Below are positions 1 to 64,000 of a stretch of 64,000 nucleotides of DNA, in pieces. This DNA is from an uncultured Metabacillus sp. (GTDB taxonomy: Bacteria > Bacillota > Bacilli > Bacillales > Bacillaceae). Location: contig NZ_CANNCR010000005.1 of the NCBI RefSeq assembly GCF_947503125.1, positions 1 through 64,000 of the forward strand, given 5' to 3'. The notes under the pieces were generated by a model. It was not told the DNA's origin and did not search any database. It worked only from the letters and a program-made list of their open reading frames with translations. Position numbers and translations under genes: made by a program. The stretch's first letter is position 1, and each line of letters starts with the position of its first letter.

Positions 1-55
1 ATATATGGACATTATAATCGTCTAATTCTGGACAGGCAATACCGTCAACTTTTGG

Positions 56-196
56 TCATTTTGGGATGGCAATAACATCTAAGTACAAAATGAAAAGTTT
101 CAGTGTTTGTTCATAACTTGCTAATGTTTTTCTAGATAAATTTTTTGAATCACAGTAAAGCATAAAATTATCTAAGTGATCTTCAATCCCAGACAA
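56..196 (-). pseudogene. Tyrosine recombinase N-terminal remnant
   Basis: A 46-codon reading frame starts at TTG (196) behind an AGGGAGG ribosome site (206-212) with a 9-nt spacer. Its product reads like the N-terminal SAM-like DNA-binding domain of phage integrases and XerC/D-type recombinases (key stretch LYCDSKNLSRKTLASYEQT, then a leucine-rich helix). It stops at TGA (56-58), so the catalytic domain is missing. The same frame reopens after the stop and runs off the left edge, without resembling a recombinase. I read it as a decayed integrase; a very small functional protein is less likely. Confidence 0.45.
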
Positions 197-350
197 AACA
201 AAAAACCTCCCTAAATCTTGGTATGACCCAATAAATAGGAAGGTTTAAAATTAACCGGTATTTAATTAAAAATTAGTTGGTTACTTATGTCAGTGTTCCA
301 ATAATTACAATTTAACTATAAACCCTTGATAAGCTTGGCTTTCACCGCCA

Positions 351-1151
351 TTAGCTTGCCTTATGCTCCAAACGAAGCTTATCCGCAACCATCGCGATGA
401 ATTCTGAATTTGTCGGCTTTGCTTTCGTCATACTAACTGTATATCCGAACAGAGAGGAGATTGATTCAATATTCCCTCTGCTCCATGCAACTTCAATTGC
501 ATGCCGAATAGCCCTTTCAACGCGGGAAGCAGTTGTGTTGTATTTTTTGGCGATGTCCGGGTATAACACCTTTGTAATGGATCCAAGTAATTCAATATCG
601 TTATAGACCATAGAGATGGCTTCACGTAAATATAAATATCCTTTAATATGTGCTGGCACACCGATTTCATGGATAATGCTCGTGATGCTGGCATCAAGGT
701 TTTTTCCTTTGCCATGAGAGGATTCATTCGATGATCTAACAGAGGAGCTAGCACGTTTTATTAGCGGTGCCGCATTTCCGCTTACTTGGCGGATATGACT
801 CGCTAAGCCTTCCATATCAAAAGGTTTTAAAATAAAGTATGCTGCTCCAAGGTCTACCGCTTTTTTCGTAACATCCTCTTGTCCAAATGCTGTAAGCATA
901 ATGACATTAGGCTGCGGACGGTCCATTTGTCTTAATCTTTCTAACACACCTAGGCCATCTAAATGCGGCATAATAATATCTAATACCAATACATCAGGAT
1001 CTTTTTCTTTTTCTTTTAACATATTTAAACATTCTTGGCCATTATACGCAACGCCTAGAACTTCAATATCATCTTGACTTGAGAGATATTCCTCTAATAA
1101 ACCAACAAGTTCACGGTTATCATCAACAATACAATCCTTAATTTTTTTCAC
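351..1151 (-). CDS. spo0A: Sporulation master response regulator Spo0A
   Basis: 266 aa, the usual Spo0A length. The receiver domain (about 1-125) has the acidic pair D10/D11, phospho-acceptor D58 in VLVLDIIMP, and K109 in the ILKPF motif. After a variable Ser-rich linker (about 130-145) comes the C-terminal DNA-binding domain with the recognition-helix region [19 protein letters not shown]. As an endpoint of the phosphorelay it activates or represses early sporulation, biofilm and competence genes in the predivisional cell. The ATG lies behind a GAGGAGGAA ribosome site. It lies downstream of spoIVB as in B. subtilis, and three 0A-box-like heptamers in the gap suggest autoregulation. Confidence 0.98.
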
Positions 1152-1218
1152 AAATCTTCCTCCTCAGTCTCGTTTTGCCATTATGTCTTATATCTATACA
1201 TGATTATACCTAAACAAA

Positions 1219-1358
1219 TTCGACAATGTGAGTAAAATTCCTTTATTTTTATAAAAAAACTTTAAAAAGCAGAGTTTATCATTATATACCTTCAATTTGC
1301 TCCTTTTTTCGACTAAAAACGCCATTTGACTTTTTGAGACTAAGGTTGTTTTGTCGAA
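1219..1358 (-). promoter_or_regulatory. spo0A upstream region with three 0A boxes
   Basis: Heptamers matching the Spo0A box TGTCGAA lie at 1352-1358 (plus orientation, perfect), 1309-1315 (minus orientation, AGTCGAA, 6 of 7) and 1219-1225 (minus orientation, perfect). Their number and placement upstream of spo0A resemble boxes 0A1-0A3 of the B. subtilis spo0A promoter. A GAATTT element around 1236-1246 (minus) could belong to a SigH-type -10, but I could not pair it with a convincing -35. Confidence 0.6.
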
Positions 1359-1413
1359 AAATCTTTTCAACTTTATTTTACATAAATCCCAATTAAAATA
1401 AAAGCAGAAAATG

Positions 1414-1450
1414 AAAAATACGCCAAGAAATTGAAATTTCCTGGCGTATT
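1414..1450 (-). terminator. Terminator after spoIVB
   Basis: Inverted repeat with outer arms AATACGCCA (1417-1425) and TGGCGTATT (1442-1450) and a paired AT-rich inner part. The minus-strand transcript then runs into a U-rich stretch. It lies directly after the spoIVB stop and separates it from the spo0A promoter. Confidence 0.7.
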
Positions 1451-1462
1451 ACCATTTTTTTC

Positions 1463-2758
1463 TTAACTTACCTTTTGTTTTTGTTTTGAATAAATATCAA
1501 TTCCTGCTTCATTTAGCATCCATTCAATGTGAACACCGTACCCGCTTGTTGGATCATTTACGAAAACATGTGTGACCGCACCGATCACCTTTCCATTTTG
1601 GATAATTGGGCTGCCGCTCATCCCTTGAACGATCCCGCCTGTTTTATCTAATAATTTTTCATCGGTGATTTTTATGACCATTCCTTTTGTTGCAGGAAAT
1701 TTTTGCGGAACAGAGCTGACTACTTCTACATCAAACTGTTCAACTTTGTCATCCTCAACAACTGTTAAAATTTTTGCAGGACCTTCTTTTACTTCATTCG
1801 AAAGCGCGATCGGTATGGCTTTATCCATTATCCAATTGCGAATATCTTGATTAAGCTCCCCAAAAATTCCAAATGGACTGTTACGTGTAATGCTGCCAAT
1901 GACTTCACGATCTCCAGAAAAGCGAGCAAGCTTTTCTCCAGGATTACCGTTGCTGCCTTTTTCAATCGATGTTACGGTCGATCGCACGATTTGTCCATCC
2001 TCAACAACAATTGGTTTTTTCGTATCCATATCAGAGATAACATGTCCTAATGCACCGTACTTTTTTGACTTAGGATCATAAAAAGTCATCGTCCCGATTC
2101 CTGCCGCAGAATCACGAATGTACAAACCAATTCGATAAGATTGATCATTTTCATCTTTAAGAGGATAAAGCTTTGTTTTCACTTCTTTTTCTTCTCTGGA
2201 TAGAATTAAATCAAGAGGTTTTCCTGTTTTCCCAGCTTCTTGAATAAACGGGGTTACATCACTCATTTGTTCAATTTTTGTGCCATTGATGCTTGTAATG
2301 ATGTCTCCGACCTGAACACCAGCTAATTCACCCGGAGATTTCTTTCCTTCAGTTGTATTGATTTGGTGATGTCCAACCACCAAAACGCCAAGGGTATTTA
2401 ATTTTACACCAATTGATTGTCCGCCTGGAATCACTTTAAAATCTGGAAGAACATTTACGCCAACCTTTTTAACAGGAAAGCCTGCAAGATCAAATACAAC
2501 TGCACCTTCTCCCGCTTTTTTACCATGAACATCAAGTGTTTTACCATCACTATTCTTTTGAACTGTAAATGCCTCTTGTACATCTAGTTGCGAAGCCGTT
2601 ACAGGAATTGAACTTTCCACGCTCACTTGCTGTGACTCAAACACCGACAAACTTGTTGGTATTTTAACGTATTCCTTTACTTCTTTTACAAATCCTAAAC
2701 ACATGAATGAAACAAGGAGAATTACACCAACTATTTTTCTCATTTTATCTATTTGCAA
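1463..2758 (-). CDS. spoIVB: SpoIVB serine peptidase
   Basis: 431 aa. It has an N-terminal membrane anchor (about 8-25), a PDZ domain (about 125-205, GVLVVG to DLIL) and a C-terminal S55 peptidase domain. The catalytic Ser lies in GMSGSP (379-384) and the His in the GALGHVISD motif. In B. subtilis SpoIVB is made in the forespore, is secreted into the intermembrane space and cleaves SpoIVFA, which triggers pro-SigK processing. The start taken is TTG (2758) behind GGAGAG; an ATG five codons later is an alternative. It lies between recN and spo0A as in B. subtilis. Confidence 0.97.
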
Positions 2759-2916
2759 TAACTTTCACTCTCCTCGCTCCTAACCCACACCACAACTATA
2801 TATGGCTACAGTTTTAATTTAGCCTTCTCAACGCTTATTTATAACTTCAATCATTAGAAAAAAGAAGGTTTTGTTGTAAGTTTTAAGCATAATGAAATTT
2901 TTTTATCCTTAAGCAA

Positions 2917-2946
2917 ATAAAAAGCCGCCTAAAGGCTGCTTTTTAT
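2917..2946 (-). terminator. Terminator after recN
   Basis: Short GC-rich hairpin (AAGCCGCC, loop, GGCTGCTT type arms) flanked by A and T runs at 2917-2946, directly after the recN stop. The runs on both sides would let it act in either direction, but only the minus strand is coding here. The remaining gap up to spoIVB (2759-2916) must hold the spoIVB promoter; I could not assign it. Confidence 0.65.
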
Positions 2947-2948
2947 TG

Positions 2949-4649
2949 TTATTTCTTTGACGTATGGGCTAAAGCAAGCAGCTCTTTTGCATGCTCCTTT
3001 GAAAGCTCGGTCACTTCTACTCCAGCAATCATACGACCAATCTCTTTAATTTTTTCTTCTTCATTAAGTGGCTTTACACTCGTTTTTGTTCGACCTGATT
3101 TGGTTTCTTTCGCAATATATAGATGGGTATCTGCCATTGCAGCAACTTGAGGAAGGTGGGTAATGCATAAGACCTGTGAGCCATTTGAAACGCGATAAAT
3201 TTTTTCTGCAATCGCTTGTGCGACACGTCCGCTTACACCTGTATCCACTTCATCAAATATGATCGATGTAATCCCTTGGTGTTGGGAAAAAATGCTTTTC
3301 ATTGCTAACATAATTCGTGACAGCTCTCCTCCAGATGCTGTTTTACTTAAAGGCTTTAAAGGTTCACCAGGATTAGTCGATAAATAGAATTCTACATCAT
3401 CCACACCGGTTGGAGTAAATTTCACTTCGTTAAATGTGGTTATTTTTTCTGCAAAATGTACGTTAAAGGTTGTTTTTTCCATATATAGCTCTTTTAACTC
3501 GCGATGAATTTCATCTGTTAATATATCAGCGAAGTTTCTTCGAATACTTGTTAGGTTTTTTGCTTCAATTGCCAAATCCTTAAGAATCGAATCAAGCTCT
3601 TTTTTTAATTTATGCAGGTGACTGTCACGATTTTGAATTTGATCGATTTCCTCTTCAATACGTGCCGAATACGTTAAAATCTCTTTTACTGTTTGCCCAT
3701 ATTTACGTTTTAAATGAGTAATTTCATTTAATCGACCCTCAACAAAATTTAAACGCTCCGGATCAAATTCCAATGAATCCAATTCATTTCGAACTTGATA
3801 GGAAAGATCCTCAAGTAAATAATACGCATTTGAAATGGTTTCCGATAATTCCTTTAATGTTGCATTGATTGAGGAGACATCTTCTAAATTGCTCATTGCA
3901 TGTCCGACCCAGTCCAATCCCTTTTGCTCACCATGAAGGGAATTGTAGCTGTTTTTTAAGGCTTCATAGATTTTTTCAAAATTGGAAATTTGATTTTTTT
4001 CCTTCTGAAGTAGCTCATCTTCATTAGGCTGTAATTCTGCTTTTTCAATTTCATCTAATTGAAACTGAAGGAGATCAAGACGGTGAGCCATTTCCTGTTC
4101 ATTTTCGGAAAGTTGTTTGATTTTTTTCTGTAAATTATCAAAGCTTTTAAATATTTGAAAATAAGCATCTATCGCTTGTCTCACTTTTTTTCCGCCATAT
4201 TGATCAAGCAATGTTAAATGATTTTCCTCATTCATAAGCTCCTGGTTATCATGCTGTCCATGAATATCAACTAAACACTGGCCGATTTCTCTCAGAATGG
4301 CAATTGTAACCAGCTTTCCATTTATTCGGCAAATACTTTTACCTGAGGAAGCTACATCTCTGCGTAAAACAATCATTCCATCACTGATATCGATTCCGAA
4401 GTTTTCACATTTTGTATAAACTGGATGTTGTTCATCATCAATGAGAAATAACCCTTCAAGCTCAGCTCGTTTTTCCCCAAATCGGACAAATTCCGAGGAC
4501 CCTCTAGCCCCCGCAAGTAAATGGATTGCATCAATTATAATCGATTTTCCCGCTCCAGTTTCACCTGTTAACACCGTTAATCCTTTTTCAAAGGAAATCG
4601 TTAATGATTCAATTATGGCAAAGTTTTTTATTGATAATTCCGCTAGCAA
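2949..4649 (-). CDS. recN: DNA repair protein RecN
   Basis: 566 aa, full length for this SMC-like ATPase, which acts early at DNA double-strand breaks. Walker A GETGAGKS is at 29-36. A long coiled-coil middle (about 150-370) follows, then the ABC signature (SGGELSRIMLAM) and Walker B (IIFDEVDTGVSG) near the C-terminus. The start is TTG (4649) behind AGAGGTG; the resulting MLAELSIKNFAII matches the family N-terminus. It is downstream of argR, an order conserved in Bacillus. Confidence 0.97.
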   Translation of the reverse strand: MLAELSIKNFAIIESLTISFEKGLTVLTGETGAGKSIIIDAIHLLAGARGSSEFVRFGEKRAELEGLFLIDDEQHPVYTKCENFGIDISDGMIVLRRDVASSGKSICRINGKLVTIAILREIGQCLVDIHGQHDNQELMNEENHLTLLDQYGGKKVRQAIDAYFQIFKSFDNLQKKIKQLSENEQEMAHRLDLLQFQLDEIEKAELQPNEDELLQKEKNQISNFEKIYEALKNSYNSLHGEQKGLDWVGHAMSNLEDVSSINATLKELSETISNAYYLLEDLSYQVRNELDSLEFDPERLNFVEGRLNEITHLKRKYGQTVKEILTYSARIEEEIDQIQNRDSHLHKLKKELDSILKDLAIEAKNLTSIRRNFADILTDEIHRELKELYMEKTTFNVHFAEKITTFNEVKFTPTGVDDVEFYLSTNPGEPLKPLSKTASGGELSRIMLAMKSIFSQHQGITSIIFDEVDTGVSGRVAQAIAEKIYRVSNGSQVLCITHLPQVAAMADTHLYIAKETKSGRTKTSVKPLNEEEKIKEIGRMIAGVEVTELSKEHAKELLALAHTSKK

Positions 4650-4754
4650 ACAGAATCACACCTCTTTTGGATAAATGTATTCATATTTCTTTATCATACT
4701 TGATTTATCAGCTGCCTTTAACTGAAACCTTTGAATGGATGAAAATCCTTAAAT

Positions 4755-5204
4755 TTACAGCATATCTAAGAAACGTTCAGAAATCGTTTCAGTATCCTTT
4801 GCAGTTCTGCAGATGATTAAGATTGTATCATCACCGCAAATGGTCCCTAGTACCTCATCCCAATCAAGATTATCAATTAAGGCACCAATAGCATTGGCAT
4901 TTCCAGGAAGAGTCTTCATCACAAGCATATGTCCGGCAGAGTCGATTTTAACAAAGGCATCCATAAGTGCACGCTTTAGTTTTTGTAATGGGTTAAAGCG
5001 CTGATCTGCTGGCAGGCTGTATTTATAACGCCCATCAAGCATCGGCACTTTTACTAAATGTAATTCTTTAATATCACGAGAAACCGTTGCCTGTGTAACA
5101 TTAAAGCCCATTCCTTTTAATAAATCAACTAATTCATCTTGTGTTTCAATATCATTATTTGAAATGATTTCTCGAATTTTAATATGTCTTTGCCCTTTAT
5201 TCAT
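4755..5204 (-). CDS. argR: Arginine repressor ArgR/AhrC
   Basis: 149 aa from the ATG at 5204, behind AAAAGGGG; an upstream in-frame ATG gives nine extra residues that the family lacks. The N-terminal winged helix-turn-helix (about 1-65) contains the [10 protein letters not shown] recognition helix. The C-terminal arginine-binding, hexamerising domain contains [12 protein letters not shown]. In B. subtilis AhrC represses arginine synthesis and activates catabolism when arginine is abundant. It lies between tlyA and recN as in B. subtilis. Confidence 0.96.
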
Positions 5205-5591
5205 AAAAGCACCCCTTTTGCAATGATGCATATCTTTTTAATTTTGCATGTTTATACTTTTCATCTTATATTAAAAACCTTAAAATGTACAGGTTTTAAA
5301 AAGATTAAGTCTAGAAATACTGCATAAAAAGCTGAGTAAAGGGGGAATCATTATAATTTTAGAATAAAATCACACATTCACTTTTTGCATGAATATCCAG
5401 AACATTCCGATTCTATAAAAATTCATGACAATCCATAAAGAAAACTCGTCGACTGGCGAGCCTGAAAGGCGAAGACAGAGGCGTAGGTGCTCTTATATTT
5501 TATACTTAAAATTGGCCACTACGTCGAATTCCTTCTTCGCTGGCAATTTATGCTTTCTTAAAACTTGAAAAAAACAGGATCATAGCATATG
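5205..5591 (-). other. Non-coding gap with possible repeat element
   Basis: No convincing gene. The gap holds the argR promoter region and a structured, more GC-rich patch (about 5445-5550). Within it are short inverted segments around ACTCGTCGACTGGCGAG and the arms AAATTGGCCA (5508-5517) and TGGCAATTT (5541-5549). Its composition resembles small dispersed intergenic repeats of bacilli, but no second copy was seen in this window. Confidence 0.35.
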
Positions 5592-6443
5592 CTATTCTTC
5601 CTGCTTAGCTTTTTGTTTATTTTCTTTTAAAGTGGAATGAGCTGCCTCGACAATGACAGGAGCTGATTTCTCCAAGTGGTTTTTTCCTTGTTCTTTTACA
5701 CCTTCATAACGAAGATGTAATAAAAATTCAATATTTCCATCTCCACCTGTTATCGGTGAATAAGATAGGTTATAGACATCAAACCCCTCTTTTAACGAAA
5801 ACTCAATCATTTCCTCTAATACAAGCTCATGAACTTTTGGATCACGTACGATCCCTTTTTTGCCTACTAACTCTCTTCCGGCTTCAAATTGCGGTTTAAC
5901 TAAGGCGACAACATCACTATGAGCCACTAAAATCGTTTTTAGCACAGGCAATATCAGCTTTAGTGAAATAAAAGAAACATCTATCGAAGCGAATTCCGGC
6001 AACCCTTCCTGAAAATCAGCAGGTGTTGCATACCGGAAATTGGTTCTTTCCATGACAACAACTCGCTCATCCTGCCTAAGCTTCCATGCTAATTGATTGT
6101 AGCCAACATCTAACGCATATGAAAGCTTAGCACCATTTTGCAGAGCACAATCCGTAAAGCCGCCGGTTGAGGAGCCAATATCGATCATGATTTTATCCTT
6201 AACATCAATGTCAAACTCTTTAAGTGCTTTCTCAAGCTTTAGTCCCCCGCGGCTAACATAGGGAAGTGTATTCCCTTTTATTGTTAAGACGATATCACGG
6301 GAAACTTTTTCACCTGGCTTGTCTAAGCGTTCTTCATTACCATATACGAGGCCTGCCATGATCGCACGCTTCGCTTTTTCTCTTGTTTCAAACAAGCCGT
6401 TTTCAACAAGAAGAATATCTACTCGTTCTTTTTTCGTACTCAT
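5592..6443 (-). CDS. tlyA: TlyA-type rRNA 2'-O-methyltransferase (YqxC)
   Basis: 283 aa. An N-terminal S4 RNA-binding domain (about 5-65, [22 protein letters not shown]) precedes an FtsJ-type SAM-dependent methyltransferase domain with the SAM loop [14 protein letters not shown]. Family members methylate ribose in 16S and 23S rRNA, or act as hemolysin-like proteins; the exact target here is not known. The ATG overlaps the dxs stop by 4 nt, so the two are probably translationally coupled. The C-terminal tail is Lys-rich and variable. Confidence 0.93.
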
Positions 6444-8341
6444 GATCTTAATACCCTTTTCTCTTTTTCAGGCATCATCGCTCTTAATTGTGCCACAACA
6501 TCTTCTTTCGTCATCCCGATTTCTTCAAGAAGTTTCGACACACTGCCATGCTCAATAAAACGATCAGGAATACCCATTCTTGAAATCAGTGATTGATGAT
6601 AATTATGTTCTTGAGCAAACTCTAAAATAGAACTGCCAAAACCTCCTTGCAAAACAGCTTCCTCAATCGTCAGCACTGGTATTTGCTCTGTAAAGATTTC
6701 ATGAAGCATTTGGTCATCTAAAGGTTTAATAAATCGTGCATTGACAACACGTATCGCTTTACCTTGTTTAGCCATAATCTCTGCGGCTTCCATTGCCATT
6801 TCAATCGTCGTACCAAAGGTAAGTATCACCGCATCGCTGCCTTCTCTAAGAACTTCCCAAGTACCAATTGGGATTTCTTTTAGCTCTTCATCCATTTTCA
6901 CTCCGATACCGTTACCGCGCGGATAGCGAAGAGCAATTGGGCCATCATTATATTTTAAAGCTGTATTAACTAAGTGCTGTCCTTCATTTTCATCCTTTGC
7001 CATCATAATGACCATATTTGGCAAATGTCTTAAAAAGGCAATATCAAACACACCTTGATGTGTTTCCCCATCTGCACCGACTAGTCCTGCACGATCAATA
7101 CCGATGAAGACATTTAAATTTTGGCGGCAAATATCATGAACAACCTGGTCATATGCACGTTGTAAGAAGGTTGAATAGATGGCCAGAAATGGTTTCATAT
7201 TTTGCGTGGCAAGCCCTGCTGCCATCGTTGCAGCATGCTGCTCGGCAATTCCTACATCGAACATCCGATCCGGAAACTCCTCTGCGAATGCTTCAAGCTT
7301 TGAACCAACCGGCATAGCTGGAGTAATTGCGACAATCCGCTCATCTTCTCGAGCGAGTTTACGTACGGTTTCACTAACAAGCTTGCTCCACGCAGGACCG
7401 ACAACTTTTGGCTTTACGAAATCACCCGTTTCAATTTTATAGGGTCCTGTTCCATGCCAAGTACCGATGGTATCTGTTTCAGCAGGTTGATACCCTTTTC
7501 CTTTCTTCGTAATCACGTGAAAAAGAACGGGGCCTGATGTCTTTTTAGCGTATTGAAGATTTTCAAATAAATCTTCGTAATTATGGCCATCGATCGGACC
7601 TAAATAAGTAAATCCTAATTCTTCAAAAAATACTCCTGATACAAGCATGTATTTCAGGCTGTCCTTCACTCTTTCAGCAGTTGAAGCAAGCTTTCCGCCT
7701 ACAGCAGGTATTTTCTTTAATAAATATTCAAGTTCATCTTTTACCCAATGATACTTGCCTGCTGTTCTAAGGCGCCCAAGCACATTATGAAGTGCACCAA
7801 CGTTTGGAGCAATCGACATTTCATTATCGTTAAGAACTACGATAATATCTTTTTTCTCATGACCAATATGATTAAGAGCTTCAAGAGCCATCCCGCCGGT
7901 AAGAGCTCCATCACCTATAATCGGAATGATATGCTCTTTTGTTTTCTTTAAATCTCTAGCTATAACCATTCCCATTGCAGCCGATAATGATGTTGAACTA
8001 TGACCGGTTTCCCATACATCATGCTCACTCTCATTTCGTTTCGGAAAGCCGCATAAGCCTTTGTATTGACGAAGCGTATCAAATTCATTCGCTCTTCCTG
8101 TCAAAATTTTATGAACATAGGATTGATGGCCAACATCCCAAATAAATTTATCCTTTGGACTTTCAAAAACTTTGTGAAGGGCGATGGTTAGTTCAACCAC
8201 ACCTAAATTCGGCCCAATATGCCCTCCTGTTTCTGATAGCTTTTCAATTAAAAATTGCCTGATTTCCGCACTTAGCTTTTCAAGTTCATTAATGGAAAGC
8301 TTTTTTAAAAAGCGCGGGTCTTTAATGGATAGAAGATCCAA
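6440..8341 (-). CDS. dxs: 1-deoxy-D-xylulose-5-phosphate synthase
   Basis: About 633 aa. It condenses pyruvate and glyceraldehyde 3-phosphate to DXP, the first step of the MEP isoprenoid pathway. The thiamine diphosphate motif runs from GDGALTGG to VLNDNEMSI. The transketolase pyrimidine-binding domain contains [15 protein letters not shown], and a C-terminal transketolase domain follows. I prefer the TTG at 8341, giving MDLLSI as I recall for B. subtilis Dxs, with a GTGAG-like ribosome site; a GTG at 8350 is the alternative. The downstream neighbour tlyA overlaps it, and ispA upstream belongs to the same pathway. Confidence 0.97.
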
Positions 8342-8565
8342 ATGGATCACTCACTTTCGGATTCAGTTTGATTCTATATGACTGTTTACTTTTATACATT
8401 ATATTCTCTTCTTTATATTTTAATGTAAACTTCTTATATTTAAAAATGGATGAAATAAGATTTATACATCGAATAACTATGCGCAAGCAAAAACTTACCA
8501 TAAAATAACGGTAATTACAATGATTAAAGTGAGGGGCACCTTGCTTTCAGAATGAAAATAGTATA

Positions 8566-8593
8566 AAAACCGCTACCAATCGGGAACGGTTTT
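8566..8593 (-). terminator. Possible terminator after ispA
   Basis: Arms AAAACCG (8566-8572) and CGGTTTT (8587-8593) enclose a partly paired loop just after the ispA stop on the minus strand. The stem is modest and the U-tract weak. The rest of the 8342-8608 gap is AT-rich and presumably holds a dxs promoter; I see no gene in it. Confidence 0.45.
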
Positions 8594-8608
8594 AAAATCT
8601 ATACTTGA

Positions 8609-9493
8609 TTAATGGTCTCTATTTGCCATTAAGTCACACATTTGATAAAGCAATTCAGACCGAACTGATAAATTGTTGAGAATCTCTTTTGCAAAGTCGA
8701 TATGATCATTAAGTTTTTCCTTTGCTCCTTGCATTGTTAAAATAGAAGGATAAGTTGTCTTTTCATTTATTGTATCAGAACCAACTGGTTTTCCTAAAAT
8801 CATTTGGTTTCCTTCAATATCTAAAATATCATCGCGAATTTGGAAGGCAATACCAAGGTGGTAAGCAAACTTTCGCAAGTTATCGATATCCTCTTCAGGA
8901 GCCCCTGCTAAAATGGCGCCAGAAATAATGCTAAAGCCTAAAAGCTTGGCGGTCTTATTTTCATGAATGGATTGAAGCTCAGAAAGTGTTAGCTTTTTGA
9001 CTTCCCCTTCCATATCTGATACTTGTCCGCCAACCATTCCCTCTGCACCAGCTGCATTTACAAGCTCTGAGACAATTCTAAGCTTCTTGTCAGCTGGCAG
9101 TAGTTGGTCATTGACAATTAATGAAAAGCTTTGAGTTAATAATCCGTCTCCAGCCAAAACTGCCAATGCTTCTCCAAAAACCTTATGGTTCGTTGGCTTT
9201 CCACGTCTTAAATCATCATCATCCATACAAGGAAGATCATCATGAATAAGTGAATACGTGTGAATCATTTCAACAGCACAAGCTGTACCAATCCCTAAAT
9301 CTTCTGATTGTTTGTATGTATGAAGCAGGGCTAACACAAGAATTGGACGAAGCCGTTTCCCCCCTGCTTCTAATGAATATCTCATGGCCTCCTTTAATGA
9401 ATGAGGTGCTTGAAGCTTTTCAATATATGACGGCAGGGCATTTTCAATTATCTGTTTACGTGAATGTAAAAATTGATTAAGCTGTATGGTCAC
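8609..9493 (-). CDS. ispA: Farnesyl diphosphate synthase
   Basis: 294 aa trans-prenyltransferase making farnesyl diphosphate from IPP and DMAPP. The first Asp-rich motif is in [14 protein letters not shown] (84-97) and the second is FQIRDDILD near residue 220. GGKRLRP near the N-terminus binds IPP. Length and motifs fit the short-chain IspA type. The start overlaps the xseB stop by 4 nt, so it belongs to the folD-xseA-xseB-ispA run. Product-length specificity cannot be proved from sequence. Confidence 0.95.
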
Positions 9494-9741
9494 GCTTTTT
9501 CTTCCTCCTGCAGCTCAAATGGCTTTAATTGCCCATCTTCACGTAAAATATAGTCCATTTGCTTTTCAACTTGCTGAAGTTTATCATGGCAAAGCTTGGA
9601 AAGTTCCATTCCTTTTTGAAAATAATCAATTGCCATTTCCAGAGGGACATCCCCCTCCTCAAGTTTGCCAACAATTTCTTCTAATTTTTGCATGGCAGCT
9701 TCAAAAGACACTTCATCTTTTTTGGGTTGTTCTTTACTCAT
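9490..9741 (-). CDS. xseB: Exodeoxyribonuclease VII small subunit
   Basis: 83 aa, the normal length. It is a small helical protein with the family stretches [19 protein letters not shown] and [14 protein letters not shown]. Several copies bind the large subunit XseA to form the single-strand-specific exonuclease VII. It overlaps xseA upstream by 8 nt and ispA downstream by 4 nt, so the three are probably co-translated. Confidence 0.95.
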
Positions 9742-11086
9742 TTATGGATCGCTCCTCTATTCCCTGTACTTGACAATCCAATTGTCCATCTTTTAACTGT
9801 ACTTTTATTGTCTGACCTTGTTCAATATGCTCAATGCTTTTGATCAGCTTATTTTCATAATATACAAGGCTGTAGCCCCTGTCCATTACCTTTAACGGGC
9901 TCAGTGCATTTAGTTTAGCAATTGCTTCATTAAATTGCGAATGTTTTACGGTTAATAGTGAATTCATTTCACGCTTAAGCTTTTTAATGTAAGATTCATA
10001 TGCGTCTTTTGAGCGATTAATCTGCTCTTTGGGATGTACATTTGCAAGCCTGTTTTTCAAATAGGTGAATGCATCTAACTTATGATTGACAGCCCTTTTT
10101 CCTTCCTTTTGAAGACGTTCTACTAGCATATCCAGCTGCTGCTCCTTTTGTAAATAAAGCTGTTTTGGATACCTGAAGGCATAAGAAGTTTGTAAATGGT
10201 TTAACCGATCTTTTTTTGAGGTTATTTTTTCCCGAATGGATCTCTTCAATCGATTTTGACGATCTATTATCCGATCCATTAACTCGGAAAAATGAGGTAC
10301 AGCTAGTTCGGCAGCACCCGTCGGCGTAGGGGCACGCAAATCTGCTACAAAATCGGCAATCGTATAGTCTGTTTCATGACCGACTGCAGAGATAATTGGT
10401 ATCTGTGAAGCAAAAATTTCCCGAGCTACAATTTCTTCATTAAACGCCCATAGCTCTTCAATCGATCCTCCACCACGTCCAACGATTAATACATCAAGTG
10501 TTCCCAATTGGTTGGCTATTTTGATTGCTTTTGCTACAGAGGCACCTGCTTGAACCCCTTGTACAAGAGCTGGGATAAGGATGACCTTAGCTAGAGGATA
10601 ACGGCGATTGATCGTCGTTAAAATATCACGGATTGCAGCACCTGTAGGTGAGGTAATAACCCCGATCTGGTTTGGATATTTTGGAATCGGCTTCTTATGA
10701 ACTTGATCAAAAAGTCCTTCTTTCTGTAATGTCCTTTTTAATTCCTCATAGGCTAAATAAAGGCTGCCAATGCCATCCGGCTGCATTTCTTTGACATAAA
10801 CCTGGTAACCTCCGCTTTGCTCATAAACCGAAATTTCACCACGAAGCAGCACCTTCATTCCGTTCTTAGGTTTGAATTTAAGCGTTTTATTTGAACCGGC
10901 AAACATGACAGCTTGAATTCTCGCCTTTTCATCTTTTAGGGTAAAATACATATGTCCCCGGCTATGCAAATTAAAGTTGGAAATCTCCCCCTTTATCCAA
11001 ATGTCTGCTAAATGAGGATCCACATCAAATTTTCGTTTAATATACTTTGTCAAGGCTGTAACGGTTACATATTTTATTTCACTCAT
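9734..11086 (-). CDS. xseA: Exodeoxyribonuclease VII large subunit
   Basis: 450 aa. An N-terminal OB-fold (about 1-100, [13 protein letters not shown] then [20 protein letters not shown]) is followed by the catalytic domain with [16 protein letters not shown] and [23 protein letters not shown] segments, and a long coiled-coil tail. It degrades single-stranded DNA from both ends together with XseB. The ATG lies behind AAGGGGAG. Confidence 0.96.
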
Positions 11087-11102
11087 AGGACACTCCCCTT
11101 AA

Positions 11103-11163
11103 CCTGCACAGTAACGTTTCGTGCAGGGATGAGGACGGAGCAAAAATATGAATCTCCGTCCTC
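11103..11163. repeat. Two inverted repeats between folD and xseA
   Basis: A perfect 10-bp inverted repeat, GAGGACGGAG (11131-11140) and CTCCGTCCTC (11154-11163), adjoins a 7-bp one, CCTGCAC (11103-11109) and GTGCAGG (11121-11127). Neither has a U-tract on the minus strand. They may slow transcription or stabilise mRNA between folD and xseA rather than end it. Confidence 0.5.
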
Positions 11164-11172
11164 TATAAATAC

Positions 11173-12030
11173 TTATTTTTTTTCAAGAAACTGTTTTGCA
11201 GATTGGACTGTATTATGTGCCAGCATTGTAATCGTCATTGGCCCAACTCCGCCTGGAACTGGTGTCAGGTAGCTTGCCACCTCTTTTGCTTCGTCAAAAA
11301 CAACATCACCGCATAATTTGCCGGTTTCGAGTCTGTTTACACCTACATCAATAACAACCGCACCTGGTTTAATGTCTGCACCTTTAATGAAATTAGCTCG
11401 GCCAACAGCAGCTACTAAAATATCTGCCTCTTTTGTATACGAAGATAAATCTTTCGTTTTTGAATGGCAGTAGGTAACCGTAGCATGTTCATTTAGCAGA
11501 AGCTGTCCAACTGGTTTCCCAACAATATTACTTCTTCCAACTACAACAACATTCTTGCCTGTAATTTCAACTCCAACTGATTTAATCATTTCAACAATTC
11601 CCGCTGGTGTACAAGGTAAAAATGTATCTTGACCCGTCATCATACGGCCAATATTGATCGGATGAAAACCATCTACATCCTTTTCAGGCGAAATTTTTTC
11701 AACAACCGCTGTTTCATTAATATGTGAAGGAAGCGGCAATTGGACTAAGATCCCATGATATTCGTTATTGTTATTATAATGGTCAATAACATCAAGTAAT
11801 TCTTTTTCTGTTAATGATTCAGGGAAGTGCTCTAATTTAAAACCTACACCGATTTCTTCAGCAGCCTTTTGTTTTCCTCTAATATAGGAGAGTGATGCAG
11901 GATTGTCACCAACTAAAATAACCACAAGCTTTGGTAATAATCCTTGTGCTTTAATTTGCTCTACCTCTTTAGCAAGCTCACTTCTTTTGGTTTGCGATAA
12001 TTGTTTTCCATCAATAATTGTTGCTGCCAT
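11173..12030 (-). CDS. folD: Methylenetetrahydrofolate dehydrogenase/cyclohydrolase
   Basis: 285 aa bifunctional enzyme interconverting 5,10-methylene-, methenyl- and 10-formyl-tetrahydrofolate. SYIRGKQKAAEEIG contains the catalytic Tyr/Lys region, VQLPLPSHI and DGFHPINIGRM bind folate, and VVVGRSNIVGKP is the NADP loop. PVPGGVGPMT is the C-terminal signature. The ATG is behind GAGGAGGAAA. It lies between nusB and xseA, as in B. subtilis. Confidence 0.97.
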   Translation of the reverse strand: MAATIIDGKQLSQTKRSELAKEVEQIKAQGLLPKLVVILVGDNPASLSYIRGKQKAAEEIGVGFKLEHFPESLTEKELLDVIDHYNNNNEYHGILVQLPLPSHINETAVVEKISPEKDVDGFHPINIGRMMTGQDTFLPCTPAGIVEMIKSVGVEITGKNVVVVGRSNIVGKPVGQLLLNEHATVTYCHSKTKDLSSYTKEADILVAAVGRANFIKGADIKPGAVVIDVGVNRLETGKLCGDVVFDEAKEVASYLTPVPGGVGPMTITMLAHNTVQSAKQFLEKK

Positions 12031-12061
12031 TTCTATTTCCTCCTCATTCTACCTTAAACCT

Positions 12062-12448
12062 TTAAAGATTTTGTTTAATTTTAGAGAGAACACCGTTGAC
12101 GAATTTACTTGAATGATCATCACCAAACGCTTTAGCTAATTCCACAGCTTCATCTAAGGTTACATTAGCCGGGATATCCTCCTCATACTTCAGCTCATAA
12201 GCAGCCATACGAAGAATTGTTTTATCAATATTTGCTAAGCGATCAATTGTCCAGTTCACAAGGTGTGGAGCAATTAGCTCATCGAGTTCCTTTTGATGCT
12301 CAATTGTTCCGAAAACCAGCTTATTCATAAATTGATCCGGATCTGCGTCGTCTAGTACATGCTCAATGGCTTCGTTTGGATCTATCTTGCTTACATTCAC
12401 TTGAAATAGCGCCTGTAGTGCCTTTTCTCTTGCTGTTCTTCGTTTCAT
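12062..12448 (-). CDS. nusB: Transcription antitermination factor NusB
   Basis: 128 aa all-helical protein. RRTAREKALQALFQ at the N-terminus is the family Arg-rich RNA-binding start, and LANIDKTILRMAAYEL and NVTLDEAVELAKAFGD follow. NusB binds boxA RNA with NusE in rRNA antitermination. It lies between yqhY and folD. Confidence 0.96.
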   Translation of the reverse strand: MKRRTAREKALQALFQVNVSKIDPNEAIEHVLDDADPDQFMNKLVFGTIEHQKELDELIAPHLVNWTIDRLANIDKTILRMAAYELKYEEDIPANVTLDEAVELAKAFGDDHSSKFVNGVLSKIKQNL

Positions 12449-12695
12449 TCTTCTTGCTCCTTTAATTAATTAGAAATGTCGAATGTCATAATGTGATCAT
12501 ACCACATCTAACAGTCAGATTCATGCCGAAAATGAAGGTTTTTATGTAATTTCCGAATGAAAAGGGTTTAACCTCAAAAAATATTCGTTATTTATTTTTT
12601 CTTCTACTTACAATATAACCATGCTATAAACATTCTATTAATCGTGCAATATTTTTACTATCAACTAATGATAGTGTCATTCTTAAAAACAAAAG

Positions 12696-12724
12696 AAAAC
12701 CAAAGGGACATTCCCTCTGGTTTT
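12696..12724 (-). terminator. Terminator after yqhY
   Basis: Arms of about 13 nt (12696-12708 and 12712-12724) pair with one mismatch around the loop CAT, and the minus-strand transcript ends in U-rich sequence. It separates yqhY from nusB. The remaining 12449-12695 is AT-rich and presumably carries the nusB promoter. Confidence 0.7.
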
Positions 12725-12729
12725 ACTTT

Positions 12730-13140
12730 TTACATCTCTTGATCTACCTCTATTTCCTGTGTTTTTGCTTCAAATTGAACGCCAACAACATGGATGTTTA
12801 CTTCATTAACTTCTAATGCAGTCATGTTAAGTAAAGCTTGGCGGATGTTGTCTTGAATTTTCTGAGCAACGGTTGGAATAGATACACCGAAAATCATCAC
12901 ACAGTATACATCGATAATGATACCTTCTTCAGCAAGCTCAACCTTTACACCCTTGCCGTGGTTTTTCTTTCCTAAACGCTCTACGACGCCTGCAGCAAAG
13001 TTTCCTCTCATTGAGGCTACACCTTCAATTTCAGATGCTGCGATACCGGCGATTACTTCAATCACCTCAGGAGCAATCTCTACCTTGCCTAAGCCGTTGT
13101 ACTCTTGATTCATTTCTAAAACATTATTAGTTTCTTTCAA
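12730..13140 (-). CDS. yqhY: Asp23/Gls24 family protein YqhY
   Basis: 136 aa, Asp23/Gls24 (DUF322) family. Typical segments are KVEIAPEVIEVIAGIAASEI and KGVKVELAEEGIIIDVYCVM. In B. subtilis YqhY is encoded with accBC, and its loss is linked to disturbed acetyl-CoA carboxylase activity. Here too it directly follows accC, which supports a role in fatty-acid precursor supply. The start is TTG (13140) behind GGAGG. The molecular function is unknown. Confidence 0.9.
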   Translation of the reverse strand: MKETNNVLEMNQEYNGLGKVEIAPEVIEVIAGIAASEIEGVASMRGNFAAGVVERLGKKNHGKGVKVELAEEGIIIDVYCVMIFGVSIPTVAQKIQDNIRQALLNMTALEVNEVNIHVVGVQFEAKTQEIEVDQEM

Positions 13141-13162
13141 GCCTCAGCACCTCCAAATGATT

Positions 13163-14515
13163 TTACGAATCCATGATCTTATACAATTCTAAAAACTTGG
13201 TGTTAAAATCACCTGAAACAAATTTTTCATGTTCAAGAAGCCGTAAATGGAATGGAATGGTTGTTGAAATCCCTTCGATAACGAACTCACTTAAAGCACG
13301 CTTCATTCGGGCAATAGCCTCTTCTCTTGTCGCGCCATATGTAATTAGCTTTGCGATCATTGAATCATAAAACGGTGGAATGGAGTATCCCGGATAGACC
13401 GCTGAATCTACTCTAACACCTAGACCACCAGGGGGCAAGTACATCTCAATTTTCCCTGGAGAAGGCATAAAGTTCTTTTCCGGATTTTCGGCATTGATAC
13501 GACATTCAATCGCCCAACCATTAAAAGTAACATCCTCTTGCGCGACAGATAGTTTTTCACCCGAAGCAACTTTAATTTGTTCTTTAATTAAGTCAATGCC
13601 TGTTACCATTTCCGTTACAGGATGTTCGACTTGAATACGAGTGTTCATTTCCATAAAGTAAAACTTCTTGTTAATGTGATCAAAAATAAACTCAACTGTT
13701 CCCGCGCCAGTATAGTCAACAGCAGCAGCAGCCTTAACAGCAGCCTCTCCCATTTGTGCACGAATGGTTTCATCAAGGGCTGGTGATGGCGTTTCTTCTA
13801 GCAGTTTTTGGAGTCTGCGCTGAATTGAGCAGTCACGTTCACCAAGATGAATAACATTTCCATGTGAATCAGCCAATACTTGAATTTCTACATGACGGAA
13901 ATCCTCGATGTATTTCTCAATATAAACACCAGGATTACCAAATGCAGTAGCCGCTTCCTGCTGGGTAATTTCGATCCCTTTCACAAGAGCCGGCTCATCT
14001 TGGGTTACGCGAATACCTTTTCCGCCTCCGCCTGCCGTTGCTTTTATTATAACAGGATATCCCATATCATTTGCCAGCATTTTTGCTTCATCGATATTCT
14101 CAATAATTCCTCTTGAGCCTGGGACAATTGGTACACCTGCTTCACGCATTGTTTCTCTTGCCACATCTTTCGTTCCCATTTTAGAAATGGCTTCTGCACT
14201 AGGACCGATAAAAATAATATTGCATTCTTTGCACAGCTCTGCGAAATCAGCATTTTCTGCTAGAAAGCCGTAGCCTGGATGAATGGCATCACTGCCTGTC
14301 AATTTTGCAACACTAATGATATTTGTAAAATTTAAATAGCTATCCTTCGAAGCAGTTGGACCAATACAGTATGCTTCATCAGCAAGCTGTACATGCAATG
14401 CATCACGATCAGCTTCTGAAAAAACAGCAACTGTTTCGATTTCCAATTCTTTACATGCCCGAATGATTCGGACAGCAATTTCTCCTCGATTCGCAATAAG
14501 TACCTTCTTTATCAT
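13163..14515 (-). CDS. accC: Biotin carboxylase, acetyl-CoA carboxylase subunit
   Basis: 450 aa. It carboxylates the biotin of AccB using ATP and bicarbonate. An N-terminal Rossmann-like domain ([16 protein letters not shown]) is followed by an ATP-grasp domain with the Gly-rich loop [12 protein letters not shown], the [13 protein letters not shown] active-site segment and the C-terminal lid. Three overlapping starts exist (TTG 14521, ATG 14518, ATG 14515); 14515 has the best spacing (8 nt) from AAGGAG and gives the B. subtilis length. It lies 12 nt after accB. Confidence 0.97.
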
Positions 14516-14527
14516 CATCAAAACTCC

Positions 14528-15022
14528 TTACTCAGGCTTTACAAGGAATAAAGGCTGACCATACTCGACAAGCTGTCCATTTTGAACGAGTATTTCGACG
14601 ATCTCACCCTTCACTTCTGCTTCAATTTCATTGAAGAGCTTCATTGCCTCTACGATACATACAACAGTATCTTTATTTACTTTAGAACCTACTTCAACAT
14701 AATTGCCGGCTTCAGGTGAAGAAGCAGCATAAAACGTTCCTACCATCGGGGAGGTAATCTTATGTAAATTGGCTGTATCTGCTTTTGGCTCTTCTACTTG
14801 GTGTTGTTTTGGAGCCTCTACTGCAGCTGCTTGTTGTTGTACTGGTGGAGCTTGTACAGTTTCAACAGCAGGTGAAGTGACAATATTACGTACGACTGTT
14901 TCTACCTCTTGTGATTGCTTTTTCATTTTTATTTTTGAACCTTCATGTTCGAATGAAAATTCATTAATTGAGGAACAATCGATTAATTTAATGATTTCTC
15001 TAATTTCTTGTATTTTTAGCAT
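14528..15022 (-). CDS. accB: Biotin carboxyl carrier protein
   Basis: 164 aa from ATG 15022 behind AAAGGGG; an upstream ATG would add twelve residues not seen in the family. The N-terminal helix region [14 protein letters not shown] is followed by a Pro/Ala/Gln-rich linker (about 55-90). The C-terminal biotinyl domain has the biotin attachment Lys in VEAMKLFNE. It carries the carboxyl group between AccC and the carboxyltransferase. First gene of the accB-accC-yqhY set. Confidence 0.97.
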
Positions 15023-15187
15023 GCTTAGGCACCCCTTTAATTCTATAATCATGTACAAAAAACATGATCTCCTAATTTATAGGCTAGTACTAAAACTAAG
15101 TCCCATACTAACATCTTACGATACATTACGGGAGAAATTCAACAATAATTGTACCCATTTCCTCAGGTTTCTAGTGATAATATAAAT

Positions 15188-15388
15188 GAAAACGCAAGGC
15201 TCTGAGCATTCTGCGACATTCATAAGACGCTCAAGAATAGAAGGTATTCTTTTACCTTCTATTCCTGAATAGCTAGACCCAAGAGGAGTTAGGTGCTGGC
15301 AGTCAAATACGCGACGTCCTGTCGCACGGCATGCACTTGCACGTCCTGTGCTTCGGAGCTAGACACAAAAACTAAGTACAAAAAGTTA
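15188..15388. repeat. Dispersed intergenic repeat, copy A, interrupted
   Basis: About 200 nt upstream of accB. It begins AAAACGCAAGG and ends GAGCTAGACACAAAAACTA, matching both ends of the copy at 53270-53421. A perfect 12-bp stem (15235-15246 with 15253-15264) forms the central hairpin. Relative to the other copy, about 55 nt are inserted between GGTGCTGG and GAGCTAGACAC. The insert has two small hairpins with the same loop GTCCT: stems GCGAC/GTCGC (15311-15325) and GCAC/GTGC (15339-15351). No protein is encoded. The accB promoter must lie in or near 15023-15187. Confidence 0.7.
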
Positions 15389-15472
15389 TATTTTCTTCCT
15401 TATCCCCAAGTCCTAAAAGTAAAGACTTCGTTTTCTTATACTAACATTCTTAAGATTTAAAATTCTAATACA

Positions 15473-15517
15473 ACAAAAAACCTATAGGGTAGACATTTAA
15501 AGTGTCTACTCTATAGG
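15473..15517 (-). terminator. Terminator of the spoIIIA operon
   Basis: Strong hairpin with arms 15481-15495 (CCTATAGGGTAGACA) and 15503-15517, one mismatch, followed on the minus strand by a U-rich tract (A-run 15475-15480). It lies just after spoIIIAH. Confidence 0.85.
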
Positions 15518-15545
15518 ATCTTTTTAATCACTATGTTCTTTTTAT

Positions 15546-16280
15546 TTATTGTTCAAATGTTACAATCACTTCATCTGTATTGTCCATTTCATCTCTAACA
15601 AGCTTTAAAATCTTGTTAGCTGCGGACGCGTCATGATCTTTTGCTTTAACAGTAATTTTGACTTCGTCGCCTTCTGCACGTACTAAAGCATCATCATAGC
15701 CTTGTGATTTAATAAGTGTTTCAAGTGTTGCTTCTTTTTTGGCTGCTTCCGCTAATGCTTCCATTTCATCTTTTGCTTTGCTTTTTTCTTCAGGAGTTGC
15801 TTCATTGCTTGCAACAGTTGCTTCTAAATCCTCGACTAATTTGCTGCGATTGGCATCTAGCTCCAGTCGTAATTCTGCGAATAATTCATCACTAGACACT
15901 TGGGAAATAACTGTACCATCTTCAAGTTCTTCTGTTTGAACTTCACCTTCTGTAGATTCTTCTTCTGCTTCCCCTTCAGATGTGCCTTTTTCACCAGCTT
16001 TACCTTCATCTGCAGGTTGTTTTTCCTCAGTTGGCTGCTTTTCCTCTGCCGGTTGTTTTTCTTCAGCTGGCTGTTTTTCTTCTGCCGGTTGTTTTTCCTC
16101 TACAGCAGGCTGTTCTTCGGCTACTTCTTCCGCTGTTGTATCTTCAGTAACCTCTTTTTCGTTTTCAGTCATGACGACATTGCTAGGATCCCCTTCAGGA
16201 GATGTCACGTAATAAACAGATAGCACCACCACTAAACTTAACATTGTCAGCAACCACACCGTTTGTTTTTTCAACATCAT
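15546..16280 (-). CDS. spoIIIAH: Stage III sporulation protein AH
   Basis: 244 aa, somewhat longer than B. subtilis SpoIIIAH (218 aa as I recall). It has a short N-terminal cytoplasmic segment, one membrane helix (about 8-25) and an extended acidic linker. The C-terminal YscJ/FliF-like ring domain (about 150-244, ending VIVTFEQ) binds forespore SpoIIQ and forms the mother-cell ring of the feeding-tube channel. The linker holds five EEKQPA/T hexapeptides at 61-90, which account for the extra length. Last gene of the operon; the start has two adjacent ATGs behind GGAGG. Confidence 0.95.
   Translation of the reverse strand: MMLKKQTVWLLTMLSLVVVLSVYYVTSPEGDPSNVVMTENEKEVTEDTTAEEVAEEQPAVEEKQPAEEKQPAEEKQPAEEKQPTEEKQPADEGKAGEKGTSEGEAEEESTEGEVQTEELEDGTVISQVSSDELFAELRLELDANRSKLVEDLEATVASNEATPEEKSKAKDEMEALAEAAKKEATLETLIKSQGYDDALVRAEGDEVKITVKAKDHDASAANKILKLVRDEMDNTDEVIVTFEQ
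16011..16100 (-). repeat. 18-bp tandem repeat in spoIIIAH
   Basis: Five in-frame 18-bp units encode EEKQPA (fourth unit EEKQPT) at residues 61-90. The units differ mostly at third codon positions. They lie in the flexible linker between the membrane helix and the ring domain, so changes in copy number would alter linker length only. Confidence 0.85.
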
Positions 16281-16934
16281 CTATTCATCCTCCTTTATTT
16301 TTTTCGAAGCAACGGCTACACGATGGCTAGGTACATCTAAAACACGCGTAACCGACTCAACTATGGTTTGCTTTATATGAATGTTGTCAGCACCCTGGGC
16401 GACAATTAAAACACCGCGAATCTCAGGTTTTTTTGTTTCTACGATGATCGGAGTCTCTTTTTCCCCCTCTTGAATAATGACAACCTTATTATCTGATGAA
16501 CTATCTTCTACGATTCTTTTACCGCCTTCTGGATCGGTTTCTTCAGTGACTTGTGATTGATTGACACTGTCTTTTTCAACCACCTTTCGTCCTGTCGAGT
16601 CAACATTTACGACTACAGATACATTCCCTACACCAGAAATCGTTTCTAATACCTCTTTTAATTGATTTTCATATTCTGCTTCATAATCAGATATAGTGCG
16701 AGTATTTTCTCCCTTTGTTTGCTTAAACACTTCTGTACTTACTTCAGTAGAGGTAGAAGAAACTGGAAGTGCATTATTTTCTTGGTCATTACCAGTAAAT
16801 AGATTGCTAATAAGCATAAACGCAATCCCTAATACAAAAACAAGGACAAAATATTGATATTTTGATGGTTTCTTAGAATCTGACTGGCCAAGTAACGACT
16901 TTAGCTTTTGGATGAAGCTATCTTTACTGCTCAT
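16281..16934 (-). CDS. spoIIIAG: Stage III sporulation protein AG
   Basis: 217 aa. It has a single membrane helix (about 26-46, YFVLVFVLGIAFMLISNLF) and an extracellular ring-building domain with the VSVVVNVDSTGRKVVEKDS beta region. SpoIIIAG forms a large ring in the mother-cell membrane of the SpoIIIA-SpoIIQ complex. It overlaps spoIIIAF by 11 nt, and spoIIIAH follows at once. Confidence 0.95.
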   Translation of the reverse strand: MSSKDSFIQKLKSLLGQSDSKKPSKYQYFVLVFVLGIAFMLISNLFTGNDQENNALPVSSTSTEVSTEVFKQTKGENTRTISDYEAEYENQLKEVLETISGVGNVSVVVNVDSTGRKVVEKDSVNQSQVTEETDPEGGKRIVEDSSSDNKVVIIQEGEKETPIIVETKKPEIRGVLIVAQGADNIHIKQTIVESVTRVLDVPSHRVAVASKKIKEDE

Positions 16935-17583
16935 TTAATGACACCTCCCCCCCTTCCAATTCGAGTGAGATTTTTTCTTCTTGTACTTCCCATATTTTTG
17001 CTAGAAATGCTGTAATGTCATCGGAATTGAGCTTTGTTTCTGTAGCAGTTTCAACATCCTTTGATAGGTTAATTGAAACAGGTTCAACTTCTTCTACCGC
17101 CTCTACTCCATCTTTGTTAGCTTCCTCCGTTGCTACATTCGGTTCCAAGATGACCTTAATATGCTGCAGATCCTTATGCGAATCTATGATATCTGCTTGT
17201 GCGGATTCGGAAAGAAGGATTTTATCAATCGTTACATCATAGTTTTTCACCAGCTCCTCTTTTACCATCGTTTTCATTTGGACAGCCATTTGTTCTAAAA
17301 TATATGCACGTTGTGAGGCTTGTATTTCTTTTTTCTGAAATTCTATTGAATTTTTTACTTCATTTTCTTGCGATGGACCAGCAGATTGAAATTCTGAGAG
17401 GATTTCTGTCATATCTGCAGAAAATAAGGTGAAGATTGGATTGATGATGACGATAATCAATAATAAGCTGATCACCATTTTTGCATATTTCTGCATAGAA
17501 GAATTTGGCAAAAGTAAATCAATGACTACGGCTAGTAAAATAAAGACAATGATATTGGTAATCCAATCTGTTAAAAACTCCAA
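16924..17583 (-). CDS. spoIIIAF: Stage III sporulation protein AF
   Basis: 219 aa. Two N-terminal membrane helices (about 9-25 and 34-53) precede a soluble domain with an acidic, variable stretch (about 150-185). It is a component of the mother-cell side of the SpoIIIA channel. The ATG is 13 nt after the spoIIIAE stop and the 3' end overlaps spoIIIAG. Confidence 0.94.
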   Translation of the reverse strand: MEFLTDWITNIIVFILLAVVIDLLLPNSSMQKYAKMVISLLLIIVIINPIFTLFSADMTEILSEFQSAGPSQENEVKNSIEFQKKEIQASQRAYILEQMAVQMKTMVKEELVKNYDVTIDKILLSESAQADIIDSHKDLQHIKVILEPNVATEEANKDGVEAVEEVEPVSINLSKDVETATETKLNSDDITAFLAKIWEVQEEKISLELEGGEVSLNEQ

Positions 17584-17596
17584 AGCGGATTCCTCC

Positions 17597-18802
17597 TCAC
17601 CTCATCATAATCGTTAAATTTCCTGCAGCGATGATGACGGTTAAGCTTAAAAAAAACATGAGTGAAACAATAGCCAAAGCTGCAAAGATATAGATAACAC
17701 TTTTACTAATGATGTCAAGGCAAGTGATAACAGGACCACCGCCAAGTGGCTGGAGAATCGAGGCTGCTAGTTTATAGATAAACGCAAGTGATAACACTTT
17801 AATCGCCGGAAATGCCGCAATAAATAACAGGATCGCAACCCCTATCACCCCGACCGTATTCTTTAATAAGATGGATGCACTTATAACCGTATCCGTTGCA
17901 TCGGTAAACATCCTGCCGAGCACAGGAATGAAATTTCCGGTAATGAATTTTGCCGTTCGAATCGTTATGCCGTCCGTAACCGCGGCAGAAGCCCCTTGGA
18001 CCGAAATAACACCGAGAAAAATGGTTAAAAACGATGCGAGCAGACCAATGCTGATATTTCTAAGAAGTCCTGCAAGCTGTGTAACCTTGTATTGATCTGT
18101 TAAGGTACTAACAATATTTAATAAAGCGGAAAGAAATAGCAGCGGCAGCACAATATTCTGAATCAACAACCCGCTCGTATTCATTAAAAAGATAATAACC
18201 GGATGAAAAAAAGCAGCAGAGGCTAGTCCACCTGAAGAAGCCATTAAAGCTAATAACAGCGGAATCAACGCAAGAATAAAATTTGTCATAGAGTGAATGG
18301 CATCGTTTGTATATTGAATCGCAACATGAAAGCTATTCAGCGCAATAATGATCAGAACCATATAGACAAGCGCGTAGGCAACCTTGCTTACCGTGCTTTG
18401 ATTGAATGCATTTTGCAATAACTGCAAAAGCATGCTGAAAACCGTTAAAAGAATTAAAGTACCTAATAATTTTCCATTGGCAATTAGCTCGTGAAATAAA
18501 AATTGCAAAAAGGCTTTCATCCATTCCTGAAAGGATAGTTCCTTTTCCCCGCTTAAAAATTGCAGCAAACTTCCTTTTTGGCTTTCAGGTAAAAAGCCGC
18601 CATATTCTGTCATCACTTTATCCCAATAGGTTCTTATATCCTCCACATCGAGCTTTTCTACCTGCTCCTCAACCAGCACGCTGGCATTAGGCAGTTCAGC
18701 TTGTTCCGTCTGTTCTGTTTGTTGGGGTGTCTCAGAGGCTTGTACATTTATTGGGATGATTAGAAAAAAAGTAATAAAAAGAAGGGAAAGCGCCGTTTTC
18801 AT
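17597..18802 (-). CDS. spoIIIAE: Stage III sporulation protein AE
   Basis: 401 aa polytopic membrane protein with an N-terminal signal-like segment (about 4-22), a Gln/Glu-rich stretch and about eight hydrophobic segments. Conserved stretches include ISVQGASAAVTDGITIRTAKF and GGGPVITCLDIISKS. It is required for SpoIIIA channel function in engulfed forespores. Its transport substrate is not known. Confidence 0.95.
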   Translation of the reverse strand: MKTALSLLFITFFLIIPINVQASETPQQTEQTEQAELPNASVLVEEQVEKLDVEDIRTYWDKVMTEYGGFLPESQKGSLLQFLSGEKELSFQEWMKAFLQFLFHELIANGKLLGTLILLTVFSMLLQLLQNAFNQSTVSKVAYALVYMVLIIIALNSFHVAIQYTNDAIHSMTNFILALIPLLLALMASSGGLASAAFFHPVIIFLMNTSGLLIQNIVLPLLFLSALLNIVSTLTDQYKVTQLAGLLRNISIGLLASFLTIFLGVISVQGASAAVTDGITIRTAKFITGNFIPVLGRMFTDATDTVISASILLKNTVGVIGVAILLFIAAFPAIKVLSLAFIYKLAASILQPLGGGPVITCLDIISKSVIYIFAALAIVSLMFFLSLTVIIAAGNLTIMMR

Positions 18803-18830
18803 GAATCCACCTCCAACTAATCCTAAACCA

Positions 18831-19226
18831 TTAAGATGAACCTGGAATCATTCCAAGAACAGTTTCAATTATGACGGATAAAATCGGAATTGCCATTGTC
18901 AGGATCAGGATCTTTCCTCCAAGCTCAATCTTTGAAGCAATCGCACCTTGTCCCGCATCTTTTGTGATTTGCGCCCCAAATTCAGCAATATAGGCAATCC
19001 CGATAATTTTTAAGATAGTTTCAACATAAATAAGATTGACATTCGCATTTATCGCAATTCGTTCAACCATTCGTATAATTTCATACACTTGATCAATTAA
19101 AAATAAAAAAATCACACAGCCAACAAATACAACAAGCATAAAGGCGAAGGAAGGCTTTTGCTCTTTTACGATTAGGGCTAAAAAGGTGGCGATTAACCCC
19201 AGTCCGACGATTTGAATGATTTCGAT
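18831..19226 (-). CDS. spoIIIAD: Stage III sporulation protein AD, non-standard start
   Basis: The family protein begins about 30 residues upstream of the first in-frame ATG (19139). The frame there reads EIIQIVGLGLIATFLALIV, which matches the SpoIIIAD N-terminus I recall from B. subtilis (QIDIVQIVGLGLIATFL). A strong AAGGAGGGG overlaps the spoIIIAC stop. Eight nt after its GGAGG is ATC (19226); no ATG, GTG or TTG occurs in frame before 19139. I therefore place the start at 19226, giving 131 aa, with the initiation codon uncertain. Three to four membrane helices; part of the SpoIIIA channel. Confidence 0.85.
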   Translation of the reverse strand: MEIIQIVGLGLIATFLALIVKEQKPSFAFMLVVFVGCVIFLFLIDQVYEIIRMVERIAINANVNLIYVETILKIIGIAYIAEFGAQITKDAGQGAIASKIELGGKILILTMAIPILSVIIETVLGMIPGSS

Positions 19227-19239
19227 AACAGTCCCCTCC

Positions 19240-19446
19240 TTACCCTTGGAAAAGAAAGACCGATTTTATTTTTTTAAATAAATCATCTACAATTGATGCA
19301 ACCATGAACAAGATATAAATAAAGCCTATTAGTGTCACCCATTGTGCATATTCTTTTTTCCCCATTTGATCTAATATGGTGTGAAGGAATGCAACGACGA
19401 TTCCTATCCCGGCAATTTGAAAGATCGTATTAATATCTACGCCCAC
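19240..19446 (-). CDS. spoIIIAC: Stage III sporulation protein AC
   Basis: 68 aa with two membrane helices (about 10-27 and 36-55), the full family length. The start is GTG (19446) behind AAGGGAG. It is similar to SpoIIIAD, and both are small channel components in the mother-cell membrane. Its stop overlaps the ribosome site of spoIIIAD. Confidence 0.94.
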   Translation of the reverse strand: MGVDINTIFQIAGIGIVVAFLHTILDQMGKKEYAQWVTLIGFIYILFMVASIVDDLFKKIKSVFLFQG

Positions 19447-19468
19447 CTTCGACGACTCCCTTCCACTT

Positions 19469-19984
19469 CTACATCAGTAATATTACAACGAGCAATCCTG
19501 CTAAAACACCTAAGCTTTTCATCATACGTTCATAGCGATTTTGCCGATCAATGGCATCAGCTTCTTCTCTCTGTAAGTGTGAAAGCGTTAGCTTGATATG
19601 TTTTTGCTGTGAGATTCGATCATGCTGACCAAGTGTTTCGCCAAACTGTTTCAATACTTCATACTCACCCTGTTTTAATGCGGTCATGTTCCAAATGCTT
19701 TGAAGACTTTCCTCCCAGGCCCCTTTTACACTCGTATGGCCTTTGACAAGCTTGTTGGCGAATTGTTCAAAAAACAATGATAATGGTTTAGGTAATTGCT
19801 TTGAGATATTTTGAGCCGCAACGATTAATGAAGTATGCCCATACATAATCTCTGCTTCTAATGATTGAAGGGCTACCTTTAATTGTCTGAGCTGCCTCGT
19901 TCTTTCACTAAAATGTTTTGCCATTTCGAAGCCTGCCCATGTTGTTGCAAGAATAATGAGGATTGCACCCATCCACTTAATCAT
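19469..19984 (-). CDS. spoIIIAB: Stage III sporulation protein AB
   Basis: 171 aa. Membrane helices at the N-terminus (about 4-20) and the C-terminus (about 155-171) flank a helical domain. The fold is related to GspF-type inner membrane proteins of secretion systems, in keeping with SpoIIIAA as partner ATPase. It overlaps spoIIIAA by 4 nt. Confidence 0.94.
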   Translation of the reverse strand: MIKWMGAILIILATTWAGFEMAKHFSERTRQLRQLKVALQSLEAEIMYGHTSLIVAAQNISKQLPKPLSLFFEQFANKLVKGHTSVKGAWEESLQSIWNMTALKQGEYEVLKQFGETLGQHDRISQQKHIKLTLSHLQREEADAIDRQNRYERMMKSLGVLAGLLVVILLM

Positions 19985-20901
19985 TTAGTCACACTTCTTT
20001 CTAAAATTAACTGCTCGCCATGCTGATTAAGAATTTGCTGAACGGTTCCAGGGCCGTTTTTTCTAGACAACTCCAAGTATCGATCAAACACTTTCGCTTC
20101 AAATAACGTCCTTAGTGTTGGGCGATTCATTAAGTCACCGGCATGATATCCATGTACAGTCACAAATAACTGAACACCTGCATGTACGGCTTCCATAACA
20201 GCCTCTGCATCTTCCTTCGTTCCTATCTCATCTACAATCAATACATCAGGACTCATGGAACGAATCATCATCATCATGCCTTCAGCTTTTGGACACGCGT
20301 CCAGCACATCAACCCGTTCACCAAGCTGATGCTGCGGAACTCCCTTTACACATCCTGCAATTTCCGATCGTTCATCAACAATGCCTACCTTGTTTGATTC
20401 GATCTGATGAAAACCACTGCTTATAATTCTTGCAAGATCCCTAAGCAAAGTCGTTTTCCCTGTTTGCGGCGGTCCAATGATGAGCGTATTCAACCATTTC
20501 CCGTCATATAAATAAGGAATGTACCTTTCAGCAACTCCAAGCTTTTCCTTTGCAATCCGGATATTAAAGGATGTGACATCCCGAATCGCTTTAACTCGTC
20601 CACCTTCTGTAATCACTCGTCCAGAAAGACCGACACGATGTCCTCCGCAAACCGTTATATATCCCTTTTTCAACTCTTCTTCCAGTGTATAAATTGAATA
20701 TTGGCTTAGCTCGTTTAAAAGATTGATCGAGTCTTCATACGTTGTGATAGATGATAGGAAAACAGGTTTACCCATGATGACAACCTCCACCCTTTTCATC
20801 ACACGGATACGTATCTCTTCAATTCGAGCAATACTAGCAGGATGTAGTTTCTTAATCTGATGACTAATTGAATCCGGAAGCATCTCAATAATTTCTTTCA
20901 C
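19981..20901 (-). CDS. spoIIIAA: Stage III sporulation protein AA, ATPase
   Basis: 306 aa from GTG 20901, chosen for the AGGAGG ribosome site 7 nt upstream; a farther upstream ATG (20958) lacks one. It is a GspE/VirB11-like ATPase with Walker A GPPQTGKTT, Walker B DVLIVDEIGT and the family segment MMMIRSMSPDVL. It powers assembly or transport by the SpoIIIA complex. First gene of the eight-gene operon; a SigE-type promoter lies just upstream. Confidence 0.96.
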   Translation of the reverse strand: MKEIIEMLPDSISHQIKKLHPASIARIEEIRIRVMKRVEVVIMGKPVFLSSITTYEDSINLLNELSQYSIYTLEEELKKGYITVCGGHRVGLSGRVITEGGRVKAIRDVTSFNIRIAKEKLGVAERYIPYLYDGKWLNTLIIGPPQTGKTTLLRDLARIISSGFHQIESNKVGIVDERSEIAGCVKGVPQHQLGERVDVLDACPKAEGMMMMIRSMSPDVLIVDEIGTKEDAEAVMEAVHAGVQLFVTVHGYHAGDLMNRPTLRTLFEAKVFDRYLELSRKNGPGTVQQILNQHGEQLILERSVTK

Positions 20902-20935
20902 ACCGCTTCCTCCTATAAGGCTATTCGTTACTTTC

Positions 20936-20964
20936 AATGTATGCATGCTTGACCACATTCATGA
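20936..20964 (-). promoter_or_regulatory. SigE-type promoter of spoIIIA
   Basis: On the minus strand a -35-like TCATGAA (20958-20964) is followed after 14 nt by CATACATT (20936-20943). This fits the SigE consensus, with a -10 of CATACA-T type and a 14-15 nt spacer. The site is about 35 nt before the spoIIIAA start, and the B. subtilis operon is also SigE-dependent. Confidence 0.6.
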
Positions 20965-20990
20965 CTTAATTGTCCTGATGATTTTTACCG

Positions 20991-21272
20991 CTACTTATAA
21001 ATGCCGAATAAAATAAAAAATACACCCAAGCCGATAAAAATCAATTTTGCATATGACAATTGGTCGGCAATATGAAAGATCCCAATTGTCATTGTGACAA
21101 TAAAAATAACCGGACCCACAATAGCAAGTAGCGAATTAATTGTAACCGCTTTTTTTACATCATTGAACACTAACATTAAGATAGCTGCGGTTAATTCAAT
21201 TGAAGCGGACACAAAGCGTAAACCAGCCATCGTTAAAACCGTTGAATCAAAATGAGAGAAAAATCGTTTCAT
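20991..21272 (-). CDS. yqhV: Small membrane protein YqhV
   Basis: 93 aa with three predicted membrane helices (about 18-38, 43-63, 70-92). Length and position directly before spoIIIAA match B. subtilis YqhV (DUF2619 type). The ATG lies behind TAGGAGG. The function is unknown. Confidence 0.85.
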   Translation of the reverse strand: MKRFFSHFDSTVLTMAGLRFVSASIELTAAILMLVFNDVKKAVTINSLLAIVGPVIFIVTMTIGIFHIADQLSYAKLIFIGLGVFFILFGIYK

Positions 21273-21394
21273 GTGGTCCTCCTAAAATATAGTTTGTACA
21301 CCATATGCGAGAGGGCGGAGATTTAGACAAAGAAGGTTGATATTTAGATAAAAAAGGAATTAAACAGGGAGTGTAATTATTTGTTACATACAAA

Positions 21395-21421
21395 AAGAGG
21401 CGCCCTAAATGGACACCTCTT
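21395..21421 (-). terminator. Terminator after efp
   Basis: Imperfect stem AAGAGGCGCC (21395-21404) with GGACACCTCTT (21411-21421), followed on the minus strand by a U-rich tract. It closes the efp transcript. Confidence 0.7.
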
Positions 21422-21436
21422 CTTTAATTTTATTGT

Positions 21437-21994
21437 CTATGCACGTGAAACGTAAGAAGCTTCAGCCGTATTAATAATTAAGCGATCCCCTTCATTAATA
21501 AAGAATGGAACTTGAACAGATAAACCAGTTTCTAACTTAGCTGGCTTAGAGCCGCCTGATGCAGTATCACCTTTAATGCCAGGCTCAGTTTCTACAACCT
21601 CCAGCTCGACTGTGTTTGGCAATTCAACACCTAATGTCTCTGTACCAAACATCATGATTTGTACTTCCATGTTTTCTTTTAAGAATTTTAATTCATATTC
21701 AATTTGAGCTGAAGATAATTCAATTTGGTCATATGTTTCTGTATCCATGAATGCATGTTGATCGCCATTTGCATAAAGATATTGCATTCTGCGTGTTTCA
21801 ATTTGAGCTCTTGCTACTTTTTCACCGGCACGGAACGTTTTCTCTTGAACAGCTCCTGTGCGTAAATTACGTAGTTTTGAACGAACAAATGCAGCACCTT
21901 TACCTGGCTTAACATGCTGGAAATCCATGACGCGCCAAATGCCGTTATCCACCTCAATCGTTAATCCTGTACGAAAATCGTTAACTGAAATCAT
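21437..21994 (-). CDS. efp: Elongation factor P
   Basis: 185 aa, three-domain EF-P. The domain I loop KPGKGAAF carries Lys32, the residue modified with 5-aminopentanol in B. subtilis. C-terminal OB-fold signatures [15 protein letters not shown] and [13 protein letters not shown] are present. EF-P rescues ribosomes stalled at polyproline. The ATG is behind AGGAGG. It lies downstream of papA as in B. subtilis. Confidence 0.98.
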
Positions 21995-22091
21995 GAAAAA
22001 AGTCCTCCTAATAGCTTAAATAAGGGATGTAAAGATTCTACCTTAAACTTGTTAAGTTAGTCTCTATTCCTATATGTAAAAGTATTCCCTA

Positions 22092-23156
22092 TTACAAAAT
22101 AATAAGATCTTTTGGTGAATGAGTAAGCGACTCATTTCCGCTTTCTGTAATTACTGTATCATCTTCAATTCTGACGCCGCCTAGACCAGCTATATAAATC
22201 CCAGGTTCAACAGTTACCACCATGCCTGGTTCAAGAATTGTATCAGATCTAAAGGATAAAGCAGGTCCTTCATGGACTTCCATTCCTAAACCGTGGCCAG
22301 TTGAATGTCCGAAATACTCACCATAGCCTTGTTCAGTAATATAGTCCCTGGTAAGTGCATCTGCCTCTTTCCCTGACATACCTGGATTTATTCCATTCAT
22401 GCCGCGCATTTGTGCTTCAAGAACAATTGCATAGATATTCTTCAGCTCATCACTTGGCTGGCCTATGGCAAACGTTCTCGTGATATCTGAACAGTATCCT
22501 TTGTAGTATGCACCAAAATCAAGTGTAACAAAATCACCTTTTTCAATTTCTTTGTTACTTGCTACACCATGCGGCAAAGCAGAACGATAGCCTGAAGCAA
22601 CAATCATATCAAAGGATGAGGATTCAGCACCATTTTTTCTCATAAAAAATTCAAGTTCATTTGCAACTTCAATTTCTTTTAAACCAGGTTTTACAAACGT
22701 TAAAATATGCTTATATGCAGCGTCAGCAATCTCAGCTGCTTCCTTTAATATCTTAATCTCTGCCGATGACTTAATCAAGCGTAACTTTTCAACCGCACCT
22801 GACACTGGTAAAAATTCTGTGTCTGTTAATGCATTTTTATAGGATGCATAAGCTTGATAGGTTAAATGATCCTGCTCAAAACCAAGCCTTTTAATCCCTA
22901 ATTGTTTAACAACGGCTGTAACCTCTTCTATGATAGGTTTGGTATGCTTGACAATCTCATAGCCTTCTACTTCCTTTGCGGCTTGCTCTGTATAACGGAA
23001 ATCAGTTATAAATACAGCTTTATCTAAAGAAATGACGGCAACACCAGAAGTACCTGTAAACCCTGTCATATATCTGCGATTAAATTTACTTGTAATTAAT
23101 AGTCCATCAATTGATAATTCTTTGAATCGATTGCGGATTTTTTCTAATTTAATCAT
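22092..23156 (-). CDS. papA: Xaa-Pro aminopeptidase-like M24 peptidase
   Basis: 354 aa. The N-terminal creatinase-type domain contains the MTGFTGTSG motif. The M24 metallopeptidase domain supplies metal ligands in [33 protein letters not shown] and VTVEPGIYI. It removes an N-terminal residue before proline. The ATG is behind AGGAGGAGG and overlaps the aroQ stop by 4 nt. It corresponds to B. subtilis YqhT. Confidence 0.95.
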
Positions 23157-23596
23157 TGGTTACCTCCTCCTACTCTCTCCTTTAATGCCAGCATTCCCAG
23201 TTCATACCCTTTAAATCCCAGACCGATGATTTGTCCGATTGTGACTGGAGCTGTTACAGATGTGTGACGAAATTCCTCTCTAGCGTGAACATTTGATATA
23301 TGTACTTCAATAACCGGGAGTGTTACTCCTGCAATTGCATCACGGATCGCATAACTATAATGTGTAAATGCTCCTGGGTTCAAAATAATCCCATCAAACT
23401 GACCTTCTGCTTCATGAATGGCATCGATGATATCTCCTTCATGATTTGATTGAAAACAAGTTACTTCTATCTGTTCTTTTTCACCAAACGACAATAATTT
23501 CTTTTCTAAATCTGTTAACGTTTCTGAACCATAAATGGCAGGCTCACGCAATCCAAGTCTATTGAGATTTGGACCATTTATAACTAAAATCTTCAT
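23153..23596 (-). CDS. aroQ: Type II 3-dehydroquinate dehydratase
   Basis: 147 aa from ATG 23596; the longer frame upstream does not resemble the family. It carries out shikimate pathway step 3. [12 protein letters not shown] with the downstream catalytic Tyr (AIYGSETL), [28 protein letters not shown] and [15 protein letters not shown] are all type II signatures. It is coupled to papA. It equals B. subtilis YqhS. Confidence 0.96.
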
Positions 23597-23719
23597 GACA
23601 ATTCTTGCACCCCTTTTCATAAGAAAATAATCTTTCATCATTAATTTCTTTTTTACGAAAAAAAAAGAATGTTCAGCTAATGAACATTCTATCACAACTC
23701 ATCTCTTTCACACTATGAT

Positions 23720-24250
23720 CTAATTCTCATTATTTGTATTTAACTCATTATAATCGAATGAAATCGAGTAGCCGACAAAAAGACCATATAAAATATAAAG
23801 GCAGACTGTTGTCACAATTGTCCCTCTTGGCAATTCAAAAATTCGCTTAAGGTCCGGGAACATCGGGTTGAGAATAAAAAAAACAAGTCCCCATAAGGCT
23901 GCTCCATATGCGATTCCAATCCACATTGAGGTAAACCGCTTTAATACGGCGTAATAAACCAATGCAACTCCTATAGAGATAACTCCGATTAATACAATGC
24001 TAATATATTCGCCAAGTGTTCCATTTTTCCAATCACCTAAAGCAATTGGCTGGAGGATAAGACTCGGTTTAATTTCGGTATAGTTCAAAATAGAAGCTAA
24101 GTATGCCAGTAAACTCCAAAATACACCGCCTATAAAACCTGTTGAAATCACCTTCCCTATTTGTGATACAGGCTTTTCCCTTTTGTTTTGCTCAAAGCGA
24201 GGATTGTCTTCTTCCTTTACATCATCTGTCTTCTTTTTATCATCTGCCAT
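23720..24250 (-). CDS. yqhR: Membrane protein YqhR
   Basis: 176 aa. A charged, probably cytoplasmic N-terminus (1-30, Lys/Asp/Glu-rich) precedes four membrane helices (about 37-57, 78-98, 103-125, 145-165). It ends in a hydrophilic tail. Position between aroQ and yqhQ identifies it as YqhR. The function is unknown. It is transcribed divergently from yqhQ. Confidence 0.88.
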   Translation of the reverse strand: MADDKKKTDDVKEEDNPRFEQNKREKPVSQIGKVISTGFIGGVFWSLLAYLASILNYTEIKPSLILQPIALGDWKNGTLGEYISIVLIGVISIGVALVYYAVLKRFTSMWIGIAYGAALWGLVFFILNPMFPDLKRIFELPRGTIVTTVCLYILYGLFVGYSISFDYNELNTNNEN

Positions 24251-24588
24251 TTCACTGCACCTCCATTTACTACTATGTCCATTTTTATAAAAGTCATGTT
24301 TTTTCCCTATTTTTTACTTAAATGAAAATTACATGTCTAGTAAATAGAAGCATGGGTATAATGTAAATAAAGGAATTATTTCCAGCAGAAAACTCCCTTG
24401 GACGATTATTTTTAAAAAAAGAGCACAAACGAAGACATAATGAGCTTACCTGCAAATATCACGCTAGAGGTTTCCTTCTAAATTCTGTATTATATAGATA
24501 ATAACTAAACAAAGTTTGTCTTATAACCAAAGGTGTTAGATCCTTTGAGACAGATTATGGATAAACAGAATAGATAGGTTGGTGTCTC
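24251..24588. other. Divergent promoter region yqhR/yqhQ
   Basis: 338 nt without a plausible gene, between divergent yqhR and yqhQ. It is AT-rich and must contain both promoters; I could not assign them with confidence. Confidence 0.5.
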
Positions 24589-25539
24589 ATGTCAAATCAA
24601 AAAAAGCCTGCATATGGCGGGCAAGCTGTAATTGAGGGTGTTATGTTCGGTGGCAAGCATCATTATGTAACGGCAATCCGCAGAACGGATCAATCCATTG
24701 ATTTCTTTCATTTAAAAAGAAAAAATCAACCCGTATTATCAAAGCTTAAAAAGATTCCTTTTTTACGGGGGATTGTAGCGATTATTGAGGCTAGTGCCAA
24801 CGGCTCTAAGCATTTAAATTTTTCAACAGAGCGTTTTGAAGTTGACCCTAAAGATGATGAAAAAATGGCAGAAGAAAAGAAGCAAAACGAATCAAAGCTG
24901 GCGATGTGGCTTGGTATTGCCGCTGTAGGGGTTATCTCATTTTTCTTCGGAAAAGTAATTTTTACCCTTCTTCCTGTGTTCCTTGCACATTTTATGCGTC
25001 CGCTAGTGCCATCAGTTTTCGGGCAAATTCTAGTAGAAGGTGCATTCAAGCTAGTGCTGCTATTAGCATATATATATGCTATATCCTTCACACCATTGAT
25101 TAAACGCGTATTCCAGTATCACGGGGCTGAACATAAAGTCATCAATACGTATGAAAACAACTTGCCGCTTACAGTGGAAAATGTACAAAGTCAGTCAAGG
25201 CTGCATTACCGATGCGGCAGCAGTTTCATCTTGTTTACTGTGATCGTCGGTATTTTCGTTTATACTCTTGTACCTTTGGATCCATTGTGGCTGCGAATCG
25301 TTAACCGTTTAGCACTTATTCCAGTCGTTCTAGGGATTTCGTTTGAAGTATTACAGCTTACAAATAAGCTTCGTGATGTACCTGTCTTACGATATTTAGG
25401 ATATCCAGGACTTTGGCTCCAGCTGTTAACTACGAAAGAGCCAACAGATGACCAGGTTGAAGTCGCGATTGCAAGCTTTAATGAGCTTATGCGTAAAGAA
25501 AAGGAAACAGAAACAGAATTATCAGAACAAATCGTTTAA
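24589..25539 (+). CDS. yqhQ: DUF1385 membrane protein YqhQ
   Basis: 316 aa, DUF1385 family. The start PAYGGQAVIEGVMFGG and the YHGAEHKVINTYE and LHYRCGSSFILF motifs with conserved His/Cys residues are characteristic. About four membrane helices lie between 105 and 260. A metal-dependent role has been suggested for the family, but the biochemical function is unknown. Same position as in B. subtilis. Confidence 0.93.
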   Translation: MSNQKKPAYGGQAVIEGVMFGGKHHYVTAIRRTDQSIDFFHLKRKNQPVLSKLKKIPFLRGIVAIIEASANGSKHLNFSTERFEVDPKDDEKMAEEKKQNESKLAMWLGIAAVGVISFFFGKVIFTLLPVFLAHFMRPLVPSVFGQILVEGAFKLVLLLAYIYAISFTPLIKRVFQYHGAEHKVINTYENNLPLTVENVQSQSRLHYRCGSSFILFTVIVGIFVYTLVPLDPLWLRIVNRLALIPVVLGISFEVLQLTNKLRDVPVLRYLGYPGLWLQLLTTKEPTDDQVEVAIASFNELMRKEKETETELSEQIV

Positions 25540-25735
25540 TCTAATCTTTTTTGAAGGAAAAAAGACGGAACGACACGAATTTAAAATGAATAAATAGAAA
25601 TATAGACATTTCGTTTTTTGTTGTTCCGTTAGCACTTCTATAAATATAAAGCAGTTTCCTTCATTTACCCTGTGAGGTATAGCATAAAATTGGTTTTATT
25701 CATATTGATTGGTATCTTTTATCGGAGGTGGTTAT

Positions 25736-26116
25736 ATGAATCGTCGTGTGGTGAATGGAATCGTTTTGGCAATTATTTTATTAGGTGCAGTTGGATTAAT
25801 ATCAACTTTACTATCTGATCCGTTGTGGCTATTAAAACAAATTGCGATCTATGCTGCTATTGCTGGAATTATTTATCTCGTCTATCGAATGGTGATGAAA
25901 CGGAAATTAGGTAAGGAGTATTCCTCCTATGCCAGAGCAGCAAAGCGTTCAAAAAGACGTTTCGACGACCGCAGCAGCCGTGGTTCAAATGTCAGAAACA
26001 TAGCCCATGCTAAAAAATCAACAAAAACCTCTGCCATTAAAAAGAAAAGACAACCATCACATTTAACGGTGATTGAAGGGAAAAAAGGCAAAAAGAAAAA
26101 CCGTGCATTTTTCTAA
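25736..26116 (+). CDS. yqhP: SA1362 family protein YqhP
   Basis: 126 aa from ATG 25736 behind GGAGGTGG; an upstream ATG (25709) has no ribosome site. Two membrane helices (about 6-24 and 35-53) are followed by a very basic, Lys/Arg/Ser-rich cytoplasmic tail (60-126). It overlaps convergent yqhO by 4 nt at the stops. The function is unknown. Confidence 0.87.
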   Translation: MNRRVVNGIVLAIILLGAVGLISTLLSDPLWLLKQIAIYAAIAGIIYLVYRMVMKRKLGKEYSSYARAAKRSKRRFDDRSSRGSNVRNIAHAKKSTKTSAIKKKRQPSHLTVIEGKKGKKKNRAFF

Positions 26117-27000
26117 TAGGTCCAACTTTTAAGAAATTCGATTGTTCGACTTCTACCTAGCTCAATGAGAGCTAGTTTTTTTTCTTCATTTAAGTTCCAT
26201 TCCGTTGAAACAAGATGATCGACAGGTAAAAAAATAATATTTTTCTCATGTTTGCTTGAAATGTGCCGACTGTCGTGTGCATCTTTCATCGTTTCAAATA
26301 ATGCACCAAACATGTCAAATGCATTACGAATCTTTTTTTTAGGCCGCTCCTTTTCATTTGAACTTAATTTGATCCCCAGGACCGGCCTCGATTTAATCGA
26401 CTTTTTCGATTGATAAAACAGCCAAATTGGAAAATTACTTAACACTCCCCCATCAACAATGATATTACTCCCTGTCGAGCTCGCAAGCCTTACCGGTTCA
26501 AAAAAATAAGGTAAGCTGCAACTCATTCTTACTGCCCTTCCTACAGAAAACGATTCAGGATTTATTCCATATTTATGAAGATCATCAGGTAGCACGATTA
26601 GTCTGCCATTTGTTAAATCAGAGGCAACAATTCGAAGTGAACCGCTTGGAATATCGGCGAATGTAGTAATTCCTTTCTTTTTTAACTTTGATATAATCCA
26701 TTCTTCTAGTTTAGCTCCTTTATATAGTCCAAGATTCCAATACAAAGAAATCCATTTCATGAAAGCAAACGGCAAAAAGGATTTTCGTTCATCAAGAAAC
26801 ATTGTTAGGTCAACTTCTTCCATCATCTCTGCTATTTCCTCAGCAGTATATCCGGCAATAATAAAGGCAGCGATAATAGAGCCAGCACTCGTCCCTGCTA
26901 AGCGCTTAAATTTATAGCCATTTTCCTCAAGCGCTTGATATGCACCAATCAGGGCAAAGCCTTTAATCCCTCCTCCTGATAAAACACCATCAATATACAT
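26113..27000 (-). CDS. yqhO: Patatin-like phospholipase YqhO
   Basis: 295 aa. The patatin-family serine hydrolase features are present: oxyanion loop GGGIKGFALIGA, nucleophile elbow GTSAGS and catalytic Asp in VDGGVLSNFP. It probably acts on acyl lipids; the substrate is unknown. In B. subtilis yqhO neighbours mntR; here a five-gene ABC transporter set lies between them. Confidence 0.93.
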   Translation of the reverse strand: MYIDGVLSGGGIKGFALIGAYQALEENGYKFKRLAGTSAGSIIAAFIIAGYTAEEIAEMMEEVDLTMFLDERKSFLPFAFMKWISLYWNLGLYKGAKLEEWIISKLKKKGITTFADIPSGSLRIVASDLTNGRLIVLPDDLHKYGINPESFSVGRAVRMSCSLPYFFEPVRLASSTGSNIIVDGGVLSNFPIWLFYQSKKSIKSRPVLGIKLSSNEKERPKKKIRNAFDMFGALFETMKDAHDSRHISSKHEKNIIFLPVDHLVSTEWNLNEEKKLALIELGRSRTIEFLKSWTY

Positions 27001-27096
27001 GTCCTTCCCTCCCTTTAGCCTCTACTTTATAGTGTAAGAAGCTAAAAGTGAAAATAGACCAATTGAGTGAATAACTGCTTTATGACCAAAACTACA

Positions 27097-27133
27097 ACAA
27101 GCCCTAAAGACTTATCGCCATTTATGGGCTTGT
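27097..27133 (-). terminator. Weak terminator after the peptide ABC operon
   Basis: Arms ACAAGCCC (27097-27104) and GGGCTTGT (27126-27133), extended by TAAA/TTTA, lie just after the last permease gene. The U-tract on the minus strand is short. Confidence 0.5.
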
Positions 27134-27142
27134 ATCATAATT

Positions 27143-28039
27143 TCAATGCTTCATTTTAGGATCTAATACATCGCGTAAGCCGTCACCCATCAAATTAAAT
27201 CCCAATACAGTTAACATGATGGCAACCCCAGGAAAAAATAGTGTCCATGGCGCCTGAACTAAATACTGTTTTGAATCAGCGAGCATTTTTCCCCATTCAG
27301 GTGCTGGTGGTTGAGCCCCTAAACCGAGAAATCCAAGTGCAGCAGCTTCAATAATCGCTGTAGCAATCGAAAGTGTTGCTTGAACAATTATCGGTGTCAA
27401 ACAATTGGGAAGGATGTGCATATATAAAATGCGCCTATCCTTCATCCCGATTGCTTTGGCAGCCATTATATACTCTTCTTGTTTGACACTTAAAACCTTT
27501 GACCTGACAAGCCGCCCAAAGTTGGGAATATTGATAATGGCAATCGCGATTAACGCATTTTGCAATGATGGTCCAAGAATAGCAACAACAGCAATCGCTA
27601 ACAAAATACTCGGAAAAGCAAGCATGATATCAAAACATCGTGAAATGATCGTGTCTGCCCATTTACCATAGTAACCGGCAACAATCCCTAAGATTGTCCC
27701 AACAATTGCTGACCCCAACACTGAGAAAAAACCGACCCATAAAGAGATTCTCGCTCCATAAACAATTCGGGAAAAAATATCTCTGCCGAAATCATCTGTT
27801 CCAAACCAGTGCTCACTAGAAGGAGCTAGCAGCCTTTTGGATAATTCTTGATCTTTGAAGCCATACGGTGCAATAACCGGTGCAAGCAAGGCCAGAATAA
27901 TAAAGAAGAGAACTATCCCTAATCCAATTAACGCTAATTTATTTCGACAAAAAGCTTTCCCCGCCTCTTTCCATGGAGATAATCCCTCCAACTTAACCTC
28001 GGAGGTTGTAATGGATGGTTGTTTTGCAAGCTCTGCCAC
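27143..28039 (-). CDS. Peptide ABC transporter permease, DppC type
   Basis: 298 aa inner-membrane permease with six membrane helices. Hallmarks are the N-terminal PW(K)EA..F.RNKLA region, HWFGTDDFGRDIFSRI before the second helix, and the EAA loop EEYIMAAKAIGMKDRRI, which contacts the ATPases. It pairs with the DppB-type permease just upstream to import di- or oligopeptides. Substrate specificity cannot be told from sequence. Last gene of the five-gene cassette. Confidence 0.93.
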   Translation of the reverse strand: MAELAKQPSITTSEVKLEGLSPWKEAGKAFCRNKLALIGLGIVLFFIILALLAPVIAPYGFKDQELSKRLLAPSSEHWFGTDDFGRDIFSRIVYGARISLWVGFFSVLGSAIVGTILGIVAGYYGKWADTIISRCFDIMLAFPSILLAIAVVAILGPSLQNALIAIAIINIPNFGRLVRSKVLSVKQEEYIMAAKAIGMKDRRILYMHILPNCLTPIIVQATLSIATAIIEAAALGFLGLGAQPPAPEWGKMLADSKQYLVQAPWTLFFPGVAIMLTVLGFNLMGDGLRDVLDPKMKH

Positions 28040-28060
28040 TTATTTCCCCCCTTTATTTGG

Positions 28061-29068
28061 TTATGAATGGTAGTTAATTCGCGGATCAATCAATGCATAT
28101 AACAAATCGATGATTAAGTTAATGACGACAAAGATAGCAGCAATCAATAAAATACCTGATTGAATCACAGGGTAATCTCGATAACCAATTGCATCATAAA
28201 GATACCTGCCGATTCCCGGCCACCCAAAAATCGTCTCGGTTAAAATCGCCCCTCCTAACAATAGACCTGTTTGTAGACCGATAACTGTTAAGACAGGAAT
28301 GATGGCATTTTTCAAAGAGTGCTTATAAACGACCCAAAACATGCTTACACCTTTCGCTCTAGCCGTACGAATATAATCGGATTTAATCACCTCAAGCATT
28401 GTCGAACGTGTCATTCTAGCAATAATGGCCATTGGAATCGTTGCTAACGCAAAACTTGGCAGGATAAGATGCTGAATCACTTGTCCAAATTGATCCATTC
28501 TGCCTTGAATCAAGGTATCTAGTAAATAAAGATTCGTTATCGCCGTTACCGGGTTCCTAACATCTTCCCTTCCTGTTGAAGGCAGCCAGCCCAATTCAAT
28601 CGAAAACGCCCATTGCTCCATCAGACCAAGCCAAAATATCGGCATTGAGACCCCGATTAAAGCAAAAATCATGGCAAGGTAATCAAACCATGAATGAGAA
28701 AACCAGGCACTAATGATTCCAGCATTTACTCCAACAAAAACAGCGATGACCATCGCAACCACGGTTAATTCAATTGTTGCAGCCAAATATGGCCAAATTT
28801 CTTCATTTATAGGTCCTCTCGTTCGTAAAGAGATTCCTAAATCACCGGTGAGGAGACCTTTTATATAATCAACATATTGGATATACCATGGCTCATCAAG
28901 ACCTAATTCCCTTGTTAAGGTGGCAATGGCCTCCTTTGTTGCCTTTTGTCCAAGAATCACCTGTGCCGGGTCACCTGGTATCGCATGAATAATGGCAAAA
29001 ACAATGATGGTCATTCCAAATAAAACAGGAATTAACGAAAATATACGCCGAACAGAATAAGCAATCAT
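28061..29068 (-). CDS. Peptide ABC transporter permease, DppB type
   Basis: 335 aa with six membrane helices. The N-terminus (RRIFSLIPVLFGMTIIVF, HAIPGDPA) and the EAA loop SDYIRTARAKGVS are typical of DppB/OppB permeases. A hairpin with a U-tract lies between it and the binding-protein gene, so it may be made in smaller amounts than the binding protein. Confidence 0.93.
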   Translation of the reverse strand: MIAYSVRRIFSLIPVLFGMTIIVFAIIHAIPGDPAQVILGQKATKEAIATLTRELGLDEPWYIQYVDYIKGLLTGDLGISLRTRGPINEEIWPYLAATIELTVVAMVIAVFVGVNAGIISAWFSHSWFDYLAMIFALIGVSMPIFWLGLMEQWAFSIELGWLPSTGREDVRNPVTAITNLYLLDTLIQGRMDQFGQVIQHLILPSFALATIPMAIIARMTRSTMLEVIKSDYIRTARAKGVSMFWVVYKHSLKNAIIPVLTVIGLQTGLLLGGAILTETIFGWPGIGRYLYDAIGYRDYPVIQSGILLIAAIFVVINLIIDLLYALIDPRINYHS

Positions 29069-29096
29069 ATCGATTCACCTCATAAATTAGGCTTTG

Positions 29097-29119
29097 TAAA
29101 AAGGGGAGGTCCTCTCCCC
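29097..29119 (-). terminator. Attenuator between binding protein and permease
   Basis: On the minus strand, stem GGGGAG (29114-29119 complement) with CTCCCC (29103-29108 complement) is followed by UUUUU (29098-29102). This has the form of an intrinsic terminator inside the operon, between the binding-protein stop and the permease start. Confidence 0.65.
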
Positions 29120-29128
29120 CTCCTAACC

Positions 29129-30739
29129 TTATTTAAATTCTACCTTTGTTAAAGGTTCTGATCCTGTCGGATGCGGCAAATAGTTTGCAAGATCACTAGA
29201 TCCTGCTAATAAAGGTGTTGAATGAACTAAAGGAACCCATGGTGCATCCTCATGGATAATTTCTTGTGCCTGTTTGTATAACTCATTGCGTGTTTCTTGA
29301 TTAGTTTCCGTCTGTGCCTTAATCAACACTTCATGGAGCTTATCATTGCTGTAGTAAGAATAGTTGTTGCTTCCAATACTATCCTTATCTAATAGAGTAT
29401 ATAAGAAGTTATCAGGATCTCCATTATCACCAGTCCAGCCAAGCATGTATGCATCGAACTCACCCTTAACCGCTTTATCTAAATAAGTCGCCCAATCGAC
29501 GGACTGGATGTTTGCTTTTACGCCAATTTCAGCAAAAGATGCCTGAATGACTTCTGCAACCTTCATTCCCTCCGGCATATATGGACGTGCAACAGGCATC
29601 GCCCATAAATCCATCTCAAATCCATCAGGGTATCCAGCTTCAGCTAACAATTGCTTCGCCTTTTCCTGGTCATATTCATAATCTTTAATCTCATCATTAT
29701 AGCCTTCTATTGAAGGCGGCATTGGATTTTTGGCCGGTTCTGCCTTACCGCCATAAAACGCATCAATGATCGCTTGTTTATCAATCGCATGGCTTAAGGC
29801 TTGACGGACAAGCTTGTTATCAAATGGCGGACGGTTTGTCGTAAAACCTAAATAACCAACATTCATTGAAGGTCTTTCGATTAACTGAAGCTGATCATTT
29901 CCTGTTATGGTTTCTTCATCAGAATTATTCACACCGTCCATTAAATCGATTTCGCCATTGACCAACGCGTTTAACCGCGCCGTATTTTCTGGAATCACAC
30001 GGAAGATAACTTGATTTAATTTTGGATAGCCTTTTAACCAATAGTTTTCATTCTTTTCAAGCACGATTCGATCATTTTGCTTCCACTCTACAAACTTAAA
30101 CGGACCTGTACCAACTGGATTTTTTCTAAAATCTTCTCCATATTTTTCAACAGCTGCCGGGCTCGCAATGCCAAATGGAGACATCGCTAAATTTTTTAAG
30201 AAAGGCGCTTGTGGTCGATTTAGCACAAATTGAACAGTATGTTCATCAATTGCTTTCACTTCTTTAATCACATGACTCTCTTCCCCTTTATAGCCGCCAA
30301 ACATGCTGTAATATGGAAACTGGTCCTCATTCCCATTCATCCAGCGATTAAAATTAAAGACAACTGCCTCTGCATTAAAATCTGTCCCATCATGAAATGT
30401 AACACCTTGGCGAAGCTTGAACGTGTAAGTAAGAGCATCTTCTGATACAGTCCATGATTCTGCAAGACCCGGATGCAAGGTTGTATCCTGCTCCCCGTAC
30501 GAAACCAATGTTTCAAAAATATTTTCCGTAACCTTAAACGTCTCTCCTTCAGTAGTAGTGATTGGATCCAAAGAGGTCGAATCCCCGCCACGGCCAAATA
30601 CAAGCGTGTCCTTCTTTTTCGCATCATCTGATGGTTTTCCTTCAGTACCAGCCTCTTGATTTGAGCTATTGCATCCTGCTGCAATTAAACATAGTGCCAA
30701 AACCAAACTTAAAAACAACTTTACCTTTTTTCTACTCAT
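29129..30739 (-). CDS. Peptide-binding lipoprotein of ABC transporter
   Basis: 536 aa, family 5 extracellular solute-binding protein. The signal peptide ends in lipobox IAAGC, with Cys23 for lipid attachment, and is followed by a Ser/Asn/Lys-rich linker. The mature part has the family signature YTFKLRQGVTFHDG and binding-domain elements such as NPVGTGPFKF. It captures peptides, or possibly glutathione-type ligands, outside the membrane for the adjacent permeases. Confidence 0.93.
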   Translation of the reverse strand: MSRKKVKLFLSLVLALCLIAAGCNSSNQEAGTEGKPSDDAKKKDTLVFGRGGDSTSLDPITTTEGETFKVTENIFETLVSYGEQDTTLHPGLAESWTVSEDALTYTFKLRQGVTFHDGTDFNAEAVVFNFNRWMNGNEDQFPYYSMFGGYKGEESHVIKEVKAIDEHTVQFVLNRPQAPFLKNLAMSPFGIASPAAVEKYGEDFRKNPVGTGPFKFVEWKQNDRIVLEKNENYWLKGYPKLNQVIFRVIPENTARLNALVNGEIDLMDGVNNSDEETITGNDQLQLIERPSMNVGYLGFTTNRPPFDNKLVRQALSHAIDKQAIIDAFYGGKAEPAKNPMPPSIEGYNDEIKDYEYDQEKAKQLLAEAGYPDGFEMDLWAMPVARPYMPEGMKVAEVIQASFAEIGVKANIQSVDWATYLDKAVKGEFDAYMLGWTGDNGDPDNFLYTLLDKDSIGSNNYSYYSNDKLHEVLIKAQTETNQETRNELYKQAQEIIHEDAPWVPLVHSTPLLAGSSDLANYLPHPTGSEPLTKVEFK

Positions 30740-30787
30740 TTGCTTACATACCCCCGTTTTTATTTTTTATCATCAAGCTGTAAGCCA

Positions 30788-31753
30788 TTAATTAACTAAA
30801 TGACATGCAACATAATGACCATCAATGCTTCGATATTCAGGTCTAACCGTTTTACAACGATCTATACAAGCTGGACATCTAGTATGAAACGCACAGCCGG
30901 ACGGCGGGTTTGAAGGACTGGGAAGCTCTCCGGAAATGGTGATTGTTTCTCTTTTATAATCAGGATCGGGTATAGGAACAGCAGATAGAAGTGTTTTTGT
31001 ATAGGGATGCATCGGATGTTCATAAAGCTCATCACTTTTCGCTAATTCTATTAATCTTCCTAAATACATCACCCCTACCCGGTCACTTATATGTCTGACA
31101 ACTCCAAGGTCATGGGCAATAAATAGATAGGTCAGCTGAAATTGTTTCTGAATATCCTGAAGCAGATTAAGAATTTGTGCTTGAATGGAGACATCTAGAG
31201 CAGATACTGGTTCATCAGCAATAATTAATTTAGGCTTTGTCATTAAGGCTCTCGCAATCCCAATTCGTTGACGTTGACCACCGCTAAATTGATGCGGATA
31301 CCTTTTTGCGTGATAACTGCTTAATCCAACGATTTCAAGCATTTCTTGTACTCGCTTTTTCCTTTCGGCTTTCGAACCAATCCCGTGAACAATAAGGGGC
31401 TCCTCCAGGATTTTTTCAATCGAGTGCCTTGGATTTAATGAAGCATATGGATCTTGGAAAACCATTTGGATATTCCGACGGGTTTTGCGTAATTCTGCTT
31501 TTGATAGTTTGGTTATCTCTTTATCTTCAAAGAGGATCTGTCCATCACTAGCCTCTACTAATCTCATGACCAATCGGGCTGTGGTAGACTTTCCGCAGCC
31601 GCTTTCTCCAACAATCCCTAATGTCTCACCCTTTTTCAAGGAGAAAGAGATGTCATCCACCGCTCTTACTTCCCCTTTTTTCTTTCCAAAAGGTCCGCCA
31701 GTTATCGGATAGTACTTTTTCAGGCCTTCAACTTTAAGAAGTAACTCTGACAT
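30788..31753 (-). CDS. Peptide ABC transporter ATPase, DppF/OppF type
   Basis: 321 aa from ATG 31753 behind AGGAGG; a longer upstream frame overlaps dppD-type coding sequence and does not resemble the family. Walker A GESGCGKS, signature SGGQRQRIGIARAL, Walker B LIIADEPVSALDV and the C-terminal peptide-transporter extension with Cys-rich GCAFHTRCPACIDRC (4Fe-4S-like) are present. It energises transport with its partner ATPase. Confidence 0.93.
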   Translation of the reverse strand: MSELLLKVEGLKKYYPITGGPFGKKKGEVRAVDDISFSLKKGETLGIVGESGCGKSTTARLVMRLVEASDGQILFEDKEITKLSKAELRKTRRNIQMVFQDPYASLNPRHSIEKILEEPLIVHGIGSKAERKKRVQEMLEIVGLSSYHAKRYPHQFSGGQRQRIGIARALMTKPKLIIADEPVSALDVSIQAQILNLLQDIQKQFQLTYLFIAHDLGVVRHISDRVGVMYLGRLIELAKSDELYEHPMHPYTKTLLSAVPIPDPDYKRETITISGELPSPSNPPSGCAFHTRCPACIDRCKTVRPEYRSIDGHYVACHLVN

Positions 31754-32747
31754 CTTTATCAGCCTCCTGTTTCCCTTTATGCAAGAAGCAGCGAACCTTA
31801 TGGTTAGGAAGACTCTGCTGATATAATGGCGGAGCCTCTTCAAAGCAAAGCCTTTTTGACGTTTCACATCTTTCAGCAAACTTACATCCTTTCCGCGTAC
31901 TACCAGGTCGAAGGATCGTTCCAGGTATACTATATAAACGGCCTCTGTTCCCTCGCAGGTCTGGCACTGACTTTAATAGACCGATTGTATAAGGATGCTG
32001 CGGTGCTTTTAAAATCGTCCTAACATCCCCTTGTTCAACGATCTCTCCAGCGTACATCACAACCACTCGATCACAAATCTCAGCTACGACTCCTAAATCA
32101 TGTGTAATAAGAATAATTGATGTATTGATGTTTCTATTTAAATTCTTCATAAGCGAGAGGATTTGAGCTTGTATGGTGACATCAAGCGCTGTAGTCGGCT
32201 CGTCCGCAATCAGTACGCGCGGGTTGCACGCCATTGCCATCGCAATCATAACCCGTTGTCTCATGCCGCCTGAAAGCTGATGGGGATATTCGGTTATTAC
32301 CTCACTAGCCCTTGGTATCCCGACTAGATGCAGCAATTCTATCGTTTTTGCTTTTCGTTCTTTTTTTGTAAGCCTTGTATGTATTCGAAGTGCTTCACTT
32401 ATCTGGTTACCAATCGTAAATAACGGGTTTAAAGATGTCATTGGCTCTTGAAAAATCATCGCAATTTGATTCCCTCTGATTTTCCGCAACTCTTGTTCTT
32501 TTAGCTTTGTTAGATCTCTGTTTTCAAACTCAATAGAACCATGGTCAATCTTTCCGGGAGGCCTTGGAATCAATCCCATTGTTGCTAAAGATGTTACACT
32601 CTTGCCGCTTCCTGATTCTCCAACGATTCCCAAAATCTCCCCTTCCAATAACTCAAAGCTAATTCCGTCGACTGCCGTAATGGCACTTTGGCCTGTATGA
32701 AAAGATACCTTTAAATCCTTAATTTGCAAAATCGGTCTTTCAGTCAT
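31734..32747 (-). CDS. Peptide ABC transporter ATPase, DppD/OppD type
   Basis: 337 aa from ATG 32747, chosen for the AGGTG just upstream; in-frame ATGs at 32762 and 32792 are possible. Walker A GESGSGKS, signature [14 protein letters not shown], Walker [14 protein letters not shown] and the C-terminal GCKFAERC-type cysteine motif are seen. First gene of the cassette; it overlaps the next ATPase by 20 nt. Confidence 0.93.
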
Positions 32748-33147
32748 TTCATCACCTGCCATCTTTATTTTTATAAAATTTAAAACTATCAAAATATAAC
32801 AAATGCAAGTAGGGACAATTATGACACAAAACCTATTTGCCTCTTGCTAAAATTTGTCGGAAACATCCAAGAACTTTTCGACAGTTTTTATTTTCTTTTA
32901 TCCCTTTAAAGCACCTTTTTTTTTAAAGCGTTGCATCTTAACACAACTAAAAACTATTGCTTTTTTCAAGCAGGAGTCAAAATTAGAGTTCTTATTCATA
33001 AAATTTTATTAAAATAATTTAGAATATAGTAACAAAATTTTAGTTAGATGCAGTCATTTTCACCTGAAATAGATGTTCAATATTTCATTTGATGACTTTT
33101 CAGCTACTATGATGGACAATTAGATTTTGGACACTCCGACTTGCAAT
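32748..33147 (-). promoter_or_regulatory. Upstream region of the peptide ABC operon
   Basis: 400 nt AT-rich gap with no gene. It contains a perfect Spo0A-box heptamer in minus orientation (TTCGACA on the plus strand, 32877-32883) and a near match in plus orientation (TGTCGGA, 32855-32861), 110-135 nt before the first start codon. The promoter itself was not identified. Confidence 0.4.
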
Positions 33148-33197
33148 AAAAAGCCCTATGAAGCAGGAGTTTCAATCCTGCTTCATAGGGCTTTTTT
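33148..33197. terminator. Strong bidirectional terminator after mntR
   Basis: Perfect stem of about 21 bp (33148-33168 with 33176-33196), loop of seven nt, with A-run and T-run on both sides. It ends mntR transcription and insulates the ABC operon. Confidence 0.9.
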
Positions 33198-33200
33198 GAA

Positions 33201-33623
33201 CTATTGTTCTTCATTATTTTTTTGAATACTTCTTAACGTATCAATCCGTTGTTCATTTTCTTCGAAGTATTGAACAAGATCACCGATGCGATCGATGGCA
33301 TTCCAGCTTAAATGATGTTCAATTCCTTCTACATCATTGTAAATCTTATCATCATCAACACCAATTATTTTTAGAAACTGTTCTAACAGCTCATGGCGAT
33401 ATACAAGTCGTTTGCCAATTTTTTTCCCTTTATTTGTTAAGACAAGTCCACGGTATTTTTCATATATTAAGTATTCATCTTTATCAAGCTTTTGAACCAT
33501 CTTTGTGACTGAGGAGGGATGTACAGCTAATGCTTCTGCTATGTCAGAAACACGGGCATATCCTTTATCTTCTATCAGTATATATATTTGCTCAATATAA
33601 TCTTCCATGCTAGGTGTTGGCAT
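33201..33623 (-). CDS. mntR: Manganese-responsive repressor MntR
   Basis: 140 aa from ATG 33623 behind GGAGGG. DtxR-family winged helix with metal ligands D8 and E11 visible in [12 protein letters not shown], recognition helix [13 protein letters not shown], and the dimerisation domain with the metal-binding His/Glu region EGIEHHLSW. With bound Mn it represses Mn uptake genes. In B. subtilis it lies between yqhO and lipM; here nrdJ is inserted next to it. Confidence 0.96.
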
Positions 33624-33754
33624 GCGTTTCCCTCCAAATTGCCGATCTTTTTTAAACGAAATCATATCAATTTTACATGAGAATAATCCTCTTTACAAGA
33701 AATATGGAATCTTCGGGCTATTATCACTATTTTTTCCATTTGGGTCCTAACCAC

Positions 33755-33782
33755 GAAAAAGGATCTGACATTTGCCAGACCC
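33755..33782 (-). terminator. Terminator after nrdJ
   Basis: On the minus strand GGGTCTG pairs with CAGATCC (33776-33782 and 33761-33767) and is followed by U5-6 (A-run 33755-33760). It lies between the nrdJ stop and mntR. Confidence 0.75.
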
Positions 33783-33800
33783 TACTTCAGTTATGCTTTT

Positions 33801-36359
33801 TTACAATCCGCATTTAAGCTGCGCACCGCAACTCGTACATGTATTACAGCCGCCAAGATCTTCTACTGTACCTTCACGACATACAGGACATGTATTTCCG
33901 ACTTCATTTCCTATTGTAACATCTGTTGAGCGCAGATCATTAATAGTATCAACAAGAACGACTTTTCCTTTTTCTTTTGTTGCTACGTCCTCTGTCTCAT
34001 CAAACGTGTTTTCTTCTGCTTTTAATGTTAATACTTGTGTGTCACGGCTTCCGTCTACATAAACTGTACCACCTTTGGCACCGCCTTTATATAAACGCTC
34101 GTAAACTTTCTCTACCTGTTCCACAGTATAGCCTTTAGGAGCATTTACCGTTTTACTGATTGAACTATCAATCCAGCGCTGGATGACACATTGTACATCT
34201 GCATGTGCCTCAGGAGCTAATTCCATTGCGGAAACAAACCATGATGGCAGATTATTAGGATCTGCTTCCGGATGGTTATCTAAATACTCTTGAACAATAT
34301 CAGCTTTTACTTCAATGAATTTCCCTAATCTTCCGCTGCGGAAATAAGAGAATGAGAAGTAAGGCTCAAGTCCAGTTGATACACCAACCATTGTCCCTGT
34401 TGATCCCGTAGGTGCGACAGTTAATAGATGTGAGTTACGAATACCGAACTCTTTCACACCTTCTAATATATCAGCAGGCATTTTACTCATGAAGCCTGTT
34501 TGCGTAAATGCTTCCCGAAGACGATTGGTTTCTGCTTCATTTTCGCCAACCAAGAAAGGAAAGCTGCCTTTTTCTTTCGCTAATTCGATGGACGCACGAT
34601 ATGCTGTTGTTGCAATCGTTTCAAATACCTTGTCTATTAAGACATTGCCTTCTTCTGAACCATATTCTGTCTCACAATAAATAAGCAGGTCGTGCAAGCC
34701 CATTACACCAAGACCAACACGTCGTTCACCAAGTGCTTGATATTTGTTTTCCGGCAAGAAGTATGGAGTTGCATCGATGACGTTATCCTGCATTCTCACA
34801 CCGACTTCAACGGTTTTTCTTAATTTATCAAAGTCGACTGTTTTTGTTTCTTTATTGGCCATTTCTGCTAAATTGACAGCAGCTAAATTACACACACTGT
34901 AAGGTGCAAGGGGTTGCTCCCCACATGGATTTGTCGCAACAACTTGTTGACCATATGCTTTTGCATTTGTCATGTCGTTTGCGTTATCGATGAAGAAAAT
35001 GCCTGGCTCTGCTGAATAGGTTGCACAAATATTAATTAGGTTCCAAAGCTCTTTTGCTTTGATTTTACGATATGTGCGAACCTTGTAGCCGAGCTTTTCC
35101 CATTCGCGTACATCACCGACTTTATGCCAGTTTTCATTGTACGCCTTCATGTTTTCTTCATTGTAGCTTTCTACATCCGGGAAACGCAGTTCATAATCAG
35201 CGTCCTTTTCAACTGCATCCATAAAGTCTTTTGTTAACGTTACAGAAATATTTGCACCTGTTAGGAATTCAGAATTATGAACACTGTAATTACCGCCAGT
35301 GCGAAGTTTTATCTCTGCATCTTTGATGATTTTTTCACTGAAACCGCCTGTTCCAGGGATATTTTTGTAGTTAACGATCCCTTGGTACATGTCGATTTCC
35401 TGTTGTGTTAGCGGAGTGAATTTTAATTTATCTTGAGCGTATTTTTTGATCGCTTCATCATTTGTATTTTCGATTAAGTATCTTAGTATACGTGGATTCT
35501 GCATTTTTGAGATGATGAATTCAATGATATCAGGATGCCAATCTGCCAGCATAATCATTTGAGCTCCTCTGCGAGATCCGCCCTGCTCAACAAGATGCGT
35601 CAACTTCGCAATATCATCCAACCATGATACAGAACCAGATGATTTACCATTTACTCCGCGTGCAAGTGTATTGCGCGGACGTAAGGTTGAACCGTTTGTT
35701 CCAACACCGCCGCCGCGGCTCATGATTTCCATTACCTGCTTGCGATGCTCGGAAATGCCTTCACGTGAGTCTTTAACAAATGGCATGACATAGCAGTTAA
35801 AGTATGTTACGTCCGTTCCTGCGCCTGCTCCATAAAGAACACGACCTGCAGGAATAAAATTTAAATTAACAAGCTCTTGATAAAACTTTTCGAACCATTC
35901 TTTACGTTTTTCTTCCGTTGCTTCCACCGATGCTAATCCCGTTGCATTTCGTTTTGCAATTTGTTCGTAAAAGATTTCAAGCGGTTTCTCAATGACGTCT
36001 AACGAGCGTTTTACGATACCTGTTTCCACTTCCTCAGGTTTGTCTAAAGAATGACGATACTCCTCTTCAACAAGTACGCTTGCCGTTTTTGCTTGCCAAT
36101 CAATTTCTTTAATGAATCCAAGTCCTCTTGCCGGGAATTTAGGATCCTCTTTAATCGTGAGAACGACAAAGTCTCCTTCAGAAAGGGTGATTTTCTCCGT
36201 ATCCTTAAACGTATAACGGTCAAGCATAACGAGTCTTGATACACCCTTATGAGTTAACTTCATATCCTCAGTAATTGGATGAACCTGCGGAAATGCTGCG
36301 ATATCTTTGTTAAGCTTCTCCACATTAATGGCCATCTTTTGCTCAGTACCAACAGTCAT
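33801..36359 (-). CDS. nrdJ: Adenosylcobalamin-dependent ribonucleotide reductase
   Basis: 852 aa from ATG 36359 behind GAGGAG; a longer frame upstream lacks a ribosome site. Class II NrdJ reduces ribonucleotides with coenzyme B12 and needs no oxygen and no small subunit. Catalytic-domain features include FFIDNANDMTNAKAYGQQVVATNPCGEQ (active-site Cys in NPCGEQ), the APTGSTGTM loop, and a Cys-rich tail (CPVC, CNTCTSCG, KCG) that relays reducing equivalents. Two palindromes matching NrdR boxes lie upstream. I do not recall a homologue in B. subtilis at this locus. Confidence 0.95.
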   Translation of the reverse strand: MTVGTEQKMAINVEKLNKDIAAFPQVHPITEDMKLTHKGVSRLVMLDRYTFKDTEKITLSEGDFVVLTIKEDPKFPARGLGFIKEIDWQAKTASVLVEEEYRHSLDKPEEVETGIVKRSLDVIEKPLEIFYEQIAKRNATGLASVEATEEKRKEWFEKFYQELVNLNFIPAGRVLYGAGAGTDVTYFNCYVMPFVKDSREGISEHRKQVMEIMSRGGGVGTNGSTLRPRNTLARGVNGKSSGSVSWLDDIAKLTHLVEQGGSRRGAQMIMLADWHPDIIEFIISKMQNPRILRYLIENTNDEAIKKYAQDKLKFTPLTQQEIDMYQGIVNYKNIPGTGGFSEKIIKDAEIKLRTGGNYSVHNSEFLTGANISVTLTKDFMDAVEKDADYELRFPDVESYNEENMKAYNENWHKVGDVREWEKLGYKVRTYRKIKAKELWNLINICATYSAEPGIFFIDNANDMTNAKAYGQQVVATNPCGEQPLAPYSVCNLAAVNLAEMANKETKTVDFDKLRKTVEVGVRMQDNVIDATPYFLPENKYQALGERRVGLGVMGLHDLLIYCETEYGSEEGNVLIDKVFETIATTAYRASIELAKEKGSFPFLVGENEAETNRLREAFTQTGFMSKMPADILEGVKEFGIRNSHLLTVAPTGSTGTMVGVSTGLEPYFSFSYFRSGRLGKFIEVKADIVQEYLDNHPEADPNNLPSWFVSAMELAPEAHADVQCVIQRWIDSSISKTVNAPKGYTVEQVEKVYERLYKGGAKGGTVYVDGSRDTQVLTLKAEENTFDETEDVATKEKGKVVLVDTINDLRSTDVTIGNEVGNTCPVCREGTVEDLGGCNTCTSCGAQLKCGL

Positions 36360-36425
36360 TGTAACAACTCCTCTATCTATCTCTCTATTAATGTTCTGAT
36401 TAAACTTACCATATCCGACCACATT

Positions 36426-36476
36426 ATTCAATATATAGTGTCTACAATTTTGCAAACAATACTATATATAGTTTTT
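36426..36476 (-). promoter_or_regulatory. Two NrdR boxes upstream of nrdJ
   Basis: Cores CAATATATAGTG (36429-36440) and ACTATATATAGT (36461-36472) match the NrdR box pattern ACACTATATATAGTGT. The second is a perfect palindrome. Their centres are 32 bp apart, three helical turns, as usual for paired NrdR boxes. They lie 67 nt and more before the nrdJ start. The rest of the 36477-36809 gap shows no gene; it holds the nrdJ promoter and the lipM 3' region. Confidence 0.75.
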
Positions 36477-36809
36477 TTGGTCAACATCCATCCAATTTGT
36501 CAAATCAAAAACTTATTAAAAAGCAAAGAAAAAGTACGATTGAATAAGATATAGTTCTAAAAAGGATGGATTTTGAAGAATTTTGTCACTTGCAAGATGA
36601 AAGTTGTCAAAAAAGATTGATTTATAAGGATTTATCATAATTTGTGTCGAAAAAATTACTTTTTGTATTCAACCGAGTACACCTTTATCAAATTGACAAC
36701 AAGCTTTTATTATAATAGATTTTTATATAAATTGCATTTGTTTTACTAGCTATTTTTTCAAAGAAAAAAGACGCAACCTAAGCGATCACGTCTGCACTTA
36801 TTTTCTCGT

Positions 36810-37646
36810 TTACCTTTTAAAATTCCACTCATCGCTCTCATATTTCTTTTTTGCTAAAGTTTCGACAATTTCAAGCTCTTCATGTGAAAGAGTATATGGC
36901 TCTAATTCAATATTCAAGCCTTTTTCAAAGCCTTCTTTAAAAGCTTTCTTCGCTTCCTCTATTATTACTGGCTTATCGCGAAGAGTATTTGTAGCAACAG
37001 CTTTGTTTTTAAAGGCACGTTGCATCCGTTCTCTAACTCGATCATTCGGATATTTAAATAGGTCAAATAACAGATCCTCATCTAAATCAAGCAGGATCGA
37101 GCCATGCTGAAGAATAACACCCTTTTGCCGTGTTTGCGCGCTCCCTGCGACTTTCCGCCCTTCAACCACAAGCTCATACCACGAAGGGGCATCAAAGCAC
37201 ACAGCAGAACGAGGTGACTTCAGCCCTTGCCTTTCCTCTTCCGTACGCGGAATCGCAAAATACGCATCAAGGCCCAGGTTTTTAAATCCTTCTAAAATCC
37301 CTTCTGAAATTACGCGATACGCTTCTGTTACCGTTTTAGGCATATCTGGATGCCCCTCGGAAACAATGACGCTATAGGTAAGTTCCTTATCATGCAGAAC
37401 TCCGCGCCCGCCTGTCGGCCTTCTAACAAATCCTAATCCGTATTTTTTAACAGCCTCTAAATTTATCTCTTTTTCTACCTTTTGAAAATAACCGATCGAA
37501 AGAGTAGCTGGATTCCAGCCATAAAATCGAATGGTAGGCGGTATTTTCCCTGTACTATGCCAATCTAATAAAGCTTCATCCAAAGCCATATTAAACGCTG
37601 GTGAACAATTGCCCGAATCAATATATCGCCAAACTTCCTTCGTCAT
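36810..37646 (-). CDS. lipM: Octanoyltransferase LipM
   Basis: 278 aa, the same length as B. subtilis LipM. It moves octanoyl from acyl carrier protein to the lipoyl domain of GcvH, the first step of lipoate assembly. Catalytic Cys150 is in [10 protein letters not shown], the conserved Lys165 in GRKVAGSAQ, and [11 protein letters not shown] is the substrate loop. The nearby glycine cleavage genes depend on lipoylated GcvH, though gcvH itself is not in this window. Confidence 0.96.
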
Positions 37647-37829
37647 AACGTAACCCTTCTTTTTTAAAAATTTTACTATTTAAGTCTAGCAAAACTTTCG
37701 AAAGAAGGAAATAATATTGCATGTTAGCTAATGACAATTAAGACGAGCTTTTATATAATAAGAGAGGTTTACTTTAGAGTTCTTAAGAGCTTACAATTAG
37801 AAAAACATACATAAAAGGGGTCGAGCATT

Positions 37830-38216
37830 TTGACAACAACATGGTTACTCATTATTTTAGCAGCAGCACTAATCGGTTACTCTGCTTTTACTTTTTTCTA
37901 TCAACGCAAAATCATGAAACACCTAACAGAAGAAGAATTCCGTACGGGCTATCGTAAAGCACAATTAATTGATGTTCGTGAACCAAACGAATTCGAAGGC
38001 GGTCATATTTTAGGTGCTAGAAATATCCCGTTATCTCAATTGCGTCAACGCTATAAAGAAATTCGTCAGGACCAGCCAGTTTATCTTTACTGCCAAAACA
38101 CTGTACGCAGCGGCCGTGCAGCACAAATGCTGAAACGCAAAGGATATAGTGATTTAAATTGTTTAAAAGGCGGATTTAAAGGCTGGACAGGGAAAATAAA
38201 GAAAAAAAATGGATAA
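37830..38216 (+). CDS. yqhL: Membrane-anchored rhodanese YqhL
   Basis: 128 aa. One N-terminal membrane helix (about 5-24) and a rhodanese domain with IDVREPNEFEGGHI and active-site Cys88 in YCQNTVRSGRAA. It probably transfers sulfane sulfur; the partner is unknown. The start is TTG (37830) behind AAAAGGGG. It is divergent from lipM, as in B. subtilis. Confidence 0.93.
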   Translation: MTTTWLLIILAAALIGYSAFTFFYQRKIMKHLTEEEFRTGYRKAQLIDVREPNEFEGGHILGARNIPLSQLRQRYKEIRQDQPVYLYCQNTVRSGRAAQMLKRKGYSDLNCLKGGFKGWTGKIKKKNG

Positions 38217-38218
38217 AA

Positions 38219-38284
38219 TAAAGCAGACTCAGTACATAGCTCTTTATCAATTACGATAAGACTGTGACTGCGTCTGCTTTTTTT
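38219..38284. terminator. Bidirectional terminator between yqhL and convergent gene
   Basis: Long imperfect stem with outer arms AAGCAGAC (38221-38228) and GTCTGCTT (38272-38279), flanked by A- and T-runs. The inner part also pairs (CAGT...ACTG, CTTTATC...GATAAGA). It serves both convergent genes. Confidence 0.8.
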
Positions 38285-38286
38285 CT

Positions 38287-38982
38287 TTATTTTGCAAAGC
38301 CCATTATTTGTTTAATAACGGCCAAGCCAGATCTTTGCTCATGTTTAATTCTTTCTTGCCTGTCCTGATGCTGCTTTAGAAATGCTAAGAAACGCTCCTC
38401 ACGTTCATCCGTTTGCTTTTGAACAAGTTCCCGTTCACGGCGAATTTCTTCCTTATAAAGCTCACGCTCGGATTCAGACACCTCCGACAATGAGCTGATC
38501 ATTTCCTGAACATCGGAAAACTCAATACGGGCAACCTCAGTTTGCAGCTTAGCTGTTCTTGCTATCTGGTTGTTTACCGACTGCACAACATTTTGCTCCA
38601 GCTGCTTTAAGCGTTCATCTAGCTTTAGAATTCCCTGCACTTCATTCGATTCGATAAAAGCAGTAAGTTTTGCAAGCGACTGCTTTAGCTCCGAAACATC
38701 CTGCTCATCAAATTGAGCTTCTTGTTGCAATGATGAACCATTTTGATTTTGCAATAATTGCTTAATCGTTTGTGTATCTAAATTGCTTTCCTTAAACGAT
38801 TTGATTTTCCTAAGCATTTCAATGTTCTCAACCGTAAGAAGCCTTGTGTTTTTGTCATCTCGTTTAAATGATAAAAACTCTGGAAATTCTTCCTCCCAGT
38901 TTTTCAATAAGTAAGCCTTTTCTCCGACTAATGAAGCCGCCTTTGAAATCGTTACATATTTTGTTGCCAATCTATCCACCAA
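38287..38982 (-). CDS. MerR-like HTH protein with coiled coil
   Basis: Up to 231 aa. The N-terminal MerR-like helix-turn-helix (about 8-75: YVTISKAASLVGEK, LTVENIEMLRKIKSF) is followed by a Gln-rich linker. A long predicted coiled coil comes next (about 95-215), very rich in Glu/Gln/Arg in its last third, then a short basic tail. The design resembles RacA-like or DUF3967 proteins: DNA binding at one end, oligomerisation along the rest. I do not recognise the exact family. The start may be TTG 38982, GTG 38979 or TTG 38970. It does not occur here in B. subtilis as I recall. Confidence 0.75.
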   Translation of the reverse strand: MVDRLATKYVTISKAASLVGEKAYLLKNWEEEFPEFLSFKRDDKNTRLLTVENIEMLRKIKSFKESNLDTQTIKQLLQNQNGSSLQQEAQFDEQDVSELKQSLAKLTAFIESNEVQGILKLDERLKQLEQNVVQSVNNQIARTAKLQTEVARIEFSDVQEMISSLSEVSESERELYKEEIRRERELVQKQTDEREERFLAFLKQHQDRQERIKHEQRSGLAVIKQIMGFAK

Positions 38983-39108
38983 CCCTCTTTTTATTTTTTG
39001 CTAACCTATTTATTCTTCAAGGGCTGCAGCGTTTTCCTTCATGTCGACAAAGGTTCTAAAAACTAGTCATAACACTAGTGAATCTCCTGCTTTTCGGCAA
39101 GGAAGCAC

Positions 39109-39158
39109 AAAAAAACTGACTTGCTAGTAAGAGGATCCCTACAGCAAATCAGTTTTTT
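39109..39158 (-). terminator. Terminator of the gcv operon
   Basis: Arms AAAAAACTGACTTGCT (39109-39126 region) and AGCAAATCAGTTTTTT (39143-39158) form a near-perfect stem around a 17-nt loop, directly after gcvPB. The U-tract on the minus strand is good. Confidence 0.85.
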
Positions 39159-39162
39159 CGAC

Positions 39163-40626
39163 TTAACGTTGGTATTTTAAAATTGGCTTACGAGCAGCTG
39201 TTGTTTCATCTAGTCGTTTCACAACTGTCGTGTGCGGTGCTTCTTGAACAATTTCAGGTGTCTCTTCCGCTTCCTTGGCGATCTGAATCATTGCATCAAT
39301 AAAGGAATCGAGAGTTTCTTTTGATTCCGTTTCAGTCGGCTCAATCATAATACACTCTTCAACATTTAAAGGGAAATAGATCGTTGGCGGATGATAGCCA
39401 AAATCAAGCAAACGTTTTGCAATATCAAGCGTACGTACACCAAGCTTCTTTTGACGCTTTCCGGATAACACAAATTCATGCTTGCAATGCTGATCAAATG
39501 GCAAATCATAATATGGCGCAAGACGGCGCATCATATAATTTGCATTTAAGACAGCAAATTCTGTTACAGCCTTTAATCCATCTGGCCCCATTGTACGAAT
39601 ATACGTATAAGCACGAACATTGATACCGAAGTTCCCATAGAATGGCTTTACACGGCCAATCGATTGCGGACGATTATAATCAAAATGATAGCCTTCTTCC
39701 GTCTTAACAAGGACAGGTTTTGGTAAAAACGGAAGAAGATCTGCTTTTACGCCAACCGGACCTGAACCTGGGCCGCCGCCCCCATGCGGTCCTGTAAATG
39801 TTTTATGAAGATTAAGATGAACGACATCAAATCCCATGTCTCCTGGACGCGCTTTGCTCAATACAGCATTTAAGTTTGCTCCATCATAATATAGCTTTCC
39901 GCCAGCATCATGGACAATTTTCGCCATTTCTAAAATATGCGCTTCAAATAATCCGAGCGTGTTAGGGTTAGTTAGCATCAATGCAGCTGTATGCTCGTCA
40001 ACAACACGTCTTAAATCCTCTAAATCCACCAATCCATTTTCATCTGATTTTACCGTCACGGTTTCAAAGCCTGCAACTGTTGCTGATGCTGGATTCGTTC
40101 CATGTGCCGAGTCCGGAACAATCACTTTTGTACGTTTCAAATCATTATTGGCTTCATGATAAGCACGAATCATCATAAGTCCAGTCCATTCACCATGAGC
40201 CCCTGCCGCTGGTTGCAGCGTCACTTCATCCATGCCAGTGATTTCCTTTAAGTGCTCTTGAAGATCAAATAAAAGCTCCATTGCTCCTTGAACTGTAGAC
40301 TCATCTTGTAATGGGTGAATATGCGCCAGACCAGCCATCCGCGCTACATTTTCATTGATTTTCGGATTGTATTTCATCGTACAGGATCCTAATGGATAAA
40401 AACCGGAATCAACACCATGATTGCGTTTAGATAGTGCCGTATAATGTCTCATAATATCGAGCTCAGATACTTCAGGCAGCTCTGCCTCTTCACTGCGAAG
40501 ATAATCAGCAGGAATGAGTTCTTCTAATGACAATTCTTCAACCTCAAGCTCAGGCAGACTATACCCTACTCGTCCTTTTTTGCTCAGTTCAAAAATTAAT
40601 GCTTGATCTTGATTATTCATTGCCAT
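39163..40626 (-). CDS. gcvPB: Glycine dehydrogenase subunit 2 (P-protein)
   Basis: 487 aa, C-terminal half of the split P-protein. The PLP-binding Lys is in [18 protein letters not shown]. It decarboxylates glycine and passes aminomethyl to lipoyl-GcvH, together with GcvPA. It overlaps gcvPA by 14 nt. Operon order gcvT-gcvPA-gcvPB as in B. subtilis (YqhK). Confidence 0.97.
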
Positions 40627-41959
40627 CCCCCAATTCCTTCACAAGTGTGTCAATTTCTTCTTTTGTGCGCAGCTCTGTTACAGCGATAAGCATATGGTTT
40701 TCAAGCTCAGGGTAAACTGTTCCAAGATCAAAGCCGCCGATGATCCCTTTTTCTAATAGCTGTTTATTTACTTCACGAACTGGTTTTGTTAGCTTTACAA
40801 CAAATTCATTAAAAATAGGCTGTGTGAAAGGTACTTCCAATCCTGCTCTTAAACATGCATTTTTCGCATAATTGGCCTTTTGAATATTTTGAATCGCCAT
40901 CTCTTTTACCCCTTGCTTGCCAAGTGCCGTCATTGCAACCGAAGCAGCAAGGGCATTTAATGCCTGGTTTGAACAAATATTGGAGGTCGCTTTATCACGG
41001 CGAATATGCTGTTCACGTGCTTGGAGCGTTAAAACAAAGCCGCGTTTTCCATTTTCATCAGTTGTTTGACCAACAAGACGTCCTGGAACCTTTCTGACCA
41101 GCTTATTCGTAACGGCAAAATATCCGCAGTGCGGGCCGCCAAATGCTGTTGGAATCCCGAATGGCTGTGCATCACCTGCAACAATATCTGCACCGAATGC
41201 GCCAGGAGGGGTTAATGCTCCTAATGCTAGTGGATTAGCTGAAACGATAAACATGCTTTTCCCAGTATGTGCGATCGGTTCAATTTCTTTTAAAGGCTCA
41301 ATATGGCCAAAAAAGTTCGGATATTGAACCAATACTGCTGCAACATCATCCGACATTTCGTGTCTTAGTGCCTCTAGATCAGTTACACCATCTTTTATCG
41401 GCACTTCAACAACCTCAATATATTGGCCCTTTGCATAAGTTTTAATAACATCAAGAGATTCAGGATGTACCGCTTTTGACACAAGGACCTTTTTCTTTTT
41501 CGTTTGACCGGCAGCAAGCATTGCCGCTTCAGCTAATGCTGTCCCGCCATCATACATTGAAGAATTTGCAACATCCATACCGGTTAACTCACAAATCATT
41601 GTTTGAAATTCAAAAATGGCTTGCAGCTCACCTTGAGAAATCTCTGGCTGATATGGTGTGTAAGCAGTATAAAATTCTGAACGAGAAATCACATGATCAA
41701 CGATGACCGGCATGTAATGATCATATACCCCTGCACCTAAAAATGAAGCATGGCTTCGTAAATCTTTGTTTTTAGCCGCTAATTGGGAAAGCTCTTTTAA
41801 AAGCTCTGTTTCCGATTTCGCTTTTTTAATATTGTATTCTCCTTTAAAACGAACACTTTCTGGTATATCTTGAAACAGCTCATCAACAGATTGTACACCG
41901 ATGGCTTGTAGCATTTCCTGCTTATCCTGCTCGGTCATTGGTAAATAGCGATGATTCAT
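40613..41959 (-). CDS. gcvPA: Glycine dehydrogenase subunit 1 (P-protein)
   Basis: 448 aa, N-terminal half of the split P-protein. Segments [26 protein letters not shown] and [15 protein letters not shown] are characteristic. It acts as a heterodimer with GcvPB. It starts 43 nt after gcvT and is controlled by the same glycine riboswitch. Confidence 0.97.
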
Positions 41960-42002
41960 TGCTTGTGAACCCCTCTCATAGTTGAATGTTTTTTTCTTAC
42001 TA

Positions 42003-43106
42003 TTATTTCTTTGGGCGTTTGTAAAAAGGTGTCGTTACGACAACAGCTTTTAATCTCTTTTTACGAATTTGAACTTCTACCTCTGTTCCTAGCTTTGTAT
42101 ATTCGGCTTTTAATAAAGCCAAACCAATGTTTTTCTTTAAGGTTGGAGATTGAGTACCAGTCGTAACAATGCCAATTTCTTCATCACCAGCAAATACTTC
42201 ATACCCATGGCGTGGAATACCTTTGTCAATCAATTCAATACCGACCAATTTTCGTGCCGGGCCGTTTTCTTTTTGTTCCTTTAATACAGCTTTCCCTATA
42301 AAATCAACTTCTTTATTCGGTTTTACCGCAAACCCGATTCCTGCCTCGATTGGGGTAATATCCTTTGATAGCTCCTGTCCATAAAGCGGCAGATTTGCTT
42401 CAAAACGAAGGGTGTCACGAGCACCTAATCCACAAGGGATCACACCGTTTTCCTTCCCCGCTTCTAAAATACGTTGCCAAAGACCGACAGCATCGTCTGC
42501 AGCACAATAAATTTCAAAGCCGTCTTCACCTGTGTAACCTGTTCTTGAAACAAGTACCTTGGACCCTGCGATGTTAACACCATCTTTAAATTTAAAGAAT
42601 TTTATTTCTGATAAATCCGTATCGGTAAGTGATTGCAGCACGTTTTCCGCAACTGGACCCTGAAGTGCTAAGAGAGCCACCTCATCTGATATGTTTTTAA
42701 TCGTTACGTCGCCAAATAAATGAGATGTTAGCCATTCAACATCCTTTTCAATATTTGACGCATTAATCACGAGCAGGAAGTCATCCTCTGCTTTTCGATA
42801 AATAAGCAAATCGTCAACAGTTCCACCATTTTCATAACACATAGCTGTATATTGTGCGCCGCCATCCTTTAATAAAGCGACATCGTTGGTCACGATCTTT
42901 TGTAAAAAAGCTAGGCTGTCTTTCCCGCGGATCTCGACTTCTCCCATATGTGATACATCAAAAAGACCTGCTTTTGTCCGAACGGCTTCATGCTCTTCCT
43001 TAATAGAAGAAAACTGAACCGGCAAATCCCAGCCGCCAAAATCAATTGTTTTTGCACCGTAGCTTTTATACACGTTATATAATGGTGTTCGTTTTAACTC
43101 TGTCAT
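42003..43106 (-). CDS. gcvT: Aminomethyltransferase (T-protein)
   Basis: 367 aa from ATG 43106 behind GAAGGGAG; an upstream in-frame ATG (43169) would run into the riboswitch platform. It releases ammonia and forms 5,10-methylene-THF from aminomethyl-GcvH. Motifs: [16 protein letters not shown] at the folate site, [12 protein letters not shown] and [17 protein letters not shown]. First gene of the operon. Confidence 0.97.
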
Positions 43107-43167
43107 ATTGGGTAGACTCCCTTCAATTTTTGGTAAACTTATAAAGTGAGATTTAATTGAAAACATC

Positions 43168-43425
43168 AAAAAAAGGACATAGAACTCCCACTATCTTATA
43201 GTAGAAGTCTCTGTCCTTTTACCTGAAAGTTTACCTTATGTATAAGCGGCAAAGAACTGCTTACACTTGCCACATAAGGCTTTCCCCTTTGGTAGTTTGC
43301 TGACTTTTGCAAACACTCTCCAGAGCCGCGTCAAATAAGAGTCTTTTTGCCTGAGAGATTCACAGTTGTTTGCTCCTTCGGCGCTATATACCTTAGCTAT
43401 AGTCTCTCCCCTTATTCTCATCCGC
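43168..43425 (-). promoter_or_regulatory. Tandem glycine riboswitch with terminator
   Basis: Reading the minus strand from about 43425, aptamer 1 begins GGGGAGAGACT and has GCGCCGAAGGAGCAAAC and ATCTCTCAGGCAAAAAGACTC. Aptamer 2 follows (CTCTGGAGAG, ACCAAAGGGGAAAGCC, CTTTCAGGTAAAAGGACAGAG). Both have the glycine aptamer hallmarks. Then a terminator hairpin (43170-43220) with a U-run forms between the aptamers and gcvT. Its 5' arm reuses AAAGGACAGAG, the 3' strand of aptamer 2 P1, so glycine binding should prevent termination and turn the operon on. A short frame inside it is not a gene. Confidence 0.95.
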
Positions 43426-43712
43426 ACATATTTCATTTTCAAAGTGGTTATACTACTTTAATAAATGACGATGACATTCAAACATTTCTAGTAAAGAAGA
43501 ATGTAACAATTAAGAACTTTCTTTCTTCACTTACATCCTACCATGAGGGCAGGGTTTCGGCAATCTATTTTTTCCTTAACATTAAAGTTTTTTCATATAA
43601 GAATGTTCGTGTTTTTAATGATTCATTTATATTATTAGCTTTAAAGCCATTTTTTCTAACGAAATCGTGAACATTCCCTTGCAGCTTTGATTAAGAAAGG
43701 ACTGTCATTCTT
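43426..43712. other. Divergent promoter region gcv/yqhH
   Basis: AT-rich gap between the glycine riboswitch (minus) and yqhH (plus). It must contain both promoters. I see no gene and no certain promoter assignment. Confidence 0.4.
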
Positions 43713-45398
43713 ATGAATGTAAAGACATACTTTGATTCCTCTTGGGAGGAAGGTTTTTTTGAAAGACTAGAAAATGATGGGGTTTGGTCAAATTGGGAAC
43801 TCTATAAGCTTTGCTATGAAGTGCAACAGCACACAGCCGTTCCATCATTTGAAGGCTTACAGGCGCCTAAGCACCTTCCGCATTTTACGCCGCTTCCCCA
43901 TCAGTTAGAGGTAGCCCGAAGAGTTGTAGAAAAAATGAATGGAAAAGCTATTTTAGCTGATGAGGTTGGGTTAGGAAAGACAATCGAAGCAGGGCTTATT
44001 CTAAAAGAATATATGATTCGCGGCTTAGTAAAAAAGGTGTTAATTTTGGTTCCCGCCTCTCTCGTCTCCCAATGGGCCCGCGAGTTAAATGAAAAATTTT
44101 ACATCCCTGCGGTCGAACAAAAGAAAAGCTATGTTTGGGAAGCTTATGATGTTGTTGTATCCTCCATCGATACTGCGAAACGAAGCCCGCATCGGGAAAT
44201 CGTTTATGAACAAAACTATGATTTAGTCATTATTGATGAAGCTCATAAGCTAAAAAATAATAAAACCAAAAACTATGAATTTGTCCAAAACCTTAAGAAA
44301 AAATATTGCCTCTTGTTAACAGCAACACCTGTACAAAATAGAGTGGAAGAAATTTTTAACCTAGTTTCTTTATTAAAGCCAGGCCACTTAGGAAATGAAT
44401 CTTATTTTTCAGAAGCATTTTCTGCAAAGGAACGGTCATTAGAGGACCATGAACACTTGCGTGAGCTGATTAATAAGGTCATGATCCGGAATCGCCGCGG
44501 CGATACAGGCATTGATTGGCCAAAACGTCATGTAAATACGGTACCAATTGAATTTTCAGAAACAGAACAAAATCTTTATGACACGATCACAGCATTAAAG
44601 GCTTCTTCAAAATATGCTGCCAATGCATTTTCGATCATGACTCTGCAACGTGAAGCATGCAGCAGCCGTGAAGCCGTATATATGACATTAAAGAAAATGC
44701 TCGATCGTCCTGAAGAGGAAGAAGCCGCCTTACCTAATGAGGTTATTAAGGACATTATGATTGCTATAGACGGCGTCACGCAAAATACAAAGGCACTAAA
44801 GGTCGTTGAACTGATCAAAGAGATTGATGACAAAGTTATCATCTTTACAGAATATCGGGCAACACAATTTTATCTGCAATGGTTCTTACAGCAACATGGC
44901 ATTACCTCTGTTCCCTTCCGCGGGGGCTTCAAACGTGGAAAAAAAGATTGGATGAAAGAGCTCTTTAAAAATCGAGTACAAGTGCTCATTGCCACAGAAG
45001 CAGGGGGCGAAGGGATCAATCTGCAATTCTGTCACCATATCATTAACTATGACCTGCCATGGAATCCGATGAGGCTTGAACAACGAATCGGCCGGATTCA
45101 CCGCTTAGGACAAGAACATGATGTGCATATATACAATATGGCCACAAAAAACACAGTAGAAGAGCATATTTTAAAGCTGCTCTACGAAAAAATAAATTTA
45201 TTTGAAAAAGTCATTGGTGATCTTGATGAAATTTTAACAAAATTAGAAATTAAAAATTTCGAAGAGCATATCCAAGACATTATAATCAATTCGAAAAGTG
45301 ATGGCGAGATGAAGATTAAAATGGAAAACTTAACGTCAATTCTTGATTATGCCAGTGCCTCTCAGGATCAGAGAAAGGCAGCTGGAGGAGTTCAATAA
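43713..45398 (+). CDS. yqhH: SNF2-family helicase YqhH
   Basis: 561 aa SF2/SNF2-type DNA translocase. Q-type start FTPLPHQLEVARRVV, Walker A DEVGLGKTIEAG, DEAH box in VIIDEAHKLKN, motif III LTATPVQN, motif V ATEAGGEGINLQF and motif VI QRIGRIHRLGQ are all present. A C-terminal helical extension follows (about 480-561). Its cellular role is uncertain. It is followed by yqhG in the same direction, and the pair is conserved in bacilli. Confidence 0.94.
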   Translation: MNVKTYFDSSWEEGFFERLENDGVWSNWELYKLCYEVQQHTAVPSFEGLQAPKHLPHFTPLPHQLEVARRVVEKMNGKAILADEVGLGKTIEAGLILKEYMIRGLVKKVLILVPASLVSQWARELNEKFYIPAVEQKKSYVWEAYDVVVSSIDTAKRSPHREIVYEQNYDLVIIDEAHKLKNNKTKNYEFVQNLKKKYCLLLTATPVQNRVEEIFNLVSLLKPGHLGNESYFSEAFSAKERSLEDHEHLRELINKVMIRNRRGDTGIDWPKRHVNTVPIEFSETEQNLYDTITALKASSKYAANAFSIMTLQREACSSREAVYMTLKKMLDRPEEEEAALPNEVIKDIMIAIDGVTQNTKALKVVELIKEIDDKVIIFTEYRATQFYLQWFLQQHGITSVPFRGGFKRGKKDWMKELFKNRVQVLIATEAGGEGINLQFCHHIINYDLPWNPMRLEQRIGRIHRLGQEHDVHIYNMATKNTVEEHILKLLYEKINLFEKVIGDLDEILTKLEIKNFEEHIQDIIINSKSDGEMKIKMENLTSILDYASASQDQRKAAGGVQ

Positions 45399-45425
45399 AC
45401 GCAATGGCGGAAAGGTGGAATTGTC

Positions 45426-46220
45426 ATGCAGCAGGAAAAAATTCACAGCTATTTGGAAAGTTTTTTCACAGCCAATTCTTGTGAAATTATCGAAAACGAG
45501 CCAGGTCATTTAACCGTCCAATTAACAATCGAGATGGACAAGGAATTAATGAATCGGCCCTTCTATTGGCATTACCTCGAAAAAACAAATGGAGTTCCAA
45601 ACCCAATGAAGCTAACATTGATCACAGACCAACAAAAAGCACCGGCAGATTTAAAGGGCGAGGTCATGCATTTTGGTGCACCTCGCCTTCATCAAATTTT
45701 TCAAACCACCACAAAATTGGGAAGCTATATCCGCTTATTTGAAAAAGTCAATGCGTCTTATGGAAACACCCCTTTACACCCATGGCTTGGGATGAATATC
45801 ATGGTTTCCTACCAATGCGACATGAAAAAGGACAAACTTTATTCCATTGGTTTACATCTCATAAGCGGTACATTAATAGAAAACTTTCAAGATAAACTAG
45901 AAACTCTTGAGCTAACACCAAAAATTCCGGACCTCTGCTTTAATTTAACACCATTAATAAGACCACAGAGCGGAATAAGAAGAATCAGGCAATTTATTGA
46001 ACAAAGCATTAGCGAACAAGACCACACATGGGCAGATTCTGCTAGAAAGAGATGGAACGAGGATCTCAAACTATTAGACCACTTTTACGAAGAGTTAGAC
46101 GAAAAACCGGAAAGTTATCATTTAGAAAAGGATGCTTTACGTGAACTTTATGAACCGAGAATCAATATCTCTATTCAGAATGGCGGGATTTTTTATTTAA
46201 CCCAACAAGCTATTTTTTAG
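45426..46220 (+). CDS. yqhG: YqhG family protein
   Basis: 264 aa soluble protein. No membrane segment or known catalytic motif is seen; stretches such as NGVPNPMKLTLITD and FGAPRLHQIFQ are typical of the YqhG family. The ATG lies behind GGTGG, 28 nt after yqhH, so the two are probably co-transcribed. The function is unknown. Confidence 0.9.
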   Translation: MQQEKIHSYLESFFTANSCEIIENEPGHLTVQLTIEMDKELMNRPFYWHYLEKTNGVPNPMKLTLITDQQKAPADLKGEVMHFGAPRLHQIFQTTTKLGSYIRLFEKVNASYGNTPLHPWLGMNIMVSYQCDMKKDKLYSIGLHLISGTLIENFQDKLETLELTPKIPDLCFNLTPLIRPQSGIRRIRQFIEQSISEQDHTWADSARKRWNEDLKLLDHFYEELDEKPESYHLEKDALRELYEPRINISIQNGGIFYLTQQAIF

Positions 46221-46237
46221 TAAATATTCTCTTGTGA

Positions 46238-46288
46238 GGCTGTTTCAAACCAATAGGTTAGAACTGTTTGAGACAGCCGTTTTATTTT
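46238..46288 (+). terminator. Terminator of yqhH-yqhG
   Basis: Arms GGCTGTTTCAAAC (46238-46250) and GTTTGAGACAGCC (46266-46278), one mismatch, followed by a T-rich tract. It isolates the sinI promoter from yqhG read-through. Confidence 0.85.
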
Positions 46289-46466
46289 ATTAGCAGCTCT
46301 TTTCGACAAATTTCCCATCGGTCATTTAATAATAAATTTAAGATTCCTTAAAATTAACTTAAAGAAAAGTTTAAATAATTTACAAAAAACTATTCAAAAT
46401 AGGTATTTTCACCCTTCTCATGTTACAAACATATTAAATTCACCCCAATCAAAATAATTTTTTCCA

Positions 46467-46510
46467 ATCGACACCGTTCTGCACACTTCCTTAAAATACC
46501 TTTTTATAAT
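46467..46510 (+). promoter_or_regulatory. Candidate sinI promoter with 0A-box-like site
   Basis: TATAAT (46505-46510) is a good SigA -10, but the -35 region is poor. ATCGACA (46467-46473), a 6-of-7 match to the inverted 0A box, lies just upstream of it. That arrangement is common in Spo0A-activated promoters, and B. subtilis sinI is activated by Spo0A-P. A transcript from here would start about 50 nt before the riboswitch. Confidence 0.45.
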
Positions 46511-46567
46511 AAGAATAGTTAGAAAGTCAGATATAGAAAAAGGACTTTTGAATGAATAAATATACAA

Positions 46568-46660
46568 TATCAGTAAAAGGGCAAACCTGTTGAAAAATAG
46601 GGACGCAAAGTCACAGATCTAACGTTCTACTATGATGGCTGGGCTGCCTGAAATACAGGC
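46568..46660 (+). promoter_or_regulatory. c-di-GMP-I (GEMM-I) riboswitch before sinI
   Basis: The sequence fits the class I c-di-GMP aptamer. GGGCAAACC (46579-46587) opens P2; its stem CCTGTT/AATAGG (46586-46591, 46596-46601) closes a GAAA tetraloop. Next is the invariant GGGACGCAAAG core, then P3 (AGTCA 46609-46613 with TGGCT 46636-46640) and the closing GGCTGGGCTGCC. P1 can form between TATCAG (46568-46573) and CTGAAATA (46648-46655). A short hairpin GCCTG/CAGGC (46646-46660) shares the P1 3' strand, so the two exclude each other. The sinI ribosome site follows at 46671-46676. No U-tract terminator is visible. Confidence 0.88.
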
Positions 46661-46683
46661 TAGTATTTTAGGAGGGTAAAAAG

Positions 46684-46842
46684 TTGAATATTGAAATTAT
46701 TGATCAAATAACTAAGGATGGCCATCTTGACCGGGAATGGGTGGAGCTCATTTTAGAAGCACTTGAAGTCGGCATTAGCGTAGAAGAAATTAAAGCGTTT
46801 TTAGCAAAGAAAGGAAATCCTGCCCTAAGTCAAGTTAGGTAA
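46684..46842 (+). CDS. sinI: SinI-type anti-repressor
   Basis: 52 aa from TTG 46684, 7 nt after GGAGGG; too short to be listed among long frames. It contains the SinI helix signature LDREWVELILEALEVGIS followed by VEEIKAFL. In B. subtilis SinI binds SinR as a heterodimer and frees biofilm matrix promoters. The gene lies directly before sinR, as expected. Its leader carries a c-di-GMP aptamer-like element. Confidence 0.92.
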   Translation: MNIEIIDQITKDGHLDREWVELILEALEVGISVEEIKAFLAKKGNPALSQVR

Positions 46843-46936
46843 GACCATGTAAATTTTTTGCTAAGATGTTCTTCATATAAAACAAATGCCTTCTTTATAT
46901 GTTATACTAGTGCTAACAAGGAAGGTGATCTTTGAC

Positions 46937-47272
46937 GTGATTGGTCCACGAATTAAAAAATACCGAACTCAAAAAAATTTATCTTTATCTGAGCTAGCTG
47001 AAAGAGCAGGAGTTGCAAAATCCTATTTAAGTTCGATCGAACGCAATCTCCAGTCAAATCCTTCAGTTCAGTTTTTAGAAAAAGTTTCATCCGTATTAGG
47101 CGTGTCCGTTAACACCCTCCTCGATGAACAAAGTGAAACAGACCCAAAGGAACTTGACTACGAATGGAAAAAGCTCGTCCAAGACGCCATGCAGTCTGGT
47201 GTCTCCAAGGAACAATTTCGCGAGTTTTTGGAATTTACCAAATGGAAGCTACAGAATGATAATGATAAATAA
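46937..47272 (+). CDS. sinR: Biofilm master repressor SinR
   Basis: 111 aa from GTG 46937 behind AAGGTGA; a longer frame from 46886 lacks a ribosome site. The N-terminal Xre-type HTH (about 1-64: IGPRIKKYRTQKNLSLSELAERAGVAKSYLSSIER in pieces) is very close to B. subtilis SinR. The C-terminal SinI-binding helical hook (about 75-111) has VSKEQFREFLEF. A TATACT (46903-46908) between sinI and sinR could be a separate sinR promoter. It represses matrix genes and is antagonised by SinI. Confidence 0.96.
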   Translation: MIGPRIKKYRTQKNLSLSELAERAGVAKSYLSSIERNLQSNPSVQFLEKVSSVLGVSVNTLLDEQSETDPKELDYEWKKLVQDAMQSGVSKEQFREFLEFTKWKLQNDNDK

Positions 47273-47276
47273 GGAT

Positions 47277-47316
47277 GAGCACGGTTGGTGATGATGATCG
47301 CCGATGTGCTCTTTTG
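47277..47316 (+). terminator. Terminator after sinR
   Basis: Arms GAGCAC (47277-47282) and GTGCTC (47306-47311), with the inner stem TTGGTGA/TCGCCGA using G-T pairs, followed by TTTTG. It closes the sinI-sinR transcript. Confidence 0.7.
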
Positions 47317-47387
47317 TTTGGGATTGTTCGTTTTCTATTCTCTTCATCACGATTATTGCTATTTACAATCACTAAGGGAGAGAAATA

Positions 47388-47627
47388 TTAATCTCCCCCG
47401 CCGCCATCTCCTCCTGAATCACCGCCAAAGCTGCTAAATGAATCATTTGAAGAATCACTATGTCTCTGTTCATGTTTAGGATCGGAATCACCTATCAAAT
47501 TTGGTGGAATGAAGGTTGAGTTATGTTTTCTCGATTTTTTGTTTTTCTTGCTCTTCGTACTAACGATTACAGCTATGATCATAAAAAACAATGTAATGAA
47601 AAAAAGAGTAGAAATAATGGCTTCCAT
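47388..47627 (-). CDS. Small membrane protein with Ser/Gly/Asp tail
   Basis: 79 aa. One N-terminal membrane helix (about 4-22), a basic stretch (KSKKNKKSRKH, 25-35), then a hydrophilic tail ending in a low-complexity SSFGGDSGGDGGGGD run. The GGAGAGG ribosome site 7 nt before the ATG supports a real gene. It lies where B. subtilis has the tasA operon. I do not recognise a family; Gly/Ser/Asp-rich tails occur in small bacillar membrane proteins of unknown role. Confidence 0.7.
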   Translation of the reverse strand: MEAIISTLFFITLFFMIIAVIVSTKSKKNKKSRKHNSTFIPPNLIGDSDPKHEQRHSDSSNDSFSSFGGDSGGDGGGGD

Positions 47628-47747
47628 CTTTTATCCTCTCCTTTTTCGTTTTACTTTCATGTATTCAATTGTCAAACCCTTACCATCTATGAAAATGTAT
47701 AGCTTTCATGTAATTGGAAATAAATACATAGTAAGGGTGGTGTCAAC

Positions 47748-48062
47748 ATGAAAAAATGGATATTTTTTCTTACTTTACTATACGGTTTAACTTTTTCTCC
47801 GGTTTCATTTTTATCGGATGCTCAGGCAGTTTCCCAAAAAACCTGGGAAGAAGTTGCTGTCAATGAAACAAAAAAACGATATCCGTTATCACAAGTACTG
47901 TTTTCACAGAAAATTTGGGACAATTCAAAAAAGGATATCACGGTAAAGCAATATCGGTTAACTTTAAGAGAAGGTATGGAGGACTTTGCGGTCTATACAA
48001 CCATTACCTATGATTCTTCCACTGGCGAAATCAAAAAGATTCAGGTTATTCCTGAAGCATAA
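47748..48062 (+). CDS. yqzG: DUF3889 secreted protein YqzG
   Basis: 104 aa. A signal peptide (about 1-26, ending AQA) is followed by a small domain (KTWEEVAVNETKKRYPLSQV, then ITYDSSTGEIKKIQVIPE). Length and position before yqzE and comG match B. subtilis YqzG. The function is unknown; it is presumably secreted. The ATG is behind AAGGGTGG. Confidence 0.85.
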   Translation: MKKWIFFLTLLYGLTFSPVSFLSDAQAVSQKTWEEVAVNETKKRYPLSQVLFSQKIWDNSKKDITVKQYRLTLREGMEDFAVYTTITYDSSTGEIKKIQVIPEA

Positions 48063-48075
48063 GAAAACAATAAGT

Positions 48076-48108
48076 GCTGGCTCTATTTAATAAAGGAGTC
48101 AGCTTTTT
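48076..48108 (+). terminator. Terminator after yqzG
   Basis: GCTGGCTC (48076-48083) pairs with GAGTCAGC (48096-48103), with one G-T pair, followed by TTTTT. Confidence 0.7.
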
Positions 48109-48182
48109 GATTTCTTTCATGATAACATAAATCCAGTGTGGAGGTTTTTCAAAAAATGAAAACAATTTTTAAAAGCTAATAA

Positions 48183-48218
48183 AAAACGATACAATTCCAC
48201 TATAAATTGTACCGTTTT
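48183..48218 (-). terminator. Terminator after yqzE
   Basis: Arms AAAACGATACAATT (48183-48196) and AATTGTACCGTTTT (48205-48218), one mismatch, just after the yqzE stop. The minus-strand transcript ends in Us. Confidence 0.7.
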
Positions 48219-48223
48219 CAACC

Positions 48224-48415
48224 TCATTTTTTTCGTTTATTCAACATCAGCTTTAGAGAAAAGGGAAGGACGCCAAACCACCTATTGCTGTAAAATGTTG
48301 ATGATGTTTCAACATTTTTTCGTTCTTCACGAAGCTGCTTTCTAGCTTCTTTAGGGGTATCCATATATTTGACGATTTGTTGTGTTACATATTTAACATA
48401 GTCATTAGCAGACAA
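48224..48415 (-). CDS. yqzE: YqzE family protein
   Basis: 63 aa basic protein (SANDYVKYVTQQIVKYMDTP at the start, WFGVLPFSLKLM near the end). It matches the YqzE family found downstream of the comG operon in bacilli. The C-terminal part may associate with the membrane. The function is unknown. Confidence 0.85.
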   Translation of the reverse strand: MSANDYVKYVTQQIVKYMDTPKEARKQLREERKNVETSSTFYSNRWFGVLPFSLKLMLNKRKK

Positions 48416-48469
48416 GGCAAAAACACCTCTAATCTTTTGTTATCACCTCTATTTATTGCCAAAAGCCAT

Positions 48470-48964
48470 TTATTTTAGTCGTGTTTCGATTTCATTTACG
48501 ATTTCTTCAATGCTTTTATTTGATGTTTCGATCAGAAATGTGCAATCTTGATAGTGCTCTTCACGCGAAAGATATAATTCAGCAAGTTGCGCTTTTGTTT
48601 TCTTACTGGCAAGCGGTCGATTTGTATCAGTATGAATGCGATCGTAAATAATGTCTAAGTCGGCATGCAATGAGATCACATATCCATGCTTTTTCATCCA
48701 TTGGCGGTTTTCTTTTTTTATGACGATTCCTCCGCCGGTGGTAATAATAACATCATCCGTAGGAAGCTCTTTAAGAATAGTCGTTTCCTCATTTCGAAAG
48801 AATTCCTCTCCATAGTTCGTAAATATCTCTTTTATCGTCATATTCAGCTTTTTCTCAATTTGTTGATCTGTATCAAGTACTGGCAAAGCAAGCTCTTTAG
48901 CCAAATATTCTCCGATTGTTGTTTTTCCTGCGCCCATAAACCCAGTCAAATAAATTGCCTTCAA
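48470..48964 (-). CDS. aroK: Shikimate kinase
   Basis: 164 aa P-loop kinase that phosphorylates shikimate at O3. Walker A GAGKTT is at 11-16, the shikimate-binding Asp in VLDTDQQIEK, GGGIV at the active site, and the lid Arg in NRPLA. It lies between comG and yqzE; aroQ of the same pathway is elsewhere in this window (23153-23596). Confidence 0.95.
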   Translation of the reverse strand: MKAIYLTGFMGAGKTTIGEYLAKELALPVLDTDQQIEKKLNMTIKEIFTNYGEEFFRNEETTILKELPTDDVIITTGGGIVIKKENRQWMKKHGYVISLHADLDIIYDRIHTDTNRPLASKKTKAQLAELYLSREEHYQDCTFLIETSNKSIEEIVNEIETRLK

Positions 48965-49007
48965 CGCATAAATCCTCCACGGTTTTCTTTCTACAATAAC
49001 ACAAGAG

Positions 49008-49388
49008 CTAATATTCAGACCATAAGATCATTTCATTTTTTGATAGATCAAATTGATATCTTGCTTTATTCACTTTATTTCTTATTGTTTTACATGTTAA
49101 GTGTACTTCATAAATGCTTGGAGATAATTCTTTGATTTCATATGAAAGGCTCCCATTTATTGTATTTGATTGATAAGACGTGATAGGTGTGGCTGATTGG
49201 CTTTTGATTTCCAAAAGTGACTGATCTACCGCGAGTTGCATTAAATTTTCCAGTATATAATATTGCTCTGTTTCCGAATAAAACCGTTTTTCACTAATCA
49301 GGACACTTGAAATATAAGCAACGATAAACAAACAAAAGAGGATAACACCGAGTGTGGTTGGAAAAATAAATCCTTTTTCATTCCTCAT
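49008..49388 (-). CDS. comGG: Competence pseudopilin ComGG
   Basis: 126 aa. The prepilin-type start MRNEKGFIFPTTLG with a hydrophobic helix (about 8-28) is a ComC peptidase site, cut after Gly6. ComGG is a minor pilin of the DNA-uptake pseudopilus. Last gene of comGA-GG. Confidence 0.88.
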   Translation of the reverse strand: MRNEKGFIFPTTLGVILFCLFIVAYISSVLISEKRFYSETEQYYILENLMQLAVDQSLLEIKSQSATPITSYQSNTINGSLSYEIKELSPSIYEVHLTCKTIRNKVNKARYQFDLSKNEMILWSEY

Positions 49389-49391
49389 ATC

Positions 49392-49793
49392 TCATGCCCT
49401 ATCCCTCATAAATCGAAAGGTATATTGAAATTCATTTCCAGCTTTACTTACCAAAGATAACTGGATCCCAGAAGGCACCTGTTTAAATTCAAGTGTTTTT
49501 ACTTTTAGTAAAAACACTTCATGTCCTGTTCCATACACCTGTCTGCGAATCATATTAGGATAGTAATGAACACTAACCAGTTTCCCTTCATTATTTGTAA
49601 AGGTTATTTCCGTTGTTTTTACAGAAAGATTCTTTGCCTCATTTAATTCTTTTTGTAATTGAATAACAAAGAGTTCCCATTCAAAAGGTTTTAAATCATC
49701 TGAATGTTGAGAGTGTGTAAGTAAAAAATGGAGGATAACGGAAAGCGATGTGATAATAATCGAATAGATAAAGAAGGATAAAATTAAATTCAA
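49392..49793 (-). CDS. comGF: Competence protein ComGF, N-terminus uncertain
   Basis: 133 aa from TTG 49793. The mature-like part shows the ComGF stretch VHYYPNMIRRQVYGTGHEV. Reading the same frame upstream gives NEKGYTFLNLILSFF, a prepilin-type cleavage motif, but with no start codon. An ATG at 49813, overlapping the comGE stop, is in another frame: after ATG AAA AAG a -1 shift at the A5GG run would give MKKGYTFLN. Either a frameshift, a missing A in the sequence, or the TTG start without a pilin leader explains this. The true 5' end may be 49813. Confidence 0.8.
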   Translation of the reverse strand: MNLILSFFIYSIIITSLSVILHFLLTHSQHSDDLKPFEWELFVIQLQKELNEAKNLSVKTTEITFTNNEGKLVSVHYYPNMIRRQVYGTGHEVFLLKVKTLEFKQVPSGIQLSLVSKAGNEFQYTFRFMRDRA

Positions 49794-49812
49794 AAACGTA
49801 TATCCTTTTTCA

Positions 49813-50139
49813 TTATGAAACCAGATAACATACTGATTTTGTTTTTTCGAATGAATTTTTCCAAGATAAGCATGCCTTTGAATAATTTCTTTCCTCCTCC
49901 CATGTTAAGGTATAGTGTACATTATCCTTTACAAACTTTTCATTTAACTTTGGAGCTTGATCATAAAATACCTGTTGTGTTTTTTCGTGCAGTATCTTAT
50001 AGGCTTGTAATGACTGTTGGGCGTTAAGTCTTTCTTGTGTTAAGAGAACAAGCTGAGGAATGAGAATTGTGACAATCAAGCTCCACATACTGAATGCTGC
50101 GATTGTTTCTGCAAAGGAAAATCCCTTACAATTTTTCAA
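49813..50139 (-). CDS. comGE: Competence pseudopilin ComGE
   Basis: 108 aa. Prepilin motif KGFSFAETIAAF with Glu5 of the mature protein and a hydrophobic helix (about 8-30). A minor pilin of the competence pseudopilus. It overlaps comGD by 14 nt. Confidence 0.87.
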   Translation of the reverse strand: MKNCKGFSFAETIAAFSMWSLIVTILIPQLVLLTQERLNAQQSLQAYKILHEKTQQVFYDQAPKLNEKFVKDNVHYTLTWEEERNYSKACLSWKNSFEKTKSVCYLVS

Positions 50140-50572
50140 TATTCATCCTCCCCTTTCCAAGATAAAAAACAGCTTTATAGGTTGTTTCATGATAAGTGAT
50201 GTGTAACGTTCCACTTTTTTGAATAGATCCATTGCCGTTATACGTCACCCGATTTTTAAGTGTAACTCCTTCGATTTTTATATCAGCATGGTATTTCCTT
50301 GTAAGTAAAGTTTTATTTGTATCAACTGATACCACTTTGTATTGATGCTGATCTACTAGAAATAAAATATATACGGTTGATTCATTCACTAATGCAAATT
50401 GTTGGGTAAGCAATACATCCTTTTCAAATTGATCTAAAAACGTATCTATGATTTTTTTATGATACATAGGTACAATGTTCATTATTACAGTTAAACTCAT
50501 AATACTTGCAATTGATAGAACAAGCAGTGATTCGATAAGAGTAAAACCATTTTTATTGTGTTGCTGCTGCAC
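50126..50572 (-). CDS. comGD: Competence pseudopilin ComGD
   Basis: 148 aa. Prepilin motif NGFTLIESLLVLS with a hydrophobic N-terminal helix. The beta-rich C-terminal part contains TYNGNGSIQKSGTLHI. It is a minor pilin. It overlaps comGC by 20 nt. Confidence 0.9.
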   Translation of the reverse strand: MQQQHNKNGFTLIESLLVLSIASIMSLTVIMNIVPMYHKKIIDTFLDQFEKDVLLTQQFALVNESTVYILFLVDQHQYKVVSVDTNKTLLTRKYHADIKIEGVTLKNRVTYNGNGSIQKSGTLHITYHETTYKAVFYLGKGRMNIEKL

Positions 50573-50864
50573 CTTCAGTTACCTCACCATTAGCAGATAT
50601 CGTCACACTGCTTCCATTTGGACATTTCGGCGATTCTCTCAAGTAACCTGCATCCACTAATTGATCCACAGTAGGCGTGGCATTGTTTTCAATTTCATAT
50701 GCGGTTACTTGTGCTTGCACCATATTAATTAAGCCTTCACAGCCTTTCTCTTGAATACTAGCATTATGCTTCGTTACATTCGGTATTGTGATTAGTAATA
50801 AAACCGAGATCACTAATAGGACGATAAGCATTTCAATAAGTGTAAAACCCTTTTGATTGTTCAT
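50553..50864 (-). CDS. comGC: Major competence pilin ComGC
   Basis: 103 aa. The canonical prepilin start QKGFTLIEMLIVL is followed by a hydrophobic helix. Cys42 and Cys81 could form the disulfide known for B. subtilis ComGC. It is the main subunit of the pseudopilus that draws DNA through the cell wall. Confidence 0.95.
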   Translation of the reverse strand: MNNQKGFTLIEMLIVLLVISVLLLITIPNVTKHNASIQEKGCEGLINMVQAQVTAYEIENNATPTVDQLVDAGYLRESPKCPNGSSVTISANGEVTEGAAATQ

Positions 50865-50873
50865 TTTTCCCTC

Positions 50874-51908
50874 CTACAAATTTTCCATCATATTGTACAA
50901 TGGCAATAGCATAGATAAATAGACAAACAGAACAACTACTCCGACAAAGGCGTAAATGGTTGGTTGGATAATGGCCATCGTCTTAATAATTTTATTCTCC
51001 AGCTTTTCGATCACAAATTGACTATACATAAATAACTCCCTGGCAAGCTGTCCATTCGCTTGTCCATGTAAAATGACAAGTGCAAGCTCCTTTTCATAAA
51101 AATGGCTATCTTCAATTATTTGATGAAGCTGTACCCCCGCTTTTAATTTTTCAATAAAACGGCTGGCTTCTGTTCGATAAAATGGCAATATATTTTGCTT
51201 TTCAAAGATTTTTAGGCTTTCAAACGTAGAGAGTCCTCCCCTTAATAAATTACTAAGCTGAAGAGCAAAAAAATAGCTATGCAGCATACAGAAAATCCTT
51301 TTAACGATTGGGATTTTAATCATAATCTCCATTTGTTCATCGATCGGCTTTTTCTTAAAAATAAAAAAATAATAGAGGATGATCATTATTGTGATGATGA
51401 ATCCACCTATACCACACCACTTCAACAATGCAAAAAGAACTAATAGAAATATAGAGAAAAAAGATTGTTCCAAATTCATTGAATTGTAAAGCTGCTGAAA
51501 TTGCGGACTTATAACCGATTGTACAATGGAAAGGATGATACTGACGGTTATAATTAAAAAGATTGGATAGCGAAGGATTTTTGCAAGTTTATCTAAATGA
51601 GTCATTTTTTTGTGAAGAATTTCGCTGCTTGCTTTTAATGCAAATTCCATATCACCATGCTGCTCTGCAAAATAAAGGTAGCTCAATACATCGCGGTGAA
51701 AATGCAATTTGGAAAGAACTGATCGAAATGAATGCCCTGACGAAAGCTGGTTTATACAAATTAATAAGTCACTCTTTTTACTGCCTTGTTCATTGACATA
51801 AAGAAAACTTAACGCTTCGTTCAAGGTATAGCCCTTTTCAAGCATACTGCTTAACCTTTTTAAAATGTCTGCTTGCTCCTTCAAGCTCCATTTATCTTTA
51901 ATCTTCAT
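50874..51908 (-). CDS. comGB: Competence pilus membrane protein ComGB
   Basis: 344 aa from ATG 51908 (an ATG seven codons upstream is possible). GspF/PilC-type polytopic platform protein with two repeated T2SSF domains, each followed by membrane helices; three hydrophobic segments lie near 110-190 and the C-terminus. It works with ATPase ComGA, and its start overlaps comGA by 11 nt. Confidence 0.92.
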   Translation of the reverse strand: MKIKDKWSLKEQADILKRLSSMLEKGYTLNEALSFLYVNEQGSKKSDLLICINQLSSGHSFRSVLSKLHFHRDVLSYLYFAEQHGDMEFALKASSEILHKKMTHLDKLAKILRYPIFLIITVSIILSIVQSVISPQFQQLYNSMNLEQSFFSIFLLVLFALLKWCGIGGFIITIMIILYYFFIFKKKPIDEQMEIMIKIPIVKRIFCMLHSYFFALQLSNLLRGGLSTFESLKIFEKQNILPFYRTEASRFIEKLKAGVQLHQIIEDSHFYEKELALVILHGQANGQLARELFMYSQFVIEKLENKIIKTMAIIQPTIYAFVGVVVLFVYLSMLLPLYNMMENL

Positions 51909-52965
51909 ATCGAAACACCCAACGGTCATATGAATTTGGGTATAAATAACCTAAAGCAATCCCCTTTTTAATGACATCTTTCAGCATCGGATAGGAATAA
52001 GCTGCCACTTCTCCCTTTGCTTCCTTTACAACAGCAGCCAGGTTCTTACCAAAAAGTAATTCATAGACACTTAAGCGTCTTTTTTTTCTGAGCTTTTTAC
52101 AGTAAGGGGGACATTCTCCTTCGCAAAAAGGGCATTTTAACTGAACAAGCCGTTGAGCAGAAACTGCAATCAAGGTTTGTTCAATCTCTGATAAACTGAC
52201 ATCAAACTCCAACAGCCTATAAATCGCTCCTTTTGCATCTCTTGTATGCATGGTAGATAAAACCAAATGCCCTGTTAGGCTTGCTCGTATGGCGATTTGA
52301 GCCGTCTCCCGGTCACGAATCTCACCTACCATTATGATATCAGGATCATGTCTTAAGATCGCCTTTAAACCAGCTGCATAAGTAATACCTGCTTTCTCAT
52401 TTACCTGAACCTGCATCACCTCTGCACTTTTTGTTTCTACAGGGTCCTCAAGGGTAATAATATTTCGATTAAAATGACGCTTAGCATAATGAATAAGCGA
52501 ATAGAGAGTTGTTGTTTTGCCTGAGCCAGTCGGACCAGTAAAAATCATCAGTCCGTGAGAATGGTTTAATATGGAGAGCAGCTTGTTTGTTGTAGCAGGA
52601 AATAATGATAGCTGTGTAATTGGCGGAATTTTTTCTTGAGGCAAAAGCCGGATAACAAGGCTTTCTTCATGGATGGTTGGCAATGTAGATAAACGAAGAT
52701 GAACATTAACATTTGTTGTTGTTATGGAAAGTGCGCCATTTTGCGGCCGTCTCCTCTCTCCAATATCCATTGAGGCAAGAAATTTAAAATGCGAAATAAT
52801 CCGCTCACATATTTCTTTTTTCATGCTGTGCTTTTCAATCAGATCGTCATCAATCCGGAAATGAATAAGTGTTTCTTTTTCTTTAGGAACGATGTGAATA
52901 TCTGAAGCTCGTAGGGCACATGCTTCTTCAATCAGCCGTTCACTAAGTTGTTCAATGGATTGCAT
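51898..52965 (-). CDS. comGA: Competence pilus ATPase ComGA
   Basis: 355 aa GspE/PilB-type traffic ATPase. Walker A FTGPTGSGKTTTLY, Asp box ITLEDPVE, Walker B HDPDIIMVGEIRD and the His box LSTMHTRDA are present. A C-terminal Cys cluster (KCPFCEGECPPYC) fits a zinc site. It powers pseudopilus assembly and, in B. subtilis, growth arrest of competent cells. First gene of the operon. Confidence 0.95.
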   Translation of the reverse strand: MQSIEQLSERLIEEACALRASDIHIVPKEKETLIHFRIDDDLIEKHSMKKEICERIISHFKFLASMDIGERRRPQNGALSITTTNVNVHLRLSTLPTIHEESLVIRLLPQEKIPPITQLSLFPATTNKLLSILNHSHGLMIFTGPTGSGKTTTLYSLIHYAKRHFNRNIITLEDPVETKSAEVMQVQVNEKAGITYAAGLKAILRHDPDIIMVGEIRDRETAQIAIRASLTGHLVLSTMHTRDAKGAIYRLLEFDVSLSEIEQTLIAVSAQRLVQLKCPFCEGECPPYCKKLRKKRRLSVYELLFGKNLAAVVKEAKGEVAAYSYPMLKDVIKKGIALGYLYPNSYDRWVFRYED

Positions 52966-53057
52966 GGTCTCATCTCCTTTCTGTTGCTTGCTACAAGGTC
53001 ATTTTACAAGATATCTAACGGAATATCACATTGAGGAAAGAGAATTTTAAAGGATGG

Positions 53058-53119
53058 AAAATATGTTTTCTAACAATAAAAAATCAAAAAAAGATAGATA
53101 ATCATTAAAAATATGTTAT
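53058..53119 (-). promoter_or_regulatory. Possible ComK half sites upstream of comGA
   Basis: AAAATATGTTTT (53058-53069) and AAAAATATGTTAT (53107-53119) are near matches to the ComK box AAAA-N5-TTTT. Neither is perfect, and the 37-bp gap is not one of the usual spacings. The comG promoter must lie in 52966-53160. Confidence 0.3.
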
Positions 53120-53131
53120 AAAAACTAAAAA

Positions 53132-53148
53132 TTAGTATATAATACTAA
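53132..53148. promoter_or_regulatory. Palindrome overlapping tRNA-Gln -10 box
   Basis: TTAGTAT-ATA-ATACTAA is a perfect inverted repeat with 7-bp arms. It contains the TATAAT (53138-53143) that probably serves the tRNA-Gln gene, and it lies in the divergent region shared with comGA. It agrees at 15 of 17 positions with the FapR operator consensus TTAGTACCTRNTACTAA, but differs at two central positions. Confidence 0.4.
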
Positions 53149-53191
53149 ATGTTATTAAGGAGCAGGAAGGATATTTGAGCAGTTACATCGA

Positions 53192-53263
53192 TGGGCTATA
53201 GCCAAGCGGTAAGGCAACGGACTTTGACTCCGTCATGCGTTGGTTCGAATCCAGCTAGCCCAG
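53192..53263 (+). tRNA. tRNA-Gln (TTG anticodon)
   Basis: 72-nt cloverleaf. Acceptor TGGGCTA pairs with TAGCCCA, the discriminator is G, the D-loop is AGCGGTAAGGC-like, the anticodon loop is CTTTGAC with anticodon TTG, and the T-arm is GTTGGTTCGAATCCAGC. No CCA is encoded. It stands alone, not in a tRNA cluster. Confidence 0.95.
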
Positions 53264-53269
53264 TTATAA

Positions 53270-53421
53270 GAAAAGCGCAAGGGCCTTGAACAGCTTTGAG
53301 CAAATAAGACGAATTGAAATAGAAGGTGCTTTTTGCCTTCAATTCCAATTTGGCTAGACCCTAGAGGGGCTAGGCTCTGGAGCTAGACACAAAAACTATG
53401 TAAAAATTTTACCGTGCGCTT
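53270..53421. repeat. Dispersed intergenic repeat, copy B, complete
   Basis: About 152 nt following the tRNA. Terminal inverted repeat AAGCGCA (53273-53279) and TGCGCTT (53415-53421). It shares the blocks GCGCAAGG at the start, GGCTAGACCC, GAGGGGCTAGG and GGAGCTAGACACAAAAACTA with copy A (15188-15388), and CCTTGAACAG with copy C (58008-58075). The centre can fold into a hairpin around GAAGGTGC/GCCTTC. It looks like a small non-autonomous intergenic element typical of bacilli; no protein is encoded. Confidence 0.7.
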
Positions 53422-53457
53422 ATTCATATTATAAGAACTTTAAAATTTCCGAATTAA

Positions 53458-53490
53458 AGTCGTCTGTATACATGGCAGACGACTTTTTTA
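53458..53490 (+). terminator. Terminator after tRNA-Gln and repeat
   Basis: Perfect 9-bp stem AGTCGTCTG (53458-53466) and CAGACGACT (53476-53484) followed by T6. It ends transcription coming from tRNA-Gln. The following 53491-53753 shows no gene and must hold the yqgY promoter. Confidence 0.85.
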
Positions 53491-53753
53491 CTGCTGTTCT
53501 GCCTCTTTTCGTATCTAATTTTTAATCAATGGCTCCTTTGAATTGTTTTCTTTTTGCGATCCTGTAAACGCTATTTACAAGTATGTTAGCGTTACATTAT
53601 AATAATTAAAGTAATGGACTTGTATGTTAGAGTATGATTTGTCAAAAGCTATGATTATGAAGTTGTATCAATCAACCATCATTACGTTTTGAACCTGTTA
53701 TCCAACAGGGCAACAATACAGCTTAGGGCAAAGCCAACAAAGGAGGGATACAT

Positions 53754-54002
53754 ATGGATCGTATGTTCCGAGTATTAGGGTTTTGGACAGGAATCTTCGC
53801 AGTTATGTTTTATCTTGGTGACATGAAGACCACGTCCTTACTATTTTTCGGACAAACCGGGTTTTTCGTCTTTTTATCTTACTTAAAATTATCAGAGCGC
53901 ATGTACATTTATATTTTCGGTGCTTATTTAACAATTTTCTTTGTCGGATTTACGTATTGGACAACATTCATGATGATTCCTGGACAAACTGCGGGTCATT
54001 AA
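53754..54002 (+). CDS. yqgY: DUF2626 membrane protein YqgY
   Basis: 82 aa with three hydrophobic helices (about 8-24, 28-44, 51-72). Length and sequence type match YqgY (DUF2626). The ATG lies behind AAAGGAGGG. The function is unknown. Confidence 0.9.
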   Translation: MDRMFRVLGFWTGIFAVMFYLGDMKTTSLLFFGQTGFFVFLSYLKLSERMYIYIFGAYLTIFFVGFTYWTTFMMIPGQTAGH

Positions 54003-54005
54003 TTC

Positions 54006-54038
54006 AAAAAAACAGGCAGCCTAGGCTGCCTGTTTTTT
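54006..54038. terminator. Bidirectional terminator between yqgY and yqgX
   Basis: Perfect stem AAAAAACAGGCAGCC / GGCTGCCTGTTTTTT with a 2-nt centre, just after yqgY and touching the stop codon of convergent yqgX. It serves both. Confidence 0.9.
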
Positions 54039-54670
54039 TAGAATCCATTTAAAAACGGATTTCTTTCCATCTCTAGTTCAATGCTTGTTTCAGGACCATG
54101 CCCAGAAAGCACAAGAGTTTCCTCTGGAAGTGTGAGAAGTTTATCATGAATGCTTTTGATTAATTGCTGATGATTTCCGCCTGGTAGGTCTGTTCTGCCA
54201 ATACTGCCGGCAAACAGTGCGTCACCAGAAAAGACCAAGCCTGCTTCAGAGGAATAATAGGATACACTTCCAGGTGAATGTCCGGGTGTTTCAAAAACCT
54301 CTAAAGAAAAGCTGCCGATGTTTAATGTTCCTTCCCCTTTAATAAGTTCATCAGCAGGTGAAGCACTTATTTCCCCTGCCATAAAATATTGCGAGCCATT
54401 TAAAGAAGGGGCTGTCAGCCACTCTTTCTCATTTTTATGTACATAAACAGGGATGTTCCATTCGTTGCGAATCTCATCTACAGCACCAATATGATCAAAA
54501 TGGGCATGTGTCAGTAAGATTGCTAATGGTTTTAAATGTTGCTGCTGTAAAATATTTGTTAACTTATGTGCGTCTCCGCCAGGGTCGATCACTAGGCACT
54601 CATTCTTATCGTTTGAGAAAAGATAACAATTTGTTTGCAGCGGGCCTAATGGCAGTTGTCTCCATTTCAT
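54038..54670 (-). CDS. yqgX: Metallo-beta-lactamase fold hydrolase YqgX
   Basis: 210 aa. The metal-binding motif is THAHFDH, with further ligands in ETPGHSPGSVS, VFSGDALF and LSGHGPET. It is glyoxalase II-like (hydroxyacylglutathione hydrolase family); in a bacillithiol-using cell the substrate is probably not glutathione-based. The substrate is unproven. Confidence 0.93.
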   Translation of the reverse strand: MKWRQLPLGPLQTNCYLFSNDKNECLVIDPGGDAHKLTNILQQQHLKPLAILLTHAHFDHIGAVDEIRNEWNIPVYVHKNEKEWLTAPSLNGSQYFMAGEISASPADELIKGEGTLNIGSFSLEVFETPGHSPGSVSYYSSEAGLVFSGDALFAGSIGRTDLPGGNHQQLIKSIHDKLLTLPEETLVLSGHGPETSIELEMERNPFLNGF

Positions 54671-54924
54671 TTTATTACCTCCAACTTATTCAATCCTCTT
54701 TTATTTTACACTATTCTTCTATTATACGATATCTCCATACATGACTGAATTTTATTATAAATGGTCATGCTATACACAAATGATGTAGATCAGTGTCCAT
54801 CTAATTGGAAAATAAACTCGACAAACGTCATGAAACCGATTAAAATATTAGAAGGACTTGTTTGTATCTTGATATCATAAGCGATACAATGAAAACGATC
54901 TACATACGTAAGGAGGCTTTTTTA

Positions 54925-55098
54925 ATGGGCTTAATTATTATTTTTGGACTTGTTACCATTCTTGCCATTTTCGGATTTATTCGTTCGCTAAGAGACAAAA
55001 ATCTTCTTGGTGCTTTCTTTGCATTTGGAACATTAGCTGTATTCGGATGGTTTTCAGTTATGACTGTACTTCATCATGGATTCCCAACAGCACACTAA
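54925..55098 (+). CDS. yqgW: DUF2759 membrane protein YqgW
   Basis: 57 aa from ATG 54925 behind AAGGAGG; the longer upstream frame has no ribosome site. Two membrane helices (about 2-20 and 29-47) and the family tail FSVMTVLHHGFPTAH. The function is unknown. Confidence 0.88.
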   Translation: MGLIIIFGLVTILAIFGFIRSLRDKNLLGAFFAFGTLAVFGWFSVMTVLHHGFPTAH

Positions 55099-55147
55099 TT
55101 CGAAAAAAACTGAAGCGCTCTAGTGCAAACGTAAAAAAACGAAGGAT

Positions 55148-55181
55148 AAAAACCCCTTAGCAAAAATGCTAAGGGGTTTTA
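55148..55181. terminator. Bidirectional terminator yqgW/yqgV
   Basis: Near-perfect stem AAACCCCTTAGCA / TGCTAAGGGGTTT with A- and T-runs on both sides, between convergent yqgW and yqgV. Confidence 0.9.
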
Positions 55182-55198
55182 CATTTAACCTTTTTTCA

Positions 55199-55519
55199 TT
55201 ATTTCTCATTAAGATGTCTTTGGACACTCTCAAGTTTGCCTTCCATCGTCGTTTTTTTGTCTCGGCGGTCATCAATCCGGATATTTGTAGCGACTCTTTG
55301 AATCCCTTTAGCAAATGGTGCTTCATGAATGGCTGTAATGACTTCAAATAATGTAGAAAGCTCGCCTTCAATGATCGTGTTCATTGGAGTTAATTGATAC
55401 TGAATTCTCCCCTCATTTTCGTATTTCTTTAAAATATGTTGAATATCTGCTACATATTTACTTACGCTTGGATCATTTGTTCCTAGTGGAATCACGGTTA
55501 CATCTACAATTGCCATCAT
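55199..55519 (-). CDS. yqgV: MTH1187 family thiamine-binding protein YqgV
   Basis: 106 aa. MTH1187/YkoF-like ferredoxin-fold protein (VDVTVIPLGTNDPSVSKYVA; TPMNTIIEGELSTLFEVI). Family members bind thiamine or related ligands, but the physiological role is not settled. It lies downstream of yqgU. Confidence 0.88.
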   Translation of the reverse strand: MMAIVDVTVIPLGTNDPSVSKYVADIQHILKKYENEGRIQYQLTPMNTIIEGELSTLFEVITAIHEAPFAKGIQRVATNIRIDDRRDKKTTMEGKLESVQRHLNEK

Positions 55520-55529
55520 ATCTTCCTTC

Positions 55530-56654
55530 CTATTTCAGTTTAATAAGTTCTTTTACTGCTTTGTTCTTTATATCGATTATATGTTCATACCTTGCTCCAA
55601 AGAGTGCGTATTTACCATTTGGAGACAGTATAAGTGGAAAATTTTCCAAGTTATCTATCAGTGTTTCCTTTTTCTCTGTTTGCAGGTCAAATGCTACTAA
55701 TGAAAATGAGGTCAATGTTTCATCAGCTTCAATCATATAAAACATATCTTCTTTCGCATTCATGTCGTAATAGGGAATCGCCCATTCTGAGTATAACCCA
55801 ACCAAACGTGTTGACATTTCGGCTACTTGCTTTTTATTCTCCATATCATAAAACCGGACAACAGCCGTACCTTGGTCATCAACTAATTCAATGGTCGAAA
55901 TTTCATTTTCGAAATTCGTATTTGCCACTACATTTTCTGAAAGAAGGGCCTCCTCTTCAGTTTCGAAATTATATGCATAAAGTGGGGCAGTAAGTGCCGG
56001 AGATTCCTGATCCCATTTGAGATAAGTTATCTCTTGATTATTCAGCCATTGTATAAATGGAATTTGAATTGGATTTGCTGTGATGCTTTGTTCCTTTACA
56101 TTCATGATATATGTTTGAAATGTCCAATCCTCATTAAAACTTGAGACAAAAAGCTCCTGGTGATTCATTTGGTTCCACGTATATTGCAATTCGTACGATT
56201 CTATTTTCGTTTGAAATTTAACCTTTGCCTGTGAATCCAACACAATTAATTCAGCTTCATAGCTTGTAGGACTTGTATGAACAAGAAACAGGCTTTGATC
56301 AGAGTTTGCTTGAAGCTGGACAATTGGTGCCTCAGTTTCAAAAAAAATGGAGGATTTACCAGTAATTAGATTATATGTATGTACAGTGGAACCGCCAGAA
56401 TGATTGGTAATATAAAGAATCGTTTCATCATCTTTCCAGTCAGCAACTGAATGAAAAAAGCTTTCATCTAATTCTATAGGTAGTTTGGCTTCTTTTTCTA
56501 TGGATTGGTTTTTTGACGTTTGTGGAAGCTCCCTTTCAGGTGAAAGCTCATTGTTTTGTTCTGGTTGATGAGATGGATTACAGCCTGCACCAAGAAGTAG
56601 AATGAACATAAGTAGGAAAAGAATTTTACTTGCTCTCATCAACTCCTCTTTCAC
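55530..56654 (-). CDS. yqgU: Putative lipoprotein YqgU
   Basis: 374 aa if started at GTG 56654; ATG 56636 or TTG 56642 are alternatives. Signal peptide with lipobox LGAGC (Cys25 in this numbering), then a Gln/Glu/Ser-rich linker. The remaining domain has repeated short beta-strand patterns (for example DDETILYITNHSGG and SPNGKYALFGARY), suggesting a beta-propeller. Position identifies it as YqgU. The function is unknown. Confidence 0.82.
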   Translation of the reverse strand: MKEELMRASKILFLLMFILLLGAGCNPSHQPEQNNELSPERELPQTSKNQSIEKEAKLPIELDESFFHSVADWKDDETILYITNHSGGSTVHTYNLITGKSSIFFETEAPIVQLQANSDQSLFLVHTSPTSYEAELIVLDSQAKVKFQTKIESYELQYTWNQMNHQELFVSSFNEDWTFQTYIMNVKEQSITANPIQIPFIQWLNNQEITYLKWDQESPALTAPLYAYNFETEEEALLSENVVANTNFENEISTIELVDDQGTAVVRFYDMENKKQVAEMSTRLVGLYSEWAIPYYDMNAKEDMFYMIEADETLTSFSLVAFDLQTEKKETLIDNLENFPLILSPNGKYALFGARYEHIIDIKNKAVKELIKLK

Positions 56655-56798
56655 CCCGTTTCTCTTTATATTTAAAAGTTATTCTTCTCATAGAAAAAAT
56701 ACGCTTTACTATATTTACGTTAAAAAAAATGTTTTGTTTCATATTTTAGAAAAAAGCAAGTCAAAAAGGTATTGGGTGATTCCAACACCTTTTATGGT

Positions 56799-57923
56799 CT
56801 ACATATATAAAGCAGCTAAAAAGATCCCTTTGCTTTTACGATAAATGTCATCAAATTGGGAAAACGGCAATGGATTAACACCAAACCCCAATTCTACTGT
56901 ATATCCTGGCTTTCTCCAGTCATTTACATACCAATCCCTGAAACCGGCATGACTGTCAATATCCCTAACAGCCTTATAGCCGCTTAGCCTTTCAAATTCA
57001 TTGACAATGTTCTCTGCCTCTTCAGGTTCTCTTCTTAAATAGCCCCAATAAATTTCCTCACCTTGGGTATGAAAAGCAAGCACACGATCGAACTGGCGCT
57101 TCCTAACAAGGTTTGCCAAGGCAATCGCTTCAGGCTCTGTTAAAGGAGCATCTCCAGGGTAATCACGAGGTGCTGGTGATTTAGGTATTTTTCGCTCTTT
57201 TTCAATTTCCCAATTAACAGGATATTGATTATTTAAATCAATTCCCCTTATATTTGCTTTCCATTGTGAGAAATCTCGGCTGTTGTTATTGATCTCAAGA
57301 ACAGAGGCTTGGAATGACGATTGATCAGGTAATCCATTCAGCACTAAATCAACACCATCAGGATTTACCATTGGTACAAAAGAAATGGTTGTAGCATGAT
57401 ACAAGGATAAACAATTAAGATCTTCAAATTTCTCCCCGCTGACTAGTGCTTGTAAATAATCACCCAGCCAGTGCATCATAATACTCGTTGTAATCCATTC
57501 ATTCGCATGAAATGAACCATTCATATGCACTTTTTTTATCCCTCTGCCTATTGTTAGCTCAATAATTGGGCTGCCTAATACACTATACCCTATAATCTCC
57601 TTTTTCATAAATGGATACATTAATAAAAGCCGGTCAATCTCTTTGAATAACCCTTTAGAATCATAAGGCTTCTTTGTATTAAGAATTGTATCATGCCCGC
57701 TGTCATCCTGCACCATTGTCGCTGGTTTGTTCATAAGATCTACAAATTCACTTCTTTCAAGCTTCAAACCAGATTGAGAAGGGATCTTGATATGTGTATT
57801 TGCTTCAATTATACCTGTTTCAAGCTCTATTGTTCCATTACTATCTATAATTAGTTCTTTAGCAATACATAAGTGATTAGCAAGCCGTTCAAGCGAGAGT
57901 TCTTTCCTCGTACTTATGATCAT
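56799..57923 (-). CDS. yqgT: M14 zinc carboxypeptidase YqgT
   Basis: 374 aa. The N-terminal 55 residues resemble a degenerate LysM-like segment. The M14 domain has the zinc motif FHANEW (HxxE), third ligand in AFHTQGEEIYW and catalytic Glu in YTVELGFGVNPLP. Relatives are gamma-D-glutamyl-meso-diaminopimelate peptidases that cut peptidoglycan peptides. No signal peptide is seen, so a role in wall-peptide recycling is likely. Confidence 0.92.
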   Translation of the reverse strand: MIISTRKELSLERLANHLCIAKELIIDSNGTIELETGIIEANTHIKIPSQSGLKLERSEFVDLMNKPATMVQDDSGHDTILNTKKPYDSKGLFKEIDRLLLMYPFMKKEIIGYSVLGSPIIELTIGRGIKKVHMNGSFHANEWITTSIMMHWLGDYLQALVSGEKFEDLNCLSLYHATTISFVPMVNPDGVDLVLNGLPDQSSFQASVLEINNNSRDFSQWKANIRGIDLNNQYPVNWEIEKERKIPKSPAPRDYPGDAPLTEPEAIALANLVRKRQFDRVLAFHTQGEEIYWGYLRREPEEAENIVNEFERLSGYKAVRDIDSHAGFRDWYVNDWRKPGYTVELGFGVNPLPFSQFDDIYRKSKGIFLAALYM

Positions 57924-58007
57924 TATAACTTCTCCCTCCTAATAGCCCATTTATGATTAGTTTATGTAGAAAGAGATGGAATGTTGATATCATGAAAAGT
58001 TAAAACA

Positions 58008-58075
58008 AAAGCTTAACACCTTGAACAGCCCCGACCTCGAGGCGTTAGACGCTGTAGGTGGATGCCGAAGCGCTT
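58008..58075. repeat. Dispersed intergenic repeat, copy C, short
   Basis: About 68 nt between yqgT and yqgS. It shares CACCTTGAACAGCCCCGA-type sequence with copy B (CCTTGAACAG identical) and ends AAGCGCTT. GCGTTAGACGC in the centre is a small hairpin. It appears to be a shortened or diverged family member. Confidence 0.5.
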
Positions 58076-58118
58076 ATCCTCAGATTAGAGCCATTCATAA
58101 ACTCCTTATAAACAACAA

Positions 58119-58159
58119 AAAAGCTGACTTGAAGAACATCTTGCTTTCAAGTCAACTTT
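58119..58159 (-). terminator. Terminator after yqgS
   Basis: AAAGCTGACTTGAA (58119-58132) pairs with TTCAAGTCAACTTT (58146-58159), one mismatch. It lies just after the yqgS stop, with a U-rich end on the minus strand. Confidence 0.75.
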
Positions 58160-58164
58160 AAAGG

Positions 58165-60069
58165 TTATTTTGATTCTGTTGTTGATGTTTTTTGCTCAGC
58201 ATCTTCAGCTTCGGCTTCTTTACCATAGAAACGTAGCAGATCGCCATAAATGATTTCATCAGAATAATTAAGCTCTTGCTTTGCTTTCTCCATATACGGA
58301 TCGCAAACAGCTAAATCTGTTTCTTCACCAGTTGCCTTATCATAGCATACTCCGCGAGTATAGACATTGTTTTCTGTAATAAAGCTTCCGTCTCTTAGTA
58401 CCGTAAATGAAAGTTTATCATCTGAGAATACATCGGTACCGAATTGAATTTGTTCACTAGTATCAATTCCAAGCAAGCTCATGATCGTTGGTCTGATATC
58501 GATTTGACCAGCAACCTTTGAGAAGGTTTGTGGGTTTTTATCTGTCACGCCAGGGATATGCACAATAAATGGTACCCTTTGTAATTGAATGGTTTCAAAT
58601 GGCGTAATTTCTTTCCCCAGGAATTTTTCCATTGCAACATTATGGTTCTCAGAGATTCCGTAATGGTCACCATATAAAATGATTATTGAGTTTTCATACA
58701 CATCTGTTTGCTTTAATTTATCGAAGAAATGTTTAACAGCTTCATCCATATATCGTACTGTTGGGATGTACTGATTTAATGTTTTACTATTCGAGTCAAA
58801 TTCTTCAATCATTTTATCCTCTTCACCTAATTCAAATGGGAAGTGGTTTGTTAAGGTAATCAGTCTTGTATAAAATGGCTGTGGAAGCTCATCGATATGT
58901 TGAACGGTTTGCTCCATAAAATCGATATCTTTTAATCCCCAACCGACTGAATTTTCTTCAGTAACCTCATAATCATTCACATCATAGAAACGGTCATAGC
59001 CTAAAGTCTCATACATAATGTCGCGATTCCAGAAGCTTTTATTGTTCGCATGGAAAATCGATGAGTAATATCCATAATCCTTTAAAATCTCTGGGCTAGC
59101 TGTGTACTCATTGCTGCTATTGGTAAAATAAACTGCACCGCGACCTAATGGATAAAGAGAGTTATCAACAATAAATTCGGAATCTGACGTTTTACCTTGA
59201 CCGGTTTGATGATAAAAATTTTCAAAATAATAACTTTCTTTAATTAGATCATTTAAAAACGGCGTAATTTCTTGACCATTTAATTTTTCATTGATCACAA
59301 AGTTTTGCAGTGATTCTAATGAAAGTAAAATAACGTTTCTTCCTTCAGCAATACCGTTCAAATCCTGTGAAGGTTCTTTACGGTTTGCATTGACATAGTT
59401 CTCAATCTCAGTAAGGCTATTGCTATCGGCTAAAGCACGTTGAGCCGAAGTTTTCGATTGTAAAATGACATCGTAAATATGAAAGTTGAACACACTAATA
59501 TTTTTTACAAGCATTTCACGGTCAAAGGAACGAGTTAACAATTGTGGACGCTCTGTTTCGGCTAATCCAAGATTAAAGAAGAAGACAGCTGCAACTAATA
59601 AGAAGTATGCCGATCTTTCTTTTCTTGTTAGTTGTGATGAAGATTTAAAAGTTGGCTTTTTTAATAACCAGAATAATACGGCAATGTCAACAAACATTAA
59701 GAGGTCTGTCGGCAAAAATAAACCGCTTATACTGCTCCCTAAATCTCCCATATTGCTTGTCTGAAATAAAACAGGAATGGTTAAGAAGTCATTGAAGAAG
59801 CGATAGAAAACCATGTTTGCTAATAATAAACCTGTTACAAAAATACTGGCACCGAATATATACCTGTTTCGGTTCTTTTCTTTCATGAATAACCCAACCC
59901 CAAAAATTAACAACAGAAAGCTGATAGGGTTAATGAATAAGATAAATTCTTGGGTAAAGTTTTCAATTTTAATATCGAAGCTAGTTTTATAGACAATATA
60001 TGTTTTGATCCACATGAATAACGTTGCTAATAGCAAGTATGAAATTTTCGAAAAAGATTTCTTACGCAT
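58165..60069 (-). CDS. yqgS: LTA synthase family protein YqgS
   Basis: 634 aa. Five N-terminal membrane helices (within 8-172) carry an extracellular sulfatase-type domain. By LtaS logic the nucleophile is Thr294 in [10 protein letters not shown] and a metal ligand is Glu252 in LSLESLQ, with GDHYGIS later. It polymerises glycerol phosphate from phosphatidylglycerol into lipoteichoic acid or its primer. In B. subtilis YqgS is one of four paralogues; which activity it has here is unknown. The C-terminal tail is acidic. Confidence 0.95.
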
Positions 60070-60405
60070 CCAAATACCTCCTCATCCCTTGGAACAATCG
60101 CACTTACACTCTCTAATATCTCTAATGTAATTTTTTCCATATATTAGTCAGCACCAAATAACTAAATCATATCTTAATACTTCTTTTACAAAAAATCAAT
60201 CATTTTTAACATTACCCCAACAATAGCATGCTAGAATTATAATGTTTAGCTTATTCTTTTTACCCTACTATTAGACGTATGAAACCTTAAAAAGTTTCGT
60301 TGGTGTTAAAGTTAAAAAATTCAGAAAACTATTATCGACATATTGAGATATTTATGTGCATCTACAACATCCTTTGGAACTTTGGAATTTCATATTTCAA
60401 TGAAC
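60070..60405 (-). other. Non-coding gap before yqgS
   Basis: AT-rich gap of over 300 nt between the glcK terminator and yqgS. It presumably carries the yqgS promoter; nothing else recognised. Confidence 0.4.
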
Positions 60406-60438
60406 AAAAGGAGCACCCTGTCGTTAGAGGCTCCTTTT
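60406..60438. terminator. Terminator after glcK
   Basis: AAAAGGAGC (60406-60414) and GCTCCTTTT (60430-60438) pair perfectly with loop of 15 nt. It ends the minus-strand glcK transcript; A- and T-runs on both sides would allow either direction. Confidence 0.8.
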
Positions 60439-60461
60439 TATTATCCCGAATTAGTCATTGT

Positions 60462-61424
60462 TTATTTATCAGTTAGCTTAGTTTTTGCTAACCATGCACC
60501 ACCAATTACCCCGGCATCATTCCCTAATGTTGCAATTGCGATTGTGGCAGCATCGCCTACTCTTGGGAATGCAAAGCGTTTAAAATAATGCTCCACTTTG
60601 TTTATTAATTGATCTCCTGCCTTCGATACTCCACCGCCAATAACGATTTTTTCAGGATTTAAGCCATTCGATATATTCGCTAGCATTAAACCTAGATGAT
60701 ATGTAACATAATCAATAATTTCCTCTGCTACCTCATCACCCTGCCCAAGTGCATCAAAAACATCCTTTGAAGTTAATTCAGATTGGTTTAGTTTATGTAA
60801 AACACTTTCTTTGTCAGTTGAAGCTAACTTTTCCTTAGCCACTCTCACAATTCCAGTTGCCGAAGCAATCGTCTCAATACAACCGTTCTTTCCGCAATTG
60901 CATGGTGCGCCTCCTTCTGGCACAACTGTGATATGGCCAATTTCACCACCAGCGCCGTTTACACCATGAATGACCTCACCATTTGCGATAAGACCTCCAC
61001 CTACACCTGTTCCAAGTGTGACACAGATTAAGTCTTTTGCACCATCTCCAGCACCCTTCCACATTTCACCAATTGCTGCTATATTTGCATCATTATCAAT
61101 AACAGCAGGAAGTCCTGTTTCCATTTCGAGATGATCTCTTAGAGGATAATCTTTCCAACCTAAGTTTACAGTTTCATAAATAAGTCCGCTTTCTAGGTTA
61201 ACCGGTCCAGGAGCACCCATTCCAATGCCTGAAAGCTTTGATTTCGGGTACCCGAGTTCTTCCAACTTCGTATCAATTGCTTTTGCAATATCTGTCGTAA
61301 TTTCTTTACCAGTTTTGTCTGTAGGAATCTCCCACTTTTCTACAATTTCTCCATAATAATTAATAAATGCCATTTTAATTGTCGTTCCACCTAAATCAAT
61401 ACCAACTAACCATTTTTCATTCAA
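60462..61424 (-). CDS. glcK: Glucokinase (ROK family)
   Basis: 320 aa from TTG 61424 behind AAGGTGA, giving [13 protein letters not shown] as in B. subtilis GlcK; GTG 61433 is possible. It phosphorylates glucose with ATP. ATP loop [10 protein letters not shown], glucose-site END/NDAN and EIGHITV, and the ROK zinc motif CNCGKNGC are present. It equals YqgR and is followed in the cluster by yqgS. Confidence 0.96.
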
Positions 61425-61579
61425 CAAAATCACCTTTTTCTACTATTATATATGCTTTTCGTAACCGTTTTCATTTGAGCTATTTTTACCTATCTTTTTA
61501 ATATAAAATGTAGGATTCCTTATCATGAGGATAGGTATCTAGTCATGTCATATGACGAACGAATTACGTTTTTACTAAA

Positions 61580-61774
61580 TTAACCTTTTAGTCTTTGAAC
61601 TTCCTGTCTTAACAAAAGAATGGCCATTTGGAAGTCCTTTGGATCAATCAGATTTGATTCGTATAGCTGCCGTAATTCCTCTTCCATTAATTCTAAATCA
61701 GCGATTCGATCCCCAATATAAATGATCGTTCCAAATTTTTTTAGAAGCTGTTGTACATCGTAAACTGTTTTCAT
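61580..61774 (-). CDS. yqgQ: YqgQ family protein (DUF910)
   Basis: 64 aa all-helical protein (MKTVYDVQQLLKKFGTIIYI; LELMEEELRQLYES). It matches YqgQ, a small three-helix fold that may bind single-stranded nucleic acid. It lies upstream of glcK, with a 155-nt gap. Confidence 0.9.
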   Translation of the reverse strand: MKTVYDVQQLLKKFGTIIYIGDRIADLELMEEELRQLYESNLIDPKDFQMAILLLRQEVQRLKG

Positions 61775-61995
61775 CTAATCACCTGCTTCCATTTGTCTTT
61801 CCTATTTCGCATTAATTTGGAATCGTTTCATTCCGCTAAAGAATGTAGCTCCTTCTTTAAAGTATAAAGGAATTGCACCCTGCGTCAAGAAAACGTTTTT
61901 TATTTTAAAACTTTTTAAAAATTATTGCTTTTTTAATTCAAGGTTTATATGTATTACTTAACAATTGAGTTAATGATAATTAAAACAAAACAAAT

Positions 61996-62035
61996 AAAGC
62001 TGTCTCAAAAAGGTCAGAGCCTTTTGAAACAGCTT
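61996..62035 (-). terminator. Terminator after SpoVAF-like gene
   Basis: Stem 61996-62013 with 62018-62035 (AAAGCTGTCTCAAAA / TTTTGAAACAGCTTT, one mismatch). It lies just after the stop codon at 62047, with A/T runs. It resembles the terminator after yqgG-side gene yqhG at 46238. The remaining gap 61775-61995 shows no gene. Confidence 0.8.
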
Positions 62036-62046
62036 TAACTTTATTA

Positions 62047-63510
62047 TTATCTATCTGGATCCTTAGGATGTAAAAATGGGGGACGTCTGTTTTTTAAGGG
62101 CATTGGAGCTCTTAATAAAACATCTCTCATTCCTCGATAATTAAATGGGATTAATGGATAAAGATATGGTACGTTAAATGATTTCATCCGTGCAAGCATA
62201 ATCAGCCAGCAGGTGATTCCAGCAACAAAGCCAATAACCCCTAGCCATGCTGTAAAGAGCAAAAGAATAATTCGAAACATCCGATTTGCGAGACCAAGCT
62301 CATAGCTTGGTGTTGCAAACGTACCAATTGCGGCGATCGATAAATAAAGGACAACCTCGTATGTTAAAAGACCAACCTCAACTGCTACCTGACCAATCAT
62401 TAAAGCGGCGACTAATCCTAAAGCAGTAGCTAATGACGACGGTGTATGGATTGCTGCCATCCTTAGCACATCAATCCCAATCTCCACGAGCAAAAATTGG
62501 ATTAGCAGGGGAATTTGTCCTTTAACATTAACCCCGATAAAATCCATTCCTGGTGGTAACAACTCTGGATTTATCGCAAATAAATACCATAGGGGCAAAA
62601 GAAAAAGCGAGGCCCAGACGCCTATAAAACGTACAATCCGTAAGTAAGCTCCAACTACTGGCTTATTTCGATATTCTTCAACATGCTGAAGATGATGCCA
62701 AAAGGTTGTTGGTGTAATGATGGCGCTTGGTGAACCATCGACAAAAATAATCACATGCCCTTCGTACAAATGGGCTGCAGCGGTATCAGGCCTTTCCGTG
62801 TACCGAACCATTGGATAAGGGTTTAAATGCCTGCCAGCAATAAATTCTTCTATCGTTTTCTCTCCCATCGGCAATCCGTCAGTATCGATTGCTTTGAGCG
62901 ATTTTTTAAGATCCTCGACATGATCTAAATCAGCAATATCTTCTAAATAACAAATAACCACATCAGTCTTAGAGCGTCTGCCAACCTGCATGTATTCCAT
63001 TCGCAAAGAACGGTCTCTTATTCTTCTTCTTGTTAAGGCAGTGTTAAAAACGATTGTTTCCACATAACCATCTCTGGAGCCGCGTACTACCCGCTCCATA
63101 TCAGGCTCTTCCGGACCTCTGACTGGATATGTTCTGGCATCAATTAAGATGACTTCGTCAATCCCATCAACAACTAGTGCGGTTGGGCCTGCTAAGACTG
63201 TATGAACAATTGAATTTAAATCATTTATTTTTTCTATTTCAACATATGGAATATATGTTTTTAAAAGCTTATCAAGTGTGTTTTCCTCAAGCTGCTCTGG
63301 CTCAAGCCGTGATAAATATTTCATTAAATAATGTAGAATATCATCCTTCACAAAGCCATCAACCATGAATAATGCCATTTTTCGTCCAGCATATTCAAGA
63401 TCGAGGCGAATTACATCAAAGCTTTTTTTAACACCTAAACGTTCAGACAAATAATCGATATTTTCCTGAAAGTCTTTTGAAACGTATTTCTTTTCTCCCT
63501 CATATGTCAT
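62047..63510 (-). CDS. SpoVAF-type spore germination protein (GerA family)
   Basis: 487 aa. A soluble N-terminal domain (about 1-270, with VDGIDEVILIDARTYPVRGPEEPD and RGSRDGYVETIVFNTAL in pieces) is followed by four to five membrane helices (about 295-450) and a Pro/Arg-rich tail. This is the A-subunit architecture of GerA receptors. Length and N-terminus fit SpoVAF, which with FigP forms an ion channel that amplifies germination. It stands alone here, without B or C receptor subunits or spoVA genes. It could also be an unpaired GerA-type A subunit. Confidence 0.88.
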   Translation of the reverse strand: MTYEGEKKYVSKDFQENIDYLSERLGVKKSFDVIRLDLEYAGRKMALFMVDGFVKDDILHYLMKYLSRLEPEQLEENTLDKLLKTYIPYVEIEKINDLNSIVHTVLAGPTALVVDGIDEVILIDARTYPVRGPEEPDMERVVRGSRDGYVETIVFNTALTRRRIRDRSLRMEYMQVGRRSKTDVVICYLEDIADLDHVEDLKKSLKAIDTDGLPMGEKTIEEFIAGRHLNPYPMVRYTERPDTAAAHLYEGHVIIFVDGSPSAIITPTTFWHHLQHVEEYRNKPVVGAYLRIVRFIGVWASLFLLPLWYLFAINPELLPPGMDFIGVNVKGQIPLLIQFLLVEIGIDVLRMAAIHTPSSLATALGLVAALMIGQVAVEVGLLTYEVVLYLSIAAIGTFATPSYELGLANRMFRIILLLFTAWLGVIGFVAGITCWLIMLARMKSFNVPYLYPLIPFNYRGMRDVLLRAPMPLKNRRPPFLHPKDPDR

Positions 63511-63690
63511 AAGATGTCTCCATTTCGTAACACAATTTGTTACTCATCCTAGACGAATAAATGGAAAAACATACCTTGAATAACGATTTTGTTTTGTTCT
63601 TTTTGTTAAGATAAAAATTAATGTTTAATCATATTTTAAATGGATTTCTCATACATTTTATCAACCTGTCCTACGTTGGAGTTGATGCAA

Positions 63691-64000
63691 ATGCAGCCAA
63701 AATGGATCTTTCTTCTATTATTAGCCTTTATAACCTCAGGTTTTCTTTATGCTTATTATCATGGGAAATCGGTTCGTGAGAGCATTATTTTTTTCCCAAT
63801 CGATGACTCAGTAAACTTCGAAAAAGCTTCTACTTCACTTCAATTTGTTGGAAAAAAAGATGCTGACGAATATACCATTGAATGGGAAGTTACCTCAATT
63901 ACTAATAAAAAAATCTTTTTAAGACAAGATATTTCATTGTTATTTGCAGATGGTAAATTGCTGGATACTCTTTCTGAGTGGGAGGATCAAAGCCAAAAGC
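63691..64000 (+). CDS. Membrane-anchored protein, cut by window edge
   Basis: Open frame of 103 codons continuing past the right edge. Start ATG 63691 lies 9 nt after GGAG; ATG 63685 is in frame but too close to that site. An N-terminal membrane helix (about 4-23) is followed by an extracellular part (YHGKSVRESIIFFPIDDS; DEYTIEWEVTSITNKKIFLR). I do not recognise the family. It is divergent from the SpoVAF-like gene. Confidence 0.75.
   Translation, partial: MQPKWIFLLLLAFITSGFLYAYYHGKSVRESIIFFPIDDSVNFEKASTSLQFVGKKDADEYTIEWEVTSITNKKIFLRQDISLLFADGKLLDTLSEWEDQSQK

Follow-up and report, generated by a model that had tools for sequence, protein, structure and literature searches.

A c-di-GMP class I aptamer before sinI in Metabacillus and many related genera, with a predicted translational ON switch

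The stretch of DNA that we analyzed (64,000 nucleotides, referred to here as the window) appears to come from the genus Metabacillus, judging by its genus-mates (among them Bacillus sp. SA1-12, M. bambusae, M. litoralis and M. niabensis). It contains yqhG (45426-46220) followed by sinI and sinR, and the intergenic region between yqhG and sinI-sinR holds an aptamer. sinI (46684-46842, + strand) has a TTG start and encodes an anti-repressor of 52 amino acids, identified both by its Pfam SinI domain (PF08671, 46.2 bits against a cut-off of 31.4) and by the adjoining sinR at 46937. sinR (46937-47272, + strand) has a GTG start and encodes 111 amino acids with an HTH_3 domain and a SinI-type domain. 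The Shine-Dalgarno (SD) sequence of sinI, recognized by sequence and folding, is AGGAGG at 46670-46675 (+), and its first half lies within a hairpin. An earlier note on this DNA, made from the letters alone, had placed a ribosome site and TTG for sinI shortly after the aptamer, and this is where we find them. A YxzE-like putative bacteriocin gene (PF25184; 47388-47627, - strand) lies directly after sinR, and an ordinary glycine riboswitch (RF00504; 43329-43421, - strand) is located on the same strand as, and upstream of, a gcvT-like open reading frame.

The region from 46570 to 46652 (+) is a c-di-GMP class I aptamer, as judged by Rfam matches and covariation. A search of the genome with the c-di-GMP-I family (RF01051) matched 46570-46651 with 72.2 bits against a cut-off of 35 (E = 6.7e-14), and cmscan of the entire window gave a match to c-di-GMP-I-GGC (RF03167) at 46571-46652 (+) with 62.7 bits against a cut-off of 59 (E = 2e-12). 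The earlier note had proposed a scan with the RF01051 covariance model as a check of its own reading, that a GEMM-I (c-di-GMP-I) aptamer in the sinI leader would allow c-di-GMP to set SinI levels. Its reading, the effect on SinI being a prediction, is upheld by the Rfam matches, by covariation and by conservation in many genera, and GGGCAAACC, the GAAA-capped P2, GGGACGCAAAG and the strands of P3 were all found at the positions that it gave. The window shares with RF01051 and its sub-family RF03167 the sequence core, the three-helix fold, the GAAA loop and the contact bases, and it scores above both cut-offs. It differs from these families in general by its position before sinI and by a 10-bp anti-SD hairpin that reuses the 3' strand of P1. 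The same genome has a second c-di-GMP-I match, of 57 bases and 39.2 bits (G000, contig C25:35121-35177; L004).

We assessed the helices of the aptamer on an alignment (A2) of 31 of the 33 aptamer-bearing sinI leaders of the family, comprising 30 distinct rows; L044 and L058, which are near or full duplicates, were omitted. Over the three-helix structure, 98.6% of 660 cells paired and 9 of the 22 pairs had changed on both sides. The pairing and the double-change value were each equalled by 0 of 500 shuffles. The covariation of the P1-P2-P3 junction comes from P2 and P3. In P2 (46581-46606, +), which carries the GAAA loop, five of the six loop-proximal pairs had changed on both sides in some row, and the two basal pairs were invariant. 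In P3 (46609-46645, +), both-sided change was found at 4 of 10 pairs, and 99.7% of cells paired. P1, in which the 5' strand UCAG (46570-46573, +) pairs with CUGA at 46648-46651, was paired in 97.5% of cells, with two of its four pairs invariant and none changed on both sides.

G20 and A47 are ligand-contact positions (PMC4744006, PMC11218506). The equivalent positions in the window are 46580 and 46607. Reading the sequences by eye, we found G at the former in 75 of 76 leaders, and the A at the latter was kept in all 76. C 46647 was invariant in the 31 rows of A2, and in the register that we used it is probably the equivalent of C92. In addition to the GAAA loop on P2, the sequences UCUAA and UAUGA are present in P3 and presumably resemble a receptor for the GNRA loop of P2. 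The family and the contact bases together point to c-di-GMP as the ligand of the predicted aptamer.

The sinI transcript is predicted to start near 46517, and with such a start the entire aptamer would be inside the sinI leader. The earlier note had regarded a start downstream of 46660 as counting against its reading; the predicted one is upstream of the aptamer. We aligned eight upstream regions, from 8 of the genus's 18 aptamer-bearing leaders (the window's included), together with the B. spizizenii leader L082. A putative -10 box, TATAAT (46505-46510, +), was aligned in all eight regions and in L082, and in the same nine sequences the core TCGACA was aligned 5' of the -10 box, in the window as the proximal Spo0A-box-like ATCGACA (46467-46473). 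A distal Spo0A-box-like motif, TTCGACA (46302-46308 in the window), was found 258-289 bases 5' of the P1 5' strand end in all eight regions, the window's own among them. We read TCGACA as a putative Spo0A box. A mechanical -35/-10 scan did not pick up the promoter with TATAAT at 46505-46510. The putative 0A-like boxes and the -10 box, which have the same layout as in the B. subtilis-group leader, suggest that Spo0A input to sinI is probably kept. Drive by Spo0A-P, which the earlier note had cited for B. subtilis as a contrast, would then be common to both.

The 3' strand of P1 has a conserved alternative partner. An anti-SD arm, CCUGAAAUAC (46647-46656, +), overlaps this strand (46648-46651) and pairs with an SD arm, GUAUUUUAGG (46663-46672, +), in a 10-bp helix that takes in the AGG of the sinI SD AGGAGG. 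Because P1 and the anti-SD helix both use 46648-46651, the two computed structures are mutually exclusive, and such sharing of a strand is a feature expected of a translational ON riboswitch. The earlier note had considered the mode of the switch not evident and had named a competing hairpin, GCCUG/CAGGC (46646-46660, +). That hairpin does exist in the window, with a predicted energy of -6.3 kcal/mol. We rejected it as the switching partner, since its pattern occurs in only 8 of 33 leaders. With 46663-46672, which includes the first half of the SD, as the conserved partner, the mode can be inferred, and it points to translational ON.

Pairing of the anti-SD helix was consistent across leaders. 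On A2, all 300 cells (30 distinct rows) were paired, with one-sided changes at three pairs and no double changes. In a wider alignment, whose 30 leaders included four from Bacillus, 96.0% of 298 anti-SD cells paired (with the misaligned rows L148 and L154 scored as mismatches), compared with 31-51% when the helix was slid by 1-3 columns. Two anti-SD pairs were doubly changed in the wider alignment, a value equalled by 3 of 500 shuffles, and both changes (UA to AU and AU to UA) occur in Fredinandcohnia quinoae (L142) alone. We also searched 93 distinct leaders for the best 10-bp helix ending at GG; L237 was omitted, as were one of the two matches in L156 (the second) and one in L263 (the 5' match). 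Ten of ten pairs were found in 68 leaders and nine in 7 (75 of 93 in total), whereas the same search of mononucleotide shuffles gave 0.13% at ten pairs and 4.0% at nine or more. The 18 leaders that were without a nine-of-ten helix include those of Oceanobacillus. Three of these 18 (L154, L235 and L236) have a shortened helix, and the platform is shorter in Oceanobacillus-like leaders.

Folding predictions describe the two states. The isolated anti-SD hairpin was predicted at -10.2 kcal/mol, and in an unconstrained fold its pair probability was 0.97-0.98 and that of P1 was 0. When P1, P2 and P3 were imposed, the probability that SD base 46672 is unpaired rose from 0.02 to 0.97, with 46670 going to 0.26 and 46671 to 0.43; 46672-46675 were opened, and 46670-46671 were partly paired elsewhere. 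The only bases of AGGAGG that are firmly masked are 46670-46672, and two more pairs require an opened P3 foot. With P1 imposed the start codon also paired elsewhere: its probability of being unpaired was 0.15-0.19, lower than the 0.28-0.51 with the hairpin. The hairpin state was favored over the P1 state by approximately 10 kcal/mol (nearest-neighbor ensembles of -38.5 versus -28.6), which is more than a micromolar ligand could pay at equilibrium. The ON model therefore needs co-transcriptional control and tertiary contacts that were not counted in the energies.

We determined how widely the arrangement occurs by scanning one SinR locus per genome in a sample of the family. SinR was present in 79 of 80 family genomes, and a search for SinR in viral contigs found none. 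At the Rfam cut-offs, the aptamer was directly before sinI in 33 of the 35 SinR loci outside the genus Bacillus (18 of 20 in the window's genus, and 7 of 7, 6 of 6, 1 of 1 and 1 of 1 in four others), a result in line with the earlier note, which had suggested a survey of related sinI leaders. One of the two exceptions is L051, in which sinI was not recognized upstream of sinR, and the other is M. fastidiosus (L054/L126), which has sinI with neither aptamer nor hairpin pattern. A SinI open reading frame lies behind all 33 aptamers, and its start is 28-33 nt after the aptamer in 31 of them; in the other two, the script chose an upstream in-frame TTG as the SinI start. L114 (G061) has an aptamer, with no SinR match and no SinI found behind it, and was excluded from the sinI-leader counts. 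A strict regular expression for the aptamer was dropped after it caught only 9 of the 33 leaders with an Rfam match. There was no match to RF01051 or RF03167 in 14 well-known control genomes, Bacillus subtilis included.

Searches across the order used two models: R1, which was built from the sinI leaders of the family and includes the platform, and R2, which covers the aptamer only. Among the 80 named SinR loci from the best 80 of 413 relatives, R1 scored above 50 bits in 59, from Metabacillus, Sutcliffiella, Fredinandcohnia, Litchfieldia, Salirhabdus, Salinibacillus, Oceanobacillus, Thalassobacillus, Salibacterium and others. It scored 26-36 bits in 11, all labeled Bacillus and some of them subtilis-group species, and found nothing at E 0.01 in the remaining 10. 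A second set took one locus from each of 49 further genera in the order sample, and at least 11 of its loci are the same records as in the set of 80. In these 49 loci, R1 gave at least 44 bits in 23, 18 bits in one and nothing in 25. R2 found the same 23 loci with at least 49 bits, and Rfam agreed with R1 in all 20 of the 49 loci for which they were compared (10 matches and 10 without). When R1 was run over 299 genomes from the order, it matched at E 1e-12 or better in 176, representing 74 of 117 genera, and these matches may include c-di-GMP-I aptamers of other genes. Twenty further top matches (104.8-124.2 bits) all precede a SinI-like open reading frame. The Pfam cut-off of 31.4 bits is exceeded by 19 of these frames, and the remaining one scores 27.2. 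The 20 matches were hand-picked from the top of the list, four for nearness to a SinR match, and the presence of the platform in R1 skews this choice towards sinI-type leaders. sinI and its riboswitch are convergent with sinR, just downstream of it on the other strand, in four genomes (G234, G218, G335 and G292; L276, L277, L278 and L279), and in three others a distance of 44-51 kb separates them from the best SinR match (G245, G270 and G221; L280, L281 and L282). Two loci had unusual matches. In L263 (545-843, - strand) a long insertion in P3 seems to divide the sinI-leader aptamer, which gives two model matches, and in an Alkalihalobacillus MAG (L156, 438-573) a second c-di-GMP-I-like match lies approximately 600 bases 5' of that in the sinI leader.

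The sinI leaders of Bacillus proper are like that of the window in their SD hairpin arms and, in L082, in promoter layout, as seen in the B. subtilis group (B. spizizenii L188/L082 and others). In contrast, the aptamer before sinI was detected in 0 of 44 SinR loci of Bacillus at the Rfam cut-offs, and R2 with its filters off found nothing convincing in these 44 loci (best 12.6 bits, E 0.6). The pattern CTGAAATA...TATTTT(A/G)GG is kept, with variable loops, in 42 of the 44 leaders. The isolated hairpin had a predicted energy of -5.9 to -8.1 kcal/mol. When the longer leader was folded, eight of the hairpin's pairs had a mean probability of 0.79 to 1.0 in 42 of 42. The first two bases of the SD part were paired at 0.83 or above in 40 and 41 of the 42, respectively, and its last G was open (0.12 or less) in 17. 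The SD is thus not mostly open in these 17 leaders, the opening being limited to the final G of the arm. R1 gave weak matches (18.7-44.3 bits) in 43 of the 44 leaders, all 43 containing the SD arm, and none in L096. Local alignment of the region upstream of the hairpin with aptamers, in 16 Bacillus leaders, gave shuffle p values from 0.003 to 1.0. Based on the R2 search and these alignments, we rejected a relic aptamer in the Bacillus leaders; what can be regarded as retained is limited to the hairpin and, for the subtilis group, a P3-3'-like GGCCGGACTG. This GGCCGGACTG, located before GCTGAAATAC, resembles the 3' strand of P3, with the C92-equivalent changed to G. In three Bacillus leaders that are pumilus-like by sequence (L097, L098 and L109), two motifs 5' of the sinI hairpin, AUCAGUCAAAAGCAAA and GACGCAA, resemble remains of the 5' half of an aptamer, as single matches that are not significant.

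We consider it likely that the aptamer and the anti-SD hairpin in the sinI leader form a translational ON switch in which c-di-GMP frees the SD, in addition to the Spo0A input. The sinI mRNA, starting near 46517 at a Spo0A-type promoter, would contain the aptamer and, directly after it, the anti-SD hairpin. With no ligand, 46647-46656 would pair with 46663-46672 and mask the start of the SD; little SinI would be made, SinR would be free, and matrix genes would be repressed. Control is expected to be co-transcriptional (kinetic): c-di-GMP bound during transcription of the leader would cause P1 to sequester the shared strand before the SD arm exists. With P1 locked, the SD would be open and SinI translated. 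Since P1 excludes the anti-SD hairpin, c-di-GMP should turn sinI translation ON, and a second messenger of the sessile state would join the Spo0A input at the SinI/SinR switch.

Other explanations for the leader are less likely. If the hairpin at 46646-46660, followed by UAGUAUUUUA, ended transcription in one ligand state, the leader would be an OFF switch, and a consensus scan did score this hairpin as terminator-like (one found, compared with a shuffle mean of 0.2). However, the hairpin pattern is confined to the 8 of 33 leaders mentioned above, the U run is short and falls within the SD arm, which does not vary, and of the two hairpins the larger, anti-SD one is predicted to be the more stable (-10.2 versus -6.3 kcal/mol). 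We regard termination as very unlikely. It is also unlikely, if somewhat less so, that the SD hairpin acts alone, for example as a thermosensor or as the target of a protein or small RNA, with the aptamer affecting it little. This would account for the 42 of 44 Bacillus leaders that keep the hairpin pattern without an aptamer by the Rfam cut-offs or the aptamer-only model, but selection acts on the aptamer helices in the leaders that carry an aptamer, and an arm of the hairpin is the P1 strand itself.

The ligand could also be a different cyclic dinucleotide. The c-di-GMP-I class has members that prefer another one, such as 3',3'-cGAMP, and an A at the G20 position is linked with cGAMP preference. 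There is one relative with this substitution (L241 in G361, aptamer near 556-635, - strand), the sole case among the 76 sinI-leader aptamers. The G in the window and in 75 of the 76 leaders, and the fact that both matched families are c-di-GMP families, argue against a different ligand, which we consider highly improbable.

In addition to the translational ON switch itself, we lean towards a history in which c-di-GMP control of SinI translation is ancestral in the order and was kept even where sinI left sinR. In the B. subtilis lineage the aptamer would have disappeared, leaving the SD-masking hairpin as a relic that may still throttle translation of sinI by another cue. Given how many families outside Bacillus have the aptamer, its loss in Bacillus would be the simpler history.

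The element at sinI is, by sequence and covariation, a c-di-GMP-I riboswitch, of a known class, at a site that has been tabulated once before. Table 4 of a 2015 RNA-seq paper has an entry, (c-di-GMP)-sinI, for Bacillus methanolicus MGA3 at locus BMMGA3_08510, which came from the inspection of mapped 5'-UTRs longer than 100 nt (PMC4342826). As in the window, it is an Rfam-called c-di-GMP riboswitch before sinI, there in a mapped 5'-UTR; in the excerpts of that paper it consists of a table row and one sentence, with no mechanism, structure or species comparison (PMC4342826). The earlier note did not know the arrangement from B. subtilis; it was already in print for B. methanolicus (PMC4342826). 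The Bc1 riboswitch of Bacillus thuringiensis is of the same aptamer class and from a related genus; unlike the window, it has a long platform and two terminators, and sinI and SinR do not occur in the main text (PMC11218506). In the open-licence literature, we found no title or abstract opening that deals with how the ON switch works, with how widely it occurs or with the hairpin in Bacillus. Three points appear to be new relative to that literature: the ON platform, the occurrence of the arrangement across the order (before sinI genes remote from sinR as well), and the SD hairpin kept in Bacillus leaders with no detectable aptamer.

SinI/SinR is a textbook bistable biofilm switch, and its SinI arm is described as being set by Spo0A~P. 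For matrix control in B. subtilis, c-di-GMP is regarded as of little importance. With a conserved riboswitch at sinI, c-di-GMP would enter the core of the SinI/SinR switch across much of the order, and the difference seen in the B. subtilis lineage would be explained by its loss of the aptamer. The sinI leader would be directly testable, with a predicted direction, and its value would lie in a readable ON platform, its breadth and a relic in the group of the model organism. The TasA family (PF12389) was matched twice in the genome of the window, in one case with a stop inside the matched stretch, and by analogy both TasA-family genes are likely to be SinR targets. The same genome contains only 4 GGDEF matches, a point against the ON model; the range is 6-27 elsewhere in the genus and 1-5 in Bacillus.
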